A stretch of 36,158 nt of DNA from Corynebacterium sp. (lineage in GTDB: Bacteria; Actinomycetota; Actinomycetes; Mycobacteriales; Mycobacteriaceae), in the NCBI GenBank assembly GCA_030530875.1, contig JAUMUD010000022.1, forward strand, positions 1-36,158, given 5' to 3'. Every line of letters starts with the position of its first letter. Position 1 is the first letter of the stretch. Position numbers and translations under genes: made by a program. Positions 1 to 36,158 of this stretch are shown one piece after another. The notes under the pieces are model-generated. The model saw nothing but the letters and a program-made list of their open reading frames with translations, had not been told where the DNA came from and searched no databases.

Positions 1-795
1 TCCGACGGCTCCAAGCCAACCGACAGTAACAACCCTGGCGGCTCCACCGAGCCAACCTCCAACCCAACCGGTGGCAATAACCCAGGTGGTTCCACCGCAC
101 CAAGCACTGGTTCCAACCCGGCCGGTGGTAATAACCCTGGTGGCTCCACCGAGCCAAGCTCTAACCCAACCGACGGTAACAACCCAACCGGTGGTTCTAA
201 CCCAACCAGTGGCAACAACCCAGGTGGTTCCACTGCACCAAGCACTGGTTCCAACCCATCTGAGGGTTCTAACCCAACCAGCGGTGCTACCACCACCACT
301 CCTAATGCAACCACTGACCTGTCCGGTGACAAGGTTGAGGCTGCGGCACAGATTAGCGCCCTGCCAAACCTGACCGATGCAGAGAAGAAGAACTACCGCG
401 ACCGCGTCGCGGGTGCTACTACTGCTGAGGAGATTGTGTCCATCGTTCGTGAGGCTGCTAAGCGCTCCGTGGATGCGAACCCAAACCTGACTGATGCACA
501 GCGTCAGGAAGCAAAGCGCAATATCGACAACGCAACTGATGTTGACACCATCGCCGCTTATGCTGACCCACAGAATAAGTACAACAGCGATCTGACGACA
601 CCAGCCACCACCACTGCGAAGCCATCCGGTTCCGCTAAGGTCCCATTCTGGGCATGGATTCTGGGCGTGCTTGGTCTGACCGGTGGCGTGCTTGGTTGGG
701 GCTATGTCCACGACGCTGATTTCCGCGCCGTTGTTGACACCGCCATTGCCAACTTCCAGCATGCAGTCGACAATGCACTGGGCATTCGCCGATAA
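1..795 (+). CDS. C-terminal part of a secreted, membrane-anchored repeat protein (5' end outside window)
   Basis: Frame 1 is open from the first base to the TAA at 793-795, giving 264 visible residues. Residues 1 to about 97 are a low-complexity Asn/Pro/Gly/Ser/Thr linker built from units such as NNPGGST and SNPTGG. Residues about 110-195 hold two related helical modules, each beginning PNLTDA and continuing with an Ala-rich helix; they resemble the GA/FIVAR three-helix modules of Gram-positive surface proteins, some of which bind albumin. A KPSGS linker leads into one hydrophobic helix (about 215-236), then a roughly 28-residue amphipathic tail. There is no LPXTG motif. The C-terminal layout matches the three paralogs at 20936-23251, 30209-32941 and 33090-35510. 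It is probably a cell-envelope stalk or adhesin tethered by its C-terminus. Ligand binding is inference only. Confidence 0.8.
   Translation, partial: SDGSKPTDSNNPGGSTEPTSNPTGGNNPGGSTAPSTGSNPAGGNNPGGSTEPSSNPTDGNNPTGGSNPTSGNNPGGSTAPSTGSNPSEGSNPTSGATTTTPNATTDLSGDKVEAAAQISALPNLTDAEKKNYRDRVAGATTAEEIVSIVREAAKRSVDANPNLTDAQRQEAKRNIDNATDVDTIAAYADPQNKYNSDLTTPATTTAKPSGSAKVPFWAWILGVLGLTGGVLGWGYVHDADFRAVVDTAIANFQHAVDNALGIRR
71..259 (+). repeat. Imperfect in-frame direct repeat in the linker of the edge gene
   Basis: A block of about 50 bp starting at 71 recurs at 209, an offset of 138 bp or 46 codons, with only a few silent or conservative changes over the core. The repeat encodes the NNPGGSTAPSTGSNP unit. 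In-frame repeats of this kind change length by slippage or recombination, so the linker length may vary between strains. Confidence 0.7.
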
Positions 796-818
796 AATCT
801 AAGCACAACTGAAGTGCG

Positions 819-850
819 GACCTCCTGCTTTGAGCAGGAGGTCTTTTTTA
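819..850 (+). terminator. Intrinsic terminator of the edge surface-protein gene
   Basis: An 11-bp perfect stem (819-829 with 833-843) with a 3-nt loop is followed directly by a T-run. It lies 23 bp after the stop codon at 795. Confidence 0.9.
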
Positions 851-884
851 TGCGTGCGTATATTTAGCGCACACGCGCTCTTCG

Positions 885-1241
885 TTAAAGCTGAATCCGC
901 CTTGTGCCATCCAGATTGCGCAGGCTGGTGCGGGGGAAGAACTCGCGGCGGATTTCCTCGGCAGCGGCGTAGAGCATGGATTCAAGACGGATTGGGTGCA
1001 CATCCACCGGGCAGTCATGGCGGCCGTAGTAGATTTCATCCATGGCCTCAGCGGGGCGGGCCATAAGAGCGCGGCGGGAGATTGCCATTCCGACATCCCA
1101 GGGGTCAAGGATGATTTCATGGGCCCAGCTTAAATTGCGCATGGCATCAAGGCGGCTTAGCCGGATGGTGCGTTCAGGGCGTGTCCAGGAGGAGTTGGAC
1201 TCCGTTTTACGCGCCTTTGGGCGGCCTTGTGGTGCAGTCAT
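885..1241 (-). CDS. Small hypothetical protein (118 aa)
   Basis: The ATG at 1241 (minus strand) is preceded by a near-perfect Shine-Dalgarno, AGGAGG, spaced 5 nt away, which is the main reason to accept this frame. The protein has a basic N-terminus (Arg/Lys in the first 30 residues), then a mixed region with Trp and several Met, including the motif MDEIYYGRHDCPVDVHP. I see no signal peptide, membrane segment or family I can name. It ends at TAA (885-887), convergent with the edge surface gene. The ribosome-binding site forms a palindrome with that of a possible divergent ORF at 1268. Likely a real gene of unknown function. Confidence 0.55.
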   Translation of the reverse strand: MTAPQGRPKARKTESNSSWTRPERTIRLSRLDAMRNLSWAHEIILDPWDVGMAISRRALMARPAEAMDEIYYGRHDCPVDVHPIRLESMLYAAAEEIRREFFPRTSLRNLDGTRRIQL

Positions 1242-1267
1242 TCTAGCCTCCTTTCAGGAGGAACGGT

Positions 1268-1459
1268 GTGACATTATTATCTATTGTCCCATATCCTGGG
1301 GTTTTAAGGGAAATTGATGCAAATAATAGGGATATTTTTTTTCAGATCTTGCGTACTGTCACCTTGCACCTGAGTACTTTCCCGTGGTTGGACGCTGCTG
1401 ATTTGGCGGCACTGCACAATGTGGCCTTGCTTGAGCCCGCAGGGCAAGTGTGTGAGTAG
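1268..1459 (+). CDS. Possible small ORF (63 aa), GTG start
   Basis: A GTG at 1268 lies 6 nt after an AGGAGG (1256-1261), an ideal Shine-Dalgarno. The 63-residue product is Leu/Ala-rich with no recognisable domain, signal or membrane helix. Against it: its SD is simply the complement arm of the SD of the minus-strand gene at 1241, the two starts are only 26 bp apart with no room for separate promoters, and the region downstream looks degraded. A marginal call. Confidence 0.25.
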   Translation: MTLLSIVPYPGVLREIDANNRDIFFQILRTVTLHLSTFPWLDAADLAALHNVALLEPAGQVCE

Positions 1460-1732
1460 GGGGTCGCGGTCCTTCAGAATAAGTGCTCGTGCCTACATAG
1501 CATTAAGGAGACTACGCATATACCGGTGATTGAAAATGAGTATCCGAAGGCATGGAAGGATGGGGAGCAGTGGCTGGTCGGAAATGGTTGGTCGGGGACT
1601 ATACCTTGAGGTGATGGAAAAGTATGGGTTGAAGCCCGCTTCGGAGCGCTGATTTTTGCCCACAGTTTTGCCCACACTTTTGCCGGCGAGTTGGTATCCG
1701 CGCAGCTCAGGGCTATGTGAGCTAGCACACAA
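1460..1732. other. Gene-poor stretch with a short tandem repeat, possibly remnants
   Basis: No convincing gene is present. On the plus strand at about 1524-1606 an open stretch encodes an acidic/aromatic peptide containing ENEYPKAWKDGEQW and stops. A different frame then gives YLEVMEKYGLKPASER up to a stop near 1650, the pattern expected of a frameshifted remnant. At 1652-1685 the unit TTTTGCCCACA occurs in tandem with a partial third copy. The position next to a tRNA gene would suit an old integration site, but no integrase is recognisable. Confidence 0.35.
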
Positions 1733-1734
1733 AA

Positions 1735-1778
1735 GAAGCCCTCTGAACCAGTATTATTGCTGGTCAGAGGGCTTTTTG
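1735..1778 (-). terminator. Bidirectional-looking terminator beside tRNA-Gly
   Basis: A long stem (1737-1750 with 1760-1773, one bulged base) is flanked by a T-run on the plus side and by CTTCTTTT on the minus side. It lies just past the 3' end of the minus-strand tRNA gene and is probably its terminator. Confidence 0.75.
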
Positions 1779-1784
1779 GGGATA

Positions 1785-1858
1785 TGGAGCCAACGACGGG
1801 AATCGAACCCGCACTACCTGCTTGGGAAGCAGGAGTTCTACCACTAAACTACGTTGGC
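1785..1858 (-). tRNA. tRNA-Gly (anticodon CCC)
   Basis: Read on the minus strand, the acceptor arm GCCAACG (1858-1852) pairs with CGTTGGC (1795-1789). A five-pair anticodon stem CCTGC/GCAGG closes the loop TTCCCAA, giving anticodon CCC, which reads GGG. The T arm carries GGTTCGATTCC. The discriminator is U, as expected for glycine tRNAs, and the 3' CCA is encoded (1787-1785). Confidence 0.95.
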
Positions 1859-1863
1859 CTAGG

Positions 1864-1930
1864 CTGTTGATTGGGCGCTGAGCAGGTAAAACCTGCTTTT
1901 GCCCCGTGCATTGCCCAATACACGCAACAG
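1864..1930. repeat. Nested inverted repeats between tRNA-Gly and the pip gene
   Basis: Outer arms: CTGTTG plus ATTGGGC (1864-1876) pair with GCCCAAT and CAACAG (1913-1930, with 5 unpaired bases). Inner hairpin: AGCAGGT (1881-1887) pairs with ACCTGCT (1891-1897), followed by TTT on the plus strand. It follows the stop of the minus-strand YhgE/Pip gene and overlaps the tRNA promoter region, so it may serve as the terminator of the pip operon, although the minus strand lacks a clean T-run. Confidence 0.5.
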
Positions 1931-1954
1931 TCCTAGTTTAGCATAACCGGGTGC

Positions 1955-3793
1955 TTAGACTTCAATGGCTGGGTGGAGGCGCTTGAGCGTCCAGGTCCTA
2001 TCGCGGCGAGCACACAGGGCACTAAGCACGTAGGCGATAATCGTGATAATGATGATCGCGATAATGGACTGCGGGAGACGGTGGTCGATATTGCCGTAGA
2101 TGGTCTGGCGCAGGAGGTTCACCGCATAGCCCATTGGGTCATATGGGTGCAGCGCACGGAAGAAGGCCGGCTGTGTTTCCACAGGGTAGAGGCCACCGGA
2201 GGCGAGCAGCTGCAGCATCATAAAGGCGATGGCCATCACACGACCAGGGCCAGGGCCGAGCACCAGGACCAGGAATTGGTTGATAGCGGCGTTCATGATG
2301 GCGATGAACATGGTAGCCAGCAGGGTCCACCAGAAGTACTTCGGGCTGACACCCACAGCGAAGACGCAGACCACGGTGACTACGGTGCCCTGCAGCAGGC
2401 CAATGATGGCGGCAGGGAGCAGGCCGTGGAAGGTTGCGCGCAGTGGGGCAAGACCGCCAGCAACGGCACGGCGAGAGATTGGGCGCAGCAGCATGAAGGT
2501 GGACATTGCGCCCATGAACAGACCAAGGCTCATGAAGAATGGGGCCAGACCCATACCGAAGGTATGGCCATCGCCAGCCTCATTGGAAGCCTGCTGGGTC
2601 ACTGGGTCGCCCATGATGGTGGCCACGGATTCGCGCTGAGCATCGGTCCAATTTGGCAGGGCTTTGGTGCCATCGGAGAGCTTGGAGGCGAGCTCATGGG
2701 CACCATCATTGAGGGTAGTAGAACCGGAGGTAAGCTGGTCCACACCACTGTCCAGGGTAAGCAGGCCTGAGGCGACCTGTGAGGTTCCTTGATCCTGAAG
2801 TTGGTGTGTGGAGTCGGCCAGAGTATGAGCGCCACTCTGAGCAGTAACTAGGCCGCCCTGAAGCTGCTTCATGCCATCATTGAGCTGGTCCACACCATTA
2901 AGAAGCTGAGTGATCTGACCAAGCTTATCGGCAGCCTCATTGGCCTCAGCATTATTAAGACCGCGCAGCTGTTCCTGAAGCTTAGCCACTGGGATTTGGT
3001 TCAGAGGCGCAAGGGAATCCTGGAGCTGCTGCGTACCAGCTGCGAGCTTATTTGCACCATCAACCAGCTGGTCAGTACCACTTGCCAGCTTATCGCCACC
3101 GGCAGCAAGCTCACCCATCTTCTCATTAACAGTATTGGCGCCATCAACGAGCTTCTTCGTACCGGACTGGGCAGTGAGCAGACCAGAATGAAGCTGGTCA
3201 GTACCATTGGCCAACTGGCCGGCACCATCCGCAGCCTGAATCAAGCCGGTACCCGCGGTTTGCAGGCCAGTAAGGACCTTATCCACTGACTGAGTACCAA
3301 TCTTTTCCGAGATGATCGGCACCAGAGTGCGCATAACATTCTGGCCAATCATGGTGGAGAGATAGCCATTGGCGTCATTATAAGTGGTCTTAATAACCGC
3401 CTGATATGGGTTATCGGAATTAGCAGAGGTCACCGCGCGGGAGAAGTCCGGGGTGAGCTCAACCATAAAGTAATAATCACCATTACGCACGCCATTAAGC
3501 GCCGTTTGCTCATCCACATAGGAGAAATTCACCGAGGAGGCTGAACTAGTCTTCAGCGTTTCCTCGATCTGCTTACCCGCATTAAAAGGCTCACCATTAA
3601 GAGTCGAACCCTCATCGGCATTCACAAAGGCCACAGGAAGCTTATCCACATGACCAAAGGGGTTCCAGAAACCGACCAGATACAAGGCCGAGGAAAACAG
3701 AGGGACAGCAATAATAGCAATCAGAGCAATACGGCCAAGTCCTGAACGTAGGAAGCGGCGCAGCTCACCACCGATACTCAGACCGGCAATCAT
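1955..3793 (-). CDS. YhgE/Pip-type ABC-2-like membrane protein (612 aa)
   Basis: The N-terminus has one membrane helix (about residues 18-42, rich in Ile/Ala/Leu) followed by NPFGHVDKLPVAFVNAD, the conserved opening of YhgE/Pip family proteins. A long extracytoplasmic region of about 350 residues contains many GAN-x-LxxG-xx-L style repeats (helical, coiled-coil-like, from about 185 to 370). The C-terminal third has about six hydrophobic helices of ABC-2 permease type. Family members include the phage infection protein of Lactococcus and the EsaA-like proteins; the transported substrate is generally unknown. The start overlaps the stop of the upstream ATPase by 4 bp, so the two are translationally coupled and probably form one complex, although that ATPase looks catalytically degenerate. 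Confidence 0.88.
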   Translation of the reverse strand: MIAGLSIGGELRRFLRSGLGRIALIAIIAVPLFSSALYLVGFWNPFGHVDKLPVAFVNADEGSTLNGEPFNAGKQIEETLKTSSASSVNFSYVDEQTALNGVRNGDYYFMVELTPDFSRAVTSANSDNPYQAVIKTTYNDANGYLSTMIGQNVMRTLVPIISEKIGTQSVDKVLTGLQTAGTGLIQAADGAGQLANGTDQLHSGLLTAQSGTKKLVDGANTVNEKMGELAAGGDKLASGTDQLVDGANKLAAGTQQLQDSLAPLNQIPVAKLQEQLRGLNNAEANEAADKLGQITQLLNGVDQLNDGMKQLQGGLVTAQSGAHTLADSTHQLQDQGTSQVASGLLTLDSGVDQLTSGSTTLNDGAHELASKLSDGTKALPNWTDAQRESVATIMGDPVTQQASNEAGDGHTFGMGLAPFFMSLGLFMGAMSTFMLLRPISRRAVAGGLAPLRATFHGLLPAAIIGLLQGTVVTVVCVFAVGVSPKYFWWTLLATMFIAIMNAAINQFLVLVLGPGPGRVMAIAFMMLQLLASGGLYPVETQPAFFRALHPYDPMGYAVNLLRQTIYGNIDHRLPQSIIAIIIITIIAYVLSALCARRDRTWTLKRLHPAIEV

Positions 3794-4428
3794 AGTGAAA
3801 CCTCCAAAGGCAGTCCAGTTGGGTTAATAGCGTGCGCAATTACTGGCATGCGGGTCGATATATTTTCAAGAATCTTAATGAGTTCAGCACGATCATCACG
3901 CGCACGAACCTGCTCAATATCATCCACAATGAGCATTTCCTTCTTTGGGCGCGCAACCATCATGGCGATACGAACAAGCAGCCTATCCAAATCACTCAGG
4001 CTAGAAATATAAGCACCAAGCTCCGGCAGCGGACGCGTGCCATAGACCGGACGCAGCAGGCCCTCATAATAATCCTGAGTAGCACGCGCAATTGGCTGCC
4101 ACCAGTGGCGGTTCCAGTTACGGTACTCACCAATAGTGGTATGCAGGCGCACATCGCGGTCCAGCGGGTCAATCTCCTTGGTACCCGCCACCGCCACGCG
4201 CTTACGAATCTTGTACATATTCGTCTCGGCAAGCACAGTCAAACTTCCCTTGCTTGGACGCATACGCCCAGCCAAGGTCAAGGCCAGCGCAGTATTACCG
4301 CCACCACTCGGTGCGCGCAAAATATTAAGCCCGCGTGCGGGCAATTTCAGATCAAGAGGACCATAGACACGACCTTCAGGGCCATCAAGTATGAGGCCGT
4401 GGGTCTCTACAGCGAGCTCCTCACTCAT
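3790..4428 (-). CDS. Degenerate ABC-type ATPase partnered with YhgE/Pip protein (212 aa)
   Basis: The layout is that of an ABC ATPase. There is a P-loop region at residues 39-46 (APSGGGNT), an LSDLDR segment near 144-149 where the LSGGQ signature would lie, a Walker B strand EMLIVDD ending at D169-D170, and a His in the switch region (H199). The invariant Walker A lysine is replaced by Asn45 (codon AAT), and the signature is far from LSGGQ. ATP hydrolysis is therefore doubtful, and the protein may bind nucleotide or act structurally. The start ATG at 4428 has a GGAGG Shine-Dalgarno. It is the first gene of a two-gene operon whose second gene overlaps it by ATGA. Confidence 0.8.
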   Translation of the reverse strand: MSEELAVETHGLILDGPEGRVYGPLDLKLPARGLNILRAPSGGGNTALALTLAGRMRPSKGSLTVLAETNMYKIRKRVAVAGTKEIDPLDRDVRLHTTIGEYRNWNRHWWQPIARATQDYYEGLLRPVYGTRPLPELGAYISSLSDLDRLLVRIAMMVARPKKEMLIVDDIEQVRARDDRAELIKILENISTRMPVIAHAINPTGLPLEVSL

Positions 4429-4524
4429 AATCTCCTCCGGTTATTTCCCCAAGTTAAGTTTTAAAATCCGAGATCCAATATACACCTCTTTTTCAAAAAT
4501 GCGGGATAGGCACAGCTTTCCTGG

Positions 4525-4536
4525 TAACCTAGAGGT
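4525..4536 (+). promoter_or_regulatory. -10 element for leaderless dcd transcript
   Basis: TAACCT at 4525-4530 ends 6 nt before the GTG start at 4537, which would put transcription initiation at the start codon. No good -35 is visible. Confidence 0.5.
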
Positions 4537-5109
4537 GTGCTTTTATCAGATCGAGACATCCGTAAAGAGATAGCCTCCGGGGCGCTTGTCATCGAGCCTT
4601 TCGACGACTCCCTCGTGCAGCCTTCTTCGATCGACGTCCGCATGGACCGCTTCTTTAGGGTTTTCAATAACTCTAAGTACACACATATTGATCCAAAGCT
4701 GCGCCAAGATGAGCTGACGACCCTGGTTGAGGTTGAGGAGGGCGATTCTTTCGTGCTCCACCCAGGTGAGTTCGTCCTCGGCGCGACCCTTGAGCGCTTT
4801 AGCCTTCCTCCACATCTTGCTGGCCGCCTGGAAGGCAAGTCCTCCCTTGGTCGCCTTGGCCTGCTGACCCACTCCACCGCAGGCTTCATTGACCCTGGCT
4901 TCGATGGCTACATCACCCTCGAGCTTTCCAATGTCGCTAATCTTCCTATCACCCTGTGGCCAGGAATGAAGGTTGGTCAGCTTGCACTCTTCACCTTGAG
5001 TTCCCCAGCTGAGGTTCCTTATGGTGCCGGCTCCCTTGGTTCTAAGTATCAAGGCCAGCGTGGCCCAACCCCATCCAAGGCCTACCTGAACTTCCAAGAC
5101 GAGAAATAA
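4537..5109 (+). CDS. dcd: dCTP deaminase (190 aa), probably the dUMP-forming bifunctional type
   Basis: The protein deaminates dCTP for thymidylate supply. The sequence shows the trimeric dUTPase-fold signature: PSSIDVRMD (29-37), the nucleotide-binding [10 protein letters not shown] (100-109), the catalytic region [18 protein letters not shown] with Glu129, and a C-terminal lid with GQRGPTPS (173-180). The length of 190 residues equals that of the mycobacterial enzyme, which converts dCTP directly to dUMP; assigning that bifunctionality here is inference from the family. The GTG start is supported by the conserved LLSDRDI opening and by a -10 hexamer 6 nt upstream, so the mRNA is probably leaderless. 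It is transcribed divergently from the ABC/YhgE operon. Confidence 0.95.
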
Positions 5110-5125
5110 TCCCGATTGGAACTGA

Positions 5126-5160
5126 AGCCGAGCAGAGTTGAGAGCTGCTCGGCTTTTTCT
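5126..5160 (+). terminator. Intrinsic terminator of dcd
   Basis: A 10-bp perfect stem (5126-5135 with 5145-5154) is followed by CTTTTTCT, 17 bp after the dcd stop. Confidence 0.9.
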
Positions 5161-5366
5161 ATGTGTGCTGGGAAGTGGGTATGTGCCGAGCCTGTAGGGA
5201 AGGGGAGGTGAGAGGCGCTTTTTAAGATTCTCTGGTTTCTTAAGGTTCTTGCTTAAGACCTAAAAGAGTAGAGGCCCTGTCCATAAAAGTGGATGGGTTG
5301 GTTGGCGTTTCGACGGTTGCTCCTAGCTCTGGAATTGCTTCGGTATACAGGGCTTATACTCGGCAA
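5161..5366. other. Intergenic stretch with no recognisable gene
   Basis: This lies between the dcd terminator and the terminators of the minus-strand small exported protein. The plus-strand reading frames here run into the antisense of that gene and have no credible start. I see no RNA gene or repeat. Confidence 0.5.
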
Positions 5367-5402
5367 ATAAAAAATGACGGACGCGGGGTAGCGCACCGTC
5401 AT
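5367..5402 (-). terminator. Second terminator downstream of the small exported protein
   Basis: ATGACGG (5374-5380) pairs with CCGTCAT (5396-5402). On the minus strand the hairpin is followed by a run of T (complement of 5367-5373). Confidence 0.8.
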
Positions 5403-5410
5403 GGCATAAG

Positions 5411-5438
5411 AAATCCCCCTCCTTTGAAGGAGGGGGTT
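5411..5438 (-). terminator. First terminator downstream of the small exported protein
   Basis: A 12-bp stem centred on CCCCCTCC / GGAGGGGG with a short loop, about 40 bp past the stop at 5478. The flanks carry TTCTT on the minus strand and TTCTT on the plus strand, so it may work both ways. Confidence 0.75.
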
Positions 5439-5477
5439 CTTGGTGGTGATTTCTATCAGAGAGGTTCAGTTCGATTC

Positions 5478-5885
5478 TTAGCGGCGCAGGTCGCCGGAAA
5501 GGAAGTTGCCAACAAGGGCAGCTGCACCAGCGAAACCGGCGATTGCTGCTACGATAGCTGCAACGAGGACGCCGTTACGGGAGCCGTCGTTGGAGTCGGT
5601 GTTAACACCGGTAGCGAGAGAATCAAGCTCACTCTGCTTCTGGTTAACGCTCACGAAGTTAGAACCGCCGTTAGCACCCTGGGTGTTAACGGTAACGCCC
5701 GAATCGACTGGAACCTCTGGGACGTTAGGGGTGAGGATCTCCACCACGTCACCATCGGCGAGGGTGGTAGTACCGGTGGTGGCGTCGGCTGCATGTGCAT
5801 TAGGAGCAACAGTCATGCCGGAGAGGGTCAGCGCGAAGGCGGCACCAGCAGCGAGAGCGGAGCGACGATTAAATAGAGCCTTCAT
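5478..5885 (-). CDS. Small exported protein with C-terminal membrane helix (135 aa)
   Basis: A Sec signal peptide is clear: basic MKALFNRR, hydrophobic core, and probable cleavage after AHA (residue 32). The mature protein is short, with Thr/Val/Asn-rich sequence to about residue 100, and it ends in a hydrophobic Ala/Gly/Val helix (about 104-129) and the tail GDLRR. There are no cysteines and no known domain. A signal peptide plus a C-terminal helix suggests an envelope-tethered or cleaved peptide, a layout shared in miniature with the large [P/A]SGS-tailed proteins in this window, though it lacks that motif. The ATG at 5885 has an AAGGAAAG ribosome-binding site. A good promoter lies 79 bp upstream and two terminators follow, so the gene is an isolated unit. 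Function unknown. Confidence 0.75.
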   Translation of the reverse strand: MKALFNRRSALAAGAAFALTLSGMTVAPNAHAADATTGTTTLADGDVVEILTPNVPEVPVDSGVTVNTQGANGGSNFVSVNQKQSELDSLATGVNTDSNDGSRNGVLVAAIVAAIAGFAGAAALVGNFLSGDLRR

Positions 5886-5963
5886 TTTAACTTTCCTTTC
5901 TTATTACTAGTTTCTGGCGGTTTGACGGGGTTAAGATGAACTCTTCTCTGTCGAACTGATTTA

Positions 5964-5993
5964 ATCATAGCGCCTAACCTAAGAGCGATGCAA
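5964..5993 (-). promoter_or_regulatory. Sigma-A-type promoter for the small exported protein
   Basis: On the minus strand TTGCAT (5993-5988) and TATGAT (5969-5964) are separated by 18 nt. Predicted initiation near 5957 gives a 5' leader of about 70 nt before the ATG at 5885. Confidence 0.6.
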
Positions 5994-6866
5994 GTCGAAA
6001 AGCCGAAAAATTAAGGAAGATTTAAGTTAAAGATCTGTTTCTTTATTGCTTTGGGGGTGTATATCCGCAGGTCAGAGGCCAATTTAAGTCTCTTAGGAAG
6101 CCGGTTTTAAGGAAAAATTCCCACATTAGGCAATGAAACTAGGTTTTAGAAACACATCTGTTTCCAAATTCAATCACATACCGTAATGACCGATAGTTAT
6201 TACTATCAACATGCAACGAGAAATAGGTTACTCACTAGTAGGTATGCAGGCTAAAGGGTATAAATAGGGGGTCGAAATAAGTTTGTTGCATGAATAAGGG
6301 TCGCCTAAGGTGAAATGTGGGATTATGTGGTTTTTTTCTGAAAAGTGTGTGCAACGGGGGTAGGCGGGGGTAATTTGGATTCTTAGTAGGAGATGTGAAA
6401 TATCGGACATTCTCGGTGTTGGATAGTCAACATGGAGGCCAAAATTTTGTTGAACAATCGAGTTACATAGCCTGTTGCATAGAAACCTGAGAGACCTAAA
6501 CTTAAGAAAAACTAAGAAAATCTCAGATTTGGACTGAGCTATTTTGCCTAGTGCTCTTAGAATTGTCTCAGTTTTTGGCGGAGATTGGGGTGCCGTTTTT
6601 GCAGGTTAGCGTGCAGAAGCTGTGAAGCCCCCGAATTCTTGTTGAACAGTTTCTGTCCAATTTGTCCCGATTGTTCAACTTTTAGGCTTAGTATTCTTTG
6701 GATCTGCTTTGCCAAAATCTACGGGTGGGTAACAAAGAAAAATCCCGCCTCCAAGGAAAATTTCTGGAAAATATTCCAAAACTTGCGTAGGAAGCGGGAA
6801 TTTGGGCTCTTTTGAGGCTCTGATCGGCCTCAAAGGAGTGTCAGTAGACTGTTAACATAGCCCTGT
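5994..6866. other. AT-rich gene-free region with dispersed inverted repeats
   Basis: No ORF here has a credible start, composition or ribosome-binding site; the longest are a 60-residue minus frame and a 76-residue plus frame. The stretch is distinctly more AT-rich than its neighbours. It contains GTTGAACAATCG (6449-6460) and its exact reverse complement (6668-6679), a third partial copy GTTGAACA (6641), CATGCAAC (about 6209) and GTTGCATG (about 6284), and many CTTAAG/CTAAG-like words. It could be a protein-binding or silenced region, a degraded element, or hold an unannotated RNA; the sequence alone does not decide. Confidence 0.5.
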
Positions 6867-7667
6867 TTAGTCCCCACTATGAGGGACTGGGTTGAGGACA
6901 TCCTCAGCCAGGGTGGCAACACTTGGCACAATGCGGCTTGGGCGGTATGGGTAGCGGGCAATCTCGGCCTCATCGCTAATTCCGGAGCGAACCAGGATGG
7001 TGCGCATGCCTGCCTCAAGGCCGGCACGCACGTCAGTATCCATGCGGTCACCAATCATCACGGTGGTCTCAGAGTGTGCACCGAGGTGGTTAAGAGCAGA
7101 ACGCATCATCATTGGGTTTGGCTTGCCCACATAATATGGCTCCATGCCTGTAGCCGCAGTAACCAGGGCAGCAATAGCGCCGGTGGCTGGCAGAACGCCC
7201 TCAGGGGCAGGGCCAGTCACATCTGGGTTAGTGCAGATAAAGGTCGAGCCCTTCTCAATAAGGCGGATGGCCGTAGTAATGGCCTCGAAGGAATAAGTAC
7301 GGGTCTCACCCAGAACCACATAATCAGGGTTAATATCCGTAAGAATATAGCCAGCCTCATAGAGAGCAGTGGTAAGACCGGACTCACCAACGACATAAGC
7401 GGAGCCACCTGGATGCTGCTTAGCAAGGAAGTCAGCGGTAGCCAGGGCTGAGGTCCAGATGCGCTCCTCAGGAATGTCCAGGCCGGTGCGCTTGAGGCGG
7501 GCAGCCAAGTCGCGGCGGGTGTGGATGGAGTTATTGGTCAGGATCATATAGTCGATCCCGTTTTCTTCTAGGGCAGCAATGAAGCGGTCAGCTCCAGGGA
7601 TCATATCCCCTTCCTTGATGAGCACGCCGTCCATATCGGAAAGGTAAGAAATTTTTTGTTCACTCAT
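6867..7667 (-). CDS. HAD-IIA family phosphatase (266 aa)
   Basis: A haloacid dehalogenase hydrolase of the NagD/UmpH/phosphoglycolate phosphatase-like subfamily IIA. Visible motifs are motif I DMDGV with Asp11 (nucleophile) and Asp13, motif II LTNNS, the C2-cap region between, motif III Lys in GKPNPMMM, and motif IV GDRMDTD. The substrate is likely a small phosphorylated metabolite (nucleotide, glycerol or sugar phosphate) and cannot be chosen from sequence. I take the ATG at 7667 because the HAD core normally begins a few residues before DxD; an upstream in-frame GTG at 7682 would add five residues. A TAATAC hexamer (complement of 7683-7688) suggests a very short leader. The gene upstream on the same strand ends in its own terminator, so this gene is probably transcribed alone. 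Confidence 0.9.
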   Translation of the reverse strand: MSEQKISYLSDMDGVLIKEGDMIPGADRFIAALEENGIDYMILTNNSIHTRRDLAARLKRTGLDIPEERIWTSALATADFLAKQHPGGSAYVVGESGLTTALYEAGYILTDINPDYVVLGETRTYSFEAITTAIRLIEKGSTFICTNPDVTGPAPEGVLPATGAIAALVTAATGMEPYYVGKPNPMMMRSALNHLGAHSETTVMIGDRMDTDVRAGLEAGMRTILVRSGISDEAEIARYPYRPSRIVPSVATLAEDVLNPVPHSGD

Positions 7668-7713
7668 ATATCCAGAGTACACGTATTAGCTGCTGGAAGA
7701 GGAAAAAATGTGC

Positions 7714-7764
7714 ATAAGAAAAACCACACTATAAATAGTGGTCTCAATATATATAGTGTGGTTT
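7714..7764 (-). terminator. Intrinsic terminator of the acyl-CoA synthetase gene
   Basis: 13-bp perfect inverted repeats (7721-7733 and 7752-7764). On the minus strand the stem runs directly into TTTTTCTTAT. It sits about 20 bp past the stop of the synthetase and just before the HAD gene promoter. Confidence 0.85.
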
Positions 7765-7785
7765 GTGCCTTGGCGGCTTTAGGCT

Positions 7786-9498
7786 TTAACCCTTATTGCC
7801 ATGGCGCTCAATGAGCTGCTGCTGGACTTCGCGGCGGCGGACCTTGCCCATTTGGTCGCGTGGCAGAGTGTCGAAGTGGTAGAAGCGGCGTGGGACCTTA
7901 TAGCGGGTCAGACGCTCACGGCAGAATTCCTTCAGGCCTTCAGGATCGAGGGCGGCGCCTTCCTTGAAGGTGATAGCGGCCACGACTGATTCGGAGCCAT
8001 CGGAACGCGGAAGACCGACCACTGCAACATCGTCAATATCCTTGTGGGCGCGCAGGACTTCCTCGACCTCAACTGGGTAAACATTGAAGCCGCCGGTGAT
8101 GATGACTTCCTTGATGCGGGCAACGAGACGGATGAAACCATCTGGTTCCATAACGCCCACGTCACCGGTGCGATACCAGCCATTATGGAAGGAGTTTGCG
8201 GTGGCTTCCGGCTGGTTGAGGTAGCCCTTGAAGACCTGTGGGCCGCGGACCAGAACCTCACCCTCGGTGCCATCAGGCTGGGTTTCATCGAGGTTATCTG
8301 GGTTAGCAATGCGGACCTCGGTATCAGGGAATGGGATGCCGACATAGCCTGGGCGGCGGTCATCATTCATTGGGTTACCGACAATAATTGGGGAAGTTTC
8401 AGTAAGGCCATAGCCTTCAACGAGGCGGCCACCGGTGTACTTCTCCCAGGCCTCAACGGTGCGAACTGGCAGGGTAGAGGCGCCGGAGAAGGCATTACGT
8501 ACACCACTAATATCCAGGTTCTCCATCTCGGCACGCTCAACAATGCGCTCATAGAGAGTAGGGACACCAGGAAGCCAGGTTGGACGGTTCTTCTTCATGA
8601 CCTTCATAATCAAATCAAGGTCAGGGGTTGGGAGAAGAATAATCTCACCGCGAATAAGAACACCCAGAGTAGCGGTCATAGTAAGACCATAGGCGTGGAA
8701 CATTGGCAGTGCTGCCAGCAGCTTCTCATCCTGATCGCCAAGGCCAGGAACCCAGTATTTGCCCTGAAGAATATTGGCGTAGAGATTGGCGTGGCTAAGC
8801 TGCGCACCCTTTGGGGTGCCGGTGGTGCCGGAGGTGTAGAGAATAAGAGCAGTGTCCTGGTTGGTGATATCCGGGTCCTTAATATCAGCACCATCACCAC
8901 CGGAGGCATCGCTCATGAGCACTTCCCAGCTCACCGTATTTGGTGCTGGGGCAGTGATCTTATTACGTGCCTTACGTAGGGCAGGAATTGGAAGACGCAG
9001 GGCGTAGCGCTGAAGGGCTGGCATGGCCTGAGTCATGTCCACGCTAATAATGGTCTCCAGTGGGGTAGTACCACGGAGGTTACCGAGCATGGTTGCGGCC
9101 TTATCCCAACAAATAGCGACAGTGGCCTCGTGGTCGGAGAAAGGTCCCTTGAGCTCGTGCCAGGTATAAAGCGGATTGTGCTCGACGACAGTGGCGCCAA
9201 GCTTGAGCACTGCATAGAAAGCAATGAGGTGCTGTGGGCAGTTAGGAAGCAGGATGGCAACACGGTCACCCTTGCGCACACCAAAGGCCTTCAGGCCTGC
9301 GGCTGCACGCAGTACTTCCTTATTAAATTCTGCATAAGTGATGCTCTTACCAAAGAAGGTAATGGCCTTCTTTTCTGGGCTCGTGGTCACGGCATCATTG
9401 AAAATGTCGACGATGGTTGTGTCGCCATATTCCAAATGTGCAGGGGTCCATGGTGGCAGGTACTGTAGCCACGCCTTGCTTTCAAAAGCGCTAGACAT
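7786..9498 (-). CDS. Long-chain fatty-acid-CoA ligase / AMP-binding synthetase (570 aa)
   Basis: An ANL-superfamily adenylate-forming enzyme that activates fatty acids with ATP and CoA. The P-loop-like motif YTSGTTGTPKG is at 221-231, and EGYGLTETSP is at 361-370. The hinge/adenylate motif YRTGDVG is followed by the GGFNVYP region, and the catalytic Lys is near the C-terminus in DQMGKVRRR. Length and order fit FadD-type long-chain enzymes. The ATG at 9498 is chosen for its GGAAGGA Shine-Dalgarno and for the family-like start. The same frame stays open upstream to 10014, but that part is the antisense of mshA. It is divergent from mshA with 69 bp between starts. In corynebacteria such enzymes feed fatty acids into lipid or mycolate metabolism; the exact role here is not visible. 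Confidence 0.92.
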   Translation of the reverse strand: MSSAFESKAWLQYLPPWTPAHLEYGDTTIVDIFNDAVTTSPEKKAITFFGKSITYAEFNKEVLRAAAGLKAFGVRKGDRVAILLPNCPQHLIAFYAVLKLGATVVEHNPLYTWHELKGPFSDHEATVAICWDKAATMLGNLRGTTPLETIISVDMTQAMPALQRYALRLPIPALRKARNKITAPAPNTVSWEVLMSDASGGDGADIKDPDITNQDTALILYTSGTTGTPKGAQLSHANLYANILQGKYWVPGLGDQDEKLLAALPMFHAYGLTMTATLGVLIRGEIILLPTPDLDLIMKVMKKNRPTWLPGVPTLYERIVERAEMENLDISGVRNAFSGASTLPVRTVEAWEKYTGGRLVEGYGLTETSPIIVGNPMNDDRRPGYVGIPFPDTEVRIANPDNLDETQPDGTEGEVLVRGPQVFKGYLNQPEATANSFHNGWYRTGDVGVMEPDGFIRLVARIKEVIITGGFNVYPVEVEEVLRAHKDIDDVAVVGLPRSDGSESVVAAITFKEGAALDPEGLKEFCRERLTRYKVPRRFYHFDTLPRDQMGKVRRREVQQQLIERHGNKG

Positions 9499-9531
9499 AG
9501 GATCCTTCCATAAGTTACTTAACCGTAGGTA

Positions 9532-9560
9532 TTGGGGTATCTCTAGTCTATCAGTAGAAT
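9532..9560 (+). promoter_or_regulatory. Promoter for leaderless mshA
   Basis: TTGGGG (9532-9537) and TAGAAT (9555-9560) are spaced by 17 nt. The -10 ends 7 nt before the ATG at 9568, so the transcript probably begins at the start codon. No Shine-Dalgarno is present. Confidence 0.7.
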
Positions 9561-9567
9561 TAAAAGA

Positions 9568-10893
9568 ATGCGCGTAGCCATGATTTCTATGCATACTTCT
9601 CCTCTGCAACAGCCAGGAAGTGGTGATGCGGGTGGCATGAATGTTTATATTGCTGCTGTGGCCAAAGAGCTGGCTCTTCGTGGCATTAATGTTGATATTT
9701 TTACCCGTGCTACCCGTCCGGGCTCCCAGGTGGTGGATGTTCCCCTCGGTGACGTCGCCCTCGGTGAGACCGAGCGCGACGGGATGCCGACTCGTGGTCA
9801 CTGTCGGGTGATCAATATTGTCGCGGGTCCTTATGAGGGGCTGGCCAAGGAGGAGCTCTCGACTCAGCTCGCGGCTTTTAGCGGCGGCATTATTGCGTGG
9901 GTTCGGGATAATGCGGTGAGCTATGACCTCATTCACTCCCACTACTGGCTCTCCGGTCAGGTGGGCTGGTTGCTTCGTGACCTTTGGGGCGTGCCGCTGG
10001 TTCACACCGCCCACACCCTGGCCGCAGTGAAAAATAAGTTCCGCAGTCTCGATGACACCCCGGAGAGTGAAGCGCGCCGAATCTGTGAACAGCAGATCGT
10101 TGATAATGCCGACTGTCTCATTGTAAATACCGAAGAAGAGGCCGGTAATCTGGCCACCTTCTATGATGCGGAGCTAAAGCGTATTGCTATTATCGCGCCG
10201 GGCGCGGATACGAAGCTCTTTAGTCCTGGTGGCGCTCGTGCCAGTGAGCAGGCCCGCAGGGACCTGGGTATTCCTCTTAATATGCGCGTTATTGCCTTTG
10301 TTGGTCGCCTGCAAAAATTCAAGGGTCCCGACGTACTTTTGGCAGCGCTGAAGGAACTTCGCACTGAGCCGGATGCGCCGAATACTCGCGTGATTATGTG
10401 TGGTGGTCCAAGTGGTCGCGAGGCTACCGATGCGACTTACCGCAAGCTTGCTAAGAAGCTGGGCGTGGACTGCTGCGTGCGTTTCTTGGACCCACGTCCA
10501 CCGCAGGAACTGGTGGCCATTTATCGTGCGGCCGATGTAGTGGCTGTTCCTTCTTATAATGAGTCCTTCGGTCTGGTGGCCATGGAAGCACAGGCTACTG
10601 GCACTCCAGTGGTGGCTGCCCGTGTCGGCGGTTTGCCCACTGCGGTGAAGGAAAATGAAACGGGCATGCTTGTTGATGGGCATGAACCGCGCGCTTGGGC
10701 CAATGCACTCAAGGAGATACTGAGCGATGATGAGCGCCGACTAGCTATGTCTAAGGAGGCTGTGCGCTACGCCACGCGCTTCTCATGGGCGCACACTGCG
10801 GCCGAATTGGAGGCCACTTATGAGCAAGTGCTCTGCTGTGGTGAGAAAAAAGAACCCCGCAATCCCGCTGGTATCAGCGATAGTGCGGTGTGA
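9568..10893 (+). CDS. mshA: D-inositol-3-phosphate glycosyltransferase MshA (441 aa)
   Basis: First step of mycothiol synthesis: transfer of GlcNAc from UDP-GlcNAc to 1L-myo-inositol-3-phosphate. It is a GT4, GT-B-fold enzyme. Seen here are the N-terminal [17 protein letters not shown] donor/acceptor loop, [11 protein letters not shown] in the first domain, [11 protein letters not shown] at the start of the second Rossmann domain, and the EX7E-type motif [18 protein letters not shown]. The acceptor-site GGMNVY and the gene order before gpmA identify it as MshA rather than a general glycosyltransferase. The start at 9568 is supported by the -10 spacing for a leaderless message. The C-terminus ends in a short Lys/Glu/Pro tail. 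No clear terminator separates it from gpmA 61 bp downstream, so read-through is possible. Confidence 0.96.
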
Positions 10894-10954
10894 TATTTGC
10901 CCCATTTTGCTCAGATCGTGGCAGGAATCGCTAATTAGTGGAACAATGTTAGTT

Positions 10955-11701
10955 ATGACTACAGGAAAGCTAATTCTTCTTCGCCACGGCTTTAGCCAGT
11001 GGAATGCCTCCAACCAGTTCACTGGTTGGGTTGACGTTGATCTGACCGATAAGGGTCGTGAGGAAGCTAAGCGCGGTGGCGAGCTCATCCGCGAAGCTGG
11101 CATCCTCCCAGACGTTCTTTATACCTCCCTGCTGCGTCGCGCTATCAACACCGCAAATATTGCTCTTGATACCGCTGACCGTCTGTGGATTCCAGTTGTT
11201 CGCGACTGGCGTCTGAACGAGCGCCACTACGGTGCTCTGCAGGGCCTCAACAAGGCTGAGACCAAGGAGAAGTACGGCGAGGACCAGTTCATGGCATGGC
11301 GTCGTTCTTATGACACCCCACCACCAGCTATCGAGGATGATGCTGAGTACAGCCAGGCTCATGACCCACGCTATGCTCACCTCGAGCACGTTCCTGCTAC
11401 TGAGTGCCTCAAGGATGTTGTTGAGCGTCTCGTTCCTTACTTCGAGGCCGAGATCAAGCCACGCGTTCTCAAGGGTGAGAATGTCCTCATCACCGCTCAC
11501 GGTAACTCCCTGCGCGCTCTGGTGAAGCACCTCGACAATATCTCTGATGAGGATATTGCTAACCTCAACATCCCAACCGCTATCCCACTGGTTTATGACT
11601 TCAATGAGAAGGGTGAAGTCACCAACCCAGGTGGTACCTACCTCGATCCTGAGGCTGCTGCTGCCGGCGCTGCTGCTGTTGCTGCACAGGGTGGCAAGTA
11701 A
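10955..11701 (+). CDS. gpmA: 2,3-bisphosphoglycerate-dependent phosphoglycerate mutase (248 aa)
   Basis: A glycolytic/gluconeogenic enzyme interconverting 3- and 2-phosphoglycerate. The catalytic motif is [10 protein letters not shown], whose His becomes phosphorylated; most relatives have LRHGxSxWN with Gln or Glu at x, so the Phe is unusual. [20 protein letters not shown] follows, and the second catalytic His lies in [14 protein letters not shown] choose the ATG at 10955 because it gives [12 protein letters not shown] and 248 residues, the usual length; an in-frame ATG at 10946 would add three residues. The C-terminus is Ala-rich. The stop codon lies inside a 13-bp hairpin. It follows mshA as in other Corynebacteriales. 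Confidence 0.96.
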
Positions 11702-11746
11702 AATTTCGTTTCGAAATTTTACTTTGGGTTAATCGAAATTTTACTT
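11696..11746 (+). repeat. Hairpin over the gpmA stop codon with a duplicated 3' arm
   Basis: The left arm (11696-11708), which begins in the last Lys codon and includes the TAA, is perfectly complementary to 11712-11724 (13 bp, 3-nt TTT loop). The same right arm recurs exactly at 11734-11746, so two alternative hairpins are possible. The period is 22 bp. Confidence 0.85.
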
Positions 11747-11773
11747 CGGGATAAATTCTAGAACGTAGAATTT

Positions 11774-11812
11774 AAAAAAATGAGAGAATGCCTTCGGGCC
11801 TTCTCTCGTTTT
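11774..11812. terminator. Bidirectional terminator between convergent gpmA and regX3
   Basis: The stem GAGAGAA (11782-11788) pairs with TTCTCTC (11801-11807) around an extra GCC/GGC helix and a TTCG tetraloop. It is flanked by AAAAAAA (T-run for the minus strand) and GTTTT (plus strand). Confidence 0.85.
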
Positions 11813-11898
11813 GCGTATATGGGGTTTTAGCAATCTGGCTGTGTCAGATTTTTTGAAAAAATCTCATTCCCCAGTTTTTCCGTTCCCCGTTCGCGCTC

Positions 11899-12630
11899 TT
11901 ATGGCGCGAACGGGTCACCTTCGGCTTCTGCTTCAAAGCGGTAGCCGACGCCGCGGACGGTGAGGATGACGGTTGGTTTCTTGGGGTCGACTTCGAGCTT
12001 GTCGCGGAGGCGCTTGATGTGGACATCGAGGGTCTTAGTGTCACCGACATAGTCATCGCCCCAGATGGCGGCAATAATTTCCTTGCGTTCCATGGCTTCG
12101 CCCATGTGCTTCATGAGGAACTCGAGGAGCTGATACTCCTTATTGGGCAAATCCACATCTTCCTCATCGACTTCGACCACGCGGCGCAGGCGGTCAATCT
12201 TAATACGGCCACCGTCGATAATATGGCGGCTTGAGCTGGTGGTGCCAGTAGCAGTGGCGGGTTCAGCGCTGACTTGGGAGCGGCGCAGCACGGCGCTCAT
12301 ACGAGCCATGAGTTCGCGGGCGGAATAGGGCTTGGTCACATAGTCATCCACGCCGAGTTCAAAACCGGTGATTTTATCCACTTCAGAGTCCTTGGCGGTG
12401 ACCATAATGACGGGCACGGAGGATTCCTTGCGGATTTCGCGGCAGACCTTGGTGCCAGACATACCCGGCAGCATCACATCAAGCAGGATGATATCAGGAT
12501 TGGTGGAGCGGAAAAGTTCAAGGGCGGTCGGGCCATCGGGGGCAATATCGACCGTATAGCCCTGCTTTTTCAGGAGGAAGGCAAGGGGAAGGGCCAGGGA
12601 TTCCTCATCCTCAACGACTAGGACTCGCAT
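11899..12630 (-). CDS. regX3: Response regulator RegX3-like (243 aa)
   Basis: OmpR-family two-component regulator, partner of the SenX3 kinase encoded immediately upstream. The receiver domain (1-120) has the acidic pocket EDE, phosphoacceptor Asp51 in LLDVMLPG, and Lys100 in VTKPYS. The C-terminal winged-helix DNA-binding domain (about 145-235) has KEYQLLEFLMKH, a DVHIKRLRDKLE recognition helix and TVRGVGYRF. In mycobacteria and corynebacteria this pair responds to phosphate limitation or acts with phosphate genes; the neighbouring ppx gene fits. The gene overlaps the 3' end of senX3 by 13 bp and ends before a bidirectional terminator. Confidence 0.93.
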   Translation of the reverse strand: MRVLVVEDEESLALPLAFLLKKQGYTVDIAPDGPTALELFRSTNPDIILLDVMLPGMSGTKVCREIRKESSVPVIMVTAKDSEVDKITGFELGVDDYVTKPYSARELMARMSAVLRRSQVSAEPATATGTTSSSRHIIDGGRIKIDRLRRVVEVDEEDVDLPNKEYQLLEFLMKHMGEAMERKEIIAAIWGDDYVGDTKTLDVHIKRLRDKLEVDPKKPTVILTVRGVGYRFEAEAEGDPFAP

Positions 12631-13736
12631 TCAATTCCTTCCCTGTGCGCTTCGGCCTCTTCGGCGCTAATTCGTGGCAGGGTCACCGTGAAGGTGGTGC
12701 CCTCACCCAATTCGGATTCCAAACTGATGGTGCCATTATGCAAGGCAATGGCATGTTTAACTATAGCAAGGCCAAGGCCGGTGCCACCGGTGGAACGGGA
12801 GCGGGCCTTATCCACGCGGAAGAAGCGCTCAAAGACGCGGGCATGATATTTGGGGGCAATGCCAAGGCCCTCATCAGCGATGGCGATGCTCACATCATTC
12901 TCATCGGCCTCGAGGCTAATGCGCACCGTGGTGTCCTCAGGGGAGTAGTTAATGGCATTGACAATGAGGTTAGAGAGCGCCGTGGCAAGAAGACCACTAT
13001 CGGCCAGAATCCAGACGGGCTCCTGCTGCAGGCCCTCGGCCACAAGTTCAATGCCGGCATTCTCAGCGGCGTCGGTATTACGGGCAATGGCTTGGTTAAT
13101 GATGTCGGCCGCTGAATTCGCATAAAGTTCCGGCAGAGCTGCGGCACCTTGCAGCTTGCTGAGCGAAATAAGCTCACTAATGAGCGCACCCATGCGGCCG
13201 GCCTCTTTCACAATGCGCTCACCAAAGTAGATGACCTGTTCCGGGTCATCGGCACTGGCAATGAGGGCTTCCGCCAGAAGACTCATGCCACCAACCGGGG
13301 TTTTCAATTCATGGGAGACATTGGCCACGAAATCACGGCGGGCGGCCTCCATGCGGACATTCTCCGACTCATCAGTGGCATAGATAACCACGGCATCCTC
13401 ACCGATGGGGCGAATATCCAAATGCACATTAATACGGCCCTGGTGCTCACGCTCAATGCGAATCTTCATATCGACTGCGCGCTCCTCACCACTGCGCCAT
13501 ACGGCACGCACATGATGAGCCACATCCGGATCGAGCACAAGCTTGTCCTCGGTATGTTCTTGTCCCTTGTCGTTGTCTTTTTCCCCTTGGGCATCTGTCA
13601 AGATACCAAGGCCGCGTGCATACTCATTGACGCGCGTGAGCGTGAAGTCGGCCACTGGTGGGCAGGAGACGAGGATGAGGCCTACTGGGGCGCCGGCCCA
13701 GACGGATTCGAAGAGCTCGCGCTCATGGTCGTTCAT
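12618..13736 (-). CDS. senX3: Sensor histidine kinase SenX3-like, lacking N-terminal membrane helices (372 aa)
   Basis: A PAS-like sensor region (about 10-125) is followed by the HisKA motif RRDFVANVSHELKTPVGG with His142, then the HATPase domain with the N box NLIVNAINYSPE, the G1 box ADEGLGIAP, the F box RVFERFFRVDKARSRS and the G2 box GGTGLGLAIV. Mycobacterial SenX3 begins with hydrophobic membrane segments before the PAS domain. Here the protein starts at MNDHERELFESVWAGAPVG, directly in the PAS region, with no hydrophobic segment. The frame upstream of the ATG is Lys-rich and offers no alternative start codon. The upstream TIR is A-rich with no clear Shine-Dalgarno. A loop rich in Asp/Glu/Lys (48-65) is inserted in the PAS region. 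It lies 39 bp after the permease gene in one operon. Confidence 0.9.
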   Translation of the reverse strand: MNDHERELFESVWAGAPVGLILVSCPPVADFTLTRVNEYARGLGILTDAQGEKDNDKGQEHTEDKLVLDPDVAHHVRAVWRSGEERAVDMKIRIEREHQGRINVHLDIRPIGEDAVVIYATDESENVRMEAARRDFVANVSHELKTPVGGMSLLAEALIASADDPEQVIYFGERIVKEAGRMGALISELISLSKLQGAAALPELYANSAADIINQAIARNTDAAENAGIELVAEGLQQEPVWILADSGLLATALSNLIVNAINYSPEDTTVRISLEADENDVSIAIADEGLGIAPKYHARVFERFFRVDKARSRSTGGTGLGLAIVKHAIALHNGTISLESELGEGTTFTVTLPRISAEEAEAHREGIECES

Positions 13737-13775
13737 CTTTTTATTTTCTTTTGTCTTGCTTTTTTAGTTTTGTAT

Positions 13776-16430
13776 TTAGCCGATGGCTTCCAGTGCGGGT
13801 GTGCGGGAGGCGCGCCAGGCTGGGAGCAGGGCGGCGACCCAGGTAAGCAGGACAGCGCCGATGGTCATGGCCGCAATGGCAGACCACGGGATATAGGCTT
13901 GGCCCATGCCGCGTTCAGCGAGCAGGTGGACCACACCCCAGCCAGAGAGCACACCAATGGCAAGGCCAATGACGGTACCCTGAATGGCGATTTGGAAGGA
14001 CTCAAAGTGGATCATGCGGCGGACCTGACGGCGGGTCATACCGATGGTGCGGAGCATGCCGATCTCACGGGTGCGTTCAGAGATGCTGAGGAAGAGGGTA
14101 TTCATAATACCCAGAGCAGCGACAATGACGGCGAGGATGAGCAGGCAGTAGACCAGGGTGAGCATTTGGTTGACCTGAGTGCCAAGGGCATCCTTAAATT
14201 CATTCTTGTCCTTGACCTGAATGGTCAAGTACTTGGCCATGGTATTTTCCAGATTGGTGCGCAGCTGACCAGTGGTCACATCACCATTGCCCTTAATAAA
14301 GACATTCTTGATGATATAGCTACTATCACTGCTATCAATCATATGAGCCGTGGTGCTATCCACAATAATATGGCCGAAATAGGAGTAGTCAGAATAGATG
14401 CCCTGAATGGTCACACGGATACCGTCCTGGCTATTATAGCGGCGCATAACCACCTGATCGCCCACCTTGAGATCAGTCTGCTTGGCATAGGTGGAGGAGA
14501 GCATAATGCCAGGGTTCTTGGCAAGATCCGAGGTGCCTGAACGCACATCAAGGTCAATGAATTTGGAAATATCCGTATCCACCACGGCAAAATCATGGGA
14601 CCAGTCATTAATGACAAAAGGTGCAATGGAGATAGTGGCGGTTTCACCCACGCCCTTAACGGTTTTGGCTTCCTCGGCGGCGTCGGCAGGCAAGGAAAGG
14701 GCAGTGGCATTGGTATCCGAGGTGATGGTACCCAGCTGACTGCCACCAATGGAGCCGAGCACATAATCGGCGCTCACACGGGAGCCAATAATGCCATAGA
14801 CACTCTGCTTGGTGGTGGCGCCAATAACCATCACACAGCCAATGAGGCCCACACCAAGAATGAGGGCCATGGCGGTGCGGCCAGTACGGCGTGGATTACG
14901 CAGGGCATTGCGGTTAGCCAGACGCCCAAGGGCCTTGCCGAACTTGACACTAGGCCAGGAGAAAATCAAGGAGGTAACACGCGACCATGCAGGGCCCAGC
15001 ATGTTAAGAGCAATGAGGGCGATGAGCACGCAGATGGCAAAGACACCCAGGCGCTGATCGGTATCCAGGCCCACATTATTGATGGCGGTGACAAAGTTAA
15101 TGGCCACGCCAACAACCACCGAGAGGGTCAGCAGGATAACACCGATGGTGGTGCGCACCCGGACCCCCGCTTCCGTGCGGTGTGTGGTACGGAGGGCGTC
15201 GATAGGCAAAAGCTTGGCAATACCGAGCATTGGGCCAAAGGCCGCGCCCAGAGTCACAATAATGCCACCAATGAGCGGCACGAGAATGGCGGAGCGCTGC
15301 AGGTACAGCGCAATGCTATTGAGCCCCGAGGAGTCCGTGGCATTGAGAATGCTCACCCCGGTGTAGACGCCGGCCAGGCCCACCGAGACACCAATGACCG
15401 AGCCAATGATGCCAATGAGCAGGGCCTCAAACATGACGGAGAACTGGATTTGGCGCGAATAAATACCAATGGAACGCAGCAGGGCAAATTCGCGGGAGCG
15501 CTGACTCAGCGTCATGGAGAAAGTATTGGTGACCAGGAAGGAACCAATGATAAGCGCAATAATGCCAAAGGCGGCAAGCACATAGGTGATGAAGCTGAGC
15601 TGCTGGCGGTAGGAACCGGCCAGGCGCTCAGAGATTTGGCTCGCGGTCAAAATGGTATAAGAGCGAGAGTATTTCTGACCGAGCGCATTGCGCAGGCTCA
15701 TGGAATCCGTGCCGGGGGCTGCGGCAATCACAATCTGCGTGGCGGAATTGCCATCGGTGAAGAGCTCCAGATAGCGGGGCAGGCTAAAGCCCACACCAAT
15801 CCAGCCGGCAGTATCGGAGGTGGAATTGAAAATACCCACCACCTTGACCTGGAGTTTCTCCGTGACAGTCACGACTGTGACAGTGTCACCAACGGTGATA
15901 CCACCGCGCTCAGCCGCGGAGGCATTGAGCATGATTTCATCATCGGCACTTGGTGCACGACCGGTAATAATCTGCGGCTCCGGGCCCACATAATTGCCAC
16001 TTGGATAGGTGGCAAAGGGGTGCGCGCCGGAGGAGCCGGCCTGGAGCGGAACGCCCTGCGGGGTGGTCACTACCAGGGCGGATTGGCCGATTTTTTGCGT
16101 GCCGGAGGGCGTATTATTGCCATCACCGGTGATATTGACCGCGCGCACATCGGAGCGGCTGGCGATCTCCTGGACCACGCTAAAAGGCACACCGGCTTTA
16201 AGGTCATCCTGCTTGCCCGTCATACCGATATCCACGCCCTGCACACCGGCATCGAGCATATTGCTAAAGGAACGGTCCAAAGAGTGGGTGAGCAGCAGGG
16301 AACCGGAAATAAAACCAGTGCCCACCACCACAGCAAGAATGGTGAGAATCAGACGAAACTTATAGGCAATGGCAGAGCGCAGGGCAAGGCGAAGCATGGT
16401 TGAGCGTCGCATGCGCCGCGCAATATTCAT
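13776..16430 (-). CDS. FtsX/MacB-type ABC transporter permease (884 aa)
   Basis: Two fused FtsX-type units are visible. An N-terminal helix (about 24-46) precedes a large extracytoplasmic MacB-like domain (to about 270). Three helices follow with the coupling motif SQRSREFALLRSIG, then two middle helices and a second half with NPRRTGRTAMALILG. A second extracytoplasmic domain is followed by three final helices with SERTREIGMLRTIGMTRRQV. Such permeases extrude lipids, lipoproteins or peptides or act mechanically on envelope proteins, and they need a cytoplasmic ATPase. No ATPase gene is adjacent here. The permease is the first gene of an operon with senX3 and regX3, which suggests joint regulation. 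The start ATG at 16430 has only a weak GAGAGAG Shine-Dalgarno. Confidence 0.9.
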   Translation of the reverse strand: MNIARRMRRSTMLRLALRSAIAYKFRLILTILAVVVGTGFISGSLLLTHSLDRSFSNMLDAGVQGVDIGMTGKQDDLKAGVPFSVVQEIASRSDVRAVNITGDGNNTPSGTQKIGQSALVVTTPQGVPLQAGSSGAHPFATYPSGNYVGPEPQIITGRAPSADDEIMLNASAAERGGITVGDTVTVVTVTEKLQVKVVGIFNSTSDTAGWIGVGFSLPRYLELFTDGNSATQIVIAAAPGTDSMSLRNALGQKYSRSYTILTASQISERLAGSYRQQLSFITYVLAAFGIIALIIGSFLVTNTFSMTLSQRSREFALLRSIGIYSRQIQFSVMFEALLIGIIGSVIGVSVGLAGVYTGVSILNATDSSGLNSIALYLQRSAILVPLIGGIIVTLGAAFGPMLGIAKLLPIDALRTTHRTEAGVRVRTTIGVILLTLSVVVGVAINFVTAINNVGLDTDQRLGVFAICVLIALIALNMLGPAWSRVTSLIFSWPSVKFGKALGRLANRNALRNPRRTGRTAMALILGVGLIGCVMVIGATTKQSVYGIIGSRVSADYVLGSIGGSQLGTITSDTNATALSLPADAAEEAKTVKGVGETATISIAPFVINDWSHDFAVVDTDISKFIDLDVRSGTSDLAKNPGIMLSSTYAKQTDLKVGDQVVMRRYNSQDGIRVTIQGIYSDYSYFGHIIVDSTTAHMIDSSDSSYIIKNVFIKGNGDVTTGQLRTNLENTMAKYLTIQVKDKNEFKDALGTQVNQMLTLVYCLLILAVIVAALGIMNTLFLSISERTREIGMLRTIGMTRRQVRRMIHFESFQIAIQGTVIGLAIGVLSGWGVVHLLAERGMGQAYIPWSAIAAMTIGAVLLTWVAALLPAWRASRTPALEAIG

Positions 16431-16480
16431 ACTCTCTCGCTTCTTGCTCTTTGGGTCCGCCGGTCACCAACGGGTATCTA

Positions 16481-16510
16481 GTTTACTCTAATTTACTCTA
16501 TTTCAAATAG
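16481..16510 (-). promoter_or_regulatory. 10-bp direct repeats and palindrome upstream of the permease-senX3-regX3 operon
   Basis: TTTACTCTA occurs twice with a 10-bp period (16481-16500), followed by the palindrome CTATTTCAAATAG (16498-16510). Tandem repeats one helical turn apart are typical of sites for OmpR-family regulators, so autoregulation by RegX3 is plausible. This is inference. Confidence 0.45.
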
Positions 16511-16580
16511 GTCTACTGTTGTCACAGTTTTAACACAGCTAAAAATTAGAGAAAATCACCAGTTATTAATACAGTCGCAG

Positions 16581-16604
16581 AAAAACCCGCCGGCGTTAAC
16601 GCCG
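16581..16604 (-). terminator. Probable terminator of the Cys-cluster gene
   Basis: The perfect palindrome CGGCGTTAACGCCG (16591-16604) is followed on the minus strand by GCGGGTTTTT. It lies 30 bp past the stop at 16634. The five bases between stem and T-run make it less than ideal. Confidence 0.55.
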
Positions 16605-16633
16605 ATGCCTATCACGCAATTTTAGGTGAGAAC

Positions 16634-17542
16634 TTAGTTTCGCGCATGCACACTTGCGGGATGGGCCACGCGCAGCTCCGGCGGCAGGGCCTTGCGGGCG
16701 CGCAGATGCTCCACCAGATACTCATAGGAGGCATCACCCATGATGGCGCGTAGCTCTTCCTCCTGGCGCTCCCAGAGCGGACTTTCGGCCGTATGGCAGG
16801 CAGGCGCGGTGGAGCAGTACCAGTCAAAGTCCTCACCGCCGCCACCCCAACCGCGGCGGTCATATTCACCAATCACGGTGCGCACAATCTCCACTCCATC
16901 AGCGCGCTCCTCATAGTCCTCCATGCGCCTAATTGGTACCATCCAGCACACCTCGGGCTTAGCGGTAGTCAAAGGCAGACCCGCATCCAAGGCGAATTGG
17001 TGCAGCGCACAGCCAACACCCGTGGGCCAGCCGGGGCGATTGGCAAAAACGCAGGCCCCATCCACGGTGCGAGTCTTAAGCGTTGGCTCCTCCTCGCCCT
17101 CAGCCCATTCCAACCAGGGCTCAATCTCCCCGGTATCCATGCGGCTATCCTGCCCACTAGCATCGGTATAAATCTTGGTCTCCCCATCAGCTGCTAGGCT
17201 GTGGGGGAAATCATATTTATCCCCCAATTGCCAAAAACGCCTCGGCATTTTGGATACTGTTTCAATGAGGTCGGTGCGATCTTGTTCATCACACAGATAC
17301 GCCCCATGGCCGCAACAGCCCACGGCAGGGTTGGATTTATCAATTCCCTTGCAGGTGGGAGTGCCAAAACCGCACTGCCAATAGGATTCCAGCCAGGTCA
17401 AATCCACTGAAAAAACATGCAGTGGGTCCTCGGGGTTGGTGAATTCAAACCACTCGCGGGGATAGTCCGGGGGCAGCTCATCGCCTCGGCGAATGGAGGC
17501 GGCGGCGGGGGACTTGTCCGGGAATCCAAGAAAAATAGGCAC
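16634..17542 (-). CDS. Conserved hypothetical Cys-cluster protein divergent from ppx (302 aa)
   Basis: Cysteines are clustered in patterns seen in metal-binding families. They are C57 in WQCGFG, C64 in [20 protein letters not shown] (75-86), then GACVFANRP and GVGCALHQF further on, with CSTAPAC near the C-terminus. The spacing resembles the DUF3109/YkgJ-type zinc/iron-chelating cysteine cluster, but I cannot confirm the family. Many Trp and acidic residues and no signal peptide or membrane helix point to a soluble cytoplasmic protein. A gene of similar size and orientation next to ppx is conserved in mycobacteria. The GTG start at 17542 follows a TATTCT -10 element by 6 nt, so the message is probably leaderless; no Shine-Dalgarno is visible. 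Confidence 0.8.
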
Positions 17543-17573
17543 GGGACAAGAATAGTCCTATATCCTAATATAT
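17543..17573. promoter_or_regulatory. Overlapping divergent leaderless promoters
   Basis: Minus strand: TATTCT (complement of 17549-17554) ends 6 nt before the GTG at 17542. Plus strand: TATCCT (17561-17566) ends 7 nt before the GTG at 17574. The two -10 elements are 6 bp apart, so each promoter's upstream region lies over the other gene and simultaneous polymerase binding looks impossible. Confidence 0.65.
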
Positions 17574-18500
17574 GTGAGATTAGGAGTTCTAGACGTGGGC
17601 AGTAATACTGTTCACCTCATCGTGGTCGATGCCCGCCCCGGCGGCAAGCCCAGCCCCATGGAGGACTGGAAGGTTCCGCTGCGCCTGGTATCGCAGCTCG
17701 ATGCGCAGGGCAATATTACGGCGGTCGGTCAGCAAAGGCTTATCGACGCCATCCGTGAAGCCACCGCCCTTGCCCAGGAGCTGGGTTGTGAGGAATTTCT
17801 TCCCATTGCGACCTCAGCCATCCGTTCAGCCACCAATGGTGAATCCGTCCTTGACGCGGTCGCAAGGGAGACTGGTGTCTCCCTTACGACCGTGTCAGGT
17901 GAAGAGGAGGCTCGTCTGACCTTCCTGGCTGTGCGCCGTTGGTATGGCTGGAATGCTGGCCGCATCCTTGACCTGGATATTGGTGGCGGTTCCTTGGAGA
18001 TTTCCACCGGCGCCACTGAAGAGCCCGATGCGGCCTTCTCCGTGGAACTGGGCGCGAACCGTCTGACCAATCAGTGGTTCCATACCGACCCACCTGCCAA
18101 GCAGACCGTCCACGAACTGCGCGATTATATTGATGCGACCCTAAAGCCCGTGGCCAAGGAAATTAAAGCCTATGGTAAGCCGAATCTTGCTGTGGGTACC
18201 TCCAAGACTTTCCGCACGCTCGCGCGCCTCACCGGTGCCGCCCCGCAATCCAAGGGGCCCTATGTGGTGCGCACCCTCACTCAGCCCGGAATTCGGCAGC
18301 TCATCGCCTTTATTTCGCGTATGACGGCCGCGGATCGCGCCGAACTTGAGGGCCTGACTTCAGACCGTGCGGAACAGATCGTGGCCGGCGCCCTGGTTGC
18401 AGAAGCAAGCATGCGCGCATTAGGCTTGGAACAGCTGCAGATTTGCCCTTGGGCTTTGCGTGAGGGTGTGATTCTGCGACGGATGGAAAAGGGAGTTTAG
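17574..18500 (+). CDS. ppx: Exopolyphosphatase / pppGpp phosphohydrolase family protein (308 aa)
   Basis: Ppx/GppA enzymes release phosphate from polyphosphate or convert pppGpp to ppGpp. The ASKHA-fold motifs are visible: phosphate-1 DVGSNTVHLIVVD (7-19), ATSAIRSATNG, a SGEEEARLTF segment, phosphate-2 DLDIGGGSLEIS, and the adenosine-side VGTSKTFRTLARL. The 308-residue length matches the short single-module actinobacterial Ppx1 type without the C-terminal HD-like domain of long Ppx. The GTG start is supported by a -10 at 17561-17566, giving a leaderless mRNA. The next gene starts 3 bp after this stop, so they form an operon. Proximity to senX3-regX3 fits a phosphate role. Confidence 0.93.
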   Translation: MRLGVLDVGSNTVHLIVVDARPGGKPSPMEDWKVPLRLVSQLDAQGNITAVGQQRLIDAIREATALAQELGCEEFLPIATSAIRSATNGESVLDAVARETGVSLTTVSGEEEARLTFLAVRRWYGWNAGRILDLDIGGGSLEISTGATEEPDAAFSVELGANRLTNQWFHTDPPAKQTVHELRDYIDATLKPVAKEIKAYGKPNLAVGTSKTFRTLARLTGAAPQSKGPYVVRTLTQPGIRQLIAFISRMTAADRAELEGLTSDRAEQIVAGALVAEASMRALGLEQLQICPWALREGVILRRMEKGV

Positions 18501-18503
18501 AAC

Positions 18504-19502
18504 ATGGCTGAAAAACAGCTCACTGTCGCCGAGCTCATGGCGCGCGCCCAAAAGGAGGGCCGCACCACTGAGCCGCGCCGTCGTCGCCGTCGCTCCGCCG
18601 AAGAAGGCGGCGTATCCTTGGCCGAACTCACCGGCTCAATCCCGCGCGTCCAAAGCGAAGGCACCGAGACCCGCCACTCGCATGAGGCATCCGCTTCCAA
18701 TGATGCTGTCACTACTGCGAATGCCGAGGCCGAGAAGGTTGAGGCGCCAAAGACTGAGGCTCCAAAGGTTGAAGGCACGCAGGCTAGCGTATCGACGACC
18801 CCAGCCCCGCAGGCTACCGGTTCTGCTCCCGTGACAGAGCCTGAAAAGACTGAGGCTCCTCATTCTTCGGAGCCTCAGCAAAAGAAACAGAACTGGGGTG
18901 TAGTCGCAGACACTGACATCACTCAGGTCACTGAAGCTATTGATGATGAACCTGACGCTTCGGCCAAGGCAGAGACGCCAATTAACACTGGGGCTCAGCC
19001 AAAGGCTGAGCCCCAGCCAAAGACCGCTGAGCAGCCTGCTGTTTCAGTAAAGGAGCGTCCAAAGAGCGATGCTGCTAAGGTGACTGCTCAGGCTATTGCT
19101 GCCCGCAAGGAAGCGGAGGAGAAGGCAAGGCAGGAAGCAGAAGCAAAGATTAATGTTGCTGCTGCTATTGATGCTTCTGAGGAAGCCCTCGAAGCTGATC
19201 AGCCACTGTCCATCTTCGATCCTGATGCCCCATCCGAAGATGCCCCTGAGGAGCACAAGACCTCTGTTCTTGCCATGATCATTATGGTCGTGGTGGGCAT
19301 TATCATCGGCATTGTATTCTTCCGTGGCTTCATGCTCCTGTGGGATCACTTCAACCCATTCATTACCGCCATCCTGGCCCTTGCTGTGGTCTGCGGCACC
19401 GTTGGTGTAGTTCACGCACTCCACACTGAGCGTAAGCGCCTTACCATGGTCATCGCAGGCATTGCTGCACTTATCGTGACTGTTGGCCCTTACTGGGCAT
19501 AG
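18504..19502 (+). CDS. Membrane protein with long Ala/Glu/Pro-rich cytoplasmic region (332 aa)
   Basis: The N-terminus opens with AEKQLTVAELMARAQ, then an Arg-rich patch (TTEPRRRRRRS) followed by SLAELTGSIPRV. A disordered stretch rich in Ala, Glu, Pro, Thr and Lys runs to about residue 190, and a charged helix (about 195-225) precedes three hydrophobic helices (about 252-275, 283-305, 313-331). The layout and position match the conserved transmembrane protein that follows ppx1 in mycobacteria (Rv0497 position); function unknown. An AAGGGAG Shine-Dalgarno precedes the ATG, inside the end of ppx, so the two are co-translated. Confidence 0.85.
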   Translation: MAEKQLTVAELMARAQKEGRTTEPRRRRRRSAEEGGVSLAELTGSIPRVQSEGTETRHSHEASASNDAVTTANAEAEKVEAPKTEAPKVEGTQASVSTTPAPQATGSAPVTEPEKTEAPHSSEPQQKKQNWGVVADTDITQVTEAIDDEPDASAKAETPINTGAQPKAEPQPKTAEQPAVSVKERPKSDAAKVTAQAIAARKEAEEKARQEAEAKINVAAAIDASEEALEADQPLSIFDPDAPSEDAPEEHKTSVLAMIIMVVVGIIIGIVFFRGFMLLWDHFNPFITAILALAVVCGTVGVVHALHTERKRLTMVIAGIAALIVTVGPYWA

Positions 19503-19539
19503 TTGGAAAATGTAAATTTCCACTTTTCCATTTTTTAAA

Positions 19540-19580
19540 AACTTGAAGGGCTCTCCGCAAGGAGGGCCCTTCAAGTTTGC
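19540..19580 (+). terminator. Strong intrinsic terminator after the membrane protein gene
   Basis: A 17-bp stem with one wobble pair (19540-19556 with 19561-19577) and a GCAA tetraloop. The 3' side has only a short T-run (GTTTG); the A-run on the 5' side could serve the other strand. Confidence 0.75.
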
Positions 19581-19605
19581 GCTTGATCGCGGGCTGTTGC
19601 ACAAT
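19577..19605 (+). promoter_or_regulatory. Candidate promoter for leaderless proC
   Basis: TTGCGC (19577-19582) and CACAAT (19600-19605) are 17 nt apart. The -10 ends 7 nt before the ATG at 19613. The -35 overlaps the end of the preceding terminator stem. Confidence 0.45.
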
Positions 19606-19612
19606 GATCACC

Positions 19613-20422
19613 ATGGCAAAAATCGCAATTATTGGTGGTGGCAAGATTGGTGAAGCGCTGCTGAGCGGCCTTATTGCTGCCGAGGTAGTAGCCCCGCGTG
19701 ATCTGTGGGTCGTGAATCGACGAGAAGAGCGCTCCGCTGAATTGGCTGAGCGCTATGATGTCAACACCACGCTCGAAGCCGGTGTAGCTGTGGAATCGGC
19801 CGATATGGTCTTTATCTGTGTGAAGCCATATATGGTTGCAGATATTCTCGCTCAGATCACCCCGTTCCTTGAGGATAATGCGGAAGACAGCGTGATTGTC
19901 TCCGTGGCAGCTGGTCTGGAATTGAAGACTCTGGAAGCTGCTGTGCCATTGGGTACTCCAGTGGCACGCGTAATGCCAAATACCCCTATGCTTGTGCGCC
20001 GAGGCGTCTCCGCTATGGCCCGTGGCCGCTTCATTAGTGATGAACAGGCCTCAGAGGTCCTCAGGCTGCTTAGTGCCATTGGTGTGGCACTGGAAGTTAA
20101 AGAAGAGCAAATGGCGGCCGTTACGGCCCTCTCAGGCTCTTCCCCAGCCTATTACTTCCTCGTCCTTGAGGCCATGATTGATTCTGGTATTAAGTTGGGC
20201 CTTCCTTATGATGTTGCCAAGACATTGGCTACCGAAACTATGGCGGGTTCTGCACAAATGGTGACCGAAACCGGCGTGTCGCCTTTTGATCTTCGCGTAA
20301 GTGTGCAATCTCCTGGTGGCACAACTATTGCCGCTGTGGAAGAGCTTGAAAATGCCGGTTTACGTGCAGCTTTCTATAAAGCCACCCAAGCCTGTGCGCG
20401 CCGTTCGGATGAACTGAAATAA
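19613..20422 (+). CDS. proC: Pyrroline-5-carboxylate reductase (269 aa)
   Basis: Last step of proline synthesis: reduction of pyrroline-5-carboxylate with NAD(P)H. An N-terminal Rossmann motif IGGGKIGEALLSGL is followed by CVKPYMVADIL, the conserved VARVMPNTPMLVRRG, and the C-terminal dimerisation domain with ALSGSSPAYYFLVLEAMIDSG and the SPGGTTIAAVEELE signature. The start at 19613 fits both the family (MAKIAIIGGGKIG) and a leaderless -10; an in-frame ATG at 19604 would add three residues. It sits upstream of the small HTH gene, as in mycobacteria. Confidence 0.95.
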   Translation: MAKIAIIGGGKIGEALLSGLIAAEVVAPRDLWVVNRREERSAELAERYDVNTTLEAGVAVESADMVFICVKPYMVADILAQITPFLEDNAEDSVIVSVAAGLELKTLEAAVPLGTPVARVMPNTPMLVRRGVSAMARGRFISDEQASEVLRLLSAIGVALEVKEEQMAAVTALSGSSPAYYFLVLEAMIDSGIKLGLPYDVAKTLATETMAGSAQMVTETGVSPFDLRVSVQSPGGTTIAAVEELENAGLRAAFYKATQACARRSDELK

Positions 20423-20504
20423 ACATCACACAACCCTGTGAGCACCAAAAGTCGCAATTTTCACACCTTTCACGGTAAACTGATTTCGGCACGTGCGTGA
20501 CACC

Positions 20505-20530
20505 TCTGCAGGAGGGGAAGCCTGCAGCGC
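20505..20530 (+). promoter_or_regulatory. CTGCAGG hairpin in the leader of the HTH gene
   Basis: CTGCAGG pairs with CCTGCAG around an 8-nt AGGGGAAG loop, about 25 bp upstream of the HTH start. A TAAACT hexamer at about 20475 would place the hairpin inside the 5' leader. Its function is not known. Confidence 0.4.
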
Positions 20531-20550
20531 GCTCATGCTGAAAGGTATGA

Positions 20551-20748
20551 ATGATTATGGCTAATTTGGATAATGGTCGTTTCCTCACAGTCGCCGAGGT
20601 TGCGGAACATATGCGTGTTTCTAAGATGACCGTATATCGTCTCGTTCACTCGGGCGCCCTGGAAGCTGTTCGCGTGGGTCGTTCCTTCCGTGTTCAGCAG
20701 AAGGCTGTTGAAGAGTACTTGAACTCTTCCTTCTATGAGGCAATGTAA
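20551..20748 (+). CDS. Small helix-turn-helix DNA-binding protein, excisionase/MerR-like (65 aa)
   Basis: The product is a single winged-helix domain of the excisionase/BldC-like type: FLTVAEVAEHMRVSKMTVYRLVHSGALEAVRVGRSFRV spans residues 11-48 and contains the helix-turn-helix and the wing. It ends with AVEEYLNSSFYEAM. The ATG at 20551 follows AAAGG by 5 nt; the ATG at 20557 is an alternative. In mycobacteria a gene of this type (Rv0500A) sits next to the bS22 gene. Here 14.9 kb separate the two. It is a candidate regulator for the surface-protein genes downstream, by position only. Confidence 0.88.
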   Translation: MIMANLDNGRFLTVAEVAEHMRVSKMTVYRLVHSGALEAVRVGRSFRVQQKAVEEYLNSSFYEAM

Positions 20749-20769
20749 TTGGCAGAAACTAGCCAAAAA

Positions 20770-20805
20770 GAGCTTAAGGTCATGATGAAAGTCATGGCCT
20801 CTCTT
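20770..20805 (+). terminator. Terminator of the HTH gene
   Basis: GGTCATGA pairs with TCATGGCC (one wobble) around a short loop and is followed by TCTCTTTAT, about 25 bp after the stop at 20748. Confidence 0.6.
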
Positions 20806-20935
20806 TATGCCCAAAGTAACCTGTGAGGCTCCTGTGGTGTAGTAGAAAATCTACCTATATTTCATTTCATTTTTGCTGGTAAATGTGATATTTTAGTCGC
20901 AAGTGCAAAATCTGAAACAAGGTGGAAGGCATTCT

Positions 20936-23251
20936 ATGAATTTGCAGGCGCGCATCCGCGCTTTTCGCAGTTGGAAGCCTATCGCGGGCGTAATTATGGG
21001 CGGCACTCTCGTCGCCGGTGTGGTGCATGCCATGCCGATGTTCGCGCAGGCTGATACAAGTCCAAGCTATGCTGCTAACCAAGACATCACAATTCAGTCA
21101 GCAAGCAGCGATGCAAGCAAGTCTGAAATTAGCGTCGCATTCTACACTCTGGACCCTAGCGTCTGTACCGATCAAAATGCGCTTACCAGCGGCAATACTT
21201 TTGCAAGCCTGACTCAGATCTCTGGTACAGGCACGCAGGCTAAAAGCACCGTCAATCGCAATTACCAGGCTGGTGACTGTGTGCTGACTAAGCTGCACTT
21301 CCGTCGAAATCAAATCAACGACAAGGAGCGCCGTTTTACTATTGCGCTTGGTTCCCAAGCGGAAGCCACCAGTATGGGTGGTTTTGTCGGAGCTTATTAT
21401 GTCGACCGAAATGGTAACCTGACCACGGATAACTCGGCTACTTGGGGCTGGGGCGTGGTATCAGCTAGCTTCCCAAATCGCGTATATGAGAAGCCTCGTG
21501 GTACTGAGCGTAATACGTATGGTGGCGGAGAGCATATTGCACGAGTTAATGGTGCTGATTTGTACTTCATCCGCAAGGCCGGCGCGAATGAAGAAAATGC
21601 GCTCAGTCTGAATCTGACTTCTATCTACCGCCAGATGCGCATTACTGGCGCTAGCTATATTGATGATCCTGGCACTAGTGACGAGTCTGAAACTCACGCT
21701 ATCACCATCCCTTATAACCCTCAGTCTGGCACCACGACCACTACCACTAGTGAAGCGCCAAAGGTGACGTGGACGGCTCAGGGTAACATTAATTTGGGTG
21801 CTGACCTCAATGAGAAGAACTGGTCAGCATATGCGGATCGCATTCAGTTCCAGTATGGTGCTGGTGGTGCCGCGGCGTATAACAACGCCAACCCATTTAG
21901 CAGTGAAGTGAAGTCCATTTCTGTTTCAGAAGATGACCGTGTACGTGCACGTATCCAATACAATATCGGCACTGCTGATGAACCAAATTGGAAGACTGCA
22001 ATTAGTACTGACGGTACGGTGACTGCGAAGAACACTACTACTGCAAATGATGATCCAAATGCGCATCTGTACACTTTCAGTCTGAGCGATCCTGAGGCTA
22101 TTGAGCGTATGTCGGCTATTAAGGCCGTTCAGGGTCTCGCGTCTGAGGATAATGTCAGTGATCTTTGCTCGGACTTGGATTCCATTGTGAAGGCTGGCTT
22201 CAACGATAATGGCACTTATGAAGAAAGTGCATGGGTTGCTAAGCAACAAGCTATTGCAAAGTGCATTGATAGCCGTGTAGAGTCCGGCATGAAGCAGTGG
22301 GCCACAATGGCCAAGAACATTCTCGGTGATTCTAATGGCGCAGCAGTCGATCAGATCCTTAATGATGTCAATGATGAGCTCACCGAGGGTACTGTCGTAT
22401 ACGGTTTGGAGAATTACTACAACGCACGCGTTAATCTCTACCGCGCGCTTGCTGTGACCTTCGCCCAGGATATTAACAGTTCTGGTTACCTCAGCACTGA
22501 TATTGACAGCACCAAGCTTGTCGGTGACACCATGACCGATATCGACAAGGCCATGTCCGCCCAGTTTGATGGCAAGAGCCTGGCTGAGATTGGTACCACC
22601 CCTGAGGAAAAGGAACAAATCAAAGAAAATGCTCAGAAGACGGCTAGTGAAAATATCACTAAGAGCATTTCGCAGTTGATTGATTCCCAGACTTCTAATA
22701 ACACCGCTTTGCTGAATGATGCTCAGAAGGAGGCCATCAAGGCGAAGACTGATGCTATCGCCAATGACGACACCCTTAGCCCTGAGCAGAAGCTTGATAA
22801 GGCTAAGGAGTTGCGTAAGGAAGTCATTAGCCTCAGCCAGGCCATTCAGAATTCCAAGTCGTTGGTGGCTGATGCTGAAAAGAAATATGCCGGTCAGGAC
22901 GACGCACAAGCCAAGCTGGGAGAATTGAAGACTGCTCTTCAAACCGCAGTTGGCGCGGCAGATGCCACGGCATCTACGGTCGAAAATGCAAGTCTGGCCT
23001 ACACGCTTGGTCTGCAGAGTGTGGATACTCAGAGTGTTATTGAAAGCCCTGCGGTAAGTTCCACCGGTGAATACCGAAAGGAATTGAGCACTAGTAGTAG
23101 TGAGGCTTCCGAGCCAAGCTCCGGACCAGTAACCACGGTCTATAAGGAACCGGCTAGTGGCTCCACCAAGACGAATTTGATTCTCTTGATTCTGGGTCTT
23201 CTTGGTCTTGGTGGCGTGGTTGCCTACTTCATTTCCACCATGAACCACTAG
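20936..23251 (+). CDS. Exported stalk protein of the GDC/[P/A]SGS family, paralog 1 (771 aa)
   Basis: The ATG at 20936 has a GGAAGG Shine-Dalgarno; the frame is open 11 codons further up but without one. The signal peptide runs to about residue 39 (cleavage FAQA/D). The N-terminal domain (about 55-250) has C77 in DPSVC and C115 in QAGDCVLTKLHF, 38 residues apart. A second beta-rich region (about 265-375) follows a Thr-rich linker, then an extended helical stalk (about 380-710) containing the unit LLNDAQKEAIKAKTDAIAND. The C-terminus is EPASGS plus one membrane helix (about 746-767) and the tail STMNH. No LPXTG is present. It is first in the four-gene surface locus and probably co-transcribed with the giant adhesin 82 bp downstream. 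Function (adhesin or envelope stalk) is inferred from architecture. Confidence 0.85.
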   Translation: MNLQARIRAFRSWKPIAGVIMGGTLVAGVVHAMPMFAQADTSPSYAANQDITIQSASSDASKSEISVAFYTLDPSVCTDQNALTSGNTFASLTQISGTGTQAKSTVNRNYQAGDCVLTKLHFRRNQINDKERRFTIALGSQAEATSMGGFVGAYYVDRNGNLTTDNSATWGWGVVSASFPNRVYEKPRGTERNTYGGGEHIARVNGADLYFIRKAGANEENALSLNLTSIYRQMRITGASYIDDPGTSDESETHAITIPYNPQSGTTTTTTSEAPKVTWTAQGNINLGADLNEKNWSAYADRIQFQYGAGGAAAYNNANPFSSEVKSISVSEDDRVRARIQYNIGTADEPNWKTAISTDGTVTAKNTTTANDDPNAHLYTFSLSDPEAIERMSAIKAVQGLASEDNVSDLCSDLDSIVKAGFNDNGTYEESAWVAKQQAIAKCIDSRVESGMKQWATMAKNILGDSNGAAVDQILNDVNDELTEGTVVYGLENYYNARVNLYRALAVTFAQDINSSGYLSTDIDSTKLVGDTMTDIDKAMSAQFDGKSLAEIGTTPEEKEQIKENAQKTASENITKSISQLIDSQTSNNTALLNDAQKEAIKAKTDAIANDDTLSPEQKLDKAKELRKEVISLSQAIQNSKSLVADAEKKYAGQDDAQAKLGELKTALQTAVGAADATASTVENASLAYTLGLQSVDTQSVIESPAVSSTGEYRKELSTSSSEASEPSSGPVTTVYKEPASGSTKTNLILLILGLLGLGGVVAYFISTMNH

Positions 23252-23266
23252 TTTTTGAGTCTTAAA

Positions 23267-23278
23267 ACTGTATACAGT
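23267..23278. promoter_or_regulatory. Perfect 12-bp palindrome upstream of the giant adhesin gene
   Basis: ACTGTATACAGT is a perfect palindrome in the 82-bp gap between the first stalk gene and the adhesin gene. It could be an operator for a dimeric regulator. No terminator is visible in this gap. Confidence 0.4.
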
Positions 23279-23333
23279 AACTGCACGAAACTGGCATGTT
23301 TGCCGATGGTGAACATGTGTGAAGGAGTTTGTA

Positions 23334-26300
23334 ATGAAGATTAAGCGCTGGCTCAAAGGCGCACTGAGTGCTTTTGCGGCGATGAGCGTGATTGCCACTT
23401 CGGCAACTGTGGTGCCGAGTGGTACGGCTCATGCTGCTACCAAAGTTAATGTGACGAATCAGGGCGCCAAGGGTACTGGCCCTGCAAATCTGCCAACAAC
23501 AGATATGCAAGCTGGCCAGATGGGCTTCAATATTTTGGATAAGTCCACTGCCCAGCAGCACTTCCCATACCTGTGGTCACAGAGGAAGGGCGATCTTACG
23601 ATAGGCCCTGCCTACCGTGTTAGTGTGGATGGCGGCTCAACCATGCTGCCGTTCTATTACCGCGCAACGGAGATTGTTCCTGTCGGTGATAGCCCAAAGA
23701 TTTCTTGGGTAAATCAGTATGTGGAAGATGATGGTACCTTCGAAGCTCCAGGTACCACCGATGGTTTTAGCCCTAATGCTATGACCACCGGTGCAACTGT
23801 GGGTAATACCATCAATTATGACTTCGGTACTGACGCTAATTTGAACTCCCAGTACTTGGGCGCTGAGAATAACAAGACTGGTGCGCCAACTGGTTATGCC
23901 GGTATTTCGGTAGCCTTCTACCGTCCAACTTCTACGGGTGCTGGTTACCTCGTCTGTGTTACCCCAACCTCCTTCAACCCAGATACCACCTGGGGTAACC
24001 TGGTTCCAATGCCTGCCCGTTTCACTCCACAGGCTGGCTATAACGACCGGCCAGAGCTTGGCTACCTCGTTGGTGAGCTCTATCAGAATGCTGGTCTCCA
24101 GGCCAATAGTGGTTCCATCACCAATCCAAGTTCAGTGGTAAGCGCATTGCAGACTGCTTGGAATGGTGTGGTCTCTGGTACTGGCAATGCCACCCTGGAT
24201 GGCCGTCTGACTAACTCCGACATTAAGGCTTATGCTGACTCCAAGCTCGGTGGCATTAACGGTAGTGCACCAAGCTTTAGCGATAATTCTTATTTCCTGA
24301 CCGCCGTGACGCAGACAGTTGTGCAGTACTATCTGCAGGGCGTTCCACTGGAAAATATTCTGAATTCCTTCCGTCTTAATGCCATTGTTAGCGGTATGAG
24401 TGTTGTGAAGTCCGGTTCTTCGCTGGATTCTGATAACGCCGCGCTGCGTAATTTCGCTAAGCTCCTTATTGCATACATTGAGACTGCTCGTGAAAAGGGC
24501 GTGCTCGATCAGCCACTGCCTGGTGATATCACCGCTACTATTGCTAAGAGCACTGCTTCCGGTGGTACTACCACCACTACCTTCAACCTTGGTAATACTT
24601 CGGGTGCTACCGAGCTTCTTGTTCGTGTTCCTTCGGGTGTGACCCTCGCGAGCCCAAGTAGTAGTGGTTCGGCAACTCAGTCTGCTGATGCATCTTCCGG
24701 CTTTGTTAAGATCCCTACTGGTACCACGCAGGTTACTGTTACCTACCCATCTTCTGCCAATATTTCTGCCGACAAGTTCCTCTTTAAGAAGTATGGCACC
24801 GGTCGTGTGAGCGGTAAGCTTTATTCCCCATACGCCAGTTACCAGTACGATTCTGCTTCTGGCCACTGGGTTGCCATTGAGCTTGTTTCCAAGCAGATGA
24901 AGAGCAACAAGGTCACCAAGTGGGCTGCTCAGACCATGCTCATGATTGCTGGTGACAATAAGCCAACTACTTCCCTTGCTACCGTTCAGGTTGTGGCCCC
25001 AACCATCTCCACCACTCTGAATGTTGGCGGTACTGATTCTTCCTCCAGTAAGGCTGTTGAGGTCAAGGCTTCTGAAGCTGCTAACGGTCTGAAGGTGAAG
25101 GATGCTGTTTCCTATACCAACCTCACCTCTGGTACTAAGTACTCCTTGACCTCCACCATCATGGATGCCACCAGCCAGGACTCTGTGTCCAGCGCTACTG
25201 GTGTAAAGGCATCCAATGCTGGCAACTCTGGTTCTAGCAATGTGGTCACCACTGACTTCACTGCTTCTGCTGCTACTGGCAGCCAGACTGTTGATTTCGG
25301 CACTGTTACGAATCTTCAGCCGGGTCATAAATACGTCATTTACACGACCTTAACTGAACAAGGTAAGTCGGATGTTCTTGCTTCTGCTAATGATCCGACC
25401 GACCTTGCTGAGTCCTTCAGTATTGGCGAAGTTCAGTCCGGCAAGCTCTCGACTACGGTCGGTGTTTCCGGTGATACGACTCGTGTCGCTTCGGATAGCA
25501 CGCCACTGACGGTAAGCCGCCAAGAAGCACGTACCGGTGTTCAGTTCACCGATACTGTGAAGTATGAAAACCTGGTTGCTAATACCACTTATGCAGTAAC
25601 CGGTACTCTTCGGAATGTCACTGACGGTGTTGACGTAAAGACTGTCACTGTTAACCAGGACAGTGGTACTGGCAACGGCACTTGGTCCATTGATTTCGGT
25701 GTTGTTTCTGGTCTTCAGGTTGGTAAGACCTACGTGGTTCATGAGACTGCCGTCTCTACCACGGATGTCACCTACCCAACTGATTCTGGTGCAACTACCA
25801 CTGGTAAGCAGGTGGTTAAGCACGAGGATGATAATGACAAGGCGCAGACCGTCGTCGTTGATTCCACCGCACCTGCTGCTGAACTTCGTACGAGTGTCAG
25901 CGTGAAGGACGGTACTTCCACTGTTGCTACCGCAAGTCCTGATGCGGCCTCCAATGGTACTGGTATTACTGCTCAGCCAGCTGTTATTACCGTTAACGAC
26001 AATAATGGCGTCAGCCGTACCGTGACAGATAAGATTTGGTACCGCGGTCTTGTTGGTAACCAGGAGTACACCATCACTGGTCAGCTCATGGACGTCACTA
26101 GCGGTACCCCTACTGAGGTAACTGGTGCAACGGCAACCACCACCATTACTCCTTCCATGGAGTCCATGGATGATGGTGCTGTTACTAGCCTGACCTTCGA
26201 TAATGTTAACATTCAGCCTGGTCATACCTATGTGGTTTATGAGACTGCCACTTCCAATGGTTCCGTGACCTACACGGATAACAATGGTGCCCAGCAGACT

Positions 26301-29300
26301 GGCAACCACGTGGTGGAGCACAAGAATCCATCTGACCAGGCACAGACTGTGGTCGCATACTATGTGAATCCAAATGCTTTGATTCGTACCACGGTTACCG
26401 CGAATAATATTGCTTCCACCGAAGACGCGCCGGCCGTAACTTATACCGCTAATGGTGCAGATACTGCTAGCGTGCCAGTGAAGGATACTGTTACCTATAC
26501 CGGTTTGAGCACTGGTGTCCAGTACAAGGTCACCGGTACCCTCATGCAGGTTGATAGCAATGGTGTTGCTACCAGCACTGGTATCTCCAAGAGCAGCACT
26601 TTCACCCCATCGACCACTGATGGCACTGTGGACGTTGATTTCGGCACTGTGACGCTAAGTGGTGGCGCCAAGTATGTGGTGTATGAGACGGTCGAATCCG
26701 TTTCTAATATTGATAAGAACGGCACCGCAACCCAGAAGATTGTTCATGAGGACCCTTCTGATACCCCACAGACCTTCCTTGTGGTGAAGCCACAGGATGG
26801 CACCATCAAGACCAAGGTCGAGGTGAACTACACCAAGACTGCTACTGCTGATGGCACTTGGGTTGGTGCGTCCCGTGCGGATGGTACTGAGCTCAGCATC
26901 CCGAATGTTACTTCCGTGTACGTTCGCGATAATGTGAGCTACAGTGGCCTCGTGCCAGGGGAGACCTATACCTTTACTGCTACTTTGAAGCAGCTTGATG
27001 AGAATGGTACTTCCGATACGGATGTTGCTAGCGTAACTAGGGATGTGAAGGTTGACGCCGCTTCCGGTACTGCGGTTGTTGAGTTTGATTCGCCTGTATC
27101 TGTCAGCGAGGAAACTCGTTATTATGTGACGGAGACCGCTGTTCATAAGCCATCTTCGGTTGATACGTCTAGTACTACGTACTCGCACAATGACCGCGCG
27201 GATAAGAACCAGACCCTGTTCGTATCCAAGTCCCCATCTATTAGCACGACTGTGACTGCTAATAATGTGGTGAGCTCCGCAGATAATATTGCGGTGGTCG
27301 ATGTTCATGAGAAGAACAGTGTCAAGGTTGTAGATACTGTCACGTACAACAACCTTGATCTGAACAAGACCTATACGGTTGAGGGTATTCTGTACCGAGT
27401 TAACGGCAATAATATTGCCCAAATTGGTAGTGGCGTAACAGCATCTGCTACGGTCACGACTACTAATGATCCAAACAGCGCCAATGGCACTGTTGATGTT
27501 GACTTTGGTACCCGCACGGATCTTGTCCCAGGTCAGAAGTATGTTGTATACGAGACCTTGAAGGATAGTGACGGTAATGAGGTCGCCAAGCACGCTGACC
27601 TGACCGACCAGGCACAGTCCTTCGTGCTGATTTCCCCAGCGCCAGCTGATTCCTCCTTGAAGACCAGCGTCCATGTTGATGGTGGTTATGTGGGTACTGA
27701 TGCCGCACCGGTGGTTCTTAACACGGGTGGCAGCAGGGCTGTTACTGACGTGATCACCTATAGCGGTCTTATCCCAACTGCACAGTACAATGTGACCGGT
27801 CGTCTGATGGAAGTGGATGGTGATGGTAATGCCACTGCCGTGAAGAATGACTCCGGTGCAGATGTTACTGTGACTAAGGAGTTTGAGGCATCTGATACTG
27901 GTGCAGGTGAATGGACCGTTGACTTTGGCAATGTCAACCTTGAGGTTGGTAAGAAGTACGTGGTCTTCGAAAAAGCTGAGTCCGTGGAGAATGTGGTCCA
28001 GGATGCTGATGGTAATGCTGTTAAGCAGACCCTGACCCACGAAAACACCGGTGATAATGCACAGACCATTGTCTTGCCAGTGAACGATGGTGCGATCGGC
28101 ACGACTGTTTCTTATACCACCAGCGCGGGTGATACCACTTCAGCACAGACTAATTCGCCACTGGTGATTAGCCCAGCCGAGGCACTGCGTGATTACACGG
28201 ATGAGGATACCTATAATTCCCGTCCGCTGGACGTGGTGGATACCATTAAGTACCAGGATCTGATGCCTAATTCCGAGTACACCTTCGAGGGCCTGCTCCA
28301 GAAGGTGGAAAATGGTCAGGTTGTTGAGACTATCGGTAGTGGTCGAACCACCATTACCACAGATGGCACTGGTAATGGCGAAGCCAAGGTGACCTTCAGT
28401 GGCGTGCTGCTTGAGCCTGGTCAGACTTATGTGGCCTTCGAGACTGCTTCCTCCACTAAGGTGGTGGCACAGAAGGATGGCACCATGAGCCACCAGATTA
28501 TTGAGCACAAGAACCCACAGGATGCTGCCCAGACTGTGATTGTGTCCGCAATTCCTACCCCTGGTAATATGCGCACGGTCGTCAGTGTGGATGGCTCGGC
28601 AGCTAATATCGGCACCCCAGCCTACGTGGTTCCTAATGGCGCAACGGCAACGACCCGTCTGACGGATACCATCATCTACCAGAACCTCTTCGCAGGTGTG
28701 AAGTACGATATCACCGGTACGCTGATGAAGGTCGAGGGTGATGTTACTGGCCCAGCAGAGAACCTTACGGTGACCCCAGCTGTGGATGCTAATGGCAACG
28801 TCATTACCAAGACCATTACCTACACCCCACAGTCCACCAACGGTATTGCTGTTCTTGAGTTTGGTGTAGTCACTGGCCTTGAGGCCGGTGCCCGCTACGT
28901 GGTCTATGAGCACATGAAGTCCCAGGACCGTGTCCGCCCAGATATGCCAACCAGCACCGAGGCCACGACTGATGCAACCTCGACTACTGGTGCTACGACC
29001 ACTACCACCACTGATGGTTCTACTTCCGAGACCACTACCGGTGGCACCACCCCAGCAAGCCCAGGTAGCTATGATGAGCTGAAGCACGAGAATCCAAAGG
29101 ATGAAGCCCAGACGATTCTCATCCAGCACCCTGCCACCATCCGTACCCAGGTACAGATGGGTAGTGTGACTGCCCAGACGGCTACTAATGACAGCCCAGC
29201 GGCGGCCATGACGGTCAACCCACTGAGTGATCAGGCCTATGTGGATGTGGTGGATAATGTCTTCTACACCGGCCTTATTGCTGGTAAGAGCTATACCCTC

Positions 29301-30032
29301 ACCGGTGAGCTCATGAAGGTCAATGAGGATGGCAGCACGGAGCTTATTGCCCGCCACACGGAGGATAACTTCGTGCCAGAGGCAGCCGAGGGTAAGACCA
29401 CTATTACCTTCGCCAACTCCGCCCTGCAGGCCAATACCAAGTATGTGGTCTTCGAGACTCTGACCAGTAAGGATGCTATTGTCCCAGATGGTGGCAAGCT
29501 GGTCCAGCAGAAGTTGGAACATAAGGATGTGAATGACAAGGCCCAGACCATTGTCGTTAACCAGTACGTCCCAGGTGTCCCAACCACGCCGCTGACCCCA
29601 ACCACGACCCCATGGACGGACCCTTGGCCATATGGCAATGAGCTGACCCCACCGTCGAGCACATCCACGGAGCCAGCTAGCCCAGCCACCACCACCGTGG
29701 AGGGTGAGAACCCGTGGAAGCCATTCCTGCCGTTCCTTCCGCTGATTCCGCTGTTGCCGATTATCCCGGCCCTGCCAATCTGGCCATATAACAACCAGCC
29801 TGGTACCCCGGCCCCATCGCCAACACCAAATGAGCCGCAGAGCCCAGGCGTTTCGGAGGCACTCCAGAGTCCTGCACCGCAGCCGACCCCAAGTCCGGAA
29901 GCACCGCAGACCCCAGAGAAGCCAAAGGGACACCTCGCGGTAACTGGTTCTAATGTCACTGGCCTCGTGGCCGTGGCCATGATCCTGATTTCCGCTGGCC
30001 TCATGTTCGCGTGGCGACGCAAGAACGACTAA
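23334..30032 (+). CDS. Giant sortase-anchored VaFE-repeat adhesin with thioester domain (2232 aa)
   Basis: The ATG at 23334 follows GAAGGAG. The signal peptide ends after AHA (residue 34). The N-terminal domain (about 40-380) looks like a thioester domain: Cys208 in YLVCVTP and the pair Thr326-Gln327 in AVTQTVVQYYL match the family's Cys and TQxxx(W/Y) motifs. Ten tandem Ig-like VaFE (T-Q ester-bond) domains run from about 555 to 2077, beginning at about residues 555, 703, 848, 1015, 1157, 1302, 1441, 1587, 1745 and 1936. Most open with a [IL]xT[TSK]V strand and close with H-x-D/N-x(2)-D-x(2)-QT. A literal VAFET occurs in the eighth. Then come a Pro/Thr linker, a hydrophobic Pro-rich stretch (about 2126-2152), more Pro linker, and LAVTG (2201-2205), a membrane helix and RRKND. 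LAxTG is the class E sortase type of signal. Likely a covalent host-binding fibre. Confidence 0.93.
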   Translation: MKIKRWLKGALSAFAAMSVIATSATVVPSGTAHAATKVNVTNQGAKGTGPANLPTTDMQAGQMGFNILDKSTAQQHFPYLWSQRKGDLTIGPAYRVSVDGGSTMLPFYYRATEIVPVGDSPKISWVNQYVEDDGTFEAPGTTDGFSPNAMTTGATVGNTINYDFGTDANLNSQYLGAENNKTGAPTGYAGISVAFYRPTSTGAGYLVCVTPTSFNPDTTWGNLVPMPARFTPQAGYNDRPELGYLVGELYQNAGLQANSGSITNPSSVVSALQTAWNGVVSGTGNATLDGRLTNSDIKAYADSKLGGINGSAPSFSDNSYFLTAVTQTVVQYYLQGVPLENILNSFRLNAIVSGMSVVKSGSSLDSDNAALRNFAKLLIAYIETAREKGVLDQPLPGDITATIAKSTASGGTTTTTFNLGNTSGATELLVRVPSGVTLASPSSSGSATQSADASSGFVKIPTGTTQVTVTYPSSANISADKFLFKKYGTGRVSGKLYSPYASYQYDSASGHWVAIELVSKQMKSNKVTKWAAQTMLMIAGDNKPTTSLATVQVVAPTISTTLNVGGTDSSSSKAVEVKASEAANGLKVKDAVSYTNLTSGTKYSLTSTIMDATSQDSVSSATGVKASNAGNSGSSNVVTTDFTASAATGSQTVDFGTVTNLQPGHKYVIYTTLTEQGKSDVLASANDPTDLAESFSIGEVQSGKLSTTVGVSGDTTRVASDSTPLTVSRQEARTGVQFTDTVKYENLVANTTYAVTGTLRNVTDGVDVKTVTVNQDSGTGNGTWSIDFGVVSGLQVGKTYVVHETAVSTTDVTYPTDSGATTTGKQVVKHEDDNDKAQTVVVDSTAPAAELRTSVSVKDGTSTVATASPDAASNGTGITAQPAVITVNDNNGVSRTVTDKIWYRGLVGNQEYTITGQLMDVTSGTPTEVTGATATTTITPSMESMDDGAVTSLTFDNVNIQPGHTYVVYETATSNGSVTYTDNNGAQQTGNHVVEHKNPSDQAQTVVAYYVNPNALIRTTVTANNIASTEDAPAVTYTANGADTASVPVKDTVTYTGLSTGVQYKVTGTLMQVDSNGVATSTGISKSSTFTPSTTDGTVDVDFGTVTLSGGAKYVVYETVESVSNIDKNGTATQKIVHEDPSDTPQTFLVVKPQDGTIKTKVEVNYTKTATADGTWVGASRADGTELSIPNVTSVYVRDNVSYSGLVPGETYTFTATLKQLDENGTSDTDVASVTRDVKVDAASGTAVVEFDSPVSVSEETRYYVTETAVHKPSSVDTSSTTYSHNDRADKNQTLFVSKSPSISTTVTANNVVSSADNIAVVDVHEKNSVKVVDTVTYNNLDLNKTYTVEGILYRVNGNNIAQIGSGVTASATVTTTNDPNSANGTVDVDFGTRTDLVPGQKYVVYETLKDSDGNEVAKHADLTDQAQSFVLISPAPADSSLKTSVHVDGGYVGTDAAPVVLNTGGSRAVTDVITYSGLIPTAQYNVTGRLMEVDGDGNATAVKNDSGADVTVTKEFEASDTGAGEWTVDFGNVNLEVGKKYVVFEKAESVENVVQDADGNAVKQTLTHENTGDNAQTIVLPVNDGAIGTTVSYTTSAGDTTSAQTNSPLVISPAEALRDYTDEDTYNSRPLDVVDTIKYQDLMPNSEYTFEGLLQKVENGQVVETIGSGRTTITTDGTGNGEAKVTFSGVLLEPGQTYVAFETASSTKVVAQKDGTMSHQIIEHKNPQDAAQTVIVSAIPTPGNMRTVVSVDGSAANIGTPAYVVPNGATATTRLTDTIIYQNLFAGVKYDITGTLMKVEGDVTGPAENLTVTPAVDANGNVITKTITYTPQSTNGIAVLEFGVVTGLEAGARYVVYEHMKSQDRVRPDMPTSTEATTDATSTTGATTTTTTDGSTSETTTGGTTPASPGSYDELKHENPKDEAQTILIQHPATIRTQVQMGSVTAQTATNDSPAAAMTVNPLSDQAYVDVVDNVFYTGLIAGKSYTLTGELMKVNEDGSTELIARHTEDNFVPEAAEGKTTITFANSALQANTKYVVFETLTSKDAIVPDGGKLVQQKLEHKDVNDKAQTIVVNQYVPGVPTTPLTPTTTPWTDPWPYGNELTPPSSTSTEPASPATTTVEGENPWKPFLPFLPLIPLLPIIPALPIWPYNNQPGTPAPSPTPNEPQSPGVSEALQSPAPQPTPSPEAPQTPEKPKGHLAVTGSNVTGLVAVAMILISAGLMFAWRRKND
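24996..29565 (+). repeat. Ten tandem VaFE / T-Q ester-bond domain repeats
   Basis: The coding repeats are about 415-570 bp each, diverged at DNA level but with conserved ends. The closing QT motif is QT in eight copies. Copy 6 has QS (DLTDQAQSFVL). Copy 1 has ES (DLAESFSIG) and so lacks the ester-forming Gln. Copy 9 carries a Thr/Ser-rich insertion before its last strand. Confidence 0.85.
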
Positions 30033-30047
30033 TCCTCGTTCTGAAGG

Positions 30048-30080
30048 AGATTAACTGCAGGGATTCCCCGCAGTAATCTC
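30048..30080 (+). terminator. Upstream hairpin after the adhesin gene
   Basis: GAGATTA-CTGC pairs with GCAG-TAATCTC, with small bulges. There is no T-run directly after it. It may be a stability hairpin preceding the true terminator. Confidence 0.5.
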
Positions 30081-30090
30081 TGCCCCAGAA

Positions 30091-30130
30091 AATCCCCTGT
30101 TCGGTTTAGATACTGAACAGGGGATTTTGC
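30091..30130 (+). terminator. Intrinsic terminator of the adhesin gene
   Basis: A 12-bp perfect stem (30091-30102 with 30115-30126) is followed by TTT, 58 bp after the stop. Confidence 0.85.
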
Positions 30131-30208
30131 TGATAAACTAGAGGTGACTTGCTTTTCGTAGTATCCGTGTTTTTGCTTCAACCCCTGCTACCCAAAGTGA
30201 AGGTCACC

Positions 30209-32941
30209 ATGAACACATTAATTCGCTGTGGCATTGCTGTGCTGAGCGCCATTGCCCTGTGCAGCTCGGTTATCCATGCCCCGACCGCCCACGCCTTCGG
30301 TAAGGTCTATGTCCCCAATGAGGCGAGGGTTCAGAGTGCTGCCACACACCCGAATGGTGGCACGAGAGAATATCCAACAGTGAGTGCCGCGATGTTCCTT
30401 ATCCGCGACGCCGTCTGGTGTAAAAATGATGCCGGCATGCCTACGCGCGTCGTGAATTTGGAAAATGCCTCCCATCCTTCGGTCAAAGATAAAGTCGTAT
30501 CTAATCAGCCGATACAAGTGGGGGATTGTCTTATTACCCGCGTGGATTTTGTCAACCCCAAGCGGGAGGTCTATAACACCCATATTGAGAATGCCAATTC
30601 CAGCCGTCCACGCACTATTCCTGCAGGGTGGAACCCGGTGGGCATGACTGTTGGCCAGCGTGGTTCCCAAACAACCACCGCCGACCTCACTACTTCGGCT
30701 TTTAAATTTGTCTGGGATGGTATTGCCTTTGATGGCTGGAAATTCCATCTCTTCTTCCTCTGGAATGTGACTGCCGATAATATCGCCGAGGCATCCAAGG
30801 GCTTCAGTGCCAACCTGCCATGGGCAAATAATAGGCCTCATAGCCAGCTCAATGTTATTGATTACCGCCCCTATAATGATGCGGTTGCTCTCCCCGGCGG
30901 TGGCCAAACTTATTACTACACGCAGCCACGCACACCACAGCCCACAGTCCCGGTATATACCGAGGCGCTAACGGAGCTCAATGGCCTAATCCAGGACTCC
31001 TCCAATGCCCTCTCCGCCGCGCAGCGCGAGGCTCTGAAAACTTCCCGCGACGGCGTCCTCAATGAACAGGGCAGTAGTGATGAGCAGAAGAAGACCAAGC
31101 TCGAGGGCCTTAGTTCTGATACCACGGCCTTGCTTGGAGCCCTTGGCCGGGCCACAGCTGCTATTACAGAGGCCAATAATGACCTAAAGGATGCGGAGCT
31201 CTCAAATCCACAGAGCTTCGCAGATGCCAAGAGTGCCCTTGCCAGTGCAATGGCAGCAGCCCAGGCCACAGCAGGCAGTGTGGATGAGGCAATCGCGAGC
31301 TTTAAGGCCACAGTGGGTACCCTCAAGGCGGAGAATAATCTGCGCAAGAAAATTCGTGGCCTTGCTGCCACTGCTGATGGCACCAGTACCAAACTGGATG
31401 GTCTCTCCACAGCCCAGGTGGACTGGTATTTGGGCAAGGTCAATGATGCTATTGCCAATAACCAGGCCCAGGCCTTGGGCATTGAGGCCGAGCTGCTAAG
31501 CGATAAGGTCAAGGAGATTGCTGAGGTCATCGCCACAGTCACCAGCGAGCTCAGCGCCGATATGAGCAAGGAAACCACAGAGCTGACTTCTAAGGCACAG
31601 ACTGCAGGCCGAAGCATTGATGCTCTAGACCAAGACATCACCAACTATTATGATGCTGCTGAGGCCAAGGGCTATGCCATGAGCAAGTCAACTGTTGACC
31701 ATGCCAAGATGAAAGTAACTTTGCTTCTCGAAGATGAAAAATCCGTGCTCAATAAGGAGCAAAAGGCTGCTTTTGAAAAGGAGCTTGAGGCCCTTGGCAC
31801 TAAGCACAGCGCAGATAGCACAATGACTATGACTGCCAAGCGGGCGGATTATGATGCATTGGCCACCAAGATCCAGAAGCTCGCTGCAGCAATCCAGGCT
31901 ATTAATGAGACAGTCAGGAGTGCCAGCCGTGAACTCGGGCGTGAGTTTGAGAGCATCGCTGCAGACACCAAGGCAGTACAGGCTGCTGCCGCAGCCTCGG
32001 ATGCCACGGAGGATGGACTCAAGACCGCTCTTGAAAACTATAAAAAGCGGGTAGATGAGGCCCTCAAGGTCAAGCAGCAGAAGGATGATGAGGAAGCTAA
32101 TCGCCTCGAGCGTGAGCGTGAGAGGGAATCTCGAGAGAGACTAATGCGGGAGCAGATTCTCACCAGTGCTCGCGATAGAGCGGTAAGAACAATGAAAGAG
32201 CGTGAGGGAAGACTATATCGCGAACAGGTTAGTCATCCGCGCGTAGTGGCCGCCCGTCAGAAGCTTGAGGCTACTGCCAATGCTACTGATGCAACTGCAG
32301 ACTCTATTGATGCCGGGATTACTCTCTACACATCCACCATGGATGAGTTGGAGAAATACCTCAAGGCCTTGGAAGAAGCCAAGGAAGCTGCAGCTAAGAA
32401 GGACAGTTCCACTACAGAGACTCCAAATCTTGATGGTCTAAGCCCAGGGCAGATCGAGAATTTCGAGAAACTCATTGACGGCATTGCCAATGACACAAGC
32501 CTCAGTGATGAGGAGAAACTTACCCAGCTCAAGGGCTTGCGTGACCGCATTGATGATCTCATTGCGCAGATTAAGCGCGCCCAGAAAGCACGAAAGGAGA
32601 CCGCTGATAAGGCAGCAAATCTCACCGATAGTGAGAAGCTCGCTGCTCTTGCCGCCCTGGACAAGGAGCTCAGTGATGCCGCCAGTGCCACTGATGCCGA
32701 TGCCGCGAGCGTGAAGAATGCGGTGGATGACTACCTGCTCAAAGTCCAGAACTTCCTTGGCCAGGATGATCTTGATACAGAAAAGGAAGAAGAACTAACC
32801 CCTTCGGATAAAGACCCTGCACCGCAGGAACCTGGAACCACTCCTTCCGGCTCCAGCATCCAATGGTGGCATATCCTCCTCATCCTTCTTGGCCTTGCTG
32901 GCGCTGCCGGTGCTGTGGCCATGAATAGTGGCGCAATTTAA
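30209..32941 (+). CDS. Exported stalk protein of the GDC/[P/A]SGS family, paralog 2 (910 aa)
   Basis: The ATG at 30209 follows GAAGGT by 5 nt; the frame is open another 20 codons upstream without a Shine-Dalgarno. The signal peptide ends after AHA (29). The N-terminal domain (about 40-245) has C71 in AVWCKND and C107 in VGDCLITRVDF, 36 apart. A very long alpha-helical stalk (about 255-870) contains recurring FIVAR-like units such as LDGLSTAQVDWYLGKVNDA and LDGLSPGQIENFEKLIDGIA. A segment of about 60 residues near 615-675 is extremely Arg/Glu/Lys-rich and could form a single charged helix. The C-terminus is TTPSGSSIQWWHILL plus one membrane helix and the tail MNSGAI, with no basic stop-transfer. 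It is flanked by terminators on both sides, so it is probably monocistronic. Confidence 0.85.
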   Translation: MNTLIRCGIAVLSAIALCSSVIHAPTAHAFGKVYVPNEARVQSAATHPNGGTREYPTVSAAMFLIRDAVWCKNDAGMPTRVVNLENASHPSVKDKVVSNQPIQVGDCLITRVDFVNPKREVYNTHIENANSSRPRTIPAGWNPVGMTVGQRGSQTTTADLTTSAFKFVWDGIAFDGWKFHLFFLWNVTADNIAEASKGFSANLPWANNRPHSQLNVIDYRPYNDAVALPGGGQTYYYTQPRTPQPTVPVYTEALTELNGLIQDSSNALSAAQREALKTSRDGVLNEQGSSDEQKKTKLEGLSSDTTALLGALGRATAAITEANNDLKDAELSNPQSFADAKSALASAMAAAQATAGSVDEAIASFKATVGTLKAENNLRKKIRGLAATADGTSTKLDGLSTAQVDWYLGKVNDAIANNQAQALGIEAELLSDKVKEIAEVIATVTSELSADMSKETTELTSKAQTAGRSIDALDQDITNYYDAAEAKGYAMSKSTVDHAKMKVTLLLEDEKSVLNKEQKAAFEKELEALGTKHSADSTMTMTAKRADYDALATKIQKLAAAIQAINETVRSASRELGREFESIAADTKAVQAAAAASDATEDGLKTALENYKKRVDEALKVKQQKDDEEANRLERERERESRERLMREQILTSARDRAVRTMKEREGRLYREQVSHPRVVAARQKLEATANATDATADSIDAGITLYTSTMDELEKYLKALEEAKEAAAKKDSSTTETPNLDGLSPGQIENFEKLIDGIANDTSLSDEEKLTQLKGLRDRIDDLIAQIKRAQKARKETADKAANLTDSEKLAALAALDKELSDAASATDADAASVKNAVDDYLLKVQNFLGQDDLDTEKEEELTPSDKDPAPQEPGTTPSGSSIQWWHILLILLGLAGAAGAVAMNSGAI

Positions 32942-32965
32942 GGTCACCTTATTGCGCATTTCACG

Positions 32966-33007
32966 ATAATCCCTGCGTTATTCACATACACGCGGGGATT
33001 ATTTTTA
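32966..33007 (+). terminator. Intrinsic terminator of paralog 2
   Basis: A 12-bp stem with one wobble pair (32966-32977 with 32991-33002) leads into TTTTT, 24 bp after the stop. Confidence 0.88.
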
Positions 33008-33089
33008 GGAAAAATTAAGTTTTTGCTAGGATTGAGAGCAGGTCTATTCATACATTTTGATCAGTGAAATTGAGATATAGAGGATATCG

Positions 33090-35510
33090 ATGAAGAAGAT
33101 TTTGAGAAGCGCGATCGTGGCCCTCTCGGCACTGTCGATTGGTGTTTCTGCGGTCTCTGTACCTACCAATGCTGTTTATGCCGACGCCGTTGCGACTAAT
33201 ATTACAAAGGGCAATTACCAGAAGACGATTAGCGCTGCCGAGTATTCTGGTGATGGCGCAAAATATCCAACGCTGACTGCGTATATGTATCACATCCGTA
33301 AGGATGGTTTCTGTGCTAACACCACAGATAGCTCTGGCGCTACCCTTAATGATCGACTAAATTCGCTCCGTACTCCTGACAGTGTGAACGGTGTGGTCTG
33401 GGATTCGCCTCTGCAGCCAGGTGACTGTGTGGCCGTCCGTTTTGAATACTTGAATGCTCGTAAGGCTCAGGATTTTGGTAGTCGCAATGCCTATGACATT
33501 TATATCAGTGGTACCCGTACTGATTTCAGTAGGAATAATTCATCTTGGCAACCATTCGGTGTCCAGTACCTTGGCGTCGATGGCTGGAAAACTCCGAACA
33601 TGAGCGCTAATGACTTCTACTATGGCGGCAGGATTAATGCTGCCGGAGTTGCGCTCACCCTGAGCGCTACGGTTACCGCGGATAATATCAAGGAACTGTC
33701 GACCAACTTCATCAACGTGAATATCCCATTTACCATGGATCCGAACAACGATGCTCAGGTCATCCGCGGTCCATACAAGGTTAGTCCGAAGATCACGACT
33801 TTCAAGATGCCGAATGACGGATATTATTTCGCCTATGAATTGCCAGAGCCAGACTATGTAAAGACTGTCACTGATGCTCTTGCTCAGACGAGCAATTTGA
33901 GTGATGATCAGAAGACCGCATTTACCAAGCGCGCAACTGACATCAAGAATTCTTCTGATGATTCGACTACCAAGTCGAAGAACACCGATGCCTTGGTCAC
34001 TGAACTCAAGAATTTGGATACCGCTATCGGCAAAGCTAAGACTGCTGCCACTAATGCAAGGCAGAATCTTGGCGCTGATTATGGCAATACTGCCGTAGCG
34101 AATGCCAACGCCGTTCTGGTTGAGGCTTATTCCAAGTCGGATGCAACTGTCGACTCTGTTAATGCCGCTGTAACGGCTTACCAAAAGGCTATCGACACTG
34201 TGAAGGCTGGCACCACTCTTCGTGGTTGGGTTGATCAGCAGACTAAGGCTACCGCTGCAGGTCTTGATGGTCTTTCTACCGCACAGGTTAGTGCTCTGAA
34301 GGACCAGACCGCCGCAGCTGCCGCTTCGGATGGTGCTACTGCCACTTTCAAGACCAATGTTGTCAACCTCATTACTGCCATCAAGTCTGCTGGTAGTGCT
34401 ATTTCCGCTGCTAAGCAGGACCTCGGCGATAATGCAGACCTGAACGCAGCCATAAAGACTCTGACCGATGCTGCAAGCACTTCGACTGATCCAGCTGCTG
34501 TTAACAAGGCAGTGAGCGACTTCAATGCTGCTGTTCAGAACATTAAGAATGCTGCAACCAGCCGGCAGCAGGCAGTTACTGCTGCTAATACCGCTGTTAA
34601 GGATGCTGAGGCAGCAATGAAGGATGTGCTTGCTGATGCTTCCAACGCTGCTAAGGCCAATGGCTACAAGGAGGCGCTCAACAGCGTGCTGAATAACACT
34701 GCTTCCACCCCGGAGCAGATTCAGGCCGCAGTTAAGACCTATCAGGACAATATGAGCGCCCTCTATGCTGATAGCGTTGTGGACCCAGCTGCTAATAATG
34801 CTGCCCTGAGCGAAGCACAGAAGAAGGACATTCAAGATAAGCGTCAGGCTATTCTTAATGACAGCTCCAAGAGCTTCCAGGATAAGATTGCTGCTCTGGA
34901 TGATCTCAAGAAGAACACTGACACCCTTGTTAGCGCCCTGAATAATGTCACTTCTAAGGCTGCACAGGCTGGTAGCGCTGCAGATTCTCTTGATGGTCTG
35001 AATAAGGATCAGGTCAGCGTCTGGCAGAGCAGCATTGAGAGCATTGTGAACAATGCCAATATGACTGCTGATCAAAAGAAGTCGAAGATTCAGGAGATGA
35101 ATAATCTCCTGAATAAGCTTGTTGATGCTATTGCTAGGGCAAAGGCTAAGGTGGCTCAGATTCGTGCTGATATGAGCAATGCCTCTGATAGCGAATCTGC
35201 CGCTAAGCAGGCAGCTGCCCAGAAGGTCGAGATCCAAATTCAGAAGCTCGTTGCTGCTGCAAGTGCTGCAACTGACCCAACCGATGCTACTGATGAGGAT
35301 AATCAGGTTATTATCATCGAGCAGGGTGAAGTTGACCTCGACCAGGCTTACCTGGAATACCAGAATGAGAGGGAGAACCCAGCTGATAGGGCTACTGAGA
35401 CTCCTAAACCATCTGGCTCCAGTGTCTCCTGGTGGCAGATTCTGCTGATTATCCTGGGCCTGGCTGGCATTGGTGCCGGTGTGGCTGCTTCCCAGGGTAT
35501 GGTTCGCTAA
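33090..35510 (+). CDS. Exported stalk protein of the GDC/[P/A]SGS family, paralog 3 (806 aa)
   Basis: The ATG at 33090 has AGAGGA 5 nt upstream. The signal peptide ends after VYA (31). The N-terminal domain (about 40-250) has C75 in DGFCANT and C113 in PGDCVAVRFEYL, 38 apart. YPTLTAYMYHIRK aligns with YPTVSAAMFLIRD of paralog 2, and ATVTADNIKELSTNF with NVTADNIAEASKGF, so the two are clear homologs. The helical stalk (about 255-750) repeats units such as LDGLSTAQVSALKDQ and LDGLNKDQVSVWQSS alternating with AIxxAKxxLG segments. An acidic stretch near 730-760 precedes PKPSGSSVSWWQILL, one membrane helix and the tail QGMVR. It is bounded by terminators upstream and downstream. Role as a membrane-tethered stalk is inferred. 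Confidence 0.85.
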   Translation: MKKILRSAIVALSALSIGVSAVSVPTNAVYADAVATNITKGNYQKTISAAEYSGDGAKYPTLTAYMYHIRKDGFCANTTDSSGATLNDRLNSLRTPDSVNGVVWDSPLQPGDCVAVRFEYLNARKAQDFGSRNAYDIYISGTRTDFSRNNSSWQPFGVQYLGVDGWKTPNMSANDFYYGGRINAAGVALTLSATVTADNIKELSTNFINVNIPFTMDPNNDAQVIRGPYKVSPKITTFKMPNDGYYFAYELPEPDYVKTVTDALAQTSNLSDDQKTAFTKRATDIKNSSDDSTTKSKNTDALVTELKNLDTAIGKAKTAATNARQNLGADYGNTAVANANAVLVEAYSKSDATVDSVNAAVTAYQKAIDTVKAGTTLRGWVDQQTKATAAGLDGLSTAQVSALKDQTAAAAASDGATATFKTNVVNLITAIKSAGSAISAAKQDLGDNADLNAAIKTLTDAASTSTDPAAVNKAVSDFNAAVQNIKNAATSRQQAVTAANTAVKDAEAAMKDVLADASNAAKANGYKEALNSVLNNTASTPEQIQAAVKTYQDNMSALYADSVVDPAANNAALSEAQKKDIQDKRQAILNDSSKSFQDKIAALDDLKKNTDTLVSALNNVTSKAAQAGSAADSLDGLNKDQVSVWQSSIESIVNNANMTADQKKSKIQEMNNLLNKLVDAIARAKAKVAQIRADMSNASDSESAAKQAAAQKVEIQIQKLVAAASAATDPTDATDEDNQVIIIEQGEVDLDQAYLEYQNERENPADRATETPKPSGSSVSWWQILLIILGLAGIGAGVAASQGMVR

Positions 35511-35539
35511 GAATTTTCTGGGGCCTACGGTCCTTAATG

Positions 35540-35590
35540 AGCAGGGAAATTAATCTCCGTTATGGCGGTTAATTTTCCTGCTTTTTGCTA
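35540..35590 (+). terminator. Intrinsic terminator of paralog 3
   Basis: A 14-bp stem with one wobble (35540-35553 with 35569-35582) is followed by TTTT, 30 bp after the stop. Confidence 0.88.
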
Positions 35591-35606
35591 TTTTTGGGTG
35601 TCTGGT

Positions 35607-35635
35607 TTTAAAAATTGCCAATTTCTAGGTATGAT
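35607..35635 (+). promoter_or_regulatory. Candidate promoter for the bS22 gene
   Basis: TTTAAA (35607-35612) and TATGAT (35630-35635) are spaced 17 nt apart. Initiation near 35642 would give a leader of about 83 nt. Confidence 0.5.
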
Positions 35636-35724
35636 TGATCCTATTCGTGTCTTGCTCGGCTTAGGGTCGATGAGGCACTACCTGCAGGTAATTTATAAGC
35701 ACGAACGAATTGAGGATAAACCCC

Positions 35725-35826
35725 ATGGGTTCTGTCATTAAGAAGCGTCGTAAGCGCATGTCCAAGAAGAAGCACCGCAAGCTTCTCCGTCGTACTCGCG
35801 TGCAGCGTCGTAAGCTCGGTAAGTAA
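35725..35826 (+). CDS. Small ribosomal subunit protein bS22 / AURKAIN-type (33 aa)
   Basis: ATG at 35725, TAA at 35824-35826. The product, [20 protein letters not shown] followed by a second Arg/Lys-rich half ending RRKLGK, is almost entirely basic. It matches the actinobacterial bS22 protein (Rv0500B type), which binds the small subunit rRNA, and carries the mitochondrial AURKAIP1-like core [16 protein letters not shown] Shine-Dalgarno lies about 9 nt upstream. It is too short for most gene finders. It usually sits directly after the small HTH gene; here the surface-protein locus lies between them. Confidence 0.93.
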
Positions 35827-35842
35827 TTCGAGCATTAATGAT

Positions 35843-35879
35843 GGACATGGTACCGGTTTGGCCGGCCATGTCCTTTTTT
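35843..35879 (+). terminator. Intrinsic terminator of the bS22 gene
   Basis: GGACATGG (35843-35850) pairs with CCATGTCC (35866-35873), with an inner ACCGG/CCGG helix, followed by TTTTTT. Confidence 0.9.
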
Positions 35880-36158
35880 CATATCACTTCAATACGTGCA
35901 TGCTGCTCCGGGGGAATGCGCTGATGTAGGCGCTCAAGGGCAAGCTGCACGTATTCTTCATTGAGCTCAATGCCGATGAAGTCACGGCCGAGGGTGGCGG
36001 CCACCTCACCGACTGTTCCAGAACCAAAGAATGGGTCGAGGACTATATCTGAGGGCTTAGTGGAGGCAAGAATGCATGGTTCAACCAGCTTGGTTGGGAA
36101 GCATGGGGTATAGGTCAGAATGTGTTGCTAGTTTTCCGTGTTTCTGCTGGTAGTGGTG
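35879..36158 (-). pseudogene. 3' end of a site-specific DNA methyltransferase, interrupted by an in-frame stop
   Basis: On the minus strand the frame ending at TGA (35881-35879) reads TYTPCFPTKLVEPCILAS, then DIVLDPFFGSGTVGEVA and GRDFIGIELNEEYVQLA. This is the SAM-binding DPFxGSGT motif and following strand of an N4-cytosine/N6-adenine methyltransferase of the N6_N4_Mtase type, in which that motif is C-terminal. The frame meets a TAG at 36130-36128, only 16 codons before the DIVLDPF stretch ends its lead-in, so either the gene is broken or a frameshift lies near the window edge. The catalytic DPPY/SPPY motif would be off-window. Without the rest of the gene I cannot tell a pseudogene from a local sequence error. 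Confidence 0.55.

Follow-up and report, generated by a model that had tools for sequence, protein, structure and literature searches.

A putative family of stalked surface proteins with a two-cysteine head domain in a four-gene Corynebacterium island

Here we describe a four-gene surface island in a Corynebacterium genome of 2.19 Mb and 67 contigs, one of which (C55) makes up the whole window, the complete stretch of 36,158 nucleotides that was analysed. Three of the genes, found at the positions given in an initial annotation of this DNA, encode the proteins referred to here as P1, P2 and P3, and the fourth encodes a VaFE-type protein (Table 1). All four sit between an HTH gene, 79% identical to a query composed from the HTH genes of relatives, and a small basic protein gene, which we take to be of the bS22 / AURKAIP1-COX24 type. 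A 6.2 kb query was matched at the place of the small gene by 39 of 40 other genomes compared there. The seven relatives examined, drawn from these 40, all have proC, the HTH gene and the small gene grouped within about 1.6 kb, with the last two side by side, so that a site carrying four surface genes in the source lineage carries none in these relatives. The final 55 bases of the contig (36104-36158) recur in contigs C61, C64, C31, C26, C4 and, at 82%, C59, and the assembly probably halted at this repeat.

Table 1. Genes and terminator-like hairpins of the island and its borders, in window coordinates
Feature	Position	Strand	Description
HTH_17 (excisionase-type) gene	20557..20745	+	Left island border; Pfam HTH_17, E 3.6e-15
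Terminator-like hairpin	20777-20800		3' of the HTH gene
P1	20936..23251	+	771 residues; predicted export signal, head, second domain, helical part, one stalk repeat, ASGS and hydrophobic anchor
VaFE / T-Q ester repeat surface protein	23319..30032	+	2237 residues; LAVTG sorting signal; neighbour outside the P1-P3 family
Terminator-like hairpin after the VaFE gene	30089..30128	+	RNA fold of gap
P2	30209..32941	+	910 residues; predicted export signal, head, about five stalk repeats, PSGS and hydrophobic anchor
Terminator-like hairpin with T run after P2	32965..33007	+	RNA fold of gap
P3	33090..35510	+	806 residues; predicted export signal, head, about five stalk repeats (some partial), PSGS and hydrophobic anchor
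Terminator-like hairpin with T run after P3	35541..35586	+	RNA fold of gap
Small basic protein gene	35725..35826	+	33 residues; right island border; 97-100% identity in seven relatives and G058

RNA folding of the gaps placed hairpins, each with a run of T within or following its stem, 3' of the VaFE gene, P2 and P3, and none 3' of P1. A consensus terminator scan flagged none of the three, so the transcription units remain a proposal, in which P1 is probably co-transcribed with the VaFE gene, and P2 and P3 would form separate single-gene units. An in-frame TTG at 30149 is an alternative possible start for P2.

A second genome carries a corresponding island. Searching genome contigs with an alignment of the three N-terminal heads yielded 28 pattern matches and one locus, in Corynebacterium sp. 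MAG S11A_Sa_2_sub, where the stretch is identical over 19003 bases to another genome of our collection (G058). The end of one G058 contig holds proC, an HTH gene with 97% identity and the beginning of a P1-type gene, while another contig holds the rest of P1, the VaFE gene, a single P2/P3-type gene (L012:8679-11678) and the small gene (100% identical); the gene order of the source genome is thus kept, with one P2/P3-type gene.

The heads of P1, P2 and P3 are about 220 residues long (residues 42-262 in P1, which continues with a second domain at about 284-395, a helical part with two cysteines at 396-450 and a stalk repeat at 593-691). Their paired cysteines lie where the initial annotation had placed them, at C77/C115, C71/C107 and C75/C113, the second in GDCV, GDCL and GDCV. 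Its description of exactly two cysteines applies to the heads and to P3 as a whole, but not to the full lengths of P2, where C7 and C18 fall within the N-terminal export signal, and P1, where C411 and C443 lie in the helical part; likewise, the spacing of 35-37 residues is correct for these three proteins but widens to 33-37 once the relatives are included. Both cysteines, the second within GDC, are present in all five heads available from the two genomes. Invariance across these five is limited to 11 of 173 ungapped columns, both cysteines and the glycine and aspartate preceding the second among them, and four of the heads share no more than 11-30% identity with the first. The C411/C443 pair recurs in the P1-type protein of G058 at a shorter spacing (21 residues between, against 31).

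P2 and P3 are related at the level of pairwise BLAST (E 7e-30, 29% identity over 426 columns covering the head and first stalk), whereas the P1 head is missed by such comparisons, which raises the alternative that it is non-homologous, its C-x-GDC likeness being partly chance and P1 being joined to the others by stalk and anchor only. The profile evidence is uneven in the same sense: a P1 profile scores P2, P3 and the G058 relative no better than some shuffled sequences (1, 8 and 44 of 9000 drawn, of which 6800 were reported), a P2/P3 profile leaves the P1 head of the source genome outside its matches at E 0.01, and profile-profile alignment of P1 with P2/P3-type heads (hhalign probability 81.5, E 1.1e-5) spans 99 of 222 columns, though with both cysteines included. 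We nevertheless consider a separate origin of the P1 head unlikely, in that the P1-type heads of both genomes, scored against a profile built from P2, P3 together with the relative, reach 14.5 and 13.5 bits, above the best of 6000 shuffles (10.2 bits; 4955 reported with a score). In addition, when the whole G058 genome was searched with the P2/P3 profile, its P1-type head came up at E 0.003. The P1 head is thus the weaker match: its membership depends on some 100 aligned columns and on profiles that succeed in one direction only. The heads have no match over cut-off in Pfam, NCBIfam, PHROGs or PDB sequences, and a Pfam scan extended to E 10 gave just two, far below cut-off (FliC, 0.56; AcrIIA4, 0.22). 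Together, the profiles, the shared stalk repeats and the synteny in the second genome support the original proposal that P1, P2 and P3 form a common family lacking a named relative.

At the thresholds used, the head has a very narrow distribution. The P2/P3 head profile matched 2 of 201 genomes of the genus at E<=0.01, and a five-head profile at E<=0.1 matched 4 of 242 Corynebacterium genomes, two of them true (G058 contributing two heads by whole-genome search) and two rejected as chance (G189, E 0.012; G124, E 0.040), their ORFs looking like another gene, presumably lysyl-tRNA synthetase. An order-wide sample gave 2 matches in 397 genomes, the source genome and G485 (E 2.6e-4); the latter was rejected because the frame contains a stop in DNA of 72% G+C and another frame reads as a different protein, presumably a phosphatase/arsenate reductase. 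In a phylum-wide sample only the source genome itself matched (1 of 396). These searches place the head in two genomes only, a count to be read with the fragmentation of the source and G058 assemblies (about 60 or more contigs each) and with fast divergence, which may hide relatives. Other collections gave nothing further: P3 as a single query against genome contigs produced 44 pattern matches, none confirmed, the three-head alignment produced 27 in viral contigs, again none confirmed, and no match came from plasmids (queries P3 and the P1 head) or from phages (query P2).

Behind the head, the initial annotation had described a helical repeat stalk followed by a C-terminal helix, and each protein indeed has a stalk of helical repeats of about 100 residues and one C-terminal hydrophobic segment. 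An iterated profile (limit 0.05) detected 18 repeat copies in five sequences, some partial and the weakest at E 0.019: one in P1, five each in P2 and P3, six in the P2/P3-type protein of G058 and one in the C-terminal piece of its P1. With a profile of ten rows (six from P1-P3, four from the G058 relatives), all nine matches in the source genome at E<=0.01 fall within P1-P3, and none was found in 60 other relatives, a sample outside which G058 lies. Chou-Fasman averages make the head less helical than the stalk, but the separation is only modest. Helical stalk repeats of large surface proteins are known from families such as FIVAR, and the units of P1-P3 are similar in style to DUF1542 / GA-like repeats. 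Whole P1-P3 have no Pfam match over cut-off, DUF1542 and GA included, and the P2/P3-type protein of G058 matches GA_3 at 0.015, below cut-off. Single repeats compared with Pfam gave FlxA in 3 of 10 (best 7.5e-7), FlgN in 3 of 10 (best 0.0035) and DUF1542 in 2 of 10 (best 1.5e-4), among 47 families matched weakly and in mixed fashion up to E 1; given that FlxA and FlgN appear in more repeats than DUF1542, the stalk matches may be generic helical ones.

At their ends, P1-P3 have hydrophobic N-termini predicted to act as export signals and, by hydropathy, a single C-terminal hydrophobic segment each, followed by short tails with no or one lysine or arginine (STMNH in P1, NSGAI in P2, SQGMVR in P3), unlike the VaFE tail WRRKND. 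No sortase-signal (LPXTG) model in NCBIfam matches them at E<=1, and the LPXTG-like motif with basic tail of sortase-anchored proteins is not seen in them. The [P/A]SGS anchor, previously listed as a feature of the family, is present in all three, but it is not a family mark, being common to other surface proteins of the genome: the anchor profile has 26 matches there at E<=10 and 14 at E<=1e-3, three of which are P1-P3 and 11 others (four of these were rows of the profile). Those whose ORF ends were read lie at or near the C-terminus, and one (on contig C62) has a basic tail. In the genus, 3 of 61 genomes matched at E<=1e-5 (the source genome, G058 and G002), a figure that does not demonstrate absence elsewhere given that the first two supplied the sequences of the profile.

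The VaFE protein encoded between P1 and P2 matches Pfam TQ (1e-155, ten stretches) and NCBIfam VaFE_rpt (2.3e-123), with a weaker match to LPXTG_anchor (0.015); P1-P3 match neither the TQ nor the VaFE_rpt model. As a VaFE / T-Q ester repeat protein (the class of TIE-type adhesins) it is likewise a surface protein and stands in the same island as P1-P3, in an order kept in G058, but it differs from them in its T-Q ester repeats and LAVTG sortase signal. The N-terminal part of the VaFE protein has no Pfam match up to E 10 and only one, unrelated, PDB match, at 0.31. It carries the single cysteine of the protein, C213, and the G058 relative also has just one, C206; such a residue would fit a candidate thioester.

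Comparison of the two genomes shows that these proteins diverge rapidly. Identity is 82% for proC and 86% for ppx, both flanking the island, 76% for the gene at 16634-17542, 78% for the VaFE N-terminal domain and 66% for the whole VaFE protein. The P2/P3-type head of G058 is only 25% identical to that of P2 and 28% to that of P3, whereas its last stalk repeat and last 34 residues are each 61% identical to those of P2; for the P2 pair, the contrast between head and last repeat has a Fisher p of 1e-9, which is a rough guide since residues are not independent. Divergence is spread evenly along P1 (40% identity in the head, 48% in the second domain, 53% in the helical cysteine part, 36% in the repeat and 42% in linker and anchor), and likewise between P2 and P3 from head to last repeat (head 31%, stalks 27-28%). 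The single G058 gene looks like a mosaic of these two, its first repeat being closer to P3 (43% versus 30% to P2) and its last closer to P2 (61% versus 31% to P3), and exchange between tandem genes could therefore produce the contrast between head and last repeat. These three observations weaken the idea that the head alone changes fast. In addition, a flanking gene at 18504-19502 is just 51% identical, which shows that low identity also occurs outside the island.

Starting from the shared domains, gene order, terminator-like hairpins and divergence pattern, all observed directly, we regard P1-P3 as stalked, tail-anchored surface recognition proteins, probably adhesins, a reading that we hold to be somewhat better than evenly balanced. 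They would be exported through the N-terminal signal and then retained by the C-terminal hydrophobic helix, which lacks a basic tail; within the envelope, the outer mycolic-acid membrane is the most likely site of this anchoring, and one to six helical repeats would raise the head above the cell surface. The two cysteines of the head probably form a bond that closes it by tying the first conserved region to the GDC segment; export, the invariance of both residues in five heads and oxidative folding in the genus all point this way. One survey states that about 60% of exported proteins in such Actinobacteria have even numbers of cysteines and that oxidative folding is a major pathway (PMC9974433), and the source genome encodes one Thioredoxin_4 protein over cut-off. 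Judging from the architecture, the VaFE neighbour and the divergence, the heads probably grip a ligand, whether on host tissue, on a partner microbe or on some surface, acting alongside the sortase-type VaFE protein. If this reading is right, it would contribute a surface-recognition domain outside present classifications and, next to PS2, a second way of anchoring surface proteins in the mycomembrane; and the presence of the island in one lineage and in none of seven relatives would make adhesion and niche there directly testable.

The proposed location draws on the S-layer protein PS2, whose C-terminal residues, about 27 in number, anchor it in the mycomembrane beneath a helical coiled-coil (PMC12337289), and on the missing basic tail of P1-P3. 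Both PS2 (PMC12337289) and P1-P3 combine a signal peptide, a helical pedestal and a C-terminal hydrophobic anchor, and P1-P3 have no match to a sortase-signal model. This common gross plan brings up the alternative that P1-P3 are subunits of a PS2-like coat, present in many copies with tail anchors in the mycomembrane and with the head as lattice contact; the arrangement of P2 and P3 as tandem paralogues with their own terminator-like hairpins would be compatible with separate strong expression. However, PS2 is all-helical, with a six-helix core and a three-helix arm, and the passages describing it mention neither a Cys-GDC head nor repeats of about 100 residues (PMC12337289), while P1-P3 have 771-910 residues, stalks built of repeats and a less helical head. 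Among the PDB sequences matched by P1 (two, best E 0.081), by P2 (one, E 0.34) or by the profiles of head, stalk and anchor, none is named as an S-layer protein. A coat of this kind thus appears improbable.

A role as nutrient receptors that pass surface-captured haem, haemoglobin or metal to a transporter is less probable still, for although corynebacterial haem and zinc proteins also combine a secretion signal with a C-terminal transmembrane region (PMC12445094), there is no transporter among the four island genes, Pfam scans found no zinc or haem domain in P1-P3, the two Pfam matches of the head lie far below cut-off, and such a task has no need of long repeat stalks. The zinc proteins ZnuE and ZnuF share the secretion signal and C-terminal transmembrane segment with P1-P3, differ from them in having positively charged C-termini, and were detected in the membrane fraction or in tight association with the wall (PMC12445094); the mycomembrane is therefore not the sole possible location of P1-P3.

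Returning to P1-P3 as surface recognition proteins, a bolder and doubtful version would make the head a new disulfide-pinned recognition domain of one small Corynebacterium lineage, forming the quick-changing tip of a sortase-free mycomembrane fibre with a fixed membrane-near stalk and anchor.

Several other anchored proteins were encountered in the source genome. The first 795 bases of the window encode the C-terminal portion of another surface protein, truncated by the contig end, with repeats rich in proline, glycine, serine and threonine and with GA modules (PF01468, two stretches, E 2.1e-15), which are albumin-binding, followed by a PSGS hydrophobic anchor and a tail of about 30 residues. 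Similar tails (GWGYVHDADFRAVVD...) follow the hydrophobic segment at C38:39342, C61:1668 and window position 601 (L043, L050 and L046), so that these three surface proteins display a second anchor style. The same anchor style as in P1-P3 is found on a DUF285 protein (PF03382, E 2.2e-20) at C28:193-1194 (L005), whose gene adjoins another anchored ORF truncated by the contig end.
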